NCBI RefSeq assembly: GCF_023256195.1
Contig: NZ_JAGDWX010000010.1
Coordinates: 1-64,000, forward strand
Length of the DNA: 64,000 nucleotides
From: Acidithiobacillus sp.
Lineage (GTDB): Bacteria; Pseudomonadota; Gammaproteobacteria; Acidithiobacillales; Acidithiobacillaceae
Direction: 5' to 3'
Part shown: positions 1 through 64,000 of the stretch, piece after piece
How the letters are laid out: the number at the start of each line of letters is the position of its first letter
Position numbering within the stretch: the first letter of the stretch is position 1
The notes under the pieces: model-generated
Told to the model about the DNA's origin: nothing
Seen by the model: the letters and a program-made list of their open reading frames with translations, nothing else
The model's database searches: none
Made by a program: the position numbers and the translations under genes

Positions 1-8
1 GCTTTGAT

Positions 9-85
9 TGGTGCGCTCGGAGAGATTCGAACTCCCGACCTACTGATTCGTAGTCAGTTGCTCTATCCAGCTGAGCTACGAGCGC
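9..85 (-). tRNA. tRNA-Arg (anticodon ACG)
   Basis: The minus strand folds as a complete cloverleaf. The 7-bp acceptor stem GCGCTCG/CGAGCGC is followed by discriminator A and an encoded CCA at 11-9. The D-arm GCTC...GAGC, the anticodon stem CTGAC/ATCAG around loop TACGAAT (read as ACG) and a TTCGAAT T-loop are all visible. ACG normally becomes ICG by TadA editing and reads CGU/CGC/CGA. A good promoter lies just upstream at 98-126. Confidence 0.97.
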
Positions 86-97
86 TTCGAGCCGCGC

Positions 98-126
98 ATA
101 CTAGCAAGAGCGGCCAGCATGGTCAA
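98..126 (-). promoter_or_regulatory. sigma-70 promoter of tRNA-Arg
   Basis: On the minus strand TTGACC (126-121) is followed after exactly 17 bases by TAGTAT (103-98), and the tRNA 5' end is 13 bases further on. The promoter sits in the short gap between the tRNA and the end of the TPR gene, so the tRNA can be transcribed independently. Confidence 0.6.
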
Positions 127-128
127 TC

Positions 129-956
129 CTAGCCCCAGTCGCTCCCACCGTCGTCCAGGCCGAAATCGTCGTTGTTGGCGACTTGACTGGAATCGTCCCA
201 GTTGTTGTTCAGGAGACCAAGGTCGCTGTTATCGCCCACGGGCGCGGATGCTTCGCCGCCGTCGCCGTGGTGAAAGAGACCGTTGGCCAAGGCTGAGCCC
301 GCGGCAACACCGGCGCCGATTCCCAGGCCGGTGGCAAGTCCGGAGGCGAGTCCAGACCCCATTCCCGGCCCTGCCATGGGGGCGACGCCGCCGGGCATCC
401 CGCCAGGATTGGGACCCATGCCGGGTCCGTAGTTAGGGCCGTAGGGGCTACCAAATCCAGGCGCGCCGTTGTTAGGGGTCATGAGGACCTGCTGCTGCCG
501 GCGGCGCCGCATGAACCAGACGATGGCGGCAATGACGAAGACCAGCCCCAGGAAGTAGGCCAGAGCGCGACCCACCCCGCTACCCTGCCTGGCAGCCGCC
601 GGCGCAGATGCAGCCCCAGCAACCAGAGCACCGTGCTTCTTGAGCTCAGCCCGATATTGGGCGAGGACCTTGGGCGCCACAAAGGGCATGGCGGGCGCCA
701 GGGATTCGGCTCGGTGCAGGGCTTGGCCAGCGGCGGTCCATTGGCCCTGGCGCGCAAGTACGCGCGACTCCAGGTAGTAAGCCTCGGCCGAATTGGGATG
801 TTTGGCCAACACCTCTTGGATCATGCTTTCGGCCTGATCCAGCCGGCCGGACTGGATGGCTTGGGTTACCTGGGTTACGCTAGGCTCGGCGTAGGCAATT
901 CCGGTCACCATCGTGAGACCGATACCCAGCGCGAGCAAGACTTCGCGAAGTTTCAT
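129..956 (-). CDS. Secreted/anchored TPR protein with one internal membrane segment
   Basis: 275 aa. Residues 1-23 form a signal peptide (KLREVLLALGIGL, cleavage after AYA). Residues about 27-110 look like two or three tetratricopeptide repeats (RLDQAESMIQEVLAKHPNSAEAY, GQWTAAGQALHRAESLAP), a protein-protein interaction fold. A hydrophobic helix at about 132-149 is followed by RRRRQQQ, so the C-terminal part probably faces the cytoplasm. That part is very rich in Gly, Pro, Met and Ala and ends in an acidic Asn/Asp/Trp tail. The start is supported by GGGAGGAG seven bases upstream of ATG. The function is unknown; the layout suggests a membrane scaffold. A weaker TPR assignment or a low-complexity artefact in the tail cannot be excluded. 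Confidence 0.8.
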   Translation of the reverse strand: MKLREVLLALGIGLTMVTGIAYAEPSVTQVTQAIQSGRLDQAESMIQEVLAKHPNSAEAYYLESRVLARQGQWTAAGQALHRAESLAPAMPFVAPKVLAQYRAELKKHGALVAGAASAPAAARQGSGVGRALAYFLGLVFVIAAIVWFMRRRRQQQVLMTPNNGAPGFGSPYGPNYGPGMGPNPGGMPGGVAPMAGPGMGSGLASGLATGLGIGAGVAAGSALANGLFHHGDGGEASAPVGDNSDLGLLNNNWDDSSQVANNDDFGLDDGGSDWG

Positions 957-1049
957 ACGCTCCTCCCGAGAAGGTTAAGATACGTTGCATGATGCGGGTA
1001 ACCCTGTCGGAATTCAAGAGGCTAGGAGCACTTTCAAGGCAGCTCTGTA

Positions 1050-1078
1050 TTGACAGCGGGTGGTCGCGCGGTCATTAT
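1050..1078 (+). promoter_or_regulatory. sigma-70 promoter of the RND efflux operon
   Basis: A perfect TTGACA at 1050-1055 is followed after 17 bases by CATTAT (1073-1078, 4 of 6 matches). It lies upstream of the TTG start proposed for the first gene. The -35 box coincides with an in-frame upstream TTG, so that upstream codon is unlikely to be the real translation start. Confidence 0.5.
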
Positions 1079-1115
1079 ACCGAACGGTCGGTCCAGCCCT
1101 GGATGGGGGTCAACT

Positions 1116-2651
1116 TTGTATAGTCTCCGAAAATCGACACTGGCAGCCCTCGGCGCCGCTGGGCTCGCTGCAGCCCTCGGCGGCTGTAGCTTCGAACCGG
1201 CCCTACGGATACCCCCCAGCCCTTCGGATCGGGTACCCTACACGGCGAGCCCGAGCCCCGAAAAGACCGCCTCAGCACCAGGCCCAGCCGGACAGGCTCA
1301 AACCCTGGAGTACGGTCGAGATCTTGATCAAGAGTGGTGGACCCTCTTCCACTCAAGAGCTTTGGATACCCTCATCGCCACGGGCCTGAAGAATAGCCCG
1401 ACCGTGGCGCAGGCCCAGGCGCAATTGGAAGAAGCGCGAGCGGTTGCACGTGAGAACGCCAGCATCTTCTATCCTCAGGTTTCGGGCAGTCTGGCGGCGC
1501 AGCGGCAGAAGGCCTCTTCCGCTGCTTTTGGCGGTAAGAATGGCGGCTTCCGTTACTCGCTGATCACCGGCAGCCTCAATGTCAGTTACTATCCCGACAT
1601 CTTTGGGGTGAATCGTCTGGTCTACCGTAACAGCGAAGCTCTGGTGCATTACCAGCAGTGGGAGCTGCAGGCGGCACGCCTGGCCCTGACGGGCAATATC
1701 GTCACCGCTGCCGTCAATGTCGCGGCAACGCAGGCCCAGATTGCGGCAACGAAGGCGATCATCGCGCAGGAACAGAAGCTCCTGCAGCTGACCGAAAACC
1801 AGTATCGGGCCGGCGCCATCACCTACCTGAGCGTGGTCAATCAGCGCAGCCAGCTCTCTTCGGAGATGGCGACCTTGCCACCGCTGGAACAGCAACTGGC
1901 GGTCTATCGCCACCAGCTGGCGGTGCTGGTGGGGCAGTTCCCGGCAGAGGCCAAAGTGCCCGACTTTCAACTGAGCGACCTGCACCTCCCCGAGAAGATT
2001 CCTGTGAGCCTGTCTTCGCAGCTGCTCAAGCAGCGTCCCGATATTCAGGCGGCCATCGCCCAGATGCAGGCGGCCAACGCCACCATCGGCGAGGCGCGGG
2101 CGCAGTTCTATCCGACGGTGAAGCTCACCGCTGCACTGGGCGATACCGCCAGCAACCCCAACCTCTTTTTCAACCCCATCAGCAGCATATGGAGCCTGGT
2201 GGGAAGTCTGTCGCAGCCCATATTCGAGGGTGGCAAGCTGCGTGCTCAGGAAGCGCAGGCGAAAGCTGCCTATGAAGTGGTCTACCAGCAATATCGCAGC
2301 ACCGTTCTCGGCGCCTTCGAGCAGGTAGCCAATGCACTGCGGGCCCTGGAGCACGATGCCGAGACCCTGAAAGCTCAGGAAGCGGCACTGGATTCGGCAC
2401 GTAGCGCCCTGAGCCTCGCGGAATCCAGCTATCGGGCCGGGGCGACGGACTATCTCAGCCTGTTGACGGCGGAAGTGCAGTACGACAACGCCAAAATCGC
2501 CGTCATCCGGGCGCAATCCCAGCGCTATCAGGATACGGCCGCCCTTTTGGTCGCCCTGGGTGGTGGCTGGTGGACGCAGAAGAACGATATGCCCGAGCCC
2601 TACGCCGCGCACTCCGGTGATATGGCCCAGAACGTCGCCGGTAAATCCTGA
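1116..2651 (+). CDS. Outer-membrane efflux lipoprotein (NodT/OprM family)
   Basis: About 511 aa. This is the outer-membrane channel of a tripartite RND exporter: a trimer spans the outer membrane and docks on the adaptor. With the TTG at 1116 the protein begins with a compact lipoprotein signal (SLRKSTLAALGAAGLAAALGGC) whose Cys follows a LGG lipobox, so it should be lipidated. GGATGGGGG at 1101-1109 is a suitable ribosome-binding site, and no ATG fits. Two outer-membrane efflux repeats follow: the paired motifs AGAITYLSV and AGATDYLSL mark the equivalent positions in each half, and LLKQRPDI is typical of the NodT group. It is followed 56 bases later by the adaptor gene. An upstream in-frame TTG at 1050 is rejected because it overlaps the promoter. 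Confidence 0.92.
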   Translation: MYSLRKSTLAALGAAGLAAALGGCSFEPALRIPPSPSDRVPYTASPSPEKTASAPGPAGQAQTLEYGRDLDQEWWTLFHSRALDTLIATGLKNSPTVAQAQAQLEEARAVARENASIFYPQVSGSLAAQRQKASSAAFGGKNGGFRYSLITGSLNVSYYPDIFGVNRLVYRNSEALVHYQQWELQAARLALTGNIVTAAVNVAATQAQIAATKAIIAQEQKLLQLTENQYRAGAITYLSVVNQRSQLSSEMATLPPLEQQLAVYRHQLAVLVGQFPAEAKVPDFQLSDLHLPEKIPVSLSSQLLKQRPDIQAAIAQMQAANATIGEARAQFYPTVKLTAALGDTASNPNLFFNPISSIWSLVGSLSQPIFEGGKLRAQEAQAKAAYEVVYQQYRSTVLGAFEQVANALRALEHDAETLKAQEAALDSARSALSLAESSYRAGATDYLSLLTAEVQYDNAKIAVIRAQSQRYQDTAALLVALGGGWWTQKNDMPEPYAAHSGDMAQNVAGKS

Positions 2652-2707
2652 ATGGATCGTCCCGAATCGGCTTCCCAGCCCCACTCTTCCGGTCGTGGAG
2701 ACTGAGC

Positions 2708-3802
2708 ATGAAAAAAGCTTTCGTCATCGTCATCCTCGTCCTCGTCATCCTCTTTGGCGGGATCTTCGGTTTCAAGGCCTTTGGCAACTACATGATGCAC
2801 AAGGCCATAGATCATATACCGCCGCCCACCTTCAGTGTGGAGGCGGCCAAAGCGACGATACGGGAATGGCATCCGCGCCTGCAGGCGGTGGCCTCTCTGA
2901 CGGCCACCGAGGGCACGGCCATCAGCACTCAGTTAGCGGGGAATGTTACCGGCATCTATTTCCACTCCGGTCAGTATGTCAAGAAGGGTAGCCTGCTCGT
3001 CCAGATCGACAACAGCAATCAGCTGGCCCAACTGGCTTCCGATCGTGCCAATCTGCATCTGGCAGAGGTCAATCTGCGCCGGACGGAGAAGCTGATGGAG
3101 ACGCACGCGGCGAGCGAGTCCCAGCTGGACACCGCCAAGGCGAATTACGCGACGGCCCAGGCCGCCATCCGCAACGACGAGGCGACCCTGGGCAAGCTGG
3201 CCATCAAGGCGCCCTTCAGTGGCTATCTGGGAATCCGCAAGGTCAATCTCGGTCAGTATCTGACCCCCGGCACGGAAATCGTGGACCTGCAGTCCTGGGA
3301 TCCTCTCTACGTGAACTTTACCCTGCCCCAGAGCGACCTCCCGAGGCTGCAGGTGGGCACGCCCGTCCGCGTTACCAGCGATGCCGCCCCAGGTCAGAGT
3401 TTCGAGGGCAAGATCACGGCCTTGGGATCGGCGGTGGATGGCGCCACCCGCCAGATCGCTGTGCAGGCGACCTTACCCAATCCCAAGCACGTCCTGCGCC
3501 CGGGTATGTTCGCCGAGGCGGAGGTGGTGCAGAACGTTGCGCGCAAGGTCTTGACCATTCCGGTCAGTGCCGTGTCCTACAACACCTATGGCGATTACGT
3601 CTATCTCATCCATTCGGAAAAGAAGGATGGCAAGACGGTGCAGGTGGCGACCCAACAGGTCATCAAACCCGGCGAGCAGCGGCATGGACAGGTGGAGATC
3701 CTGCAGGGACTGAAACCTGGGGATCTGGTGGTCACGGCCGGTCAGGTGAAGTTGAGCAACGACAGCATGGTCAGTGTCCGCCACGCCGATTCGGACTCCT
3801 GA
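2708..3802 (+). CDS. RND efflux periplasmic adaptor (MFP/HlyD family)
   Basis: 364 aa, normal length. It bridges the inner-membrane pump and the outer-membrane channel. Residues 4-24 are an uncleaved N-terminal membrane anchor. Then come the lipoyl half (GNVTGIYFHSGQYVKKGSLLVQID), a helical hairpin (about 90-145), the second lipoyl half (IKAPFSGYLGIRKVNLGQYL), a beta-barrel and the membrane-proximal domain. The order channel-adaptor-pump and the tight spacing to the next gene (11 bases) show one operon. The subclass resembles the MexE/AcrA-type multidrug adaptors; the substrates cannot be read from sequence. No regulator gene is adjacent. Confidence 0.95.
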   Translation: MKKAFVIVILVLVILFGGIFGFKAFGNYMMHKAIDHIPPPTFSVEAAKATIREWHPRLQAVASLTATEGTAISTQLAGNVTGIYFHSGQYVKKGSLLVQIDNSNQLAQLASDRANLHLAEVNLRRTEKLMETHAASESQLDTAKANYATAQAAIRNDEATLGKLAIKAPFSGYLGIRKVNLGQYLTPGTEIVDLQSWDPLYVNFTLPQSDLPRLQVGTPVRVTSDAAPGQSFEGKITALGSAVDGATRQIAVQATLPNPKHVLRPGMFAEAEVVQNVARKVLTIPVSAVSYNTYGDYVYLIHSEKKDGKTVQVATQQVIKPGEQRHGQVEILQGLKPGDLVVTAGQVKLSNDSMVSVRHADSDS

Positions 3803-3812
3803 GGGCCGAGCC

Positions 3813-6800
3813 ATGAAATTTACCGACACCTTCGTCCGTCGGCCGGTCCTGGCGACCGCCCTGAGTCTGGTGATCTTCCTGCTGGGCCTGCACGCCTACA
3901 CGATGATGACAGTGCGCCAATACCCGGCTCTGGTGAACACCGTGGTGACGGTGACCACCCCCTATCCCGGTGCCAGCCCCAGTACCATCCAGGGCTTCAT
4001 CACGACCCGCCTGAGCAAGGTCATCGCCAGTGCTCCGCACATCGATTACATGACCTCCAACAGCTCTGAGGGGCAATCCACCATCACGGTGTACATGGAC
4101 CTCAACACCGAACCCAGCTCGGCCGTGGCCAACATCCTGGCCAAGATCCAGCAGGTATCGAATCAGTTGCCGGCCGGCGCCCAACAGCCCACGGTCAATG
4201 TCACGGTGGGTAACACCACGGACCTCATGTACATCGCTTTCTACAGCGATACCCTCAGTCAGCAGCAGATCACGGACTATCTACTGCGCGTGGCACAGCC
4301 CCGTCTGGCCACCATTCCCGGCGTGGGTGAGGCACAGATCCTGCCGCCCGGTGCGGGCAATGGCAACACCTATGCCATGCGGGTGTGGCTGAATCCGCAG
4401 AAACTGGCGGCCCTGGGGGTGAGCGCGGCGCAGGTGTCATCGGCGCTGCAGAGCAACGATTTCATCTCTGCCGTGGGTCAGACGCGCGGCAAGACGGTGC
4501 AGAACACCATCGTCGCCACCACCAATCTCAACAACGTCAAGGAATTTCGAAACCTGGTGATCAAGCGCGAGGGAAACACCCTCATCCGCTTGAAGGATGT
4601 CGCGCACGTGGAGCTGGGCGCCCAGGACTATACCTCCTACGCCTTCTTTGACGGCAAGCCCAGTGCCTTCATCGGGATTCAGGAGTCGCCGTCGGCGAAC
4701 TCCCTGACGGTGGCGAGCAAGGTCCGCGCTGCACTCAAGGAATTGGATAAGAGTCTACCCCCGGGCATGCATGAGGCGATTCCCTACGACGCCAGCGTCT
4801 TCATCAAGGCGTCGCTGGATGAGGTGCTGCTGACCATCGGTATCACACTGGCGGTGGTGGTACTGGTCATCTTCCTGACCCTGGGCTCCCTACGGGCGGT
4901 CATCGTCCCCGGGGTTGCCATACCGCTGTCCATCATCGGTGCTGGCCTGATCATGTGGGGGCTGGGCTTCACCATCAATCTCTTGACCCTCCTGGCCATC
5001 GTCCTGGCCATCGGTCTGGTGGTGGACGACGCCATCATCGTCGTCGAAAACGTCCATCGCCACATCGACGAGGGCAAATCGCCTTTCGAGGCGGCCTTGA
5101 TGACCGGACGGGAGCTGGGCGGCGCCATCGTCGTCATGTCCACTACCCTCATCGCCGTCTTTGCGCCCATCGCCTTCATGGGTGGGCTCACGGGCAGCCT
5201 TTTCGGTGAATTCGCCTTTACTCTGGTGGCGACGGTGCTGATCTCCATGGTCGTCGCCCTCACCCTCTCGCCCATGCTTTCCAGCAAGGTGTTGCGGCAC
5301 AAGCAGGAACACGGGTTCGAGCATTTCGTCGATGAACGTTTCGACGGGCTGCGTCGCTTCTACGACCGCCTGCTACGTGGTTCCCTGAACTTTGTGCCGG
5401 CGACCATGCTCTTCGCCGCCGTGGTCTTTGGCAGTATCTATTTCCTGTACAGCACGTCGAAATCGGAGTTGGCGCCGCAGGAGGATCAGGGCGTCATCTT
5501 CAATGCCGGCACGGGCGGACCGACGATCACGCCGCTGCAACTCGTGAAGTACGGCAAGGAAATCCTGAAGATCCTCGACCAGTATCCGGAGAAGGCCGCG
5601 ACCTTCATGGTGACAGGCATCTCTGTGGGCGCCGGGGGCGGCTCCAACAGCCTTTTTGCCGGCATGCGGATGACGCCCTGGGGGGACCGCAGCACCACGG
5701 CCATGGAGCTGCAGCCCAAGGTGCAGAAAGCGCTGCAGGCGGTCCCGGGTCTGCAGGTAGCTTCTTTCTTGCCACCGCCCCTGCCTGGCTCCTCCGGCGG
5801 TCTACCGGTGCAGTTCGTCCTGCAGAGCCCCGGCAGCTACGCGCAGCTGGATAAGGTGGCTGGGCAGGTCATCGGTGAGGCCTATAAGAGTGGCTTGTTC
5901 TTTTACGTCACCAAGGATCTGCGCATCGACAATCCGGAACTCGTGCTGAAGATCGACCGCAGCCTTGCCGGCAATCTGGGCATCAGCATGGCAGCCATCG
6001 CTCAGGATCTGCAGCCGCTGCTGGGGGGCAACTATGTCAATCGCTTCGATATGGAAGGTCGCAGCTACAAGGTCATTCCGCAGGTACCGGACAAGTTCCG
6101 TGCCGATCCCAATGCACTCAAGCACTACTACATCACCACCGGCAGCGGCGCGCTGATCCCCCTGTCCACCATCGTCCAGGTGGAAACCAAAACCGAGCCC
6201 CAGTTCCTGCCGCAGTTCGATCAGCTCAACTCCGTCACCATTCAGGCGGTGCCCAAGCCGGGCGTGAGCATGGGGCAGGCCCTGCACTTCTTCCGGACCG
6301 CGGCCGAGAAGATCATGCCCAGCGATTTCTCCATCAACTATGCCAGTCAGTCTCGGGAGTATGTACAGGAGTCGGGCGGCCTGCTGTTGACCTTCTTCCT
6401 GGCCATTCTGTTGATCTACCTGCTGCTTGCCGCCCAGTTCGAGAGCTTTACCGACCCGCTCATCGTGCTGATCACCGTGCCCATGTCCATCAGCGGCGCG
6501 CTGATCTTCATCAGCCTCGGACTTGCCTCCATCAATATCTACACGGAGGTAGGATTGATCACCCTGATCGGGCTCATCGCCAAACAGGGCATCCTGATCG
6601 TGCAGTTTGCCAATCAGATCCAGTTGGAGGAGGGTCTGGACAAGCGCGAGGCCGTGGAAAAGGCTTCGAGCATCCGTCTACGGCCGATTCTCATGACGAC
6701 GGGGGCGATGGTACTGGGTGTACTGCCCCTGGTGCTGGCCACGGGTCCGGGAGCGGTGGCGCGACAGGAGATGGGTCTGGTGATCTTCACGGGTCTATCC

Positions 6801-6926
6801 ATCGGCGCGCTCTTTTCGCTCTTCGTGGTGCCGGCCATGTACATGGTCCTGGCCAAGGACAAGCGGGCAGAGGCCTCACGTCTGAGAATTCGCGACGGAT
6901 CCGGCGAGGAACCCGTGGCGAGCTGA
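3813..6926 (+). CDS. RND multidrug efflux pump, inner-membrane subunit (HAE1 family)
   Basis: 1037 aa, standard for this family. It is a proton-driven trimeric pump that takes substrates from the periplasm or membrane. The start MKFTDTFVRRPVLA is the classical RND N-terminus; an in-frame upstream GTG at 3774 would overlap the adaptor gene and is not needed. Transmembrane helix 1 (13-32), a large porter loop (to about 335), helices 2-6 with VVDDAIIVVENV carrying the proton-relay Asp pair of helix 4, a second porter loop (about 560-865) and helices 8-12 are all visible. The Asp pair marks the hydrophobic/amphiphilic drug class rather than the heavy-metal class. A GC-rich hairpin follows the stop. 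Confidence 0.96.
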   Translation: MKFTDTFVRRPVLATALSLVIFLLGLHAYTMMTVRQYPALVNTVVTVTTPYPGASPSTIQGFITTRLSKVIASAPHIDYMTSNSSEGQSTITVYMDLNTEPSSAVANILAKIQQVSNQLPAGAQQPTVNVTVGNTTDLMYIAFYSDTLSQQQITDYLLRVAQPRLATIPGVGEAQILPPGAGNGNTYAMRVWLNPQKLAALGVSAAQVSSALQSNDFISAVGQTRGKTVQNTIVATTNLNNVKEFRNLVIKREGNTLIRLKDVAHVELGAQDYTSYAFFDGKPSAFIGIQESPSANSLTVASKVRAALKELDKSLPPGMHEAIPYDASVFIKASLDEVLLTIGITLAVVVLVIFLTLGSLRAVIVPGVAIPLSIIGAGLIMWGLGFTINLLTLLAIVLAIGLVVDDAIIVVENVHRHIDEGKSPFEAALMTGRELGGAIVVMSTTLIAVFAPIAFMGGLTGSLFGEFAFTLVATVLISMVVALTLSPMLSSKVLRHKQEHGFEHFVDERFDGLRRFYDRLLRGSLNFVPATMLFAAVVFGSIYFLYSTSKSELAPQEDQGVIFNAGTGGPTITPLQLVKYGKEILKILDQYPEKAATFMVTGISVGAGGGSNSLFAGMRMTPWGDRSTTAMELQPKVQKALQAVPGLQVASFLPPPLPGSSGGLPVQFVLQSPGSYAQLDKVAGQVIGEAYKSGLFFYVTKDLRIDNPELVLKIDRSLAGNLGISMAAIAQDLQPLLGGNYVNRFDMEGRSYKVIPQVPDKFRADPNALKHYYITTGSGALIPLSTIVQVETKTEPQFLPQFDQLNSVTIQAVPKPGVSMGQALHFFRTAAEKIMPSDFSINYASQSREYVQESGGLLLTFFLAILLIYLLLAAQFESFTDPLIVLITVPMSISGALIFISLGLASINIYTEVGLITLIGLIAKQGILIVQFANQIQLEEGLDKREAVEKASSIRLRPILMTTGAMVLGVLPLVLATGPGAVARQEMGLVIFTGLSIGALFSLFVVPAMYMVLAKDKRAEASRLRIRDGSGEEPVAS

Positions 6927-6945
6927 TGGCGCGGCGCCTTGACAA

Positions 6946-6961
6946 GGGCCCCCTGGGGCCC
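6946..6961 (+). terminator. GC-rich hairpin after the RND operon
   Basis: GGGCCC-CCTG-GGGCCC forms a six-pair stem with a four-base loop 20 bases after the pump gene stop; a third GGGCCC occurs about 30 bases on. No T-run follows, so it is at best a factor-dependent terminator or an mRNA-stability element. Confidence 0.3.
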
Positions 6962-7073
6962 GAAGAATAAGGCGCTTAGCGGCGGCCCGTGGGCCCCATT
7001 TCCAGACAAGGCAGGCCATCATCATGTGCATTATCCCCGCATGGAGCTCGTGGGAACCCCGGCGGGGGCTGGC

Positions 7074-7955
7074 ATGAGTGCCCGGATCATCGATGGAAAG
7101 GCGGTGGCAGCAGAGCTGTCGGCTCAGACGGCGGATCGCAGCCGTGCCTTTGCCGAGCGCTACGGGCGGCCACCCGGTCTCGCCGTGGTACTGGTGGGAG
7201 AGAATCCTGCCTCGCGGATCTATGTCCGCAAGAAAAAAGACAGCTGCAGCCAGGTCGGTATCCGCTCCTTCGGGAGTGAATTTCCCGAGCACTGTCCCGT
7301 CGAGCTTTTGCTGGAAGAAATCGCCGAGCTCAATACCCGCGCGGATGTGGATGGTATTCTCGTGCAATTGCCGCTGCCGGCACACATCGACCCCGAGACC
7401 ATCATCGAGGCCATCGCTGTGGACAAGGACGTGGATGGCTTTCACCCCTATAATGTCGGGCGCTTGGCCTTGCGCGCCCCTACGCTGCGCTCTTGCACGC
7501 CGGCGGGGATCATGACCCTGCTGGAGCGTTATCAGATTCCGTGTAAAGGCAGCGAAGCCGTCGTGGTCGGAGCCTCCAACATCGTTGGCCGTCCCCTGGC
7601 GCTGGAGCTGCTGCTGGCCGGTGCCACGGTCACGGTGTGCCACCGCTTCAGCCGCAAGCTGGAGGCACATGTACGCTCGGCAGAGATCCTGGTGGCAGCC
7701 GCCGGCAAACCCGGGCTCATCCCCGGCGAGTGGGTGCGCGAGGGTGCAGCGGTGCTGGATGTCGGTATCAATCGCCTGGACGACGGCCGCCTGGTGGGAG
7801 ACGTGGATTTCGACGGTGCGCGGGAGCGGGCGGCCTGGATCACGCCGGTGCCGGGCGGCGTGGGGCCGATGACCGTGGCCACGCTCCTGCAGAATACGGT
7901 CCTGGCAGCGGAACGACGGCAGGAGCGACTGCATGCGGCCCAGCAATCCGCCTGA
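7074..7955 (+). CDS. folD: Bifunctional methylene-THF dehydrogenase/cyclohydrolase
   Basis: 293 aa. It interconverts 5,10-methylene-, methenyl- and 10-formyl-tetrahydrofolate in the cytoplasm, supplying one-carbon units for purines and formyl-Met. The start [12 protein letters not shown] matches the family N-terminus; in-frame earlier starts (6939, 7041) would add unrelated residues. Visible signatures are the catalytic region [17 protein letters not shown] (Tyr-x3-Lys), [23 protein letters not shown], and the Rossmann region [18 protein letters not shown] with [19 protein letters not shown]. The last 23 bases overlap the start of ppk1, so the two genes are probably translationally linked. 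Confidence 0.96.
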
Positions 7956-10071
7956 GTCCGAGACCTTGGTGGCCCCGAAGCCCTCGGAGGCCCTGCCGGT
8001 CGGTGCCCTCGACCATCCCTCGCTGTATTTCAATCGCGACCTCAGCATTCTCGAGTTCAACCGACGCGTGCTGGCCCTGGCCGATGATCCACAGGTCCCG
8101 CTCCTGGAGCGTCTTCGCTTTTTGACCATCGTCTCCAGCAATCTCGATGAATTCTTCGAGGTTCGGGTGGCGGGGCTCATGCAGCGGCGCAAATACAATG
8201 CGGGGCCCCTGGGCCCGGACATGCTCGGTCCCGAGGACGAAATACGCGCCGTCGCCAAAGTCGCTCACGAATTGATCCGCGCCCAGTACACCTGCCTCAA
8301 TGAGCGCATACTCCCTGCCCTGGCAGAAGAGGGCATCCGCCTGCGTCGGCGGGACACCTGGCGTGCGGCGCAGAGGCGCTGGATCGCCCACTATTTTCAG
8401 CAGGAGGTCCTGCCTCTGCTCACGCCCTTGAGTCTGGATCCGGCACACCCCTTCCCCAAGGTGCAGAACAAAGGTCTCAACTTTGCCATCGTCCTCGAAG
8501 GTCAGGATGCCTACGGTCGGCACAGCCCTATCGCCATCGTGCAGGCGCCGCGCATCCTCCCGCGCATCATCCAGTTACCCACGGATATCGCGGGTCCCGC
8601 GGATTTCGTGTTCCTGTCCTCGGTCATTCACGAGAACATCGAAAGCCTCTTTCCCGGCCTGCACGTCAAGGGTTTCTACCAGTTCCGCGTGACCCGCAAC
8701 AGCGAACTCTTCGTGGACGAGGAAGAGGTGGACAACCTGCTGGACGCACTGGCAGACGAACTCACTACTCGCCCCTTTGGCGAGGCCGTGCGTCTGGAGG
8801 TTGCCAGCAACTGTCCCGCCGAGGTCTATCACTACCTGCTTCGCCATTTCGACCTGCAGGAGGAAAGCCTCTACACCTTGCCGGGACCCGTCAATCTCTC
8901 GCGCATGGCGGCCATCATCGACATGGCCGGGCGTCCGGATCTCCTCTACCCGCCCTTCACCCCGGGATTGCCCGACCGCTGTCTGCGCAGCGAAGAGATC
9001 TTCAGCCAGCTGCGGCGAGGCCCGATCCTGTTGCATCACCCTTACCAGAGCTTCATGCCTGTGGTGGATTTCATCCGTCAGGCGGCCAACGATCCAGCGG
9101 TTCTGGGCATCAAACAGACGCTCTATCGCACTACTCCGGATTCTCCCATCGTCCAGGCGCTGATGGATGCCGCCGTGGCCGGCAAGCAGGTGACCGCCGT
9201 CATCGAACTCAAGGCCCGCTTCGATGAGGCCAACAACATTCGGCTGGCAGAGCAGCTGGAGGAAGTCGGTGCACAGGTCGTGTATGGCGTCGTGAATCAC
9301 AAGGTGCACGCCAAAATGGCCCTGGTGCTGCGGCGCGAGGAGGACGGCATCCGCCTCTATGGGCACCTGGGCACCGGCAACTACCACGCCCGCAACGCTC
9401 GTATCTATACGGATCTGAGTCTGCTGACGGCCGATCCCGAGATCACCGCCGACATGAACGCGCTGTTCATGCACATTACCGGAATGGGTCGGGCCCCGAC
9501 GCTGGCGAAGCTGCTGCAAAGTCCCTTCACACTCTTCGCCGCCCTGCGCGAGAAGATCGCGGCCGAGACCGCTCTGGGCAGCGCCGGACGCATCATCGCC
9601 CGGGTCAATGCCCTGGTCGAGCCGGACCTCATCCGCGACCTGTACCTCGCCTCCTCTGCCGGGGTCCAGATCGATCTCATCGTCCGCGGGCCCTGTACGC
9701 TGCGCCCCGGTATTCCTGGCGTGTCTGAGAACATCCGGGTACGCTCCATCGTCGGCCGCTTTCTGGAGCACAGCCGTGTCTATTACTTCGGCCGCAATGG
9801 TGACCCGGAACTGTGGATGGCCAGCGCCGACTGGATGAGTCGCAACCTCTTCCGCCGGCTGGAGACGGCCATCCCCATCGAGGATCCGGATCTACGCCAA
9901 AGGCTCATACGGGAGACCTTGGAGTTCTATCTGGAGGACGATTGCAACGCCTGGGCCATGACCAGTGACGGTTCCTATACCCACCTGCGGAAGCCGGCCG
10001 AGCAGCCCTGCCACTCTGCCCAGGATCGTCTCCTCGCGCTCTACGGTCGGGGCGGTGTAGGTAATGGCTGA
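7933..10071 (+). CDS. ppk1: Polyphosphate kinase 1
   Basis: 712 aa. It polymerises the gamma-phosphate of ATP into inorganic polyphosphate and works reversibly, usually at the membrane or on polyP granules. The domains N, H, C1 and C2 are all present: [16 protein letters not shown] at the N-terminus, the catalytic histidine in HKVHAK (His459), and LEHSRVYYF (His613) with SADWMSRN in the C2 phospholipase-D-like domain. The length and the conserved Arg-rich ATP site are normal. It overlaps folD by 23 bases and the next gene, a ParA-like ATPase, by 8. The CHAD-domain gene two places on is also linked to polyphosphate, so the block looks like a dedicated polyP locus. Confidence 0.97.
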
Positions 10072-10711
10072 GCTGCAGCGATACTCGGTCCTGGTTCTGA
10101 ACAGCAAGGGGGGCGCAGGCAAGACGACGGTTGCCACCAATCTGGCGAGCCTGCTTGCCCAGCGCGAAACGGTATTGCTGGCCGATCTGGATCCCCAAGG
10201 ATCCAGCAGCCACTGGTGGCGGCGCCGACCGCCGGCACTGCCGGAGATCACTCTGGTGAGCGATCCGCAACGCAAGTTCCGCGACTATCCGCCGGCCCAG
10301 TGGCTCATTCTGGACGCTCCGGCAGGCCTCAAGCGCACCCGTCTGGAGGAGATGCTGGATGAGGTGAGCACCCTGCTGGTACCCATCACCGCTTCGGTCT
10401 TGGATATGGACGCGAGTCTCGTCTTCCTCGAGCGGCTTCAGGAAATCAAGCGCTTTCGCAAGGGGCGCATCCGCATCGGCATCGTCGCCAACCGAGTGCA
10501 TCAGGGTACGCGGGCAAAGCAGGCCTTGGAAGACTTCTTGCGCGATCTGGAGATCCCGGTCATCGCCTCTCTGCGCGACAGTCAGATCTATGTCCGGGCC
10601 GCCGCTGCGGGGCTCGGCATCGCCGATCTGCGCGCCAGCGAGAACAGGTCGGAGCTGCCGCAGTGGACCCGTATCCTGCAGTTCTTGGGGGAAACCGACC
10701 GTGGAACGTGA
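10064..10711 (+). CDS. ParA/MinD-like deviant-Walker ATPase in the polyphosphate locus
   Basis: 215 aa. ParA-type ATPases dimerise with ATP, bind DNA or membrane and position cargo. SKGGAGKTT (15-22) is the deviant Walker A box with signature Lys15 and P-loop Lys20. LADLDPQGSSSHWW is the switch I region and WLILDAP the Walker B strand. No DNA-binding extension is present, as in short orphan ParAs and McdA-like proteins. No parB gene or parS-like repeat lies nearby, so plasmid or chromosome partition is unlikely. Its reading frame overlaps ppk1 (8 bases) and the CYTH-CHAD gene (11 bases), implying coupled translation with polyphosphate proteins. I infer a role in placing polyP granules; this is not established. 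Confidence 0.88.
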   Translation: MAELQRYSVLVLNSKGGAGKTTVATNLASLLAQRETVLLADLDPQGSSSHWWRRRPPALPEITLVSDPQRKFRDYPPAQWLILDAPAGLKRTRLEEMLDEVSTLLVPITASVLDMDASLVFLERLQEIKRFRKGRIRIGIVANRVHQGTRAKQALEDFLRDLEIPVIASLRDSQIYVRAAAAGLGIADLRASENRSELPQWTRILQFLGETDRGT

Positions 10712-12185
10712 ACTCAAACTGCAGGTACTGCAAGGCGAGGCCTGGGAAACCGTATTGAGCCACCCGCTGGTGGATCTGGCCACGGTGGCCCCGCGGCCGA
10801 TGCACGCCCTCTACTTCGACACCAGTGACCGTCGTCTGCAGCGCGCCGGTATTGCCTACCGTCTGCGCCGGGAGGGCGAGCAGTGGGTAGCCACTCTGAA
10901 ATTCGCCGGAGCAGCCGGCGGCGGGCTACATCAGCGCCCGGAATGGAATGTGGCGGTGGCCGAGCCGCAGGCGGATCTGGGCGTATTCAGCGATCCGGAA
11001 CTGACAGAGATCCTGCGCCCCTATCGCGATCTACCCTTGACGGTGGTGCTGGAGACGGTCTTCGAGCGGCGTGAGCGCCGCCTGACCGAGGTCGGGGGGG
11101 AGCAGTGGCTGCTGGCAGCCGATCGCGGCGAGATTCGGGTCAAGGAGGAGGTCTTGCCCATCCTGGAGCTGGAGCTGGAGTTGGTCACTGGCACGGTGGC
11201 CTCCCTTCTCGAGCGCGGTGCGGCCCTTTGTGAGGCTTTGCCGCTGTGCCCCGAGTCCCAGAGCAAGTTTCAACGGGGAATCGCTTTGCAGTTGGCTCAG
11301 CTCCCAACATCCTCGGTGCAGACACGGCAGGAGATCCAGACGCCGAAGCTGCACGGCCGCGAGGATGCCGCCGACGCCTTGCGGGGGATACTCATCGGCG
11401 AGATCCAGGAATCTTTGACCGCACTTCGGGTCGATACGCGCGATGGCAGCCGCACCAGTTTTCACGATCTGCGCCGCGCCGTGCGCCAGCTACGCGCTCT
11501 GCTGCGTTTCTGCAAGCCCTTGGAGGTGGACGCCGGGTTGAAAAAGCCGCGCCAGGAGCTCGCCACTTGGTTTCATCAGCAGAGTGGTCGCCGTGACCGC
11601 GACGCCCTACTGGACCATTGGCAAAGTCACGCCCCGGAATTCCAGCTGGCACCCGGACTTTTGACGGAGGCATTGCTGAAAAGCGATACCGAGACACCGA
11701 GCTCTGCGGGAACACTCGCGGCCACCCTCCTGAGGCTTTGGGCGCAGCTCGAAGGCGCCACCGCCCTGTCCGGGCGTCTCAGTCTGCGGGAATTTGCCGA
11801 ACAGCAGCTGGCCCAGATGGACCGCAAGCTACGGCGTGCCCACATCGATGCCGTCAGCGCCGAAGATCGCGCCGAGTTTCACCGACTGCGTATCCAGATC
11901 AAGAATTTCCGCTACGTGCTGCAGCGTCTTGCCGGACTTTGGCCGGCCAAGGACAGCAAAGGCATGATGAAGCTTCTGGGCCACCTGCAGGAGAGTTCCG
12001 GTCTGATTCGCGACGCGCAGATGTCCGCCAGCCACCTCCAACCCCTGGGACACGAGGCCCCCTCAGAGCTGGCCCTGCACGCCGGCGTGCTGTGGGGCTA
12101 CCTCGTCGCCCGCATGCAGCGGGAAGAGAAAAAGTTTCGCAAGTCCTGGAACCGCTTTCTGGAGGCCTCCCGACCCTGGGATTGA
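10701..12185 (+). CDS. CYTH-CHAD domain protein (polyphosphate-associated)
   Basis: 494 aa from GTG 10701. The N-terminal CYTH domain begins with the ExExK motif (ERELK, residues 2-6) that binds triphosphate chains in a beta-barrel. Characterised members hydrolyse inorganic triphosphate or bind polyphosphate. From about residue 225 a helical CHAD domain follows, with its paired conserved histidines in SFHDLRRAVRQLRALLRF and EFHRLRIQIKNFRYVLQRL; CHAD domains are known to bind polyP and localise to polyP granules. The upstream in-frame start at 10590 is rejected because it would lie deep in the ParA gene, whereas GTG 10701 begins directly with ExExK. GGGGGAAA upstream serves as ribosome-binding site. 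Confidence 0.93.
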   Translation: MERELKLQVLQGEAWETVLSHPLVDLATVAPRPMHALYFDTSDRRLQRAGIAYRLRREGEQWVATLKFAGAAGGGLHQRPEWNVAVAEPQADLGVFSDPELTEILRPYRDLPLTVVLETVFERRERRLTEVGGEQWLLAADRGEIRVKEEVLPILELELELVTGTVASLLERGAALCEALPLCPESQSKFQRGIALQLAQLPTSSVQTRQEIQTPKLHGREDAADALRGILIGEIQESLTALRVDTRDGSRTSFHDLRRAVRQLRALLRFCKPLEVDAGLKKPRQELATWFHQQSGRRDRDALLDHWQSHAPEFQLAPGLLTEALLKSDTETPSSAGTLAATLLRLWAQLEGATALSGRLSLREFAEQQLAQMDRKLRRAHIDAVSAEDRAEFHRLRIQIKNFRYVLQRLAGLWPAKDSKGMMKLLGHLQESSGLIRDAQMSASHLQPLGHEAPSELALHAGVLWGYLVARMQREEKKFRKSWNRFLEASRPWD

Positions 12186-12208
12186 CGCCCGGGGGTCGGG
12201 GCGGACTG

Positions 12209-12230
12209 CTCGGCCTCAGCAGGGGCCGAG
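12209..12230. terminator. Hairpin between convergent CYTH-CHAD and pepN genes
   Basis: CTCGGCC (12209-12215) pairs with GGCCGAG (12224-12230) across an eight-base loop that contains the pepN stop codon. It sits exactly where two convergent genes meet, a usual place for a two-way terminator. No clear T-run is present, so termination is only suggested. Confidence 0.3.
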
Positions 12231-12563
12231 TCTCTCCCGTTCCCGCTCGATCTTATGCGCCACCAAGGCAATGGACAGGGCGAGTCGGTACTGATCGCGG
12301 TCGAGCTCCCACTCGCGGGCCTGCTCGGCATCGAAATGCTGGCCGGCACAGCAGTCCTGCAAGGCCTTGCAGTCCATGCTGTCGGACAGGAAGCCCGCCA
12401 ACTCGGCGACCTGATCGGATCCGAATACCTCTGCCGCCGCGCCGAGATCCCCGATCTCCTTCCGAGCCACCAGCTCCGCTACCGCCAGGGTGGCGGCATC
12501 CAGGCACCTTTCCTCCGCTTTTTCCAGGCCTTTCTTCACTGCAGTGTCGATGTCGACGTTCAT
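12216..12563 (-). CDS. Candidate separate 115-aa protein nested in the pepN 3' end
   Basis: In frame with pepN, ATG 12563 is preceded by AGGAG with eight bases spacing (CAGGAGCGCGCGAAATG), far better than chance. The product begins MNVDIDTAVKKGLEKAEE and is predicted all-helical. It has four cysteines (ERCLD, DSMDCK, LQDCCAG) plus a C-terminal Cys, and a long charged helix at the end. I do not recognise the family. It may be made both as the tail of PepN and as an independent protein. The simplest history is an originally separate gene now joined to pepN by loss of the stop, but a genuine domain fusion is equally compatible with the sequence. Confidence 0.45.
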   Translation of the reverse strand: MNVDIDTAVKKGLEKAEERCLDAATLAVAELVARKEIGDLGAAAEVFGSDQVAELAGFLSDSMDCKALQDCCAGQHFDAEQAREWELDRDQYRLALSIALVAHKIERERERLGPC

Positions 12564-15260
12564 TTCGCGCGCTCCTGAAGGATGAATGGAAATGGAATGC
12601 GGTCTAACGGGATGGGCTGGGGCCTCCGTCGCCGCCTCGCGGCAACGGCCGAGCACCTCGGCAAGGTCACGCGACAGGGCAGGCTTTCGAGCGAGCTCGG
12701 CGATGACCTCCTGCATGTGCCCGCGACGCCGCTCGTCCAGCCGCGGCCAGCGACTCAGCACCGTTGCCAGACGAGCGGCCGTCTGCGGGTTGATATCGTC
12801 GAGACGACGGAGCTGTTCGCCGAAAAAACGGTAGCCGGAGCCATCGGCGGCGTGAAAGACCGTGGGGTTGGCGGCAAATGCCCCCAGGACCGAACGCACC
12901 CGGTTGGGCACACGCCAGTCGAAATCGGGATGCACCAACAGATTGGCCGCGCGATGCAGGGTCGCCGGTTCCGCCCGCCCCAGCTGGATACTGAACCACC
13001 GATCCAGCACCAGCGGATGGTGGCGCCAGGTCCAATAGAAATCCATGATCAGATCTTCACTGTCGTGGTCGACATCCTGGACCAGCAATGCGTAGGCTGC
13101 CAGACGTTCGCTCATGTTGTCGGCCTCTGCGTATTGCAGACGTGCCAGGGCAATGGCCTCCCAGCGCAGACGATCGTTGGCCAACAGATAGGACAGGGCA
13201 AGCTGACGCAAACGCCTCTGGCCCACGGCCAGACCGTCCAGACGGTAGGGCGCGGCAAGCCCCTGATACCAGGCCATCCAGGTCTCGCCGAAGAGCTCGC
13301 CCAGCGCCTTACGCAAGGCCTCGCGGGCAGCATGGATGGCATCCACCTGAAGTATCTCCATCTGCTCGCCCAGATAATCCTCCGACGGCAGGGTCAGCAG
13401 TTCGGCACAGAAGGCCGGGTCCTCCGGCCACTGGGCGGTGACGGCCGCAACCGCCTCGCGCAGGTCGGCGCCGGGCAGAACCTGCTTTGGCTCACGGATG
13501 TAGCCGAGCAGCTCGCGAATGGCCAGGGCCTGAAAGTTCTCCCAGCGGCTGAAGGGATCATCGTCGTGACGAGCAAGAAAGGGCTCGGCGCTGGCCGCAT
13601 CGCTGCGTTCGAGGATGATGGGGGCAGAAAAGCCTCGGAACAGAGAAGGCACGCAGGGCCCGGATATCCCGGTGAAGGTCCATTCCTGCCGTGTTTGCGA
13701 TAGCATCAGGACGGTTTCCTCACCCAGATGGGCACCATCCAGCTGCAGAGGCAAACGCTTACCCGCGTGATCGAAGAGGGCGACACGCACGGGTATGGGC
13801 ACCGCCGTCTTGGTGGGCTGCCCCGGGGTTGCCGGGGTCCGCTGCGACAGCTCCAGACGCAGGCTGCCCGACTCTGGATCCGGGTGCCATCGCGCCACGA
13901 CCCGCGGCGTACCTGCCTGCGCATACCAGCGGCGAAAGGCCTGTAGATCGCAGCCACTGCCCACTTCCAAGGCCGTCAGAAAATCCTCGATGGTTACCGC
14001 CTGGCCGTCGAATCGGGCGAAATATTCGTCCATGCCCGCCCGAAAACGCGCAGGACCCAAGGTGGTATGGATCATACGCACGATTTCTGCGCCTTTTTCG
14101 TAGACCGTCGCCGTGTAGAAATTGTTGATCTCGGCGTAGACCTCGGGTCGCACGGGGTGGGCCAAGGGGCCTGCGTCCTCCGGAAATTGCGCAGCACGCA
14201 GCCGGCGCACATCGGCAATGCGCTGCACGCCGCGAGAATTCTGATCCGCCGAGAACTCCTGATCGCGAAAGACGGTCAGCCCTTCTTTCAGGCTCAGCTG
14301 AAACCAATCGCGCAAGGTGACGCGATTACCGCTCCAGTTGTGGAAGTACTCGTGCGCGATCACCGATTCGACGTGCAGGTAATCGTCGTCCGTCGCCGTC
14401 TCGGGACTGGCCAGCACGTATTTGGTGTTGAATATGTTGAGGCCCTTGTTTTCCATCGCCCCCATATTGAAGCTGTCGGTGGCGACGATCATGTACCGTT
14501 CGAGGTCGTATTCACGCCCGTAGACCTGCTCGTCCCAGGCCATGGCCCGCTTGAGACTGTCCAGGGCCCGCCCGCAGGAGTCGCGGTAACGCTCGGCGAC
14601 GTAGACCTCCAGAGCGACCGATCGACCGCTCATGGTCGTGAAATGGTCGCGCTCCACCACGAACTTTCCAGCCACCAGCGCGAACAGATAGCAGGGCTTG
14701 GGGAAGGGGTCGCGCCAGCGCGCCCAGTGCCCGCCGGCATCGTCTGTCCCCACTGCCTCAAGATTGCCATTGGCCAGCAGGATCGGATACTGATCTCGGG
14801 CAGCGTGCAGGGTGACGGTGAAGGGCGCGAGGCAATCGGGCCGATCCAGATAGTAGGTGATGCGACGGAAACCCTCAGCTTCGCACTGGGTGAGGAGCAC
14901 GCCATCGGCAGCATACAGTCCCGACAGCTGGGTGTTGGCCGACGGGCAGATCCGCACCCGGCTGCTCAGGGTGAAAGTCTGGGGAGGACGCCGCAGGCGC
15001 AGACCATCGGCGACCAGGTCATAGCGATCGGCCGCCAGCACCTGCCCGTCGAGACGCAACTCCAAAAGCTCCAGGTTCTCACCGTGGAGAGTCAGACTCT
15101 CCGGCGGTTCCAAGCTGCGACAGCGCATCTGCAGTTCCGCAGACACCTCGGTACGGTCTGCATCCAGATAGAAGTCGAGGGAGGTGGCGACGATGTCATA
15201 CTCCGGAGGTCGATAATCCTCGCGTCGAATTCCCTGGATGCTGGCCATCATTGCCGCCAT
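12216..15260 (-). CDS. pepN: Aminopeptidase N (M1 family) with an extra in-frame C-terminal domain
   Basis: 1014 aa, against about 870-885 for the family. PepN is a cytoplasmic zinc aminopeptidase that trims N-terminal residues from peptides. GAMEN (267-271) binds the substrate amino terminus. HEYFH (303-307) with Glu326 forms the HExxH-x18-E zinc site. The M1 four-domain body runs to about residue 885. Residues 900-1014 are an added Cys- and Glu-rich helical segment beginning at an internal Met with its own ribosome-binding site (see the separate entry). The start ATG overlaps the stop of the DsbG-like gene as TGATG, so translation is coupled; Met4 or Met5 are alternative starts. The extension is either a true fusion or a lost stop codon. 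Confidence 0.93.
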   Translation of the reverse strand: MAAMMASIQGIRREDYRPPEYDIVATSLDFYLDADRTEVSAELQMRCRSLEPPESLTLHGENLELLELRLDGQVLAADRYDLVADGLRLRRPPQTFTLSSRVRICPSANTQLSGLYAADGVLLTQCEAEGFRRITYYLDRPDCLAPFTVTLHAARDQYPILLANGNLEAVGTDDAGGHWARWRDPFPKPCYLFALVAGKFVVERDHFTTMSGRSVALEVYVAERYRDSCGRALDSLKRAMAWDEQVYGREYDLERYMIVATDSFNMGAMENKGLNIFNTKYVLASPETATDDDYLHVESVIAHEYFHNWSGNRVTLRDWFQLSLKEGLTVFRDQEFSADQNSRGVQRIADVRRLRAAQFPEDAGPLAHPVRPEVYAEINNFYTATVYEKGAEIVRMIHTTLGPARFRAGMDEYFARFDGQAVTIEDFLTALEVGSGCDLQAFRRWYAQAGTPRVVARWHPDPESGSLRLELSQRTPATPGQPTKTAVPIPVRVALFDHAGKRLPLQLDGAHLGEETVLMLSQTRQEWTFTGISGPCVPSLFRGFSAPIILERSDAASAEPFLARHDDDPFSRWENFQALAIRELLGYIREPKQVLPGADLREAVAAVTAQWPEDPAFCAELLTLPSEDYLGEQMEILQVDAIHAAREALRKALGELFGETWMAWYQGLAAPYRLDGLAVGQRRLRQLALSYLLANDRLRWEAIALARLQYAEADNMSERLAAYALLVQDVDHDSEDLIMDFYWTWRHHPLVLDRWFSIQLGRAEPATLHRAANLLVHPDFDWRVPNRVRSVLGAFAANPTVFHAADGSGYRFFGEQLRRLDDINPQTAARLATVLSRWPRLDERRRGHMQEVIAELARKPALSRDLAEVLGRCREAATEAPAHPVRPHSISIHPSGAREMNVDIDTAVKKGLEKAEERCLDAATLAVAELVARKEIGDLGAAAEVFGSDQVAELAGFLSDSMDCKALQDCCAGQHFDAEQAREWELDRDQYRLALSIALVAHKIERERERLGPC

Positions 15261-16117
15261 CAGCTGTTTTTGCAGCTACCGTGCTCGAGAGAATGGATCT
15301 CCTTGAGGAAAGACCCCAGGTCCTTGTCCGGAAGTCCGTGCTTGAGCACCACGGCATTGTGGTCGTTGCAGTAGAGTAAGGTCGGGGTGGCTACCTCGCC
15401 ACTCTGCTCCAACAACTTGGTGTTGTTCTGCACGGCACTGACCGTTGCGGGCGTGGGATCCTTGGCAGGCTGGATACCACCCTCTTCCGTCGCCTCATCG
15501 AAACCCTTCTCGTTCTCCGCCATGGCCGCCGCCGGATCCTTGGCACCCAAGATGGCCTCGGCCTTGCCGGCGCTGCTGGGCTTGAGGAAGGCCACCACGA
15601 CAAAGCGGACCCGCAACTTGCCAGCGGCAATCAGGGGCTTGGCCTCCTCATAGAACTTGTGACAAAAGATGCAGTTGGGATCGACAAAGGCGGTGATCTC
15701 CGGTCCCCCGCTACCGAGTACGAAGCTGTCGGCATCTGCCGCCTTCTTGGCCAGGGCCTCGGGAGTCTCGGGTTTGGGTATGAGGCCGAGCTCCATGGCC
15801 TCCTGCCGCATCTGATTCTCACCGGCGGCATTGAAAACCGTGCCGACGACGAGGTATTTGCCGTCGGGCGTCAGGTAGAGGATGTTGGGACGGCCGTCGA
15901 TCTGAACCAAGGCCCCGGTCAAACCACCGGGGCCGGCAAAAGTCTTTTCCACTTTGCCAACACCGTGGGTCAGTCCATCCACGAGCTTCTGAGCCTCGGC
16001 CTGCGACACGACGTCCGCCTTGGCATAGGGAATGGGCAGATATTTTCCAGCGAAGACGCCACCCAGAGCGCCCACCACCAATAGACCTACCGCCAGCGCT
16101 ACCGTTTTTGTCTGCAT
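15260..16117 (-). CDS. DsbG/DsbC-like periplasmic thiol:disulfide protein
   Basis: 285 aa from ATG 16117, chosen because AAAGGGCAGGGC precedes it; ATG 16141 has no comparable site. The N-terminus has a hydrophobic segment (about 5-24), a signal peptide or anchor, placing the protein in the periplasm. An N-terminal dimerisation-like region is followed by a thioredoxin fold with active site DPNCIFCHKFY (CxxC) and the cis-proline loop ATPTLLY. This layout is that of DsbC/DsbG isomerases, which repair wrong disulfides or reduce sulfenylated cysteines. The dipeptide Ile-Phe between the cysteines differs from the usual Gly-Tyr or Pro-Tyr. Two further Cys (LLYC, HGSC) lie in the last 45 residues. 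Confidence 0.87.
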   Translation of the reverse strand: MQTKTVALAVGLLVVGALGGVFAGKYLPIPYAKADVVSQAEAQKLVDGLTHGVGKVEKTFAGPGGLTGALVQIDGRPNILYLTPDGKYLVVGTVFNAAGENQMRQEAMELGLIPKPETPEALAKKAADADSFVLGSGGPEITAFVDPNCIFCHKFYEEAKPLIAAGKLRVRFVVVAFLKPSSAGKAEAILGAKDPAAAMAENEKGFDEATEEGGIQPAKDPTPATVSAVQNNTKLLEQSGEVATPTLLYCNDHNAVVLKHGLPDKDLGSFLKEIHSLEHGSCKNS

Positions 16118-16217
16118 GCCCTGCCCTTTCTCTGTCCACATTCGCTCAATTCGAATGGGACATGTTAACCCGCAAGGCTCCCTGCTTCCAGTCGCGGGCC
16201 TCGCACCGGCTCCCGAA

Positions 16218-16247
16218 CCCGGATATCCAGGCTCATCCCGGATATCC
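16218..16247. repeat. Two copies of CCCGGATATCC, 19 bp apart
   Basis: CCCGGATATCC occurs at 16218-16228 and 16237-16247. Each contains the perfect palindrome GGATATCC, with centres 19 bp apart, close to two helical turns. The pair lies in the 152-bp gap between the clpB stop and the DsbG-like gene start, about 100 bp upstream of the latter. It could be a tandem operator or part of a clpB 3' structure. Confidence 0.45.
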
Positions 16248-16269
16248 GCAGAGCCACGATCTGCCTAGA

Positions 16270-18867
<2,598 letters not shown>

Positions 18868-18899
18868 GGCGTTTCCGGCTCCATAAAAGGTCTCCCCCC

Positions 18900-20057
18900 T
18901 TAAATGATAGCCGCGACTCCGCTTTTCAAGGGGCGCAGGGCGGGCAGGAGTCCGACGAGACCAAGCCAGGCCAGGATGCCGGCAGCGGCGAAGGCCCCCA
19001 CGCTACCCCAGTGTCCCCAGGCCCAGCCCGCGGCCAGTGCCCCCAGTCCGCCGCCGAGACCGTAGACGAGACTGGCGTACAGGGCCATCCCACGGGAACG
19101 CAGGCGCATGGGGAAACGGGCGAAGATCCAGTGTACCGCCGCCAGGTGAAAGGCGGCGTAACTGAAGGCGTGCAGACTCTGGATCAGAAAGATAGGGATG
19201 AGGCCGGGCCAGACGGCGATCACCAGCCAACGCGTCCCGGTGAGGACGAAGGCATGGATGAGCACCCTGCGCAGACCGAAGCGACGCAGGATACGCTCAC
19301 CGTACCAGAAGAAGACCACCTCGCAGATGACCGCCCAGGACCAGAGCAGTCCCACCCAACCAGCGTTCAGCCCATGGGCCTGAGCGTCGATGGAAAAGAA
19401 GGCGTAGTAGACCCCGTGGCTGGCCTGCTCCAGAGCCCCTGCCGCGAGAAAGGCCCACAGCCGCCAGTCGCGCAGCTGCGGCCCGAGGGATACCCGCTCC
19501 TGCGAAGGTGCGCGCGGCGGATAGGGCAAGCGGCGGCTGAACCACCAGGCGGCCGCCAGGAAGGCGGCGATGCCCGGCAGAAAGACGTCGAGGCCCCAGA
19601 TTTGCACCAGCCCCCCCATACCGAGCGCAAGCGCGATGAAACCGAGGGAGCCCCACAAGCGGATACGACCGTAGGCCCTGCCGTTGCGCTCGGCCCAGTC
19701 CAGGGTCGCAGCGTCCACCAGGGGTAGGGTCGCCGCCCAGAAAAAGGAAAAAGTCAGGGTAATGAGCAGCAGACCCCAGAAATTACCGTGCACCAGCTCC
19801 AGGGCCAGAAAACCCGCTGCCGTCAGCAATGCTGCCAGCGGCACGATATGGGCACTACCCAGACCCTGCGCGAGCCAGCCCCAGAGATTGGGCCCCAGCA
19901 CCTTACTGAACTGCACGGCGGCAGTGAGGATACCGATGGCCAGTGCACCCTGACCGGTACTCTTGAGCCAGGGACCCCAGTACGGCATGAAGGCACCGAG
20001 GGCACAGAAATAGAAAAAATAGAAGGCGACGAGGGCCCGGGCCTCGCGACCCACCAT
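18900..20057 (-). CDS. MFS transporter (MFS_1-like / HcaT type)
   Basis: 385 aa with about twelve hydrophobic segments, an inner-membrane major-facilitator permease. The first helix [22 protein letters not shown] with its conserved Pro/Tyr/Trp, and the sequence [23 protein letters not shown], resemble the HcaT/LacY-like branch (Pfam MFS_1_like). Proteins of this branch carry aromatic acids, sugars or nucleosides, and the substrate cannot be inferred here. The ATG overlaps the aroC stop (TGATG), so it is co-translated with the shikimate-pathway gene, which may hint at an aromatic compound; this is inference only. Confidence 0.88.
18902..18930 (-). promoter_or_regulatory. Candidate sigma-32 (heat-shock) promoter of clpB
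   Basis: On the minus strand CTTGAAA (18930-18924) is followed after 14 bases by TATCATTT (18909-18902). The first box is a perfect match to the RpoH -35 element, and the second matches five of eight positions of CCCCATNT. The 14-base spacer fits sigma-32 and is too short for sigma-70. It overlaps the last codons of the MFS gene, 35 bases before the clpB ATG, and would let clpB respond to heat independently of its upstream neighbour. Confidence 0.5.
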
Positions 20058-21151
20058 CAGCCCGCCGGAATGGGCTGGATGGGGGCTTGGACGTCCGCGT
20101 TCTGCGCCCGCTGGCGCAGCACGTGATCCATGAGAACGAGGGCCAGCATGGCCTCAACGATGGGCACGGCACGGATGCCGACACAGGGATCGTGGCGCCC
20201 GGTGGTGGAGACCTCGACGGGCTCGCCGTGCAGGTCGATGCTGGGTCGCGGGATGCGGATGCTCGAGGTGGGTTTGACCGCCACCGAAACGCGCAGATCC
20301 TGACCGCTGGAAATACCACCCAGAACGCCGCCGGCATGGTTGCTGAGGAAGCCCTCGGGGCGCATGCCGTCACCGTGTTCGCTGCCTTTCTGCTCCACCA
20401 CCGCAAAGCCATCGCCAACGGCGATGGCCTTGACGGCATTGATGCTCATGAGGGCCTTGGCCACGTCCGCTTCCAAGCGGTCGAAGACGGGCTCACCCAG
20501 TCCCACCGGCATGTGCCGTACCCGCGCGTCCACCCGCGCGCCGATGGAGTCGCCGGCCTTGCGCAACTCGTCCAGATAGTCGGCCATGCGCTGGGCCGCC
20601 GCAGCATCGGGACAAAAAAAGGGGTTGCGCTGGATCTCGGCATCGTCGAAATCCTGAGCCACGATGGGACCCATCTGCGCCAACCAAGCCTGGATCTCCA
20701 CCCCCAGACGATAGCGCAGATATTTGCGGGCGATGGCACCTGCGGCTACCCGGGTGGCTGTCTCTCGTGCCGAGGAGCGCCCGCCGCCGCGGTAATCGCG
20801 TCGGCCGTATTTCAAGAGATAGGTGTAGTCGGCGTGTCCCGGCCGGAATCGATCACGGATCTTGGCATAGTCCTGAGAACGCTGATCGACATTGCGAATG
20901 AGCAGACCGATGGGGGTTCCCGTCGTCTCACCCTCGAAAACCCCCGAGAGAATCTCTACCCGATCCGTCTCCTGCCGCTGGGTCGTGTGGCGGGACTGAC
21001 CGGGGCGACGACGATCCAGATCCTGCTGGATGTCCTCCTCCGTCAGTGGCAGGCCGGGCGGGCAGCCATCGACGATGCAACCAATGGCCGGACCGTGGCT
21101 CTCGCCAAAGGTCATCACCCGAAAACACTCGCCGATGCTGCTTCCCGCCAC
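20057..21151 (-). CDS. aroC: Chorismate synthase
   Basis: 364 aa. It converts EPSP to chorismate using reduced FMN, the last shikimate step before aromatic amino acids, folate and quinones. The GTG start gives [29 protein letters not shown], the family N-terminal signature. [29 protein letters not shown] contains the second signature, and [26 protein letters not shown] the third. The stop of folE2 is only three bases upstream and the MFS gene overlaps downstream, so it is part of a tight operon. Confidence 0.98.
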
Positions 21152-21154
21152 GCC

Positions 21155-21949
21155 TCAATTATCCATCTGGATCTCGGCGTAGGCCGAATGGTTGTGTATG
21201 GACTCGAAATTTTCCGAAGAGACCGTGAAACGACGGATCCGCCGATCCTGGCGCAGGCGCAGGGCGACATCCCGAACCATATCCTCGACGAATTTCGGGT
21301 GATCGTAGGCATACTCCGTCACGAACTTCTCATCGGGACGCTTGAGCAGACCATAGAGCTGGCAGGAGGCGACGGATTCCACCAGATCGATGATATCCTC
21401 GATCCACACCGTCTGCCGGGTATCGGCGCGCACCCAGACGTGGGAGCGTTGATTGTGGGCACCGTAGTCGGAGATGCTCTTGGAGCAGGGACAGAGACTA
21501 GTGACCGGCACCATTACTCCAAGCTCGAGCCGCAGACCAGCAGCGGTCCGTTCTGCCTGGATTTCCACCTCGTAGTCCAGGAGGCTTTCCACCCCCGAAA
21601 CGGGTGCCTTCTTATTCACAAAATAGGGGAAGCGCAGTTCCACACGCGCTTCTTCCGCCTCCAGGCGGTGGCGCACTTCCTCCAGAAAGCTGTCGATATT
21701 CGCTACCCCGACAGGCTCCGGATACTGGTTCAGAATCTCCAGGAAGCGGGACATGTGGGTGCCCTTGAGGTGGGCGGGCAAAGCCACGTACATGTTGCAC
21801 AGGGCGATGCTGTGCTGGATCCTGCCGCCGCGGTCGCTGATGCGCAGAGGATGACGCACCGCCTTGACGCCAACCCGCTGAATGGCGATGGCGCGGGGAT
21901 CGGCACGTCCCTGCACGTCCTCCAAGGTTTCGGCAGCACAATCTCTCAC
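21155..21949 (-). CDS. folE2: GTP cyclohydrolase IB (FolE2)
   Basis: 264 aa. It converts GTP to dihydroneopterin triphosphate, the first step to tetrahydrofolate and to the queuosine precursor preQ0. The FolE2 type uses metals other than zinc and is known in several bacteria to replace FolE under zinc limitation. Signatures are GVKAVRHPLRISD, IALCNMYVALPAHLKGTHMSRFLE, and SLCPCSKSISDYGAHNQRSH with the metal-binding Cys and His. GTG 21949 has AGAGG six bases upstream. A 17-bp perfect palindrome sits directly upstream, suggesting that the gene has its own regulator. QueA and Tgt of the same pathway are encoded 6 kb upstream in the same direction. Confidence 0.96.
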   Translation of the reverse strand: MRDCAAETLEDVQGRADPRAIAIQRVGVKAVRHPLRISDRGGRIQHSIALCNMYVALPAHLKGTHMSRFLEILNQYPEPVGVANIDSFLEEVRHRLEAEEARVELRFPYFVNKKAPVSGVESLLDYEVEIQAERTAAGLRLELGVMVPVTSLCPCSKSISDYGAHNQRSHVWVRADTRQTVWIEDIIDLVESVASCQLYGLLKRPDEKFVTEYAYDHPKFVEDMVRDVALRLRQDRRIRRFTVSSENFESIHNHSAYAEIQMDN

Positions 21950-21970
21950 AGTGGGCCTCTCGGATAAAGG

Positions 21971-21987
21971 TTGACCAAATTGGTCAA
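21971..21987. promoter_or_regulatory. 17-bp palindrome upstream of folE2 (operator candidate)
   Basis: TTGACCA-AAT-TGGTCAA is a perfect inverted repeat with seven-base arms in the 41-bp gap between the dxs stop and the folE2 start, 22 bases before the start. On the minus strand its outer half also supplies a TTGACC that could serve as a -35 box, so a bound repressor could block a folE2 promoter. It does not match the Zur box that I know. No T-run follows, so it is not a standard terminator. Confidence 0.5.
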
Positions 21988-21990
21988 ATA

Positions 21991-23865
21991 TTACGCCACC
22001 GGGGCGGGGTGGGCAAGGCGCCCCAACAGTTCTCTGCCCGCGGTGATGATACCGGCGGCATCCAGCCCCAGTTCCGCCAGCCAGGCTTTGGCATCGCCCT
22101 GCTCGATGAAGCTGTCGGGCAGACCAAGGATGCGCATGGACGGCCGCAGACCTTGGGCCAGCAGCGCCTCCGCTACGCCAGAACCGGCGCCGCCCATGGC
22201 GCAGCCCTCCTCCACCGTCACGAAAGCCTCGTGCTCTCGGGCCAAGCTTTCCAGGAGCTCCACATCCAGAGGCTTGACGAAGCGCATGTTGACCACGGTA
22301 GCGTCCAGGGCCTCCCCCGCCTCCAGCGCTGCCGCTGCTCGGGTACCGAAGGAGAGGATGGCCAGACGCCGTCCGCGTCGCAGCAGCTCGGCCTTGCCCA
22401 GCGGGACGGTGCGAGTCAGGTCGCGCTCCAGGGGCACGCCCACGCCTGCACCCCGAGGATAGCGCACCAGTGCCGGTCCCGGCAGGGCAAAGCCGGTATT
22501 GAGCATGTCGCGCAGCTCCTGCTCATCCTTCGGCGCCATGATGCAGAGATTGGGGATACAGCGTGCGTAGGCCATGTCGAAGGCGCCCTGGTGCGTTGCA
22601 CCGTCGGCCCCCACCAACCCTGCCCGATCGACGGCAAAGAGCACCGGCAGATTCTGGATGGCGACGTCGTGCAGCAGTTGATCGTAGGCCCGCTGGAGAA
22701 AGGTGGAGTAGATGGCGACTACCGGATGCTGGCCCTCGCAGGCAAGCCCCGCAGCAAAGGTCACGGCGTGCTGCTCGGCAATACCCACGTCAAAGTAGCG
22801 CTCGGGATAGAGCTGCTGGAAACGCACCAGGCCAGAACCCTCGCGCATGGCCGGAGTTATGGCGACGAGGGTGCTCTCGGCCGCCGCCTTATCGCAGAGC
22901 CAGTCGCCAAAAACCTGAGTGTAGCTGGGAGCGCCGCCACTTTTCTTGGCCATGCGGCCATTCTCGCGATCGAAGGGGGTCACACCGTGATAGGTGCAGG
23001 GATCGGCTTCCGCTGGTGCAAAACCCTTGCCTTTGCGGGTAATCACGTGCAAGAGCCGCGGCCCCTTGATCTTCTTGAGGTTCTCCAGGGTGGGAATCAG
23101 TACATCCAGGTCATGACCGTCGATGGGACCGTAATAGTGGAAACCCATCTCCTCAAACAGCACCCCCGGCGACACCAGCCCCTTGACGCCCTCTTCCGCC
23201 TTGCGTGCCAGCTCCCGCAGGGGCGGCACGAGGCTCAGGGCCTGGCCCGCCCCTTCGCGCATGCTGTTGTAGAACCGGCCCGAGAGAATGCGTGTGAGAT
23301 ACCGGGAGACCGCACCCACATTGGGGGAAATGGACATCTCGTTGTCGTTGAGTACCACCAGAAGATCGGCATCCAGGACACCGGCGTTGTTGAGGGCCTC
23401 GTAGGCGAGACCGGCGGTCATGGCACCGTCACCGATGATGGCCACTACCTGCCGTTGCTGCTGGCTGAGCTTTGCCGCCACCGCCATACCCAGGGCCGCA
23501 CTGATGGAGGTACTGGAGTGTCCGGCACCAAAGGCATCGTAAGGGCTCTCGTCGCGCTTGAGGAAGCCCGACAGGCCATCCTTCATGCGCAGGCGCTGAA
23601 AGAGTGGTCCCCGGCCTGTCAGGATCTTGTGCGGATAGGCCTGGTGACCGACGTCCCAGACCAGCCGGTCTTCAGGCGTAGCAAAGACGGCATGCAGGGC
23701 GACGGTGAGCTCCACCGTTCCCAGACAGGAAGCCAGGTGCCCACCCGTCTGGCTGACCGTCTCCAGAAGAAACTGCCGTACCCAGCGTGCTACCGCTTTC
23801 TGCTCGCTGCGACTCATCTGCCGCAGGCCCTGTGGATCGGGAATCTGCTCCAGCAAAGGATTCAT
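21991..23865 (-). CDS. dxs: 1-deoxy-D-xylulose-5-phosphate synthase
   Basis: 624 aa. This thiamine-diphosphate enzyme condenses pyruvate and glyceraldehyde-3-phosphate to DXP, the entry to the MEP isoprenoid pathway and to thiamine and pyridoxal synthesis. The ThDP site [18 protein letters not shown], the histidines in [14 protein letters not shown], the catalytic Glu in [17 protein letters not shown] and the transketolase-type [15 protein letters not shown] are present. ATG overlaps the ispA stop as ATGA, so xseB-ispA-dxs are translationally chained, the usual order in proteobacteria. Confidence 0.98.
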
Positions 23866-24782
23866 CGGTTTCGCTCGACGATGAGGCGGGCCAGTGCCCG
23901 CAGGTGATCGCCCTCACTACCCCAGGGCGCAAGGGCATCCAGGGCCTCCTCCAGCAGGCGGCGTGCGTAGCGTTGCGCCTCCGCCAGACCCAACAGACTG
24001 ACGAAGCTGGGTTTTTGGCGACTGCGATCAGCCCCCTGGCGAGCCTTGCCCGTCTCGCGGATATCCCCGATCTCGTCGAGGATATCGTCCTGCACCTGAA
24101 AGGCCAGACCGATGCGATCGGCATAGGCGAGCAGGGCCCGCGCCTCGGCGGAATCCGGGCCGAGCGCAGCCGCCTGCAAAGGAAGCTGCAAGGCGCAGCG
24201 GATAAGCATACCGGTCTTTTGTAGATGCATCTGCTCCAGAGCCGGCTGTGCCAGCTCGTGACCGACGGCGGCCAGATCGATGGCTTGTCCCCCCACCATA
24301 CCGCGCGAGCCCGCCGCGCGGGCAAGATCCAGCACCATGGCAAGCTGCTGGGCCGAGCTGAGACCCGCGACGGGCTCGGCCAGGACCTGGAAGGCATGGG
24401 TGAGCAAGGCATCGCCCACGAGGATGGCCGTCGCCTCATCAAAGGCCTTGTGGCAGGTAGGCCGACCGCGCCGAAGATCGTCGTTGTCCATGGCCGGCAG
24501 ATCGTCGTGGACCAGGGAATAGGCATGTACCATTTCCAGGGCCGCCGCAGCACGATCCAGAAGCTCCTCGGCAACACCCAGGCACTGTCCGCCGGCGTAC
24601 ACCAGCAAGGGGCGCACTCGCTTCCCTCCCCCCAGACTGCTGTAGCGCATGGCCTCGTGCAAACGCCCGGGCAGGATATCCGCCGGCGGCAGGAGCGCTT
24701 CCAGCACCTTTTCTATACGTTCCACCCGGCGCTGGCGGAATTCGGCAAAAGACTCGGTTGCGGCTGCACTATGCAAGATCAC
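23862..24782 (-). CDS. ispA: Farnesyl diphosphate synthase (polyprenyl synthetase)
   Basis: 306 aa. It condenses DMAPP with two IPP to farnesyl diphosphate for undecaprenyl, quinone and hopanoid or squalene routes. Typical signatures are [14 protein letters not shown], the first Asp-rich motif [14 protein letters not shown] (bacterial DDx4D type), GQAIDL, and the second Asp-rich motif DDILDEIGD with FQVQ before it. The start ATG overlaps xseB (ATGA) and the stop overlaps dxs. The length and motif spacing fit a short-chain (C15) synthase, though chain length is not proven by sequence. Confidence 0.95.
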
Positions 24783-25042
24783 GGCTCCTCGTCACGAACC
24801 ATGGGGACAGGCGTCTCTTCGGAGCCCAGGAGGATGGATACTTTCTGCTGCGCGTCCTGCAACTGCGCCTGCGCCCGGCGCGCCAGTTCCATTCCCTGCT
24901 GAAAGAGCACTACGGAATCCTCGAGGCCCAGCTGTCCCGACTCCAGGCGGCGCACCGTCTCCTCGAGGGAGGCCAGGGTTGCAGCAAAGTCGGGCGACGC
25001 CTCCGCATCCTTCGTCTGCGCTGGATCTGCTCTAGCTGTCAT
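24779..25042 (-). CDS. xseB: Exodeoxyribonuclease VII small subunit
   Basis: 87 aa, family size. XseB binds XseA to form ExoVII, which degrades single-stranded DNA from both ends. The signature FAATLASLEETVRRLESGQLGLEDSVVLFQQGMELARRAQAQL, two helices with an ExGxLxLE turn, covers residues 18-60. GGAGAG precedes ATG. No xseA is in the window. The gene starts the coupled xseB-ispA-dxs block, 78 bases after secF. Confidence 0.95.
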   Translation of the reverse strand: MTARADPAQTKDAEASPDFAATLASLEETVRRLESGQLGLEDSVVLFQQGMELARRAQAQLQDAQQKVSILLGSEETPVPMVRDEEP

Positions 25043-25120
25043 GATCTCTCCATTAAACCGCAGGGCGACGGGGCGAACAAGGGCAGCATTTCCCGTCTGG
25101 GTGCATCTGTGGCGGCGCTC

Positions 25121-26071
25121 TCAGAGCGTCGCGCCGTCCTTCCGATCCTTGGCGCTGATGAACTGGCGCTTGAGGACATGCTCTCGCTTGAGTCCGAGCC
25201 ACAGGGCAATGGGGCTGGCAATGAAGATGGACGAGTAGGTGCCCACCACCACGCCGATGACCAGGGCCGTCGCAAAGCCGTGAATGACCGGCCCGCCGAA
25301 AAGGAAGAGCGACAGGGCCACCATGAAGGTGATGAAGCTGGTGATGAGGGTTCGCGACAGAGTCTCGTTGATGGCGATATTGAATATCTCTGCCACCGAA
25401 CCGCTGCGGCTGGCACGCAGGTCCTCGCGCATGCGGTCGAAGACGACGACGGTGTCGTTGAGAGAATAACCCATGACCACCAGGAGTGCCGCGATCACCG
25501 TCAGCGAAAACTCCTGCTGGGTCAGGGCAAAAAAGCCCACCACGAGGATAGGATCGTGCAGCATGGCGGCCACGCCACCCACGGCAAAGCGCCACTCGAA
25601 GCGAAAGCCCACATAGATGAGAATGCCCAGGGTGACGATGATCAACGCCATGATGCCCTTGTTGCGTAGAGCCTTGCCCACCTCGGGTCCGACGTATTCG
25701 GTACGTCGTAGCTGGACGCCCGGAAACTGCTGCTGATCCTTCTGAAAGACTTGCAGGATGCGGCTCGCCACCGCACTGCTCTCGCCCGGTTGGGTGCGCA
25801 GGCGGATGAGCAGGTCGCGGTCGCCACCGAAGGTCTGTACCACCGCGTCGTGGTAGCCGGCCTTGTCCAAGGTGCCACGCACGGCGGCCAGATCCGGTGT
25901 CTGACTGAAGCCCAGTTCCACCAGAGTACCGCCTGTGAAGTCGATACTGTAGTCAAGGCCGCGCACCAGATAGGCAAGGATGGAGGCGACGATCAGCAGC
26001 GCCGATATCCCCAGAAACAGGAAACGGCGCGACATGAAATCGACGTGGGTTCGGGTTTTGAGCAGTTCCAT
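25121..26071 (-). CDS. secF: Protein translocase subunit SecF
   Basis: 316 aa from MELLKTRTHVDFMSRR; a longer in-frame start at 26119 overlaps secD and is not needed. With SecD it forms a proton-driven membrane complex that helps pull proteins through SecYEG on the periplasmic side. Six membrane helices are visible: 1 at about 17-37, then DYSIDFTGGTLVELGF with a periplasmic domain to about 130, and the cluster of helices 2-6 with GYSLNDTVVVFDRMREDLR, the SecD/F signature. The gene begins eight bases after the secD stop. Confidence 0.97.
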   Translation of the reverse strand: MELLKTRTHVDFMSRRFLFLGISALLIVASILAYLVRGLDYSIDFTGGTLVELGFSQTPDLAAVRGTLDKAGYHDAVVQTFGGDRDLLIRLRTQPGESSAVASRILQVFQKDQQQFPGVQLRRTEYVGPEVGKALRNKGIMALIIVTLGILIYVGFRFEWRFAVGGVAAMLHDPILVVGFFALTQQEFSLTVIAALLVVMGYSLNDTVVVFDRMREDLRASRSGSVAEIFNIAINETLSRTLITSFITFMVALSLFLFGGPVIHGFATALVIGVVVGTYSSIFIASPIALWLGLKREHVLKRQFISAKDRKDGATL

Positions 26072-26078
26072 CTTGACC

Positions 26079-27863
26079 TCAGATCCAGAGCTTCTGCACG
26101 CGCCGCTTACCCAAGGCAAACTCGACGATGCCGCGACTCATGAGGGTGGCGGTGAACATGGACACCAGCACACCGATGGTCAAGACCAGGGCAAAGCCCT
26201 TGATGGCGCCCGTGCCAAACTGGAACAGGGTCAAGGCGGCGATGAGCACGGTGATGTTGGAGTCGACGATGGTGGCAAAGGCGCGCTTGAAACCGGCATC
26301 GATGCTGGCTCGCGGGCTCATGCCATGGCGCAGCTCCTCGCGGATACGCTCGAAGACCAGAACGTTGGCATCCACCGCCAGGCCGATCTTGAGAACGATA
26401 CCGGCAATGCCCGGCAGGGTGAGGGTCCCCCCCATGATGGACAACACTGCCAAGATAAAGAGGATGTTGACCAGGATGGCGAGGTCGGCGATGAGACCGA
26501 AGGCGCGGTAGTAGAGGGTCATGAACAGGACCACGAAGAGCATGCCGAAGATCACCGCCATGACGCCATCGTGAATGGAATCCTGTCCCAGGGTCGGGCC
26601 CACGGTGCGCTCTTCCGATACGTGCACCGGCGCCGGCAATGCTCCGGCGCGCAGCTCGATGGCCACGTTGCTGGCATCCTTGAGGCTCGAGAAGCCGTCG
26701 ATCTGGGCGCGCCCACCGGTGATGGCTTCTCGGATGACCGGCGCCGTCACCACTTTGTTGTCCAGCAGGATGGCCATGCGCTGGCCCACGTGCTTGCTGG
26801 TGAGATCGCCAAAGATGCGGGTACCGACGCTGTCGAAGCTGATGTTGACGATGGCCTGTCCGGTGTTGTTGTCGATGCCGGCGCTGGCACCGTTGAGGTA
26901 GCGACCCGTGAGCACCGTTTCCTGATGGAGCACGTAAGGAGTGCCGTCCACACCATAGTAGAGGGCATCGCCAGGGGGAATCTGCCCCTTCAGAGCGGCC
27001 GCCATGTCCACGCGCTCGGCCACCATCTTGAATTCCAGCTGCGCCGTGGAGCCGATGATTTCCTTGGCCCGCTGGGTATCCTGCACCCCCGGCAACTGGA
27101 CCGCGATGTGCTCTTTGCCTTGCCGCTGGATCTGTGGCTCGGCCACTCCCAGTTCATCGATACGATTGCGGATAACGACGATGGCCTGCTGCAGAGCGTC
27201 GTCCTGCATTTTTTGCGCCGCCGCCGGCGTAAGCTGCGCTTGGAGTACTCCCTGGCCCTTCGGGGTCAGCGCCAGATCGGGAAACTCCTCGGCAATGCGC
27301 CCCTGCGCCTCACGCGCCAGCTGCTCGCTGGCCATCTGGATGGACAGCGTGGTCGGTCCCGTCTGCTCCACGTTGAGGTACTGCAGGTCCTTGCGACGCA
27401 GGAAACTACGCAGACGGTTGCGATCCTCCTCCAGGGCGTGCTTGATCACGGCATCGGTGTCCACCTTGAGCAGTAGATAGACACCACCGCGCAGATCGAG
27501 GCCGAGGTTGACGGGCCGGGCCCCCAGCGCCGCCAGCCAGGCAGGCTCGGCCGATTTCTGCGAGAGGATCACCTGCGCATTGCGAGGCAGACGGTTCTGC
27601 AGCAAGGTCTCGGCCAGACCCTGGGCGTTGTCGTTGGGAAAGAAGAAGGTGATCCCGGCCGCATCGCTGGCCACCTTGGTAACGGGAATGCGCGCGGCGG
27701 AGAGCCAATCCTCCATGGTGGCCACCGGTGGCAGTTGGGTACCCACGGGGGCGCGCACCTCTACCGCCGCGTGCCAGCCAAAAAAATTGGGCAGGGCATA
27801 CAGGAAGGAAGGCAGCACCACCGCCAGGATGATGAGGTATTTCCACCAGGGGTAACGGGTCAT
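26079..27863 (-). CDS. secD: Protein translocase subunit SecD
   Basis: 594 aa. Inner-membrane partner of SecF and YajC. The N-terminal helix (WKYLIILAVVLPSFLYALPNFFGWH) precedes a large periplasmic P1 region with the hallmark LGLDLRGGVYLLLKVDTD. Five further helices lie in the last 170 residues, with AVDANVLVFERIREELRHG carrying the conserved Asp. The order yajC-secD-secF and the tight spacing (nine bases from yajC) are the normal bacterial arrangement. Confidence 0.98.
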   Translation of the reverse strand: MTRYPWWKYLIILAVVLPSFLYALPNFFGWHAAVEVRAPVGTQLPPVATMEDWLSAARIPVTKVASDAAGITFFFPNDNAQGLAETLLQNRLPRNAQVILSQKSAEPAWLAALGARPVNLGLDLRGGVYLLLKVDTDAVIKHALEEDRNRLRSFLRRKDLQYLNVEQTGPTTLSIQMASEQLAREAQGRIAEEFPDLALTPKGQGVLQAQLTPAAAQKMQDDALQQAIVVIRNRIDELGVAEPQIQRQGKEHIAVQLPGVQDTQRAKEIIGSTAQLEFKMVAERVDMAAALKGQIPPGDALYYGVDGTPYVLHQETVLTGRYLNGASAGIDNNTGQAIVNISFDSVGTRIFGDLTSKHVGQRMAILLDNKVVTAPVIREAITGGRAQIDGFSSLKDASNVAIELRAGALPAPVHVSEERTVGPTLGQDSIHDGVMAVIFGMLFVVLFMTLYYRAFGLIADLAILVNILFILAVLSIMGGTLTLPGIAGIVLKIGLAVDANVLVFERIREELRHGMSPRASIDAGFKRAFATIVDSNITVLIAALTLFQFGTGAIKGFALVLTIGVLVSMFTATLMSRGIVEFALGKRRVQKLWI

Positions 27864-27872
27864 GACCAGGCC

Positions 27873-28211
27873 TTAGAGTTTTTTGAGGGTGCCCTTGGGA
27901 AGCATGAGCGCCACAGCGCTGCGTTGGACCTTCACCACCACGCCCTCGGCTACTTCCAGATGCAGATACTCCTCACCTGCCTGCATGACCCGTCCTGCCA
28001 GCCCGCCATTGGTCACCACTTCGTCGCCCTTGCTCACGGAAGCAATGAGGGCGCGCTGCTCCTTGGCCCGCTTCATCTGCGGTCGGATCAACAAAAAATA
28101 GAATATGCCAAAGATGACGATCAGCGGCAGAAACTGCACGATCATGGCTTCGGGGCCAGCGGGGGCCGCCGCGGTATCGGCATAAGCCGTGGCGATGGGG
28201 GACAGGTTCAT
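27873..28211 (-). CDS. yajC: Preprotein translocase accessory protein YajC
   Basis: 112 aa. A small inner-membrane protein associated with SecDF and YidC; it also contacts RND pumps in E. coli. One transmembrane helix (about 23-42, MIVQFLPLIVIFGIFYFLLIRPQ) ends with the conserved RPQMKRAKE. A small beta-domain follows (VSKGDEVVTNGGLAGRV). It lies 39 bases after tgt, giving the widespread queA-tgt-yajC-secDF arrangement. Confidence 0.97.
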   Translation of the reverse strand: MNLSPIATAYADTAAAPAGPEAMIVQFLPLIVIFGIFYFLLIRPQMKRAKEQRALIASVSKGDEVVTNGGLAGRVMQAGEEYLHLEVAEGVVVKVQRSAVALMLPKGTLKKL

Positions 28212-28250
28212 GGGCGCTCCGATGGAATCCGAGGGCCGCCATTGTAGCCT

Positions 28251-30414
<2,164 letters not shown>

Positions 30415-30416
30415 GA

Positions 30417-31742
30417 TCAGGAAAACCAGTCTTCGTCGTCCAGCGCAGGGTGTGGGAAAACCTGCAGAAGCACGATACGCGGCCCTTGCCGCTCGCGCAC
30501 CAGTACATCGAAGTCGCGAAAGGCGACCCGTTCGCCACTTTCGGGCAGACGCTCGAGGCGTTGCATCAAGAGCCCACCGATACTGTCGGCCTCACCCGCC
30601 TCCTCGATATCCCGCCCCAGGATCCGCTCCAGGGAGTAGATGGATAGACTGCCGGTCCCGAGCCAGGAGCCGTCCGACTGCGCCACCCAGTCGCGCCGGC
30701 GATGACCGAATTCATCGGGAATGGGACCGAGCAGGGCCTCGAGCACGTGATCCAGGGTAACGAAGCCGGTGATGGTACCCAGATCGTCCACGACCAAGGC
30801 AAAGTGGGGCTGGCCGGAACGGAAATGCGCCAGCAAATCCAGGGCCGGAAGATCCTTGTGCACCGCCGGCAGCGGCCGCAGGATACGTTTCATGTGCAGG
30901 GCGGGCGTCGGTCGGCTCAGCTCCGCCAGCAGATCCTTGACGTGGACCAGACCGACGATGTGCTGCCGATCGCCGGCGCAGACGGGATAACGCGTGAAAC
31001 GGTGGGCCAGCAGCTCGGCACGGATCGCATCCACGCTGGCGTCCTGTTGCAGGCAGACCATGTCGGCGGCAGGACGGGCCAGATCACCGGCACTGAGTTC
31101 GTTGAAATCCAGGGCTCTTTCCAGCAGGTCCCCGCTGCGTCGCCCCAGCACCCCCTGCGCCTGGCTGAGCGCCAGGATCATGGCCAGCTCATCGCGCGAA
31201 TGCGGCGCGTCTCCCAAGGGTTCACGGCCACGCAAGGCAAAGATGCGCAGTACCCACTGGCTGCAGGCATTCAGCAGCCAGATGGCAGGGAACATCAGCC
31301 AGTAGAAGGCATACAGAGGAATGCTCACCCACAGGGCAACACGCACACTGCGACGGATAGCCAGAGACTTGGGCACTAGTTCGCCGAGGATGATGGTGAG
31401 AAAAGCGATGAGCGCGAAACCCACCGTCAACGATACGGAGCGCAGTACGGCACCATCGCCGAAACCCAGTGTCGCCAGAACGGGCGCCAGAAGCCGGGCG
31501 GTGGCGGGTTCGCCGATCCAGCCCAGGGCCAGGGACGCCAGGGTGATGCCCAATTGGGTGGCCGAAAGGTAGGCATCCAGTTGCCGATGCATGCGCGCCA
31601 AAAGGCGCCCGCGCAGGCCCTGGGTCTGCGCCAGACTGCGCAACTGCGTGACCCGCAGACGCACCAGGGCGAATTCGGCGGTGACAAAAAAACCGTTGAG
31701 CAGGATCAGGGCGGCGGCCAGCGCGAGCCCCCAGGACTCCAT
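30417..31742 (-). CDS. CNNM/CBS-domain membrane protein (CorC/HlyC-like)
   Basis: 441 aa from ATG 31742 (an adjacent GTG at 31745 is also possible). It has an N-terminal DUF21/CNNM module with three or four membrane segments (about 4-25, 60-80, 95-115, 125-148), starting LILLNGFFVTAEFALVRLR. Two CBS domains follow (about 195-320, DLARPAADMVCLQQDASVDAIRAELL and the second ending in FVTLDHVLEALLGPI), then a small CorC_HlyC domain (SLERILGRDIEEAGEADSIGGLL). Family members export magnesium or cobalt or tune their homeostasis; the old name hemolysin is misleading. Confidence 0.92.
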   Translation of the reverse strand: MESWGLALAAALILLNGFFVTAEFALVRLRVTQLRSLAQTQGLRGRLLARMHRQLDAYLSATQLGITLASLALGWIGEPATARLLAPVLATLGFGDGAVLRSVSLTVGFALIAFLTIILGELVPKSLAIRRSVRVALWVSIPLYAFYWLMFPAIWLLNACSQWVLRIFALRGREPLGDAPHSRDELAMILALSQAQGVLGRRSGDLLERALDFNELSAGDLARPAADMVCLQQDASVDAIRAELLAHRFTRYPVCAGDRQHIVGLVHVKDLLAELSRPTPALHMKRILRPLPAVHKDLPALDLLAHFRSGQPHFALVVDDLGTITGFVTLDHVLEALLGPIPDEFGHRRRDWVAQSDGSWLGTGSLSIYSLERILGRDIEEAGEADSIGGLLMQRLERLPESGERVAFRDFDVLVRERQGPRIVLLQVFPHPALDDEDWFS

Positions 31743-31788
31743 CACTGGCCCACCCCTTTCGGTACGTTGACGACGATATCGCTTGCTT

Positions 31789-32382
31789 TCAGTGGTCGTC
31801 CTGGGTCAGGAATTTTTCCAGCTCTGCAAAGGTCTGCGCCGTTCCCGTCGTCTCGATCTTGACACCCAGCTGCCGGCCGATCTGGCTGATGGAGAATATG
31901 CCGCGGATCTCCGGCGCGCCCCCCTCACCTTCCACCAGGGCGTGCTGGCGCCCGACCTCCTTGAGCGTGGCGACGATATCGCCGACGGTGGAGCGCGCCA
32001 CCTCCGCGTAATCCAACACTTCGATACGGCCACGACGGGTCATGATGTCCTCCACCAGTACCCGATCCCGGGGAATCTTCTTGTCGGCGGAGACCTGTAC
32101 GGGCTTCTCGCCGAGAATGTCACGAGCCGTGATGATACCGACGACGACGCCATAGTCGTCCTGCACAAAAAGCAGTCGCACGCCGACGTGGATCATCTTC
32201 TGCATGGCAGCGTCGATGCTCACCTCAGGGTGGGTACTTGCGGCAGGTACCCGACGCAGGTCGGTCATGACCTTGAGGGCATTGTCGTCCATGGTGACAG
32301 GGGTCGACAGACCGTTGTCAAAGACGCTCAGACGGGTGTCCGGGCGCAGGTGGTGATGGCTCAGGGGTCGGTATCTGGTCAT
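31789..32382 (-). CDS. Two-CBS-domain protein
   Basis: 197 aa from ATG 32382, with GGGAG upstream; the open frame to 32511 has no better start. Two CBS motifs can be seen: about residues 28-95 (LSTPVTMDDNALKVMTDLRRVPAA...GIITARDILGEKP) and about 110-190 (VEDIMTRR...GIFSISQIGRQLG). CBS pairs bind adenine nucleotides and act as energy or SAM sensors. No catalytic domain is present, so it is a stand-alone regulator with an unknown partner. It lies just downstream of metZ on the same strand. Confidence 0.85.
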   Translation of the reverse strand: MTRYRPLSHHHLRPDTRLSVFDNGLSTPVTMDDNALKVMTDLRRVPAASTHPEVSIDAAMQKMIHVGVRLLFVQDDYGVVVGIITARDILGEKPVQVSADKKIPRDRVLVEDIMTRRGRIEVLDYAEVARSTVGDIVATLKEVGRQHALVEGEGGAPEIRGIFSISQIGRQLGVKIETTGTAQTFAELEKFLTQDDH

Positions 32383-32419
32383 TTTGCTTTCTCCCAATGG
32401 TACTGCAGAAAAAACCGGC

Positions 32420-33640
32420 TCACACACTGGGTTCCGGGCGAGCGGCGGCCGCCGCCTCGAGACCGCGCTGCAAATCTGCGCGCAGATCGTCCACGTGCTC
32501 AAGCCCCACACTCAGGCGCAAGAGGCCGTCGCCGATACCCGCTGCCACCCTTGCCTCGACACTCACCCGAGCGTGGGTGGTGCTGGCGGGGTGGGTAATG
32601 GTGCTTTTGGCATCGCCGAGATTGGCGGTGCGGGAGAAGATCTCCACCGCGTCCATGAGCGCCCAGGCCGCGGCCTGACCATCGCGCAGATCGAAAGACA
32701 GGATACCACCGGGCAGGCGCTGCTGGCGCGCCGCCAAGGCCTGCTGCGGATGGCTGGACAGCCCCGGATAGTAGACCCGCGCCACCTCCGGCCGCTGCTC
32801 CAGCCACTGCGCCAAAGCGAGGGCGTTGTGGCTGTGCCGCTCCATGCGCAGGGCTAGAGTCTCCAGCCCTTTCAGCTGCACCCAGGCGTTGAAGGGACTG
32901 AGACTGGGGCCGGCGGTGCGCACGAAATTGCGCGGCCCGCTCAGCAGTTCCTTACGCCCGCAGATGGCACCACCCAGAGTCCGTCCCTGACCGTCCAGGT
33001 ACTTGGTGTTGGAGTGGATCACGAGATCGGCACCCAAGGCGAGCGGCTGCTGCAAGACGGGCGTGCAGAAGCAGTTGTCCACCACCAGGATCGCGCTCTG
33101 ATCCCGTGCCAGGGCCGCCAGAGCGGCGATATCGCCCACCTCTGTCAAGGGATTGGAGGGCGTCTCCAGGTACAAAAGGCGGGTGTTGGGACGCACGGCG
33201 CGGCGCCAAGCTTCGAGGTCGTCCAGGGCGACGAAGCTCGTCTCCAGACCGAAACGGCTCAGGATATTCTGCAAAAGCTGAACGGTGGACCCGAAGATGG
33301 AACGCGAGGCGACGATGTGATCGCCCGCCTGCAGGCAACCCATGAAGGTGGTGAGACAGGCCGCCATGCCCGAGGCCGTGGCAACACAGTCCTCCGCTCC
33401 CTCCAGAGCCGCCAGCCGCTCCTCCAAGGCCCGCACCGTTGGGTTGGTAAACCGCGCGTAGATGTTTCCGGGGCTCGTACCGGCAAAGCGCGCCGCTGCC
33501 TCTTCGGCAGAGTCGAAAACGAAGCTCGAGGTGAGAAAGAGCGCCTCGGAGTGCTCCTTTTCCGGAGAACGATGGATACCCGTGCGGATGGCCAGGGTTT
33601 CCGGATGCCACTTGCCACGGGCCGTCTCGTTTTCGCTCAT
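32420..33640 (-). CDS. metZ: O-succinylhomoserine sulfhydrylase
   Basis: 406 aa from ATG 33640, overlapping the purF stop as ATGA. This PLP enzyme makes homocysteine directly from O-succinylhomoserine and sulfide, bypassing cystathionine. Signatures of the Cys/Met-metabolism family are IYARFTNPTVRALEERLAALEGAEDCVATASGMAA, VDNCFCTPVLQQPLALGADLVIHSNTKYLDGQGR with the PLP Lys, and the downstream purF association typical of MetZ. MetB or MetY are alternatives by sequence alone, but context favours MetZ, sensible for a sulfide-handling organism. Confidence 0.92.
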   Translation of the reverse strand: MSENETARGKWHPETLAIRTGIHRSPEKEHSEALFLTSSFVFDSAEEAAARFAGTSPGNIYARFTNPTVRALEERLAALEGAEDCVATASGMAACLTTFMGCLQAGDHIVASRSIFGSTVQLLQNILSRFGLETSFVALDDLEAWRRAVRPNTRLLYLETPSNPLTEVGDIAALAALARDQSAILVVDNCFCTPVLQQPLALGADLVIHSNTKYLDGQGRTLGGAICGRKELLSGPRNFVRTAGPSLSPFNAWVQLKGLETLALRMERHSHNALALAQWLEQRPEVARVYYPGLSSHPQQALAARQQRLPGGILSFDLRDGQAAAWALMDAVEIFSRTANLGDAKSTITHPASTTHARVSVEARVAAGIGDGLLRLSVGLEHVDDLRADLQRGLEAAAAARPEPSV

Positions 33641-35100
33641 CGCAATTCCTTCATCAAAAACAGCTGCCGCGTACCGTGCCCCTCGGGTGTGGGGAGGGGA
33701 TAGTCGTCGCTGAAACAGGCATCGCAAAAACCCAGCGCACGCCCACCGACCGCCTCGAACAAGGCATCGAGGCTGAGATAACCCAAGGAATCGGCACCGA
33801 TCATCTTGCGTACCTCGTCGACACTGTGCTGGGCGGCGATGAGCTGCGCTCGATCCGGGGTATCGATACCATAATAGCAGGGGCCGATGGTGGGCGGCGA
33901 ACTCACCAGAAAATGGACCTCCTTAGCCCCCGCGGCGCGGATCAGGTGGACGATCTTGGCGCTGGTGGTGCCACGAACGATGGAGTCGTCCACCAGGATC
34001 ACCCGCTTGCCTTTGAGGATCTCCGGCTGGGCGTTGAGCTTGACCTTGACACTGAAATCCCGGCCGCGCTGGGCCGGCTGGATGAAGGTGCGCCCCACGT
34101 AGTGGTTGCGGATGAGGCCCAGCTCGAAAGGCAGACCGGAAGCCTCGGCGTAGCCCATGGCGGCCGCTACGCCGGAATCCGGCACCGGCACCACCACATC
34201 GGCGTCGCGGGGATGCAGCCGCGCCAGTATCCGACCGATGCGCTTACGCGCCGAATAGACGTGAACGCCATCCAGGACGCTGTCGGGACGAGCAAAGTAG
34301 ATATATTCGAAGACGCACATGCGCCTGCCCACCGCCGGGAAGGGAAATCGACTCTCGATGCCGCCCTGCGAGATGATCACCATTTCCCCCGGAGCCACGT
34401 CGCGGACGAACTCCGCCCCCATGAGGTCCAGAGCGCAGGTCTCCGAGGCCAGCACGAAGCCGCCGGAGTCGATGAGTCGACCCAGCACCAGCGGCCGGAA
34501 ACCCATGGGGTCGCGCACGCCGATGAGGCGCGTTTCCGTCAGACAGACCAGGGAATACGCGCCCACCACCTGCGCCAACGCCGCCGCCAGTCGCTCGCCA
34601 GCGTCCTTGCCCGGCACCCGGGCCAGCAGGTGGACGATGACCTCGGTGTCCATATCGGTGTGGAAGATGGCGCCTTCCCGCTCCAGTTGCTCACGCAGGG
34701 CGCCGGCATTCACCAGATTGCCGTTGTGGCCCACGGCAAAGGCGCCGTGGCGGTAATTGATGAAGATGGGCTGGGTATTGCGCAGCACCGAGCCGCCCGC
34801 CGTCGAGTAGCGAACGTGGCCGATGGCCTGCGATCCCGGCAGTCGACCCAACTCCTCCACACCAAAGACCTCGGCGACCCGGCCCATCCCCCGCTGGGTA
34901 TGGAGTTGTCCCTGATCGGCGGAGACGATGCCCGTGGACTCCTGCCCGCGGTGCTGCAGGGCATAGAGACCGAGGTAGGTCAGATTGGCGGCCTCGGGAT
35001 GGCCAAATACCCCGACGACACCGCATTCGTCGTGAAAGTGCTCGTCATCGGTGTCGGCACAGAGGCTGGCGCCGGTCGGCGCGCACTCAGAGGGGCTCAT
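33637..35100 (-). CDS. purF: Amidophosphoribosyltransferase, Bacillus-type (Fe-S, propeptide)
   Basis: 487 aa from ATG 35100. It makes phosphoribosylamine from PRPP and glutamine, the first committed purine step. The catalytic Cys lies in DECGVVGVFGH at about residue 26, so a short propeptide must be removed, as in the B. subtilis enzyme; E. coli-type PurF begins with Met-Cys. Cysteines equivalent to the 4Fe-4S ligands are present (RRMCVFEYIYFARPDS, GPCYYGID and CDACF). The PRPP motif is VILVDDSIVRGTTSAK. The start overlaps the cvpA end by 14 bases. The Fe-S cluster gives oxygen sensitivity in B. subtilis; whether that applies here is inferred. Confidence 0.96.
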   Translation of the reverse strand: MSPSECAPTGASLCADTDDEHFHDECGVVGVFGHPEAANLTYLGLYALQHRGQESTGIVSADQGQLHTQRGMGRVAEVFGVEELGRLPGSQAIGHVRYSTAGGSVLRNTQPIFINYRHGAFAVGHNGNLVNAGALREQLEREGAIFHTDMDTEVIVHLLARVPGKDAGERLAAALAQVVGAYSLVCLTETRLIGVRDPMGFRPLVLGRLIDSGGFVLASETCALDLMGAEFVRDVAPGEMVIISQGGIESRFPFPAVGRRMCVFEYIYFARPDSVLDGVHVYSARKRIGRILARLHPRDADVVVPVPDSGVAAAMGYAEASGLPFELGLIRNHYVGRTFIQPAQRGRDFSVKVKLNAQPEILKGKRVILVDDSIVRGTTSAKIVHLIRAAGAKEVHFLVSSPPTIGPCYYGIDTPDRAQLIAAQHSVDEVRKMIGADSLGYLSLDALFEAVGGRALGFCDACFSDDYPLPTPEGHGTRQLFLMKELR

Positions 35101-35605
35101 GCATACGGGTGGTTTTGACACGGTTTTGCGACTCCCAGTAAGAAACGGCCGGAGCCGTGATGGACTGCGACAGCGAGCGCACCTGCGGTGAGCCGAGCCA
35201 GGAGCTCTGCCACCAGTCGGTTTCAGCAAAGCCCGCCGCCCGGGCGACGAACATCAAGACGAGCAGGATCACGCCCCCGCGCAGGAGACCGAAGGCGCCT
35301 CCCAAGAGCCGATCGGGCCCAGAGAAGCCGATAGGATAGAGGACCTTCCGCAACAGAAAGGCGATCAGGGTGGTCAGGAAAATCACCGTGAGAAAGAGCA
35401 GGAAATCCGCCAGAGGCACGCGCCAGGGTGCCGGCAGACCCGTGAACTGGGGGGCGAGCCACTGGGCGCCGTAACGCCAGGCCACATAGACCCCGCCCAC
35501 CCAGCCCAGCAGGGAAAAGAACTCCCGCAGCATGCCGCGCAGGACTCCCCAGAGCAGCGATAGAAAAAGGACGACGAGCACACCAAGATTCACCCAGCTT
35601 GGCAT
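35087..35605 (-). CDS. cvpA: CvpA family membrane protein
   Basis: 172 aa with about four hydrophobic segments (3-22, 27-45, 62-84, 98-122), matching the CvpA family (LGVLVVLFLSLLWGVLRGMLREFFSLLGWVGG). In E. coli CvpA is needed for colicin V export and bile-salt resistance; its biochemical role is not known. Its place between folC and purF is conserved in many gammaproteobacteria. It overlaps folC by 16 bases and purF by 14. Confidence 0.92.
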   Translation of the reverse strand: MPSWVNLGVLVVLFLSLLWGVLRGMLREFFSLLGWVGGVYVAWRYGAQWLAPQFTGLPAPWRVPLADFLLFLTVIFLTTLIAFLLRKVLYPIGFSGPDRLLGGAFGLLRGGVILLVLMFVARAAGFAETDWWQSSWLGSPQVRSLSQSITAPAVSYWESQNRVKTTRMHEPL

Positions 35606-36915
35606 ATCGGTATCCTTGCCGAAGCCGCTGCCGACAACAGACCCATGGGCAACTGACCAAGGACCTGAAAAGAGCCGAAGCAGAGCAGCAGGTCCTCGGC
35701 ATTCAGCTCACCGCGTGCAGCTGCGAAGCTCGCCGCAAAATCGCCCTCCTCCACCACCCGCACGGGCAAGCCCATGGCATCGAGGGCCGCCAGGAGCTCC
35801 CGCCAGGGTCGGGCCCGCGCCGATCCCGGTAGAGCTACGGGAAACCACTGCTGCACCAAGCCCCGCAGGGGCTCGAGACAGCCGGCCAGGTCCTTGTCCC
35901 CGAGCAGGTTGAAGAGCGCGTGGATGCGCGCCCCGGAGTGCTGCCGTAGCGCTTCCGCCAGCTGTCCCGTCGCCTGCGGATTGTGGGCCACGTCCAGCCA
36001 GAGCGTGGGGCCATCGCTCCCCCATGGGCGCAGGCGCTGACAGCGCCCCGGCAACTGCGGTGGACACCGCCATCGAGCCCCTGGCTCCACCGCAGCGGCG
36101 GGTAAACGCTCGCGCAGCAGGCAGGTGGCGGCCGTGGCCAGGGCGAGATTGTCCCATTGCTCCCGCCCGCCCCAGAGCGGCGCGGGTATCCGCCAGAGCC
36201 GTCCGTTCATGCGCAAGGTCTGGGCGGCGGGATCCACATCCAGGTCCCGACCCAACCAATGGAGTGGTGCTTCTCGCGTTTCGGCGGCCGCCAGCACGGT
36301 CGCGCAAGGATCCTTGGCATCGCCGTAGAGAACCGGCACGCCGCGGCGCAGGATGCCCGCCTTCTCCACACCGATGGCCTCGCGGGTGTCGCCCAGCCAC
36401 TGCTGGTGGTCCATGGCGACGGTGGTGATGATGCTGAGGTCTGGGTCCACCGCATTGACGGCGTCCAGTCGCCCACCCATGCCCACCTCCAGGACGAGCA
36501 GCTCGGGCGCCGCCGCACGCACCAGCAGGAGCGCCGCCAGCGTCGCCAGTTCGAAATAGGTGAGAGGAATGCGACCCGCAGCACGCGCAACCTGTTCCAG
36601 GGCCTCGAGCCACTGCTCCTCGCCCAGCAGGCTGCCATCCACCCGCAAGCGCTCAGCGAACTGCCAAAGGTGCGGGCTCGTGTAGGCAGCAACCCGGTAA
36701 CCCGCCTGCCGGTAGAGGCTTTCCAGATAGGCTACCGTGGAGCCCTTGCCGTTGGTGCCGGCCACCAGGATCACCGGCCAGGGTTGGCGCTGCGGAAGGT
36801 CCAGGGCGGCCATGGCCAGGCGCATGCGTTCCAGACCCATGTCGATGCGTTCCGGCGCCCCGGCCAGCGCCATCACCCGGGCATTGACCCGGTCCTCAGA
36901 CTGCGCGCTCGCCAT
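35590..36915 (-). CDS. folC: Folylpolyglutamate/dihydrofolate synthase
   Basis: 441 aa. It adds glutamate to dihydropteroate and to folates, with ATP. Signatures are the P-loop [17 protein letters not shown], the YTSPHL region, the Mur-ligase-like acid in [32 protein letters not shown], and [17 protein letters not shown]. The 3' end overlaps cvpA and the 5' end overlaps accD by 20 bases, so translation is probably coupled. A SPOR/DedD gene, which often sits between folC and cvpA in related operons, is missing here. Confidence 0.97.
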
Positions 36916-37783
36916 GACTCAGGATGGCAACGATCTCGGCGATGCGATCGCGCAGCTGGCGACGATCGACGATCTGGTCGATAGCGCCGTGTTCCAGCAG
37001 ATACTCTGAGCGTTGAAAACCCTCGGGCAGCTTTTCGCGGATGGTCTGTTCGATGACCCGCGGACCGGCAAAACCGATGAGCGCCCGCGGTTCGGCAATG
37101 AGGATATCGCCCAGGGTAGCGAGACTCGCCGAAACACCACCCATGGTCGGATCCGTCAGCACCGAGATGTAGGGGATCCCCATCTTCGCCAAGCGCTCCA
37201 CGGCCGCCGCCGTCTTGGCCATCTGCATCAGCGAAAACAGACCCTCCTGCATGCGCGCTCCGCCGCTGGCACTGAAACAGATGAACGGGCAGCGCTCCAC
37301 CATGGCCGCCTCCGCCGCCTTGACGAAACGCGCCCCCACCACCGAACCCATGCTGCCGCCCATGAACTCGAAGGCAAAGGCCGCCACCACCACCGGCTGG
37401 CCTTTCAGAAAACCGCGCATGGCCACCAGGGCATCCTTCTCGCCGCTTTTTTCCTGCGCCTCCTGCAAGCGATCCTTGTATTTCTTTTGATCCTTGAAGC
37501 GCAGTGGATCCACGGGGATGAGCTCTGCCCCCAACTCGAGCCGTGGCTCGGGATCGAGAAAATGGTGCAGACGCTGGCGCGCCGTGAGACGCTGATGATG
37601 ACCGCAGTGCGGGCAGACAAAGAGATTGGCCTCCAGCTCCGTCCGGTAGAGTACTGCCTGGCAGGTGGGACACTTGGACCAGAGGCCCTCGGGCACGGAA
37701 CTGCGCCGTCCCCCCTCCTTGACCAGCGGCTGCTCCGGGCCCTTCTTGATCTTGGGCGGCAGCACCCGGTCGAACCAGCTCAT
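36896..37783 (-). CDS. accD: Acetyl-CoA carboxylase carboxyltransferase beta subunit
   Basis: 295 aa from ATG 37783, which overlaps the trpA stop (ATGA); the open frame to 38035 overlaps trpA and is not needed. With AccA it transfers CO2 from biotin to acetyl-CoA for fatty-acid synthesis. The zinc ribbon CPTC...CPHC (residues about 38-60) and the crotonase-like core ([42 protein letters not shown]) are typical. Its place between trpA and folC is the conserved gammaproteobacterial arrangement. Confidence 0.98.
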
Positions 37784-38591
37784 GCCGACACCTGCGTGGG
37801 CTCCGCCAGGGCCGCGGCGACGGGCGTGAGGAAGGCATGGGCCAGCTCCACGGCAGTATCGACGTCCGTCGCTTCTGCCAGCCGTTCTACCAAGGCGGAA
37901 CCGATGACCACGGCGTCGGCTCCCCCTCGCGCCAACAACCGGGCGGTCGCTGCATCGCGAATACCGAAGCCGATGGCCACAGGCAGGCCCAGAGCCTCGC
38001 GCAGCTGCCGCACCCGCCCCAGCACCTCCTGCCAATCCCGCTGTACCGCCCCGGTGATACCGCGCAGAGAGACGTAGTAGACAAAGCCGGCGCCCAGCCG
38101 TCGCACTGCCGCCACGCGCTCGGAACCACTGGTGGGAGCCAACAGGAAGATGGGGTCGATACCGGCCGCGCGCAGCACCGTGCTCTCGTGCTGACCTTCC
38201 TCGGGCGTGAGATCGACGATGATGGTGCCATCTACCCCCGCCGCTGCCGCTTCGCGGGCAAAATCCTCGACCCCCATGGCCTCGATGGGATTGAGATAGC
38301 CCATGAGGACGATGGGGGTGTGCTGATTCTGCTCACGAAACTGCGCGACCCAGGTCAGCACCTGGCGCAAATGCACGCCCTTGGACAGGGCCCGCTCATT
38401 GGCCCGCTGGATCGTCGGGCCGTCGGCCATGGGGTCGGAGAAGGGCACACCCAGCTCGATGATATCGGCGCCCGCGGCCACCAGGGCGTGCAGGATGGGC
38501 ACGGTGGCCGCAGGACTGGGATCACCCGCGGTGACAAAGGGAATCAGGGCCGTACGCCCCTCCATCTGCGCAAAACGCGTCGCCAGCCGAC

Positions 38592-38595
<4 letters not shown>
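37780..38595 (-). CDS. trpA: Tryptophan synthase alpha chain
   Basis: 271 aa from ATG 38595, which overlaps the trpB stop (ATGA). It splits indole-3-glycerol phosphate and passes indole to TrpB through a tunnel. [10 protein letters not shown] and [26 protein letters not shown] contain the signature and the catalytic Glu; VDLTPEE carries the catalytic Asp region. The frame stays open upstream inside trpB, but only this start gives the family N-terminus [14 protein letters not shown]. Confidence 0.98.
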
Positions 38596-39791
<1,196 letters not shown>

Positions 39792-40418
39792 TCAGGTCTC
39801 CTGTAGAGCCGCGCGGGCGCTGTGAATGAAATTCCTTATTTTGCCACGATCCTTCTCCCCCGGCGATACTTCGACACCACTGCTGACGTCGACGGCATAG
39901 GGCCGAGTCTGCCACACCGCCTGCGCGACATTATCCACTCGCAGCCCGCCGGCGAGGATCAACGCCACACCCAGGTCGGTAGGCAGCGGCCACCAGGAGA
40001 AACTCTCACCCGAGCCCCCGTAGACCCGATCGTTTTCCTTGTCCAGAAGCAGTCCCTGGGCCCGCGGATAGCGCTCGCGCCAGGGCCGCAGATCCGTCGG
40101 ACCCGACAGCCGCACGGCCTTGATGTAGGGTCGGCCGAATCCAGCGCAGAAGTCGTCCGTCTCATCGCCGTGAAACTGCAGCAGGTCCAGCGGACACTGC
40201 TCCGTGATCGCGCGCACCCAGTCCGGCTGGGGGTTGACGAAGAGACCGACGCGCGTGACGAAGGGCGGCAGGGCCGCAAGAATGGCCTGAGCGGCAACTA
40301 TCTCGACGTGCCGCGGACTGGGTGGATAAAAGACGAGGCCAATGGCATCCGCGCCGGCCTCGGCGGCGGCCAGGGCGTCCTCGACACGAGTGATTCCACA
40401 GATCTTGATGCGCAGCAT
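39792..40418 (-). CDS. trpF: Phosphoribosylanthranilate isomerase
   Basis: 208 aa. It isomerises PRA to CdRP in tryptophan synthesis, as a TIM barrel. KICGITRVEDALAAAEAGADAIGLVFYPPSPRHV carries the catalytic Cys, and the second catalytic Asp sits in LLLDKEND. GGLRVDNV is the phosphate-binding strand and AVDVSSGVEVSPGEKD the C-terminal signature. The truA stop lies nine bases upstream and trpB follows directly. Confidence 0.97.
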   Translation of the reverse strand: MLRIKICGITRVEDALAAAEAGADAIGLVFYPPSPRHVEIVAAQAILAALPPFVTRVGLFVNPQPDWVRAITEQCPLDLLQFHGDETDDFCAGFGRPYIKAVRLSGPTDLRPWRERYPRAQGLLLDKENDRVYGGSGESFSWWPLPTDLGVALILAGGLRVDNVAQAVWQTRPYAVDVSSGVEVSPGEKDRGKIRNFIHSARAALQET

Positions 40419-40427
40419 GTCACTAAT

Positions 40428-41255
40428 CTAACACGATGGCGCGCATAACGTATGGAGATCGGGGAAATCCAGGGTCGGCAGCTGGAACTGCGGGGGATAG
40501 AGCGCGGCGACGAAGTAGAGCCCCTCGGCGGGAGCCGTCATCCCCGCCTGCTGGCGATCGCGCGAGGCCAGCACCTGTGCCGCCCAGTGCGGCGGGCGAT
40601 CCCCCCAGCCGATACTCAGCAACACCCCCACCAGATTGCGCACCATGTGGTGCAGGAAGGCGTTGGCCTCGGCATCCACAAAAACCCAGTCGCCGCGGCG
40701 CGTCACCCGTAGCTCGCGCAACTCCCGCAACGGATGCTTGGCCTGACAGGCAGCGGCTCGAAATGCCGAGAAATCGTGGTGACCTACCAGCAGGCGCGTC
40801 GCTTCCTGCATCGCCTCCACCGCCAGAGGTCGAGCGATCCAGGCGGCGCGATCGGCAAAGAGCGCCGAACGCTCGGCACGGTTGAGGATACAGTAGCGGT
40901 AGCGCCGTCCGAGGGCGGCAAAGCGCGCGTGGAAGTCGAGGGGTACGGGCTTTGCCCAGCGCACACTGATGGTGGGGGGGAGAAAACGATTGACGCCGCG
41001 GGTCCAGGCCAAGGCCGGGCGCGCCGCGGGAGCATCGAAATGCACGACCTGGCCCAGGGCGTGAACCCCGGCATCGGTACGTCCGGCGACCGTGGTGTGG
41101 ACGGCGCTCTGGGCAATTTCCGACAGCGCAGCCTCCAGGCTTTCCTGCACGCTGGCTGGCCCGTCCTGACGCTGCCAGCCGCAGAAGGCGCTACCCTGAT
41201 ACTCTATGCCCAGGGCCCAACGCGCCCCCGGCGAGACCCGCGACTCTGCCGTAAT
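40428..41255 (-). CDS. truA: tRNA pseudouridine synthase A with a non-canonical start
   Basis: About 275 aa. It makes pseudouridine 38-40 in the anticodon arm. The catalytic Asp is in VAGRTDAGVHALGQVVHF, and ANAFLHHMVRNLVG is the C-terminal signature. The first GTG (41150) would lose the conserved start of the fold. Upstream in the same frame the sequence still reads WALGIEYQGSAFCGWQRQDG, matching the E. coli N-terminus ALGIEYDGSKYYGWQRQ. No ATG, GTG or TTG exists there; only ATT (41255) or ACG (41252) can start, right after a perfect AGGAGG. ATT is used for this entry. Confidence 0.88.
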   Translation of the reverse strand: MTAESRVSPGARWALGIEYQGSAFCGWQRQDGPASVQESLEAALSEIAQSAVHTTVAGRTDAGVHALGQVVHFDAPAARPALAWTRGVNRFLPPTISVRWAKPVPLDFHARFAALGRRYRYCILNRAERSALFADRAAWIARPLAVEAMQEATRLLVGHHDFSAFRAAACQAKHPLRELRELRVTRRGDWVFVDAEANAFLHHMVRNLVGVLLSIGWGDRPPHWAAQVLASRDRQQAGMTAPAEGLYFVAALYPPQFQLPTLDFPDLHTLCAPSC

Positions 41256-41256
41256 A

Positions 41257-41262
41257 CCTCCT
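41257..41262 (-). promoter_or_regulatory. Strong ribosome-binding site deciding the truA start
   Basis: AGGAGG on the minus strand is followed by T, then ATT and ACG. It is four bases before ACG and one before ATT. It lies three bases after the fimV stop, in front of the conserved TruA N-terminus, and supports initiation at a rare codon over GTG 41150, which has no such site. Confidence 0.55.
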
Positions 41263-41264
41263 GC

Positions 41265-42707
41265 CTAGAGACTTTCCAGCAGGGTATGTGCCTCGCTGCG
41301 CTGCTGCGGATTGCCCTCCCGGCTCACCTCCTCCAGAAGTTCCCGCGCCGATTCGGCATCGTCCATTTCCAGATAGGCCTTGGCCAGGTCGAGCTTGGTA
41401 CCGACGGCATCCCAATCGCCGGAACTCTCGGCAGTAGCCTGCTGCGCTACGGTCGTGGGGGACGAAGCCGTGTCGGCAGGCGCATGCCCCGATTCGAAGT
41501 CGAGACCGGAGTGGGCGGAAGCGGGTGCTTCGGCGGGCCCGGCCAGGGACTCGGCGTCCAAGGCCCGGAACTGCTCATTGACGGAATCCAGCAGCCGCTG
41601 CTTCTCAGCCGCCGGGATTTCGTGCTGGGGACTGGTACGATCCTGCTCCTCATCCGCACTGCTCAGCAGGCTGTCGAGATTGAAATCCAACAGGTGATCC
41701 GCGTCCGCTTCGCCCGGAGCGGCCCTATCCCCTGCGGCCAGGGGTGGCACGGCCGACACATCGAAGGCTTCGTGCGTCTGCGCCGTCGGCTGCGGTGCGG
41801 GGGCTGGGGCGGAACCGGCATCGGCAAACAGACTGTGACCGGGGAACAGTTGGGCACCCTGAGCTGCCACCTGCTGCCACGCGCCATTACTCGGGCCAAA
41901 TCGACCGCGCATGCGCTCGGCCAGTTCCAGATAGGCGTCGCGACGATCGAGCTGGGCGTAGAGGTCCAGCAGTTTGACGTAGAGCTCCTTGCGCCGGGGA
42001 TTCTCTTCCAAGGCCTCCTGCAATACCGTCACCGCAGAATCGGTCTTGCCGTAGGTCAGATATAGATCCGCCTGCTCCAGCGGGTCCACCTGCAGGGGGT
42101 CCGACAGATCCGTACCGGTATCGGCAGTGGCGGATGACTCCGTATTGGCTGCCACCGCCGTCCTGCCGGAATCCGAAGCCCCGTGTGCAGCAGGAGCGCT
42201 GCCCGCGGGCTCCCGTTCGTGCTCGAACGCCAGCATCCCCGCCTCTGCAGCGGCCGCCGTCGCCGCCAGCGTCGGTTCGACCCCCGGATGCGTCTCAGGC
42301 ATCGTCCCTTCAGGTGCAGGTGTCCGCGCCGCAACACCCGATGATCCCGCCACGCCCGAGGTCGAGAGGGGCTCCGTCCGGGGCGGCGGCGCAAAGGCCG
42401 CCGGTTCCTCGCGGGCTGGCGGCGGTGGCGCCGAGCGTGCGCCGGCACCATTGGCATTGCCATTGCCCGCCAGCATGGTCAGCTTTTGGGAGACCTCCCG
42501 CTGCCTCCGTGCCGCCTCCTGCTGTCTCTGGTACATCCAGAGGAACAGCAGGAGCAGCAGGACATTACCGCCGAGAGACAACCACAGTAGGGGATTGTTG
42601 CCCGGATGTGCCTGGGCGGAGGCCTGCGATAGCTTGGCCAGCTCCGTAGCCTGGGAAGCCACCTGGGCCTGAGTCTGTGACAGACGGGTATTGAGGGCCT
42701 GCAGCAT
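41265..42707 (-). CDS. fimV: FimV/HubP C-terminal part (separated by a frameshift)
   Basis: 480 aa as an open frame, really the C-terminal two thirds of FimV. A short coiled coil (LNTRLSQTQAQVASQATELAKLSQ) leads to one membrane helix (LLWLSLGGNVLLLLLFLWMYQRQQ). Then come a long acidic low-complexity cytoplasmic stretch, TPR-like helices (QADLYLTYGKTDSAVTVLQEALEENP) and the FimV C-terminal domain (TKLDLAKAYLEMDDAESARELLEEV). FimV/HubP organises cell poles, type IV pili and chemotaxis machinery. In this sequence the coding frame upstream of Met 42707 continues open to about 42770 and then must shift to meet the N-terminal part. Confidence 0.85.
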   Translation of the reverse strand: MLQALNTRLSQTQAQVASQATELAKLSQASAQAHPGNNPLLWLSLGGNVLLLLLFLWMYQRQQEAARRQREVSQKLTMLAGNGNANGAGARSAPPPPAREEPAAFAPPPRTEPLSTSGVAGSSGVAARTPAPEGTMPETHPGVEPTLAATAAAAEAGMLAFEHEREPAGSAPAAHGASDSGRTAVAANTESSATADTGTDLSDPLQVDPLEQADLYLTYGKTDSAVTVLQEALEENPRRKELYVKLLDLYAQLDRRDAYLELAERMRGRFGPSNGAWQQVAAQGAQLFPGHSLFADAGSAPAPAPQPTAQTHEAFDVSAVPPLAAGDRAAPGEADADHLLDFNLDSLLSSADEEQDRTSPQHEIPAAEKQRLLDSVNEQFRALDAESLAGPAEAPASAHSGLDFESGHAPADTASSPTTVAQQATAESSGDWDAVGTKLDLAKAYLEMDDAESARELLEEVSREGNPQQRSEAHTLLESL

Positions 42708-43576
42708 GGTCTGCAGATGGGCATTTTCCGACTGCAGGGCAGCCGTGGCACTCTCTGCGGCGGCAGCGCAGTCTGGCTGGCTACCGCCGGAGTCGGCCGA
42801 GCCTGAGCCGCTCCTGCGGCCTGCGCCCGCAGCCAGGCCCGTGCCTGTGCCGGCGTCATGGCCTGCACCTGCGCGAGGCTTGGCGTTCGCAGGTAGGTAC
42901 CGGCGTAGAGCATATTCGGATTGCCGCCCTTGAAAGCCCCCGGGTTGGCTTTGACCAAGGCTGCCATGACCTGATCCAGACTCACGCGATTGCTCCGGCT
43001 GAGCTTCTGGGCGATCTCGAACAGGGTCTGATGCTCCGGTACCGGGCCGTAGCGCGCAGCGCTGGCCCAGCCGGCGACTTCGGCCCGCGGCGGCCTTGCC
43101 GGCATCGGCGGATAGGGCATGGCACGGGCGGACGTGCGCGGACTGGAGGACGGTGGCGCCAGACGGGTCGCCGGTACCCCGTAGGTGTTGGCGGCGGCGG
43201 AGGAGGCCCGGTACTCACGGACGATCTGTCCCCCGGACCAGTCCAACTGCACAAGGAAGGGCAGACTGGCCTGTGTCAGCGGCAGGGGACTGGAGATGAG
43301 GATGGCCGGCTGGCTACCTTCGCGGACGCTGAAGTGCCACTGGCTGAGGGTCTGATCCACAGGCAAGTGGATGAGGCTGAAGGCGGAGGCCGGTGCCAGC
43401 CCCGCCTGGGCACCCGTCAATTCCTTGGGATGCTCACTGCGGATGGGAATTTCGGCACGGAAGGGCTCACCGGGACCCGAGAGAACGATCAGATCGCCAA
43501 GACCCATGGCCTGCGCCAAGCCGGGAACCCCCACACCCAGGGCCAGAAAGACCTGAACCCACGCTTTTCTATCCAT
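42479..43576 (-). CDS. fimV: FimV/HubP N-terminal part (frameshifted end)
   Basis: The first 270 residues are genuine FimV: signal peptide (1-23, LGVGVPGLAQA), the periplasmic N-terminal domain (LSGPGEPFRAEIPI...ILISSPLPLTQASLPFLVQLDWSGGQIVREY), a Pro/Ala linker and the LysM-like peptidoglycan-binding region (PEHQTLFEIAQKLSRSNRVSLDQVMAALVKANPGAF...YLRTP). After about residue 270 (near 42766) the frame gives Arg/Pro/Cys-rich nonsense up to its stop, while the -1 frame carries the coiled coil and membrane helix. A single base difference in the GC-rich run GCGGCGGCAGCGCAG at 42757-42771 would restore one protein of about 770 aa. Confidence 0.85.
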   Translation of the reverse strand: MDRKAWVQVFLALGVGVPGLAQAMGLGDLIVLSGPGEPFRAEIPIRSEHPKELTGAQAGLAPASAFSLIHLPVDQTLSQWHFSVREGSQPAILISSPLPLTQASLPFLVQLDWSGGQIVREYRASSAAANTYGVPATRLAPPSSSPRTSARAMPYPPMPARPPRAEVAGWASAARYGPVPEHQTLFEIAQKLSRSNRVSLDQVMAALVKANPGAFKGGNPNMLYAGTYLRTPSLAQVQAMTPAQARAWLRAQAAGAAQARPTPAVASQTALPPQRVPRLPCSRKMPICRPCCRPSIPVCHRLRPRWLPRLRSWPSYRRPPPRHIRATIPYCGCLSAVMSCCSCCSSGCTRDSRRRHGGSGRSPKS

Positions 43577-43651
43577 ACCTTCCCCTTTCTGGCGGACTCT
43601 CCGCGGTCCCGATCCATCGGCGGATCAGGTTGTCTGTATCACACCACAAAC

Positions 43652-44677
43652 CTATAGATAGTCGCGAATGAGCAACTCTGCAATCTGTATGCTGTTCAGG
43701 GCCGCGCCTTTGCGGATATTGTCCGCCACCACCCAAAAATTCAATCCGCGCTCGTGCGAGCAATCCTCGCGGATGCGTCCTACCCAAGTGGCGTCCTTGC
43801 CCGCCGCATCCAGGGCGGTGGGCCAGCCGCCCGGGCTGTGCTCGTCCAGAACGCAGACACCAGGTGCCTGCCTGAGCAATTCCCGCAGATCCTCGGCACT
43901 CAGCTTCTCCCGGGTTACCACGTTGACGGCCTCGGAATGCCCGTAGAATACCGGTACCCGCACACAGGTTGCGGTCAGGGCGAGCTCGGGACGCTCGAGA
44001 ATCTTGCGCGACTCCCACAGCATCTTCATCTCTTCCTTGGTATAGCCGTTGTCCTGGAAAATATCGATCTGAGGCAGACAATTGAAGGCAATGCGCTTGG
44101 GGAAGACTTCGGGCTTGAAATCCTGTTGCGTGAAAACGGCCCGCGTCGCCTCACCCAGCTCGTGAATGGCACGGCTGCCGGCACCGCTGACGGCCTGATA
44201 GGTGGCCACCACCACGCGCTCGATGCCCACCGCATCGTCGATGGGCTTGAGGGCCAGGAGCATCTGGATGGTAGAGCAGTTGGGGTTGGCGATGATGCCG
44301 CGTCGGCGATGGTCGGCGATGCGCTGGGGGTTGACCTCGGGCACCACCAGGGGAACATCGTCGTCGTAGCGAAAGCGCGAGGTGTTGTCGATGACTACGG
44401 CACCCGCCGCCACGGCTCGGGGAGCGAAGATCTCACTGGCGCGGGCGCCGGCGGAGAAGAGCCCGATATCCACGCCGGCCCAGTCGAAATGCTCCGCATC
44501 CTGGACGCGCACGGACTTGCCCTGAAAGCGCACAGCCTGCCCGGCGGAGCGTTCACTGGCCAGCAGATACAAGGTCTCCACCGGAAAATCCCGCTCCTCC
44601 AGGATTTCCCGCATGACCTCACCCACAGCGCCCGTAGCGCCCAGGATGGCAACGGTATAGCGATCTTTCTTCAGCAT
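43652..44677 (-). CDS. asd: Aspartate-semialdehyde dehydrogenase
   Basis: 341 aa. It reduces aspartyl phosphate with NADPH, on the way to lysine, diaminopimelate, threonine and methionine. [20 protein letters not shown] is the NADP site, and [16 protein letters not shown] carries the catalytic Cys. [15 protein letters not shown] and [14 protein letters not shown], with the His-containing region SEAVNV, complete the family picture. The ATG overlaps the leuB end by seven bases. Confidence 0.98.
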
Positions 44678-45753
44678 GCCGCAGGCTCCCGCAAAGCCGC
44701 CGCCACGGCCTCACCCATGGCCCGGGTACCTACCACGCGCTCACCTGCCGCCGCGATATCGGCCGTACGCAGACCCTGATCCAGGACCCGCACCACGGCC
44801 GTCTCGATCCGCTCGGCCAATTCCGCCTGCCCCAGGGAATAGCGCAGCATCATGGCAAGGGAGAGGATGGTGGCCAACGGATTGGCGCGATCCTGTCCGG
44901 CAATATCCGGCGCCGAGCCGTGGATGGGTTCGTACATACCGCGCCCCTCACCCAGGGACGCGGAGGCCAGCATACCGATGGAACCCGTCAGCTGGCTGGC
45001 CTCGTCCGAAAGAATATCTCCGAACATGTTACCCGTCAGGATCACGTCGAACTGTGCCGGCGCCCGCACCAGCTGCATGGCGGCGTTGTCCACGTACATG
45101 TGCTGCAACTCGACTTCGGGGTAATCCCGCGCCACTTCCGTCACCACTTCCCGCCACAGGCGCGTGGTTTCCAATACATTGGCCTTGTCCACGGAGCAGA
45201 GCCGGCGGCGGCGATCGCGGGCGGCACGAAAGGCTACCTCGGCGATACGGCGGATCTCATCCTCGTCGTAGACCATGGTGTTCCAGGCCCGTCGCTTGCC
45301 GTTCTCGACCTCGCTGCCGCGCGGCTGGCCGAAGTAGATGTCTCCGGTCAGCTCCCGCACCACCAGGATATCCACGCCCTCGATGAGTTCCGGGCGTAGC
45401 GGCGAGGCCGAACGCAACTGCGGGAAGATCTGCGCCGGGCGCAGATTGGCGAAGAGATCCAGCTCCTTGCGCAAGCGCAGCAGTCCCTGCTCCGGGCGCT
45501 TGGCCGGTGGCAGGCCGTCCCACTTGGGCCCGCCCACGGCGCCCAGTAAGACGGCATCGGCACGGCGGGCGAGTTCCAGGGACTCCGGCGGCAGGGGATC
45601 GTCTGCGGCATCCAGTGCTGCGCCACCCACCAGGCCCTCCACCACCGTCATGGGCAGCCCGGCCTCCTCCTGCAAGGTCTCGAGCACGCAGCGGGCGGCG
45701 GCACAGATCTCGGGGCCGATCCCGTCCCCGGGAAAGAAGGCTATGGTCGTCAT
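44671..45753 (-). CDS. leuB: 3-isopropylmalate dehydrogenase
   Basis: 360 aa from ATG 45753; the frame stays open far upstream to 46908, but only this start gives [16 protein letters not shown] with AAGGA-type pairing upstream. It oxidises and decarboxylates 3-isopropylmalate with NAD+ in leucine synthesis. Signatures include [38 protein letters not shown], and [26 protein letters not shown] with the metal-binding Asp residues. leuC and leuD are not in the window. The start overlaps the end of an uncharacterised gene. Confidence 0.97.
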
Positions 45754-46307
45754 TGGCTTAGGTCCTTTTTGCTGACTATCTGGATGATGAATGGGTGCTC
45801 CCGCCCCGGCTCGGGATTCTCGGGAACGGCGTTGAGAGGATAGATGCCGGGGCCAAGGCCGTGGGCGTCGTTGGCCACCAGGGCCTGAGCCGCGCTGCTT
45901 GCCGTCGCGGGGTCGCGCAGGCGCAGCCGTATGCCCACCACCCCTTCGCGCTGGCGCGCCCCATCCAGATACATGCGTCGTGTGATTTCCGAATGCAGTA
46001 CCTTGAAGAAACCCGTCAGGGACTGCTCGTCCGTGCGTGCGGAAGCCCCCGGCTGAGACGCCAGGAACCGGCGGGCACTCTGGCGCGGCAGATCGCGCAG
46101 AAAATCCGGCGAGCGCGCCCAGGCAAGCAGGGACGCCATCAGGGCCGGATCCTCCGGCAAACGCGCATAGCCGTGATAATGACGGGCGAAGAGGATCTCC
46201 GGCAGTGGCAGGCAGTCCACCCGACCCTGGGGGGGGACCCCCGCCTCCACCACCACCCCGCGCGGCGGCTCCTGCGGCCCAGCCGTCTTCTGCCAAAACC
46301 ACTTCAA
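45750..46307 (-). CDS. Uncharacterised protein upstream of leuB
   Basis: 185 aa from TTG 46307 ([12 protein letters not shown]); GGAG sits nine bases upstream. Longer in-frame starts up to 46541 would run back through the divergent mobA gene and add Arg/Pro-rich residues. The body has no signal peptide or membrane helix. It mixes an acidic/basic helical part ([49 protein letters not shown]) with a C-terminal segment rich in Gly and Pro that ends [17 protein letters not shown] do not recognise a family. It overlaps leuB by four bases (ATGA) and may be translated with it, though nothing suggests a leucine role. Confidence 0.6.
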
Positions 46308-46368
46308 GCCGCTGCGCTCCGTGCCCCGGAAATTGCCATAGCCGCCAATGATACGCGACAATGCCGCT

Positions 46369-46938
46369 ATGTCGAAAGAGCCAGACCCCCTCCCTCTGAC
46401 CGCTCTCGTCCTCGCCGGCGGCGCCGGTCGACGCATGGGCGGGCGGGACAAAGGCTGGCTGATGTATCGCGAGCAGCCCCTCATCCGCCATGCCCTGGCC
46501 ACGGTGCAGGCCCGGGCACAGGAAGTGCTCATCAGCGCCAACCGCTCCTTGGACGCTTACCAAAGCTTGGGGCATCGGATCATCCGCGATGCCCGGGAAG
46601 GTTTCTGCGGACCCTTGCAAGGGATGCTGGCGGGCCTGGACGCCATGCACACGGAGTGGCTCGCCTGCGTCCCCGTGGATTGTCCGGCGCTGCCCACCGA
46701 CCTCCTGGACCGCCTGTGGCAAAGCCGCGGCGACCGACAGCTCGTCATCGCCGGCGATGACAGCGGCACCACACCGGTAGTAGCGCTCCTGCACGGTTCC
46801 TTGCGCGATTCCCTGGCCGACTACCTGGACAGCGGCGCCCGCAGCGTACGTGGATGGATGCAGAACATTCCCCATAACCTGCTGCGGCTCACCCCGGAGG
46901 AGTTGCACAACATCAACCGGCCGGAGGATCTGGAATGA
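46369..46938 (+). CDS. mobA: Molybdenum cofactor guanylyltransferase
   Basis: 189 aa from ATG 46369 (46348 is an alternative in-frame ATG; neither has a strong ribosome-binding site). It links GMP to molybdopterin to make the guanine dinucleotide cofactor used by nitrate-, DMSO- and formate-type enzymes. [19 protein letters not shown] is the nucleotide-binding N-terminus, and [12 protein letters not shown] and [17 protein letters not shown] are typical. It overlaps mobB as ATGA and runs divergently from the uncharacterised gene upstream of leuB. Confidence 0.95.
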
Positions 46939-47447
46939 AAGCTTTCGGCATCGTAGGATATAGCGGCAGTGGCAAGACCACCCTGCTCTGCGCGCTCATT
47001 CCCTACCTGCGTGAGGCCGGCTTGCGGGTGGCCGCCATCAAGGCTACGCACCACGATATCGACTGGGATCAGCCGGGCAAGGATAGTTACCGGCTACGCG
47101 AGGCGGGGGCAGAGGCCGTGCTCCTGCAGGGTCCGGAACGCTGCTTCGTGGTCCGGCGCAGTCCTCGCCACTGGCGCACGACTCTGGATCTGCTGGGAAC
47201 GGGGTTGGATCTGGTCCTGGTGGAGGGCAACAAGGACTGGCCCATCCCCAAGATCGAAGTACACCGGCCGGCCTTGGGTCGAGGGCTGTGGGCAGAACAG
47301 GATCCGCAGGTCATCGCCGTCGCCAGTGATGGACCGTTGACGGGCCCCGCGGCAGACACCCTGATCCGTCTCGACCTGAACGACCCTCCGGCCATCGGCC
47401 GCTATCTATTGACCAGCATGGGCTGGAGGATTACTGAGGAACCTTGA
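46935..47447 (+). CDS. mobB: Molybdopterin-guanine dinucleotide biosynthesis protein B
   Basis: 170 aa. This small P-loop GTPase assists Mob[22 protein letters not shown] is the Walker A motif, [24 protein letters not shown] the characteristic second motif, and [19 protein letters not shown] the Walker B and base-recognition part. Start overlaps mobA, stop overlaps the region just before moeA; the three genes form one operon. Confidence 0.95.
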
Positions 47448-47449
47448 GC

Positions 47450-48688
47450 ATGGCAACTTGTTGCGACGACAACGAACACGATCCGGCGGCCAAATCCGTA
47501 GCCGAGGCCCTGGAGATCATCCTGGCGGCGGCATCCCCCCCGTCACACAGCGAGGTAAGGGCCTTGGATGACGCCAGCGATCGCGTCCTCGCCGAGGATC
47601 TGCGCACGGAACAGCCCATCCCCGCCTGGCCCAATTCGGCCATGGACGGCTACGGTCTGCGCTGCAGCGACGGTCCCGGCGACCGACGCTGCGTCGGCGC
47701 TGCCTTCGCCGGGCACCCCTTCACCGGCGAGCTCGGGCCGGGGGAGTGCATCCGCATCATGACCGGTGCACCCGTACCCGCCGATGTCGACTGCGTCGTC
47801 CCGCAAGAACAGTGCGAGCGGCAGGACGATCGGGTGGAGTTCCGCAGCGCGCTTCGTCCCGGCGCCAACATCCGGCAAGCCGGAGACGATCTGCCCGCCG
47901 GCGCCGTCGCCTTGGCGCGGGGTACCCTCCTGCGGCCCGCTGCCCTGGGTGTGGCCGCGAGTCTCGGCCGGACCGAACTGCGGGTTTACCCGGCCCTGCG
48001 CGTGGCCTTTTTCTCCACCGGGGATGAGCTGCAAGGCCTGGGCGCGCCATTGGCGGCGGGACAGATCTACGACAGCAATCGGCACATGCTCCGCGCTCTT
48101 CTGGGGCGGCTCGGTTGCCAGCCCCTGGACCTCGGTCGCGTCGCCGACGAACCCGCCGCCATCCGCCAGGCTCTGACGGAGGCGGCCGCCATGGCCGACG
48201 TGATCCTCAGCACCGGCGGGGTCTCCGTGGGCGAGGCCGACTATATCAGCGCGCTCCTCCAGGAACTGGGCCAGGTAAGCTTCTGGAAAATGAACATGAA
48301 GCCGGGACGACCGCTGGCCTTCGGTACCATCGGTTCGGCCCACTTCTTCGGCCTGCCCGGCAATCCCGTCTCCACCGTCGTCACCTTCTACGAATTCGTT
48401 CGTCCTTTCCTTCTGAAACGGATGGGGAAAACGGAACCCTGGACGGTGCCCAGCCTGCGCCTGCCCTGCGCCACGACCCTCAAGAAAAAACCGGGACGGA
48501 CGGATTTTCAGCGGGGGCGGCTGGTGGCGACGGCGGAAGGCTGGCAGGTGGCACCCGTGGGCGCGCAGTCGTCCCACATTTTGAGCGGCTTGGCGCAGGC
48601 CCAATGCCTCATGGTCCTGCCCGCCGAAGCCGGCGACATCCCAGCCGGCAGCCTGGTGGAGGTCCAGCTCCTGGAGGGCCTGGTCTGA
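47450..48688 (+). CDS. moeA: Molybdopterin molybdenumtransferase
   Basis: 412 aa from ATG 47450 (an in-frame TTG two codons earlier overlaps the mobB stop). It inserts molybdate into adenylylated molybdopterin. Features: domain III start with PIPAWPNSAMDGYGLRC, GECIRIMTGAPVPADVDCVVPQE, the MoaB-like domain VAFFSTGDEL...IYDSNRHMLRALL, STGGVSVGEADYI, and FGLPGNPVSTVVTFYEFVRPFLL, followed by the MoeA C-terminal domain. The N-terminus has a Cys pair (ATCCDDNE) not usual in E. coli MoeA. The molybdoenzymes themselves are not in the window. Confidence 0.97.
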   Translation: MATCCDDNEHDPAAKSVAEALEIILAAASPPSHSEVRALDDASDRVLAEDLRTEQPIPAWPNSAMDGYGLRCSDGPGDRRCVGAAFAGHPFTGELGPGECIRIMTGAPVPADVDCVVPQEQCERQDDRVEFRSALRPGANIRQAGDDLPAGAVALARGTLLRPAALGVAASLGRTELRVYPALRVAFFSTGDELQGLGAPLAAGQIYDSNRHMLRALLGRLGCQPLDLGRVADEPAAIRQALTEAAAMADVILSTGGVSVGEADYISALLQELGQVSFWKMNMKPGRPLAFGTIGSAHFFGLPGNPVSTVVTFYEFVRPFLLKRMGKTEPWTVPSLRLPCATTLKKKPGRTDFQRGRLVATAEGWQVAPVGAQSSHILSGLAQAQCLMVLPAEAGDIPAGSLVEVQLLEGLV

Positions 48689-48693
48689 GCCGG

Positions 48694-49329
48694 TCAATCC
48701 AGACCGTGGCGGGCGGTGTAAGGCTCCGAATGCGACCAGTGAAAGCGGAAATTGTCGGCGTAGAGCCGGTTCAAGGCCGGATTGCCACGTAAAATCAGTA
48801 GATTCTCGGCATTGGCCTGCTCCGCGGCCTTGCTGAAGTTGAAGCTGCCGGTGATGACCGTTGCCTCGTCGATGACCATGACCTTGTTGTGCGCGATGGC
48901 GTGCTGGTCATCGATGCGAGTCTCCACCCCCTGATTGGCGAGGAAGTCGGCGGAGGAGTACTTTTGCGTGCGCTGGCTCTTGTCCAGGAGGACCTGCACG
49001 GCGACACCCCGCTTCTTGGCATCGATGACCGCTTTGGCGATGGGCGCGCTGGTGAAGCTGTAGGCCTGGATCCAGAGCCTGTGCTGCGCCTCGCCCATGG
49101 CCTTGACGATGGCGTCGGTGGTTCCCGGCGGCGGCGAGAAAGCCACCTCGATGGTTCCCTCTGCCGGAATGGTCACCGGCGACTGGGGCATGAGCGCCGT
49201 CGCTTCCGACCATTCGCTGCCCGCCTGCTCCAGGGCCACGGAGACCAAGTGCTGCCCCGTCGCCGTCGCCATGAGGAAAATCGCGCCGGCCAATAGGCCT
49301 GCCGCCAGACCCCACCACTTCTTTTTCAT
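48694..49329 (-). CDS. Exported phospholipase D-family nuclease-like protein
   Basis: 211 aa from ATG 49329, preceded by GGAGG six bases upstream. An N-terminal hydrophobic segment (KKKWWGLAAGLLAGAIFLMATATG) directs it to the membrane or periplasm. It has a single PLD half with the motif HNKVMVID (HxKx4D) followed by GSFNFSKAAE, as in the Nuc/EndA-type endonucleases that act as dimers. The region before it (IWIQAYSFTSAPIAKAVIDAKKRGVAVQVLLD) is typical. It could degrade DNA in the periplasm, or act on lipids; the substrate is unknown. It converges with moeA, only five bases away. Confidence 0.9.
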   Translation of the reverse strand: MKKKWWGLAAGLLAGAIFLMATATGQHLVSVALEQAGSEWSEATALMPQSPVTIPAEGTIEVAFSPPPGTTDAIVKAMGEAQHRLWIQAYSFTSAPIAKAVIDAKKRGVAVQVLLDKSQRTQKYSSADFLANQGVETRIDDQHAIAHNKVMVIDEATVITGSFNFSKAAEQANAENLLILRGNPALNRLYADNFRFHWSHSEPYTARHGLD

Positions 49330-49401
49330 ACGCTCCCTCCGTTCCATCTAACCGCTCTGTGCAACAGACCGCCGGCGCCCATTGGGGTCCAGCCTAAAAA
49401 A

Positions 49402-49899
49402 TCAGAGCAAAGGTCCAGCCTCGACGCTGCGAGCCAAAGCGCGATAAAGCGGCTCCGGCAGCAGCAGCCGCCGCTCGCCCAGCAGCGGGATGATCTGGGG
49501 GGCAACGGCCTCCGGTGCCATGGGGAAGAAATCCGCTGCTCGTGCCAGCACCTCGCAGACAAAGGTCGTGCAATAGAAGTGCCGTCCCGCCGCCTCCTGC
49601 CAGTCGCGGTAATCGTCTGCGAAGGCGAGCCCCTGCCCGACCATATCCTCACAGACAGCCCGCAGCCGCTGCTCTCGCCGGCGCGAGCAGCGTAGGACGA
49701 CCCGCCCAAGGTCGCGGCCTTTTCCACGATGGAAATGGTCCCAGGGATCGGCACAGACGCCGCGCCGCGCATCGCAGTGATACACCCAGCCATCGCGAAA
49801 AAGCAGACCCACGTGGGTCCAGCGACCGCCATCGGGGCGCTGGCGCAGGAGCCGGGCCTCTAGACCCGCACCGGCCCGAAAAACCACATCCACCGCCAC
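49402..49899 (-). CDS. YiiX/YaeF-like (permuted papain fold, C92) enzyme
   Basis: About 165 aa. The start is uncertain: GTG 49899 has GAGGGG nine bases upstream; TTG 49902 and 49905 are alternatives. The order His first, Cys later (THVGLLFRDGWVYHCDARRGV, then FYCTTFVCEVLARA) is that of the permuted NlpC/P60 or YiiX group. Members hydrolyse peptide, amide or lipid bonds, but the substrate of this one is unknown. No signal peptide is seen, so it is probably cytoplasmic. It lies directly downstream of the small lipoprotein gene on the same strand, so the two may be co-transcribed. Confidence 0.75.
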   Translation of the reverse strand: MAVDVVFRAGAGLEARLLRQRPDGGRWTHVGLLFRDGWVYHCDARRGVCADPWDHFHRGKGRDLGRVVLRCSRRREQRLRAVCEDMVGQGLAFADDYRDWQEAAGRHFYCTTFVCEVLARAADFFPMAPEAVAPQIIPLLGERRLLLPEPLYRALARSVEAGPLL

Positions 49900-49912
49900 C
49901 AACAAGGCCCCC

Positions 49913-50344
49913 TCAGGAGGCCATGGGGTTGACCTTCCAGCCCTCCTTGGTGTGGATGGTCACCAAGGTGGAAGGCGTATCCACCTGCTTGCCGTCCTTG
50001 CCGATGAGGACGAAGGTCACTTTGGCCAGCTCCTGATCGCCCTGCTTCTCCTTCTGCACGTCCAGGATCTTCACCCGATCCAGGCCGCCGTGCGCCGCCA
50101 CCTTGGCCGCAAGCCCGCGGGAGAAGGCTTCCAGTTTCTGATCCATGTTTTGGTAGTCGTCCGCACTGTACTGGTCTTTGGGGCCCAGGTAGAGCACCTG
50201 GTTGAGACCCTTGTAGTCGTGGGTGATGAGATCCTTCACGTAGGCCTGGACGGAGGCGTCGGGGCTCGAGTTGGGACTCGTTGCACAGCCACCCAGAGCA
50301 AGAACGACGGCCGCCGCTGCAGCGGTTTTGATGGCAGATTTCAC
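49913..50344 (-). CDS. Small lipoprotein (DUF4878-like)
   Basis: 143 aa from GTG 50344, with AAGGAGG seven bases upstream. KSAIKTAAAAAVVLALGGC is a lipoprotein signal with lipobox LGGC, so the protein is anchored by Cys20. The mature part has the NTF2-like/DUF4878 pattern: a helix that begins with SVQAYVKDLITHDYKGL, strands carrying a Val/Asp-rich repeat, and DTPSTLVTIHTKEGWKVNPM at the end. Such proteins are commonly found at envelope surfaces, with unknown function. Confidence 0.85.
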   Translation of the reverse strand: MKSAIKTAAAAAVVLALGGCATSPNSSPDASVQAYVKDLITHDYKGLNQVLYLGPKDQYSADDYQNMDQKLEAFSRGLAAKVAAHGGLDRVKILDVQKEKQGDQELAKVTFVLIGKDGKQVDTPSTLVTIHTKEGWKVNPMAS

Positions 50345-50469
50345 GTTTTTTCCTCCTTGGCATGGACCCCCGCATCATAAGAGAAGGAGCCCCAGGGAAC
50401 AAATGCGGCCGTCGCCCGCGAAAAGATGTTCTACACTGAAAAGCGGAAGCTTGCTGCGGAGTCCCCCAC

Positions 50470-51141
50470 GTGTCCAACCCGGTTTTTCTCTTCGACCTCG
50501 ATGGCACCCTCATCGACAGCGTCTACCAGCACGTCCTCGCCTGGAAATCCGCACTGGATGCCGAGGGCATCGAGCTCTCCGTGTGGCGCATCCACCGCAA
50601 GATCGGCATGAGCGGCGGTCTGTTCACGCATCAGCTCTTGCGGGAAACGGGGCTCGAGATCAGCGAGGAACGGATCGCCCGCATGAATCGCAACCACGCC
50701 GCGGCCTTCACCCGCCTGGCGGAGTCGGTACGCCCTCTGCCCGGCGCCCGGGAACTCTTGCAGTGGTTGCGGGAGGCGGAGATCCCCTGGGCCATCGCCA
50801 CCAGCGGACGCATGGAAACGGCTTCTCTCAATCTACAGGCTCTGGGTGTGGACCCCATCCGGGATATCGTGATCACCCGGGACCAGGTGCGCTACGCCAA
50901 GCCCGACCCCGACCTCTTCGTCACCGCCGCCGCGCGCCTGGGGGCACCTATCGAGGCAGCCATGGTGGTAGGCGACAGCATCTGGGACATGCTGGCGGCG
51001 GTGCGTTGCCGCGCCTTGGGTATCGGCGTGCAGAGTGGCGGCTACGGTGCCGATGAGCTGCGCCAGTCCGGTGCCATCCGGGTCTACGCCGATCCCGCGG
51101 ACCTCTTGGCGCACATCGACGAGATCGGCGGGCGGCGTTAA
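50470..51141 (+). CDS. HAD-superfamily phosphatase
   Basis: 223 aa from GTG 50470 (CGGAG upstream). VFLFDLDGTLIDSV is HAD motif I with nucleophile Asp and the general acid two residues later; IATSGR is motif II; the Lys of motif III is in AKPDPDLF; VVGDSIWDMLAA is motif IV. The cap domain matches the phosphoglycolate phosphatase/beta-phosphoglucomutase branch. The substrate cannot be assigned. It stands alone between a divergent lipoprotein gene and the photolyase gene. Confidence 0.9.
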   Translation: MSNPVFLFDLDGTLIDSVYQHVLAWKSALDAEGIELSVWRIHRKIGMSGGLFTHQLLRETGLEISEERIARMNRNHAAAFTRLAESVRPLPGARELLQWLREAEIPWAIATSGRMETASLNLQALGVDPIRDIVITRDQVRYAKPDPDLFVTAAARLGAPIEAAMVVGDSIWDMLAAVRCRALGIGVQSGGYGADELRQSGAIRVYADPADLLAHIDEIGGRR

Positions 51142-51208
51142 TCCCGGGCCCTGAACGCCGCGGGCCATCCTGGGTTACACTGGGCCATGTTCCCAGCGGA
51201 GCCGCGCG

Positions 51209-52654
51209 ATGTCCCATCCCACCGCCCTCACCCTCGTCCTCTTTCGCAACGATCTGCGTCTGGCCGATCACCCGGCACTCTGGCACGCCGCCCAGAAAGG
51301 CCCGATTCTGCCCGTCTACCTGCGTAGTACTGCCGACCAGAGCGGCCTGGCCTGGCGCTGGTGGCAGGGCAATAGCCTGCAGATCCTCAAGGCTCGACTC
51401 GCCGAGCGCGGTCTGCCCCTCGTCTTGCGCAGCGGCCAGGCTCGGGAGATCCTGCCCGAGATAGTCCGCAGCACAGGCGCCGCCGCCGTCTACTGGAATC
51501 GTCGCTACGACCCCGAGGGCATGCGCGAAGACGAGGAGCTCAAGCGTCTCCTGAAGACGATGGGTATCGAGGTCCGCTCCTTTGTCGGCAACCTTCTCGT
51601 GGAGCCCTGGGAACACTTGCGCGAGGGTCGGCCCTACCGCGTCTTTACCCCCTTCTGGAAGGCCATGTTGGCCCGCCATCAATTTGCCCGACCGCTGCCC
51701 GAGCCCGCGCCGTGCGTCGCCCCCGCCGACACACCCAAGAGCGAGGACCTCGCGGATTGGGGATGGCAGCCGCGTCATCCCGACTGGTCCCTGTCTCTGG
51801 CAGCGCACTGGCGGGTGGGGGAAGCGGCGGCCTGGGAGCGGCTGCACGCTTTCGTGGACGAAGGGCTCACACACTATGCCGAGGGTCGCAACCTGCCGGG
51901 CAAACCCTACGTCTCGCGTCTGTCGCCCTACCTTGCCCACGGCGAGATCAGCCCGCGTCAGATCTGGTGGCACTTCAGCGATCTCGCTCAGGAGCAGCCC
52001 GGTAGCCACCGCCATATCGAGGCTTTTCTGCGAGAACTCGGCTGGCGTGAGTTTTCCTGGCACCTGCTCTACCACTTTCCGGATCTGCCACGAGAGCCGC
52101 TGCGCCCGGAGTTTGGGCAATTTCCCTGGCGTGACGACCCCGCGGCACTGCGCGCCTGGCAGCGAGGACGGACGGGCTACCCCATCGTCGATGCGGGCAT
52201 GCGCGAACTCTGGCAAAGCGGCTGGATGCACAATCGGGTGCGGATGATCGTGGCGAGTTTCCTGGTCAAGGATCTGCGTGTTCCCTGGCAGGAAGGCGAG
52301 GCCTGGTTCTGGGATACCCTGGTGGATGCGGATCTCGCCAACAACAGCGCATCCTGGCAATGGGTGGCGGGTTGCGGCGCCGACGCCGCACCCTATTTTC
52401 GGGTATTCAATCCCGTCCTGCAGGCAGAAAAATTCGATCCGGACGGAGACTACATCCGCAAATGGCTACCGCCGCTGCGGCAACTGCCCACGGCCCACAT
52501 CCACGCGCCTTGGGAGGCCCCCGCGCCGGTCCTGGAAAAGGCCGGTGTCACCCTGGGCAAGGATTATCCACGACCGTTGGTGGACCACCACCAGGCACGG
52601 GAGGCCGCCCTTGCCGCCTGGGAGACCATCCGCCGGCAGACGGAAGGCGGCTGA
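51209..52654 (+). CDS. phrB: Deoxyribodipyrimidine photolyase
   Basis: 481 aa. It uses FADH- and blue light to repair cyclobutane pyrimidine dimers. The N-terminal alpha/beta domain binds an antenna (LVLFRNDLRLADHPAL) and the C-terminal helical domain binds FAD. GREEFSWHLLYHFP-like (WREFSWHLLYHFP), YPIVDAGMRELWQSGWMHNRVRMIVASFLVKDL and WWHFSDLAQEQPGSHR are typical, as is the ANNSASWQWVAGCGADAAPYFRVFNP signature. Class I CPD photolyase is likely. The gene is followed by a convergent small gene. Confidence 0.95.
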   Translation: MSHPTALTLVLFRNDLRLADHPALWHAAQKGPILPVYLRSTADQSGLAWRWWQGNSLQILKARLAERGLPLVLRSGQAREILPEIVRSTGAAAVYWNRRYDPEGMREDEELKRLLKTMGIEVRSFVGNLLVEPWEHLREGRPYRVFTPFWKAMLARHQFARPLPEPAPCVAPADTPKSEDLADWGWQPRHPDWSLSLAAHWRVGEAAAWERLHAFVDEGLTHYAEGRNLPGKPYVSRLSPYLAHGEISPRQIWWHFSDLAQEQPGSHRHIEAFLRELGWREFSWHLLYHFPDLPREPLRPEFGQFPWRDDPAALRAWQRGRTGYPIVDAGMRELWQSGWMHNRVRMIVASFLVKDLRVPWQEGEAWFWDTLVDADLANNSASWQWVAGCGADAAPYFRVFNPVLQAEKFDPDGDYIRKWLPPLRQLPTAHIHAPWEAPAPVLEKAGVTLGKDYPRPLVDHHQAREAALAAWETIRRQTEGG

Positions 52655-52703
52655 GCACCGCGGCCGAGAGGGAAAACAGCGTACCCCCACAACGGGCGTC
52701 GAC

Positions 52704-52988
52704 TCAGCAGGCGCCGCCGCTCAAACCGTGACGATCCGCTCCCTGGAGCAGATGGTCTTTGAGGATCGTGAAAAAGCGGCGGTATTTGCGCATCTCCTTG
52801 TCCACCGCCAACACGCGATCCAACAACTCGTCGGGGTGGGCAGCGTCCATGTGGCGCAGGAGATCCTGCAGCTGTCCGTTCACCACCTCATGCTTTTCCT
52901 CCAGCGCATCCAGCACTTCTTCCACGGTATTGCTGGCTATGACCGTGTGGGGAGTATCGCGGCTCGGTATCCATCTCGTTAACTGCAT
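52704..52988 (-). CDS. Small helical protein downstream of cydB
   Basis: 94 aa from ATG 52988, which has GGAG six bases upstream; a longer in-frame start at 53021 adds eleven residues. It has no signal peptide or membrane helix. It is acidic and predicted helical (TVEEVLDALEEKHEVVNGQLQDLLRHM, ELLDRVLAVDKEMRKYRRFFTILKDHLL), with a Gly/Cys C-terminus. I do not recognise it. It is on the same strand as cydAB, 64 bases after cydB, so it may be the third gene of that operon. It is not CydX, which is a short membrane protein. Confidence 0.65.
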   Translation of the reverse strand: MQLTRWIPSRDTPHTVIASNTVEEVLDALEEKHEVVNGQLQDLLRHMDAAHPDELLDRVLAVDKEMRKYRRFFTILKDHLLQGADRHGLSGGAC

Positions 52989-53052
52989 CGTTGTCACTCC
53001 ACAGAAAGGATCCTGCTCCACCCGGAGCCGAGCGGAGACAGGACGTAAGGAC

Positions 53053-54138
53053 TCAGTGTCCCGCGTACATCGCCTTTTTGGTATAGCGACCGCGGAAAAC
53101 CCAGATCTGATACCAGTTGTACATGATCATCACCGGCACAAAGCCCGTCATGAACAGGGTAAACACCGCCAAGGAGTCGGCGGGATTGGCAGCTGCCTGA
53201 ATGGTCCAGGTGTTGGGTACGATATAGGGGAACATGGTCGCCCACATGGCAAACCACATCAGCGCCACCACGCCCTCACCCCAGAGCAGGGCCACGAAAT
53301 CCCGTTGATTGGCGTGGGCCATCATGGACTTGTAGGCAAAGCCCAGGATTACCACGAACCAGATCAGCCAGACCCACCAATCGGGACCGGTCCACTTCGC
53401 TGCCGCCCAGGGGAAGATAGCGTAGGACCAGATCAAGGTGATGACGATGCCTCCCAGAGCCAGCAGGGAAAAGGCGCTGGTCCACTTCTTGGCGCGCTCG
53501 TGGATGGCATCACCAGGGACAAAGCGGGCACAGAGATACAGGCCACCGGCAAGGCTGGCGGCGATGACGGCACCGAAACCCGTCCAGATGCTGAAGGGGG
53601 TCAGGAAGGCAAGCGCCGTGCCCGAGTAGTGCGGCACCATATCGAAGGCCAGAGCGTGCGCACCGGCGACATTTTCTGCAGCGATGCCGTGCTTCATGGG
53701 GAATCCCTGCAGGACCGCACCCAGGGCCACGCCGGCACCGAAGGGGGCCAACAGGCTGCCCAGAGCAAACATCCAGCCCCAGAAGCGCTTGGAACCAATG
53801 GCGTGGATGTGAAACTCGAAGGCGACGGCGCGGGAGATGACCCCCCAGAGCGCAAACATCAAAGGAATCATCAGATAGTTGAAGGCCGATCCGTACACCG
53901 ACGGAAAAGCGCCGAAGAGCACGCCGCCGGCGACCACGAGCCAAGTTTCGTTACCGTCCCAGAACCCGGCCATGGATGCCATGATGGCACCCCGCTCCTC
54001 CTCATCCTTGGAAAAGAGGGCAAAAATTCCGGCACCGAGGTCGGCCCCGTCGAGACCGATATACAGTAGGAACATCAGACACAGAATGAGCCACCACCAG
54101 GTGGACAACGAACTGGAAATTCTGGCGATATCAAACAT
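53053..54138 (-). CDS. cydB: Cytochrome bd-type quinol oxidase subunit II
   Basis: 361 aa from ATG 54138 (GGAGAAAAATCT upstream). It pairs with CydA in the terminal oxidase that reduces O2 to water with quinol. About eight to nine membrane helices are seen, including WWWLILCLMFLLYIGLDGADLGAGIFALF, the N-terminal signature with the conserved GxDGxDLG, and NETWLVVAGGVLFGAFPSVYGSAFNYL. A strong hairpin separates it from cydA. Confidence 0.95.
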   Translation of the reverse strand: MFDIARISSSLSTWWWLILCLMFLLYIGLDGADLGAGIFALFSKDEEERGAIMASMAGFWDGNETWLVVAGGVLFGAFPSVYGSAFNYLMIPLMFALWGVISRAVAFEFHIHAIGSKRFWGWMFALGSLLAPFGAGVALGAVLQGFPMKHGIAAENVAGAHALAFDMVPHYSGTALAFLTPFSIWTGFGAVIAASLAGGLYLCARFVPGDAIHERAKKWTSAFSLLALGGIVITLIWSYAIFPWAAAKWTGPDWWVWLIWFVVILGFAYKSMMAHANQRDFVALLWGEGVVALMWFAMWATMFPYIVPNTWTIQAAANPADSLAVFTLFMTGFVPVMIMYNWYQIWVFRGRYTKKAMYAGH

Positions 54139-54158
54139 AGATTTTTCTCCGGTCAGAG

Positions 54159-54177
54159 GGGGCGGCAAAGCCGCCCC
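54159..54177 (-). other. Strong hairpin between cydA and cydB
   Basis: GGGGCGGC-AAA-GCCGCCCC gives eight GC pairs with a three-base loop in the 63-base gap between the genes, 20 bases before cydB. No T-run follows on the coding strand, so full termination is unlikely. It could partly attenuate, stabilise or mark a processing site and so set the CydA:CydB ratio. Confidence 0.5.
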
Positions 54178-54201
54178 AGTCTGGCACCAATGCGTTACTG
54201 C

Positions 54202-55668
54202 TTAGAGACTCTTATCCATAGTGGGCTTGGCAAAAGTGGGCTTGGCAAAGCCGCCACCTGCCTGACCCGCATCGGCCTCTCCCGCATCGGGGTGATGGAA
54301 CAGGGTATCGGAGGGTGCGATATCGTCCACACCCTTGGCGATGACCCGGCTGAAGAAGTACCAGGCGCCGCTCCAGACCACGAGCTCGAAGACGATGTAG
54401 CCCGCGAACCAGAAAATCTCCTGTCCCACGGACATATGGCTCACGCCCTGATAAGTCCGCATCAGGTTGTAGACCACCCAAGGCTGACGTCCGATCTCAC
54501 GCGTCCACCAACCGCACCAGATGGCGAGGTAAGGCAGGAAACCCGAGAACACCAGCGAACGCAGGAACCAGGGGTGCTTGCGCAGGGCTTGAGCGTTGAA
54601 CTGCCCACGCAGACGCAACCAATTGCCCCACAGCGCCACGAAGAACAGGAAGAAGCCGATGGCGACCATCGCCCGGAAGGAATAGAACGGCACCCAGACA
54701 TCGGGGCGATCCTTGGCCGGGAAACTGTCCAGTCCGGTCACCTTACCGTTCCAGGTATGCGTCTCCAATAGACTCAAGACGTGGGGAATGGTGATAGCAA
54801 AGCTGTTACCGTCGTTCTTGGCGTTGGGGAAGGCGATGAGGTGCCAGCCCGTATTGACCTGGCCATTGGGAAGGTAGGTGTGATAATGCCCCTCCATGGC
54901 TGCCAGAGAAGTGGGCTGAGTCGTCGCTACGTCACGTCCCAGGGTATCGCCGATGAAGATCTGGATGGGCGTAACGATGAGCAGCGCGAGCAGGGTCGGC
55001 TTCAGCAACTTGGTGAAGAGGTCGGCGTTGCGATTCTTCAGGACGAACCAGGCAGACACGGCCGCAAAGATGAACAGAGCCAGTTCCACCGTCGCCACCC
55101 ACATATGCGGGAAGCCCCAAGTGAAATTCTCATTGAGAATGGCGTTCCACCAGTTGGTCACCTGAAAGAGACCGTTCTTCAGAACCACACCGTTGGGACT
55201 CTGCATCCAGGAGTTGGCCACCAGGATCCACATGGCGGACAGGGTCGAGGACAGGCCGACGTTGAAGGTGGCAAAGGCGTGCATGCCCTTGCTGACCTTG
55301 CCCCAGCCGAAGACCATGAGGCCGATGAAGCCCGCCTCGTACATGAAGGCGGTGATGGTCTCAAAGCCCAGGATATTGCCGAAGAAGGGTCCTACGGCCT
55401 GGGAGAAGGGACCGTAGAGGATGCCGAAGGCCATCTCCATGGTCACACCGGTGGCCACACCGGCACCGAAGTTGATGATGAAGATCTTCTCGAAAAAGCG
55501 ATTGAGCTTGTACCAGCGCTCGTCACCGGTCTTGAGCCAGGCCATCTCCAACACGAAGAGCAGCCAGGACATACCGATGGTCAGCGGCGTCCAGAGAATG
55601 TGCATGGACGTGATCCAGGCAAAGTCCAGACGACTGAGGAGCACTGGCATGGTGTTTTCCAGTAACAT
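54202..55668 (-). CDS. cydA: Cytochrome bd-type quinol oxidase subunit I
   Basis: 488 aa. It carries the haems and quinol site. The b595/d haem ligand His is in SMHILWTPLTIG. The acidic cluster is in GFETITAFMYEAGFIGLMVFGW, and REIGRQPWVVYNLMRT is the family GRQPW signature. The region between helices 6 and 7 is short, as in the cyanide-insensitive-oxidase branch, but this is a visual estimate. ATG has AAGGAG upstream. The last 15 codons contain a repeated FAKPT. Confidence 0.95.
   Translation of the reverse strand: MLLENTMPVLLSRLDFAWITSMHILWTPLTIGMSWLLFVLEMAWLKTGDERWYKLNRFFEKIFIINFGAGVATGVTMEMAFGILYGPFSQAVGPFFGNILGFETITAFMYEAGFIGLMVFGWGKVSKGMHAFATFNVGLSSTLSAMWILVANSWMQSPNGVVLKNGLFQVTNWWNAILNENFTWGFPHMWVATVELALFIFAAVSAWFVLKNRNADLFTKLLKPTLLALLIVTPIQIFIGDTLGRDVATTQPTSLAAMEGHYHTYLPNGQVNTGWHLIAFPNAKNDGNSFAITIPHVLSLLETHTWNGKVTGLDSFPAKDRPDVWVPFYSFRAMVAIGFFLFFVALWGNWLRLRGQFNAQALRKHPWFLRSLVFSGFLPYLAIWCGWWTREIGRQPWVVYNLMRTYQGVSHMSVGQEIFWFAGYIVFELVVWSGAWYFFSRVIAKGVDDIAPSDTLFHHPDAGEADAGQAGGGFAKPTFAKPTMDKSL
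54220..54249. repeat. cydA: 15-bp tandem duplication in the cydA 3' end
   Basis: AGTGGGCTTGGCAAA is repeated exactly twice (54220-54234, 54235-54249), coding FAKPT-FAKPT (minus strand) near the CydA C-terminus. The unit is in frame, so length can change without disrupting the protein; slippage of such repeats is common. Confidence 0.75.
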
Positions 55669-55830
55669 GGGTCACTCCTTGTTTGTCGTTTGCGGTATTA
55701 CAGTACACATCAAGGTGCACCAGACTATAAGCAACTACTGTTCCATGGCAGGATCGTCGCCAAGATCTTGATTCTTGCTCTCAGTACGGGCTTGACAGAG
55801 AAAGGATCGGGTAAATGCACCACCCATCCG

Positions 55831-55850
55831 GTGATATAACCCAATATCAC
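55831..55850. promoter_or_regulatory. 20-bp palindrome upstream of cydA
   Basis: GTGATAT-AACCCA-ATATCAC is a perfect inverted repeat with seven-base arms and a six-base centre, about 165 bases from the cydA start. It is neither an FNR nor a CRP box, whose half-sites are closer together. It could be an operator for an oxygen- or redox-responsive regulator of cydAB; that is inference. Confidence 0.4.
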
Positions 55851-55974
55851 AATATCCTGTAGTCTTTTTATAAGCAGGTGTGGATTCTCTCCCGGGGTTC
55901 CTCAGCGTTCGTATCGCCTACCCGACGTTCCTTGGCACAGCGATTTGCCACGGATACCGGGTGAGAGAAGCCTA

Positions 55975-56003
55975 TTGCCCATCGTGCCTTTTCTTTGTAT
56001 AGT
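55975..56003 (+). promoter_or_regulatory. sigma-70 promoter of tRNA-Glu
   Basis: TTGCCC (55975-55980) and TATAGT (55998-56003) are separated by exactly 17 bases and lie 16 bases before the tRNA 5' end. The discriminator is GC-rich, as is common at stable-RNA promoters. Confidence 0.6.
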
Positions 56004-56019
56004 CTGGCGCTCATGTCCG

Positions 56020-56095
56020 GTCCCCATCGTCTAGCGGCCTAGGACACCGCCCTTTCACGGCGGTAACGGGGGTTCGAACCCCCCTGGGGACGCCA
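56020..56095 (+). tRNA. tRNA-Glu (anticodon TTC)
   Basis: A complete cloverleaf of 76 bases. The acceptor stem GTCCCCA pairs with TGGGGAC, followed by G and an encoded CCA at 56093-56095. The anticodon loop is CTTTCAC with TTC, and the T-loop is GTTCGAACC. It stands alone, not in an rRNA operon, with its own promoter. Confidence 0.98.
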
Positions 56096-56186
56096 TCTTA
56101 TTTTCCCTCGGAACGATGACGGCGGATTCGCCCTTCGGGAGAGCTCCGTGGAGCCGGCGGAAGCTGCCGGGGCCCACAGCCACGCT

Positions 56187-56215
56187 GTGACCTTCCCTGC
56201 GCCCCGTACTATAAT
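56187..56215 (+). promoter_or_regulatory. sigma-70 promoter of the slp-like gene
   Basis: A perfect TATAAT (56210-56215) follows GTGACC (56187-56192, four of six -35 positions) after 17 bases. Transcription should start near 56222, leaving a leader of about 130 bases before the lipoprotein gene. Confidence 0.5.
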
Positions 56216-56221
56216 CAAGAG

Positions 56222-56349
56222 TGTAAGCATGAAACGGATAACAAACGCCGCCAGCTTGGCGCCGTAGCGCAGGGGCCTGCGACTGGAACCAAGAGTCTGC
56301 AGGCAGCTTGGCGACGGCGGAGTCCATCCCCTTGCTCAGGGAGACGCGT
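56222..56349 (+). promoter_or_regulatory. Long structured leader with direct repeats, upstream of slp-like gene
   Basis: The leader is GC-rich. CAGCTTGGCG occurs twice (56252-56261, 56304-56313). CCGCC (56248-56252) can pair with GGCGG (56316-56320), enclosing a CGCAG-GGGC-CTGCG hairpin and a CGCC-AGCTT-GGCG hairpin, which uses one repeat copy. This resembles a multi-branched element, but I match it to no known riboswitch. Confidence 0.4.
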
Positions 56350-56877
56350 ATGCATGCTCGGCTGAAGTTTTTGGTCCTCCCCCCTGCAGTGCTTGCTTCC
56401 TTGGCCTTGAGCGCCTGTTCCGCTCTGACGCCTGTGGCAGGCCGCTACCCATCCATCACGCCACAGGAGGCGCAGACCGCGGCTACCAGCACCCAAGTTC
56501 TGCGCTGGGGCGGAACGATCATCGGGAGCAGCAAGGTATCCGGTGAGACCTGCCTCACCGTGCTGAGTTATCCCCTCGACCGCCTGGGCAAACCGCAGAT
56601 CGGTGGCGATACCGGCGATAGCGGTCGCTTCATCGCCTGTACCTCCGCAGCGCTGGATCCCGTCCGCTACCGCAAAGGGCGCCAGATCACGGTCATCGGG
56701 TATCTCCGCGGCATACGTATCCAGATGATTGGCGAGCACCCCTATCGCTACCCGCTGCTGCAGGCCTCAACCCTGTATCTTTGGCCCAGGCCTCAGCACA
56801 ACCGCATGGACCACACCTTCATCCAGAACCGTTGCAGCCCACTGTTCACCAGCATCGGCTGCAGCAGCTCTTGGTAA
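56350..56877 (+). CDS. Slp-family outer-membrane lipoprotein
   Basis: 175 aa from ATG 56350 (GGGAGACGCGT upstream); a start at 56308 lies in the leader and is rejected. The signal HARLKFLVLPPAVLASLALSAC has lipobox LSAC. The mature part has the Slp fold: PSITPQEAQTAATSTQVLRWGGTIIGSSK, then RFIACTSAALDPVRYRKGRQITVIGYLRG, and EHPYRYPLLQASTLYLWPR at the end. E. coli Slp rises in stationary phase and acid. Cys residues lie near the C-terminus (NRCSPL, IGCSSS), which could form a disulfide. Confidence 0.9.
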   Translation: MHARLKFLVLPPAVLASLALSACSALTPVAGRYPSITPQEAQTAATSTQVLRWGGTIIGSSKVSGETCLTVLSYPLDRLGKPQIGGDTGDSGRFIACTSAALDPVRYRKGRQITVIGYLRGIRIQMIGEHPYRYPLLQASTLYLWPRPQHNRMDHTFIQNRCSPLFTSIGCSSSW

Positions 56878-57020
56878 GTGCCGACGGCAGCAGCCAGCGC
56901 AGGTCTGCTTTTGCTTTTTGAATACGATCAAGGTCAAGGAGAACCGCCGGGAAAAACCGACATCCGCCGTATTCTGCAGAGGCTGCTGTCGTGTCCGGTC
57001 CCGCCGCCCCCAAGCGGCTT

Positions 57021-58130
57021 TCACTGCAAGCGATGGCGGAATAGCCACGCCGCCGCCGTCATACTGAGCCCTGCGATGATCGCCAGCGGCCAGTACTGAC
57101 TCCAGAGCTCCGGGATCGAATCCCCCTGCAGGAATACGCCGCGCACAATCACGAGAAAGTAGCGCATGGGGTTGGCCAAGGTGAGGTCCTGTACCAACTC
57201 CGGCATATTGGCAATGGGGGTGGCAAAACCCGACAGGATGATGGCGGGCACCAAAAACAGAAACGCTCCCAACAAGCCTTGCTGTTGAGTCACCGCCAGG
57301 GACGAGATCATCAGCCCGATACCCACTGCCGCCAGCAGGAAGAGCAGCATCCCCAATGCCAGCGCCAGGATGCTGCCAACCAAGGGTACGCCGAACCAGA
57401 ACACGGCGACGAGGGCGATGAAGGTACCTTCCAGGGCGCCGATGAATATTCCCGGCAGGGCCTTGCCCAGGAGGATTTCCGCCGGCGTCATGGGCGTCAC
57501 CAGCAGCTGATCGAAGGTCCCCTGTTCTCGCTCCCGCGCCACCGAGAGCCCCGTCACCAGCAGGGTCACCACCAGCATCAGCAGGGCGACGATTCCGGGC
57601 ACGATGAACCAGCGCGACAGCAGATTGGGATTGAACCAGGCCCGTACCAGCAGTTGCGCCGGGGGCTTGCCCCAGTGGTGGTCGGCGGCCCAGCGCTGAT
57701 CAAAACGCAGCAACACCGAGTTGACATAATTCAAGGCGAGGGTCGCGGTGTTGGAGTTGCGGCCGTCGATGAGTACCTGCACCGGAGCCGGTCGATGGCG
57801 GAGCAGATCTTCCGTGAAGCGCGGCCCGATCTGCAGGACCAGGAGCACCTTTTCGTCGTCGATGAGCGGCGCAATCTGCCCCTCGTCCGTCACGGTCGCC
57901 ACCTGCCGAAAAGCCGTCGAGCCCTGAAAATAGCCTAACAACTGCCGCGACGCATAACCGGGGTCCTGATTGTATACCGCATAGGGAATGTGGTTGAGAT
58001 CGAAGGTCGCGGCATAGCCGAACACCAGCAGCTGGATCAAAGGCGGACCGATGAGCACGAAGCGGCTCTTCTTGTCGCGCAAGATGGCCAGAAACTCCTT
58101 GATCACCAAAGCCCATACTCGTGCCAGCAT
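57021..58130 (-). CDS. ABC-2 type permease (YbhR-like)
   Basis: 369 aa. One of two inner-membrane permeases of an ABC exporter. The N-terminal helix follows VIKEFLAILRDKKSRFVLIGPPLIQLLVFGYAATFD, the ABC-2 signature. A large periplasmic loop runs from about 50 to 175, and four to five helices (VPGIVALLMLVVTLLVTGLS...AREREQGTFDQLLVTPMTPAEILLGKALP, then more) close the protein. Its ATG overlaps the upstream permease stop as TGATG, as in the E. coli ybhFSR order. Confidence 0.93.
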   Translation of the reverse strand: MLARVWALVIKEFLAILRDKKSRFVLIGPPLIQLLVFGYAATFDLNHIPYAVYNQDPGYASRQLLGYFQGSTAFRQVATVTDEGQIAPLIDDEKVLLVLQIGPRFTEDLLRHRPAPVQVLIDGRNSNTATLALNYVNSVLLRFDQRWAADHHWGKPPAQLLVRAWFNPNLLSRWFIVPGIVALLMLVVTLLVTGLSVAREREQGTFDQLLVTPMTPAEILLGKALPGIFIGALEGTFIALVAVFWFGVPLVGSILALALGMLLFLLAAVGIGLMISSLAVTQQQGLLGAFLFLVPAIILSGFATPIANMPELVQDLTLANPMRYFLVIVRGVFLQGDSIPELWSQYWPLAIIAGLSMTAAAWLFRHRLQ

Positions 58131-59245
58131 CAGTCCAGCCTTTTATGGGATCGGCGCAAGGTGATCCCCAGAAAGAATAGAGCCATGAGCCCCAGGGCCA
58201 GGCTGTTCCAAAGCACGATGGGCCAGATATCCCCCGCCAAAAACAGCGTCTGCAACAGGCTGACGTAATAGCGCGCGGCAATGAGGTGGGTGATGATGCG
58301 GATGGCGGCGGGCATGGATTGGATATCGAAGATGAAGCCCGACAGGATGAAAGCGGGCAGGAAGGTCACGATGATGGCGATCTGTCCGGCCACGAACTGA
58401 TTGCGGGCAACGCTGGAGATGAGCAGGCCCATTCCCAGCGCCACCAGCAGAAAAAGCGCCGAACTGAGCAACAGGACCCAGAAGCTCCCCCGCAGCGGCA
58501 CGGCAAAGAGCCAGACCGCAAGGGCCACGGACAGGAGCATCCCCCCCATACCCATGAGAAAATAGGGAATGAGCTTACCGAGGAGGATCTCGGCCATCTG
58601 CACCGGCGTGGCCATCAACGCCTCCATGGTGCCACGCTCCCACTCCCGCGCCACGACCAAGGCCGTGAGCAGGGCACCGATGAGGGTCATGATGACGGCG
58701 ATGAGCCCCGGCACCAGATAGTCCCGGCTGCGCAGCGCCGGATTGAACCAGACGCGATCCTTGGCGTCCACGGGCACCAGCAGCGGCGTACCCGCGGCCA
58801 GAGCCCGCTGTTGCAGCCAGTTCTGCCACACTCCCTGGAGGTAGCCCTCGACAATGCGGGCGTTGTTGGCATCGACGCCGTTCACAAAGACGCCGATGTC
58901 CGGGCTCTGTCCACGCAGGAGCCGCCGGCTGAAATCCGCACGCAGCCAGACGATGCCGTCCACCTGTCGCCGCAGCAGTGCGGTGCGTGCCTCTTGAATG
59001 CTGGCGTAATGGCGCGGACGAAAATAGGGGGAATGCTCCAGACCCGCGACCAAGGTACTGCTCTGGGCCGTCGGCTGATCGACGACGACGGCCAGGGGCA
59101 CCCGCCGGGCATCCAGGGAGACCCCATAGCCAAAGAGGAAAAGCAGAAATACCGGCATGAAAAAAGCAATGGCGATGGCCGAGGGATCGCGCCGTATCTG
59201 GATGAATTCCTTGCGGATGAGTCCGCGCAGGCGGCGGGAATTCAC
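58130..59245 (-). CDS. ABC-2 type permease (YbhS-like)
   Basis: 371 aa from GTG 59245. The partner permease has the same layout: NSRRLRGLIRKEFIQIRRDPSAIAIAFFMPVFLLFLFGYGVSLD, a large outer loop, then VPGLIAVIMTLIGALLTALVVAREWERGTMEALMATPVQMAEILLGKLIPYF and further helices. The start codon overlaps the ATPase stop (GTGA) and the stop overlaps the next permease. Two different permeases plus a double ATPase suggest a heterodimeric channel. Confidence 0.93.
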   Translation of the reverse strand: MNSRRLRGLIRKEFIQIRRDPSAIAIAFFMPVFLLFLFGYGVSLDARRVPLAVVVDQPTAQSSTLVAGLEHSPYFRPRHYASIQEARTALLRRQVDGIVWLRADFSRRLLRGQSPDIGVFVNGVDANNARIVEGYLQGVWQNWLQQRALAAGTPLLVPVDAKDRVWFNPALRSRDYLVPGLIAVIMTLIGALLTALVVAREWERGTMEALMATPVQMAEILLGKLIPYFLMGMGGMLLSVALAVWLFAVPLRGSFWVLLLSSALFLLVALGMGLLISSVARNQFVAGQIAIIVTFLPAFILSGFIFDIQSMPAAIRIITHLIAARYYVSLLQTLFLAGDIWPIVLWNSLALGLMALFFLGITLRRSHKRLD

Positions 59246-61017
59246 GAGGCCCTCCGAATCACGCGTTCGTGCTCCTCGATGAGACGAATGAACGCCTCTT
59301 CCATGGTGGGCTCGGGCTGCTCGGCCGTACGCGCCTGCTGGCGCAGCTGCGCGGGACTGCCCTGCGCCAGGATCTCCCCCAGGGACATCAGCACCAAGCG
59401 GTCGCAGTATTCTGCCTCGTCCATGAAATGGGTGGTGATGAGGATGGTCACCCCCTGTGCGGCCAACGCATTGATGCGCTGCCAGAACTCCCGCCGCGCC
59501 AGGGGATCCACACCCGAGGTGGGTTCGTCCAGAAAAAGGATGGGCGGCTCATGCAGGAGGGCGCAGGCCAGAGCCAGGCGCTGCTTGATGCCCAGGGGTA
59601 GGTCGTCGGCATTGACGGCACCGTAGGCGGCAAGCTGGAATTCCTCGCGCGCGTTGGCGATGGCCATACGCCGATGGCCGCCGCGCAGGCCGTAGGCGGC
59701 GGCAAAGAAGGCGAGGTTCTGGTCGACGCTGAGATTCCCATAGAGCGCAAACTTCTGCGCCACATAGCCGATGCGCCCACGCGCCGCGCTGGTCGCACGA
59801 CGCATATCCACACCCGCCACCTTCAAGCTGCCGCTCGACGCTGGCAGGAGGCCGCAGAGCATCCGGAAGGTCGTCGTCTTGCCAGCGCCATTGGCCCCCA
59901 AAAGGCCAAAGATCTCGCCCTGACGCACCGTAAAGCTGCATTGCCTCACCGCCTCGAAGCTGCCGAAACATTTACGCAGATCGTGTACCTCCACCACCGC
60001 GGTATCGCCGTCGCCCGCCCTACCGATGGCTTTTTCCGCAGGCTTCACCGCACCCTGCTCCGGTGTCTTGGACGCATTCGTGGCACCGCCCTCCTGCACC
60101 CTCCCCAGCAGCGCGACAAAGGCATCCTCAAAAGCCGGTTCCACCGCCTGCCACTCCTCACCCGGCTGCGCCGACGGCTGGCCTTGCCCACTCAAGACAC
60201 GAACCCCAGCCGCCGTGATCCGCGCATCCAGGACACCGGCACGACCTTGGAGGGCTTCACGCAGGAGGCGTCGGCGCAGACCTCGATGGCGCACCAGAAA
60301 ACAACGGCCACGCAAGGGCGCAGTAAAATGTGGCAAGGGTCCTTGCTGCAGGATCTTGCCGGCGTTGAGCAGCAGGATCTCATCACAGCGCTCCGCTTCA
60401 TCGAAGTAGGACGTACTCATGAGTACCGTCGTACCCTGCCGGCGCAGGGCGTCGACGATCTGCCAGAGCTCGCGGCGGGCAATGGGATCGACCCCCACCG
60501 TCGGTTCATCCAGCAGCAGCAGTTGGGGGGCACGCAGCAGGGCACAGGCGAGTCCGAGCTTCTGCTTCATACCGCCAGACAGATCACCGGCGCGGCGTCT
60601 GCCGAAGGGGCCCAGGGCCGTCAGCTCCAGCAGTTCCTGTTGCCTTTGCCGGGCCGCCTTGGGATCCAGATCCTGCAGGTCGCTGTACAAATCCAGATTC
60701 TCCTGGACGCTGAGATCCTCATAGAGACCAAAACGCTGCGGCATATAACCGATAGCTTGCTGGAGCGACCCGGCACCCCTGCCCAGGTCCCGACCCAGCA
60801 CCGTCACCGAACCCGAGCTTGGCCGCAAAAGACCAGCGGCCAGGCGCATCAAGGTGGTCTTGCCGGCGCCGTCGGGGCCCAGGAGACCCGTCACCTTTCC
60901 AGCAGTTATCTCGAGGTCGACCCCGTCCAGGGCGTGCACGGCATCCTTGCCGCGGGCAAAGGTCTTGACCACGGCGCGCAACTGCAAGGGGCTGGAGGCC
61001 TCAGTGGTCACGGCCAC
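59242..61017 (-). CDS. ABC exporter ATPase with two nucleotide-binding domains (YbhF-like)
   Basis: 591 aa from GTG 61017. Two full ATP-binding cassettes are fused. Domain 1 has GPDGAGKTTLMRL (Walker A), LSGGMKQKLGLACALLRAPQLLLLDEPTVGVDP (signature, Walker B and D-loop). Domain 2 has GANGAGKTTTFRMLCGLL, then IKQRLALACALLHEPPILFLDEPTSGVDP. The domain-2 signature loop reads LPLGIKQRLA, in place of the usual LSGG, and may be catalytically weak. The linker between them (about 240-335) is poorly conserved. In E. coli YbhFSR exports Na+/Li+ and tetracycline-like compounds. Confidence 0.93.
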   Translation of the reverse strand: MAVTTEASSPLQLRAVVKTFARGKDAVHALDGVDLEITAGKVTGLLGPDGAGKTTLMRLAAGLLRPSSGSVTVLGRDLGRGAGSLQQAIGYMPQRFGLYEDLSVQENLDLYSDLQDLDPKAARQRQQELLELTALGPFGRRRAGDLSGGMKQKLGLACALLRAPQLLLLDEPTVGVDPIARRELWQIVDALRRQGTTVLMSTSYFDEAERCDEILLLNAGKILQQGPLPHFTAPLRGRCFLVRHRGLRRRLLREALQGRAGVLDARITAAGVRVLSGQGQPSAQPGEEWQAVEPAFEDAFVALLGRVQEGGATNASKTPEQGAVKPAEKAIGRAGDGDTAVVEVHDLRKCFGSFEAVRQCSFTVRQGEIFGLLGANGAGKTTTFRMLCGLLPASSGSLKVAGVDMRRATSAARGRIGYVAQKFALYGNLSVDQNLAFFAAAYGLRGGHRRMAIANAREEFQLAAYGAVNADDLPLGIKQRLALACALLHEPPILFLDEPTSGVDPLARREFWQRINALAAQGVTILITTHFMDEAEYCDRLVLMSLGEILAQGSPAQLRQQARTAEQPEPTMEEAFIRLIEEHERVIRRAS

Positions 61018-62041
61018 AGGGATGCTCGGGCAACGATTCCGGCCGATTGTCCACGAGGGGAATCTGTACCGTCACGGGCATCCCAAGACGCAGGCGATGA
61101 TCGGGATTACAGGCATACACCCGCACCCGGTAGACCAGTTCCGTGCGCAGCTCCGTCGTCTGCACCGTCTTTGGCGTAAACTCCGCCGTCGGCGAAATGA
61201 ATCCTACCCAGCCGGGAAAGCGCTGGCCAGGAAAGGAATCGCTCTCGATCTCGGCGCGCATACCCAAGCGCACCTTGCCCAGGGCCTTTTCCGGCAGGTA
61301 GGCCCGCACCCAGACGGGATTGTCCAGCGCCAGACTGAACACCGGTGTGCTGGGCGAGACCATATCCCCCACCTCGACAATACGATCCTGCACCACGGCA
61401 TCGGCGGGTGCGTAGAGCTTGGTGTCCTGCAGTTGCCGCTGGGCCAGGGCCAAAGCCGCGCGATCGGCCGCCAACTGCGCCCGGGCGGCGGCGATGTCCT
61501 CCTTGCGCGGACCGCGGATGGCCAGAGCCAAAGCCTGTCGGCTCCGCTCGACCTTGGCGCGGGCGCCCTTCAGGGCCGCCGCGGCGTCGTCGAGACTCTG
61601 CTTGGGCACGTAGCGGTCCGCGGCCAGCGCCTTCTGCCGTCGCCAGACGAGCTCGGCGTTGTGCAAAGTGGCCGTTGCCGCCGCTAGATCGGCACGGGCC
61701 TCCGCAATCTCCTCCGGTCGGGTACCGGCCAGCAGCTTGGCGAGCACCTGCTCCTGCGCCGCCACCGCTGCTTGGTCCCGAGCCACGGCATCCTGGAAAC
61801 GCACCGGATCGATCTCGGCCAAGAGCTGCCCCGCCCGCACCCGATCTCCTTCCTGCACCAGCAGATGCTGGACCCGGCCATTATCGTCAAAGGCCGCCTG
61901 AACCTGGCGGATATCGACATTGCCGTAGATGGTCAGGCGGTTGCCGGACGCGGACGAGCGGTGTGTGAGCCAGAACACCAGAGCGCCTGCCAGCACAGCG
62001 ATGAGCAACAGTCCCGCAAGGGTTCTTTTCCGACTGGCCAT
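61001..62041 (-). CDS. Periplasmic adaptor of the ABC exporter (YbhG/HlyD-like)
   Basis: 346 aa. An N-terminal anchor (SRKRTLAGLLLIAVLAGALVFWL) leads to the lipoyl half GNVDIRQVQAAFDDNGRVQHLLVQEGDRVRAGQLLAEID, a long coiled coil (about 75-195), and the barrel and outer domain with LYAPADAVVQDRIVEVGDMV. The tail ends EHPCGRDH. The gene overlaps the ATPase gene by 17 bases. The order adaptor-ATPase-permease-permease is that of ybhG-ybhF-ybhS-ybhR. Confidence 0.93.
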   Translation of the reverse strand: MASRKRTLAGLLLIAVLAGALVFWLTHRSSASGNRLTIYGNVDIRQVQAAFDDNGRVQHLLVQEGDRVRAGQLLAEIDPVRFQDAVARDQAAVAAQEQVLAKLLAGTRPEEIAEARADLAAATATLHNAELVWRRQKALAADRYVPKQSLDDAAAALKGARAKVERSRQALALAIRGPRKEDIAAARAQLAADRAALALAQRQLQDTKLYAPADAVVQDRIVEVGDMVSPSTPVFSLALDNPVWVRAYLPEKALGKVRLGMRAEIESDSFPGQRFPGWVGFISPTAEFTPKTVQTTELRTELVYRVRVYACNPDHRLRLGMPVTVQIPLVDNRPESLPEHPCGRDH

Positions 62042-62206
62042 ATTCCCATGCTCCTTTTATGCACACCTGGCCCGCACTGTCACCCCAAATCCAACGGGGT
62101 GAAAACACGCTGACCCGCAGACCTTGGCATATCCGGGTATTGTAGTCCCCGGCCCTGGATCAAGACTACCCCGAGCTAGCATGGCTCTCTGGCCTTGTCG
62201 CCAACA

Positions 62207-63766
62207 TCAGGACAGACGACCCTTTTCTGGATTCGGCTCTTTGCCGGGCATGAACAGGACGATGACCAGCACCACCAGGAAGCTCGCCAACAAAAACCAG
62301 AAGGCATCGAGAATACCGCGCATGGCCGCGTGACGCTCCAGTTCCATGCCCAGGACCTGCCAAGCCAAAGGTCCTTGGGCCAGGCCCACGGCGTGCAGAT
62401 AATGGTGGACTGCAGGGGCAAAGAGGGAAATGTGGCCACCCATCTGATTCCAAGCCACCTGAGCCTGTTCGGTAAGGATGGTGGAGACGATGGCGATGCC
62501 AACGGAGCCTCCCAGATTGCGCATCAGATTGAAGATACCCGATCCCGCCGGTGTATCCGCCTTGCTCAGGGTAGTGAAGGCCAAGGTGAAGAGCGGGATA
62601 GAGATCAAGCCGAGACCCAGACCACGAATGACTCCGGGCCAGATGATCCAGGCAGGGCTGATATCGAGGTCATAGCTCAGGCTGAGCCATGTGCCCAGGC
62701 TGCCCAGGAACACTCCCGCAATGATCATCAGACGTGGACTCGCGCCGCGGTTCAGCAAGCGCCCCGCGGCCCACATGGAGATCCACGAACCGATACCTTG
62801 GGGCGCCATCACCAGCCCGGCGGTCTGCGGCTCATAACCCATATAGTTCTGCAGGTAGATGGGCAGCACCACCATGGTACCGTAGAGTGCAAGTCCGAAG
62901 AGTCCTATACCGATACTGCCCAGGGTGAGCGAGCGATCGGCCAGGAGGCGTAGGTTGACCACCGGGCTGCACACGGACAGGCTATGCACAACGAAAAGCA
63001 GGGAGGCCAGAGCTGCGACCACCGTTGTTGCGACGATGAAGCGGGAGCTGAACCAGTCATCCTGATCGCCAAGGCTCAGGATCAGCTGCAAACCACCCAG
63101 ACCCAGGGTCATCCACAGCAGTCCCTGCCAGTCCAGGGGGCTTGGGTGCTCACTCCGACCGAAATCCGGCGCATAAAAGAACAGCAGGATCAGAGCGATG
63201 ACGCCGATGGGGAGGTTGACATAGAAGCACCACCGCCAGGATAGATCTTCTGTGAGATAACCGCCCAGCACCGGACCGAGAATGGGCCCGAGCATGGTCC
63301 CCATGCCCAGGGTCGCCATGGCGATGCCCCGCTGGGAGCGAGGATAGCTCTCTACCAGGATCGCCTGTCCCACAGGCACCAGCGAGGCGCCAAAAACTCC
63401 CTGGAAGAAGCGCCACAGGACAATCTCCGGGAGGCTGTGGGATTGCCCGCTCAAGGCCGAACACAGCAGGAAACCGGCGACGCTGGCGAGGATCAGCCGC
63501 CGCTGTCCGAAATGCTCTACCAACAGTCCTGTCAGGGGCGTAACGATGACCATAGCCAGCATATAGGTGGTCAAGGCCCAAGTGATCTGATTGCTGTTGG
63601 CACGCAGGGAGCCCTCCATGTGCGGCAGGGCCACATTGACGATGGTAATGTCCAAGACATTCATCACGATGGCGGTCATGACCGCCACCGTGATGGCCCA
63701 GCGGTGCGGAACTGCCGTCTCGCTCTCTGAATTGCTCGAGTCAATGTCCGTCCCAGCCGCGCTCAT
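62207..63766 (-). CDS. DHA2-family MFS exporter (EmrB/QacA type)
   Basis: 519 aa from ATG 63766, overlapping the universal stress protein stop as ATGA. About fourteen membrane helices mark the DHA2 group. Motif D1-like LDITIVNVALPHMEGSLRA and the TM5 antiporter motif GPILGPVLGGYLTEDLSWRWCFYVNLPIG are present. It probably extrudes hydrophobic drugs with protons. The usual partner, EmrA, is not next to it, but a HlyD-type adaptor is encoded 165 bases downstream and belongs to the ABC cluster. Confidence 0.93.
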   Translation of the reverse strand: MSAAGTDIDSSNSESETAVPHRWAITVAVMTAIVMNVLDITIVNVALPHMEGSLRANSNQITWALTTYMLAMVIVTPLTGLLVEHFGQRRLILASVAGFLLCSALSGQSHSLPEIVLWRFFQGVFGASLVPVGQAILVESYPRSQRGIAMATLGMGTMLGPILGPVLGGYLTEDLSWRWCFYVNLPIGVIALILLFFYAPDFGRSEHPSPLDWQGLLWMTLGLGGLQLILSLGDQDDWFSSRFIVATTVVAALASLLFVVHSLSVCSPVVNLRLLADRSLTLGSIGIGLFGLALYGTMVVLPIYLQNYMGYEPQTAGLVMAPQGIGSWISMWAAGRLLNRGASPRLMIIAGVFLGSLGTWLSLSYDLDISPAWIIWPGVIRGLGLGLISIPLFTLAFTTLSKADTPAGSGIFNLMRNLGGSVGIAIVSTILTEQAQVAWNQMGGHISLFAPAVHHYLHAVGLAQGPLAWQVLGMELERHAAMRGILDAFWFLLASFLVVLVIVLFMPGKEPNPEKGRLS

Positions 63767-64000
63767 TGGCGGGCAATCAGTACGGAACAATGAGCCGCTT
63801 GGCAAACGGTCTGCGCGACACTACCAATGAGCAGTTTGCGCATTCCACGCCAGCCATGGCTTCCCAGGATAATCAGCTGCGCGTGCATGCGCTCGGCTTC
63901 GGCCAGGATGAGGTCGCTGATATGCTTGCCGCCGGTATCGGTTTCCAACAGACGCGTCACCACCGAGATGCCCTCCGACTGAGCACGGTGCTGCAAGCTT
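63763..64000 (-). CDS. Universal stress protein (C-terminal part, runs off the window)
   Basis: The last 79 residues of a USP. The signature ATP-binding stretch LIILGSHGWRGMRKLLIGSVAQTVCQAAHCSVLIAR (G-x2-G-x9-G-[ST]) is clear. A TTG at 63996 can be read as a start, but USPs have about 140 residues and the frame stays open to the edge, so the gene begins outside. Members bind ATP or not and help survival under starvation and stress. It overlaps the MFS gene (ATGA). Confidence 0.85.
   Translation of the reverse strand, partial: SLQHRAQSEGISVVTRLLETDTGGKHISDLILAEAERMHAQLIILGSHGWRGMRKLLIGSVAQTVCQAAHCSVLIARQ

Follow-up and report, generated by a model that had tools for sequence, protein, structure and literature searches.

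Does the overlong pepN frame at this locus carry a novel fused domain, or did a separate small gene lose the stop that once set it apart from pepN? Here, we address this question for the window, i.e., the whole analysed stretch of 64,000 nucleotides of Acidithiobacillus sp. DNA. The evidence favours the latter: two genes that have long been neighbours seem to have fused in a derived and otherwise ordinary event, and the more interesting half of the fusion is the small protein, conserved and uncharacterised.

The frame is a single open one of 1014 codons on the minus strand (15260-12216, as read from the window sequence), in which a complete PepN is followed by 26 linker codons and a domain of 115 residues (Table 1). 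The PepN portion matches the PepN model TIGR02414 over residues 15-872 with 1084.2 bits (cut-off 718.2) and contains the four PepN Pfam domains in the right order (PF17900, PF01433, PF11940, PF17432), the last of them ending at residue 873. PepN is marked by the zinc and exopeptidase motifs HExxH...E and GxMEN; GAMEN, HEYFHNW and, downstream, KEG can be read in the translation. Whereas a usual PepN ends at its C-terminal helical domain, the window PepN continues for 141 more residues past residue 873. The preliminary description of this DNA had claimed a frame open to 1014 residues with an extra domain beyond PepN, which is confirmed by the ORF read and by the ends of the TIGR02414 and Pfam matches at 872 and 873. 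It had further placed AGGAG eight bases ahead of an ATG at 12563, and this is borne out, with the motif at 12576-12572. The length of its "Cys-rich" 115-residue tail also stands, but the epithet was generous for a domain with just five cysteines.

Table 1 Features of the fused pepN frame and its immediate neighbours in the window
Feature	Position	Strand	Basis
PepN (M1 aminopeptidase N) core, residues 1-873	12642..15260	-	TIGR02414, Pfam M1 domains
26-codon linker, residues 874-899	12564..12641	-	Ungapped comparison with G001; low pLDDT
GCC where G001 has the pepN stop TAG	12615..12617	-	Gap-free alignment back from the ATG of the small gene
TCA where G001 has the second in-frame stop TGA	12576..12578	-	Comparison with G001
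AGGAG, Shine-Dalgarno-like	12572..12576	-	8 bases ahead of ATG 12563
115-residue C-terminal domain, own ATG, stop TGA	12216..12563	-	Family search, alignment; separate gene in relatives
DsbG-like gene upstream of pepN	15260..16141	-	Name by published gene order (available text of PMC10892726)
CYTH/CHAD open frame, convergent with the fused frame	10590..12185	+	Name by published gene order (available text of PMC10892726)

The stop of the DsbG-like gene and the start of pepN share one base. On the other side, 30 bases (12186-12215) separate the CYTH/CHAD frame from the end of the fused frame, as compared to about 156 between the same convergent ends in G001, which together with the window's genome makes up the genus set of two. 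No promoter- or terminator-like sites were found at 12100-12750.

A C-terminal extension of this kind was sought in a class sample of 185 genomes, 131 of which have a PepN match over the cut-off. Among the matches listed, five PepN frames exceed 1000 codons, the window's included, and none of the other four is a C-terminal fusion: they are extended at the N-terminus and end 3-9 residues beyond the PepN match. Within the order, the other PepN frames span 869-956 codons, except for the split PepN of G017. In that genome, which is 69% complete, pepN is distributed over three frames (C96:5879-8307, locus L099) and is either broken or misassembled.

The tail itself is more than a chance open frame, as it matches a family that is conserved across genera. 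A search with the tail in 40 genomes (the window's own included) gave matches in 21. With the profile of family alignment A2, which has 22 rows and the window domain among them, members were found in 25 of the 29 Acidithiobacillaceae genomes and in neither of the two genomes from the rest of the order; one of the four Acidithiobacillaceae genomes without a member is only 61% complete. Named relatives that carry the family include Acidithiobacillus ferrivorans, ferriphilus, ferrianus, concretivorus, sulfurivorans, montserratensis and marinus. The A2 profile covers the window domain over positions 1-112 of 113 (E 3.5e-45, a value obtained with the domain itself as a row of the model), and single-sequence matches link the domain to other members at E 5.3e-59 to 2.7e-10. 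It is 83% identical to the separate protein of G001, and tail identity ranges from 40 to 83% over G001 and 11 other loci adjacent to pepN. One of the cysteines, C72, is invariant in the 22-row alignment. The window's genome has one family match only. G001 possesses a second, diverged member (L027, C1:1392573-1392896) with 34% identity to the window domain.

Beyond the family Acidithiobacillaceae, a class search of 369 genomes gave matches in G000, G003 and G156 and no convincing case outside Acidithiobacillaceae. The match in G156 (E 9.7e-4) was rejected as a chance hit, since it sits in a long frame that by eye encodes a DExH helicase. A phylum search of 398 genomes returned one, the window itself. 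Alignment A3 searched against genome contigs recovered 12 loci; genome contigs searched with a single protein and viral contigs searched with the window domain yielded no relative, and plasmids searched for the family gave no match. In G003 and G006, one TGA within the aligned stretch had suggested selenocysteine or another form of recoding, which was dismissed, as this TGA is an ordinary gene stop near the aligned end. The 115-residue domain has no Pfam or NCBIfam match up to E 1. Likewise, the 22 family members gave no convincing match at a threshold of E 0.001 (best E 0.017 in Pfam and 0.013 in PHROGs), and neither did the PDB searched by sequence profile (best E 0.028).

The genomic setting of this family tells where the tail comes from. 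Counted by gene positions, 16 of the 25 genomes with the family, the window's included, have a member immediately following pepN (in G017 the small gene follows the last pepN piece). A stop separates pepN from the small gene in all 15 other genomes with this adjacency and is absent only in the window. The gap between stop and start measures 2-42 bases in 14 genomes, with 2 bases in G007, G011 and G015, and 51 bases in G001; in G001 and G006 both genes are in the same frame with stops between them. Outside the genus, in the 14 genomes where the pair is adjacent, PepN extends 0-8 residues beyond its matched stretch; the PepN of G001 stops 8 residues beyond the counterpart of residue 873. Of the 36 family places listed, 35 are in frames of 58-194 codons, while the window's is in one of 1019. 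The window member differs from the other members in lacking a preceding stop and in running on from PepN without a break, but it retains the family trait of an own start codon with a ribosome-binding site: AGGAG also precedes the small gene of G001, and similar GGAG-type sites were seen by eye ahead of most of 28 loci.

Judged by gene content, the tie of the small gene to PepN is not obligatory, as 9 of the 25 genomes carry no member beside pepN and 4 of the 29 lack the gene. Three of the loci away from pepN were inspected. In Acidithiobacillus HP-2 and montserratensis, the small gene lies between ppk2-like and aldolase-like genes (L043, 5112-7353, and L040, 5120-7403; translations read), and in A. 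sulfurivorans a member directly follows cytochrome bc1-like genes (L041:467-2558; names by reading). The ppk2-like neighbour in the first two loci, together with the ppk1- and CHAD-like genes near the fused frame in the window, offers a weak lead towards a polyphosphate link of the small gene.

How the stops were lost is best seen in the comparison with G001. Counted back from the ATG of the small gene, the two sequences align without a gap and the spacers are of equal length. G001 has two in-frame stops, TAG at -54 to -52 and TGA at -15 to -13, the latter opening the sequence TGA GGA GCG CTC GAG ATG. At the first stop position, GCC in the window differs from TAG in all three bases; at the second, TCA differs from TGA in one base (12577). 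What is linker in the window is, in G001, the end of PepN (8 codons and the stop) followed by the spacer. Over its 78 bases, 30 sites differ between the two genomes (39% divergence, 61% identity).

These differences also bear on an assembly or base-calling artefact, by which the true sequence would have a stop just before AGGAG and the genes would be separate. The 15 other pepN-adjacent genomes, all with separate genes, speak for such an error, and so does the circumstance that, with the TAG position once lost, a single base (12577) decides the last stop. However, no indel is involved, three bases differ at the first stop position, and with 30 differing sites in the linker we judge a genuine substitution far more probable than an error in the base call. 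A neighbour-pair control with G001 points in the same direction. Among 40 co-directional G001 pairs from 100 kb, two share one window frame: pepN with the small gene, and a pair that is antisense to a frame of 90% identity. The list of pairs is rough, as it came from a greedy script: some of its entries are antisense frames, and the overlap rule removed at least one frame that looks real. We consider that an artefact has only a very slim chance of explaining the open joint.

The linker differences fall evenly on the three codon positions (11/11/8) and thereby resemble untranslated DNA. In the C-terminal half of pepN (54/45/192) and in the small gene (12/10/39), differences lie mainly at third positions. 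Simple estimates between window and G001 are dN 0.095 and dS 1.00 for the C-terminal half of pepN, and dN 0.103 and dS 0.683 for the small gene; on these substitution patterns, PepN and the small gene are both conserved between the two species. The codon-position comparison with G001 gave no sign of selection on the linker as protein. Nor is its openness a sign of selection, since shuffling the bases of the 26 linker codons gave a stop-free sequence in 52% of trials. From its pattern of change, the linker looks largely like former spacer. Elsewhere in the alignment of the two genomes, at window positions 56095-56399, the window lacks an aligned equivalent of about 18 kb of G001 (near C1:2068490-2086525), a candidate inserted or lost element.

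The proposal in the preliminary description that a separate small gene had lost its stop is therefore supported by the separate genes behind pepN in 15 other genomes and by the two stops in G001. Its alternative, a "novel" fused domain, holds only in so far as the domain belongs to no Pfam or NCBIfam family and its relatives to none convincing in Pfam or PHROGs; the domain is otherwise an old neighbour gene. The description had also named stops in relatives, with the joint explained by a base error, as grounds against its reading. The first of these points holds, as the relatives do have stops; as to the second, the first stop position differs at three bases and the other at one, which leaves a slight chance of an error at the latter.

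The direction of change was read from a PepN tree of 29 of the 31 genomes of the order, from which G017 (split PepN) and G019 (no match) were left out. The fusion occupies one tip, sister to the unfused G001 with a support of 100/100, and the pepN-adjacent unfused state is found in the deepest branches of Acidithiobacillaceae. Mapped on this tree, the label "adjacent" has to change 6 times, which means that the small gene was moved or lost several times. The fusion is known from one genome, and no second strain was found. Alternatively, the fusion could be older, dating to the ancestor of the genus, and its frame could have been split anew in G001 through the acquisition of two stops. As the genus set comprises two genomes, the direction inside the genus rests on outgroups, which leaves room for this scenario; yet the pair is separate in all 14 adjacent genomes of three other genera and the window forms one isolated tip of the tree, so that an older fusion has about as slim a chance as an artefact. 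On tree and alignment, the preferred reading is that the fused state arose by stop loss in the lineage of the window.

Structure prediction agrees with a folded domain carried by a flexible tether. Modelled alone with AF2 (13 sequences), the domain is predicted to form seven helices with a pLDDT of 94.0 and a pTM of 0.89. The full-length model is poor (pLDDT 62.2, pTM 0.46) and unfit for judging docking on PepN; its residues 877-899 have a pLDDT under 50, and its tail shows the same helices. PDB and BFVD structure searches gave nothing convincing. The best Foldseek hit among solved structures had E 1.2 and a probability of 0.09, and the best VIA-align hit (Z 4.3, rmsd 4.3, 89 residues) lies under the level of that tool for unrelated helical models and gives no ground for assigning a function. 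One BFVD row, with a probability of 0.63 and E 2.2 over 76 columns, is an uncharacterised phage protein.

Taken as a whole, we regard as probable an account in which a derived stop-loss fusion joins PepN, tether and domain and gives rise to both products; more tentatively, it may involve a partner role of the small protein. The open frame, the separate genes of the relatives, the missing stops and the kept start codon with its ribosome-binding site are visible in the sequences themselves. The stops that lay in frame between the two genes would have been lost by base substitution, without an indel relative to G001. The resulting frame encodes the whole of PepN, a probably flexible tether of some 25 residues that is largely former spacer, and the compact domain predicted to have seven helices. 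Ribosomes coming from pepN would read through and make the 1014-residue fusion, and initiation by some ribosomes at ATG 12563 may yield the 115-residue protein in the form encoded by relatives; going by the sequence, two products from one frame are plausible. The small protein might act with PepN, for instance as a binding partner or a modulator of its activity, and tethering might be tolerated or useful. This cooperation is suggested by the adjacency in 16 of 25 genomes and by the 2-base gaps in three of them. The available text of PMC10666635 reports that, in coupled gene pairs, genes for subunits of complexes are enriched in short overlaps and that coupling is almost lost at gaps of about 20 bases. 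As 12 of the 15 gaps between pepN and the small gene measure 20-51 bases, they provide no argument for coupling. It seems rather doubtful that the tethered domain is a family-specific helical regulator that sets the activity, partners or location of PepN, with free regulator supplied by internal initiation.

There is, in our estimate, an even chance that the fusion is real and has no role of its own, i.e., that a near-neutral stop loss gave PepN a passive tail and that the small protein is made mostly from its own start. The linker, with no codon periodicity and open in about half of the shuffles, suggests that the fusion may be recent and neutral. The retained start signals of the small gene, the conservation of PepN and of the small gene, and the low confidence with which the linker is predicted favour the same reading. 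A neutral fusion is compatible with the stop-loss part of our best explanation and denies the partner idea, to which the adjacency in relatives lends its support.

The preferred account of a derived stop-loss fusion provides a clean example of how neighbouring genes merge by stop loss with the inner start kept, the unfused state being present in G001. It also points to a well-conserved, uncharacterised small helical protein of Acidithiobacillaceae, with PepN as its guessed partner. If the partner reading is true, the small protein of the relatives would be an unrecognised PepN partner that was exposed by a natural fusion; a neutral fusion would amount to a minor curiosity. Among the titles and abstract openings listed in the literature searches, none describes this pepN fusion or the small gene.

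The surroundings of the fused frame are familiar. According to the available text of PMC10892726, the gene order folD-ppk1-parA-CHAD-pepN-dsbG is published for Acidithiobacillus, and both the window region and locus L032 have the same order from the ppk-like frame on (names by reading). A small gene between CHAD and pepN, and a fusion, go unmentioned in that text. Fusions of adjacent bacterial genes are collected in FusionDB, as cited in the accessible part of PMC3711429, and gene fusions born by deletion are treated in that of PMC12803068. The locus is like bacterial gene fusions generally in that two genes have become one frame. In contrast to deletion-born fusions, however, the fusion in the window is best explained by the substitution of stops in a spacer that has kept the length seen in G001, and the start signal of the downstream gene has been retained.
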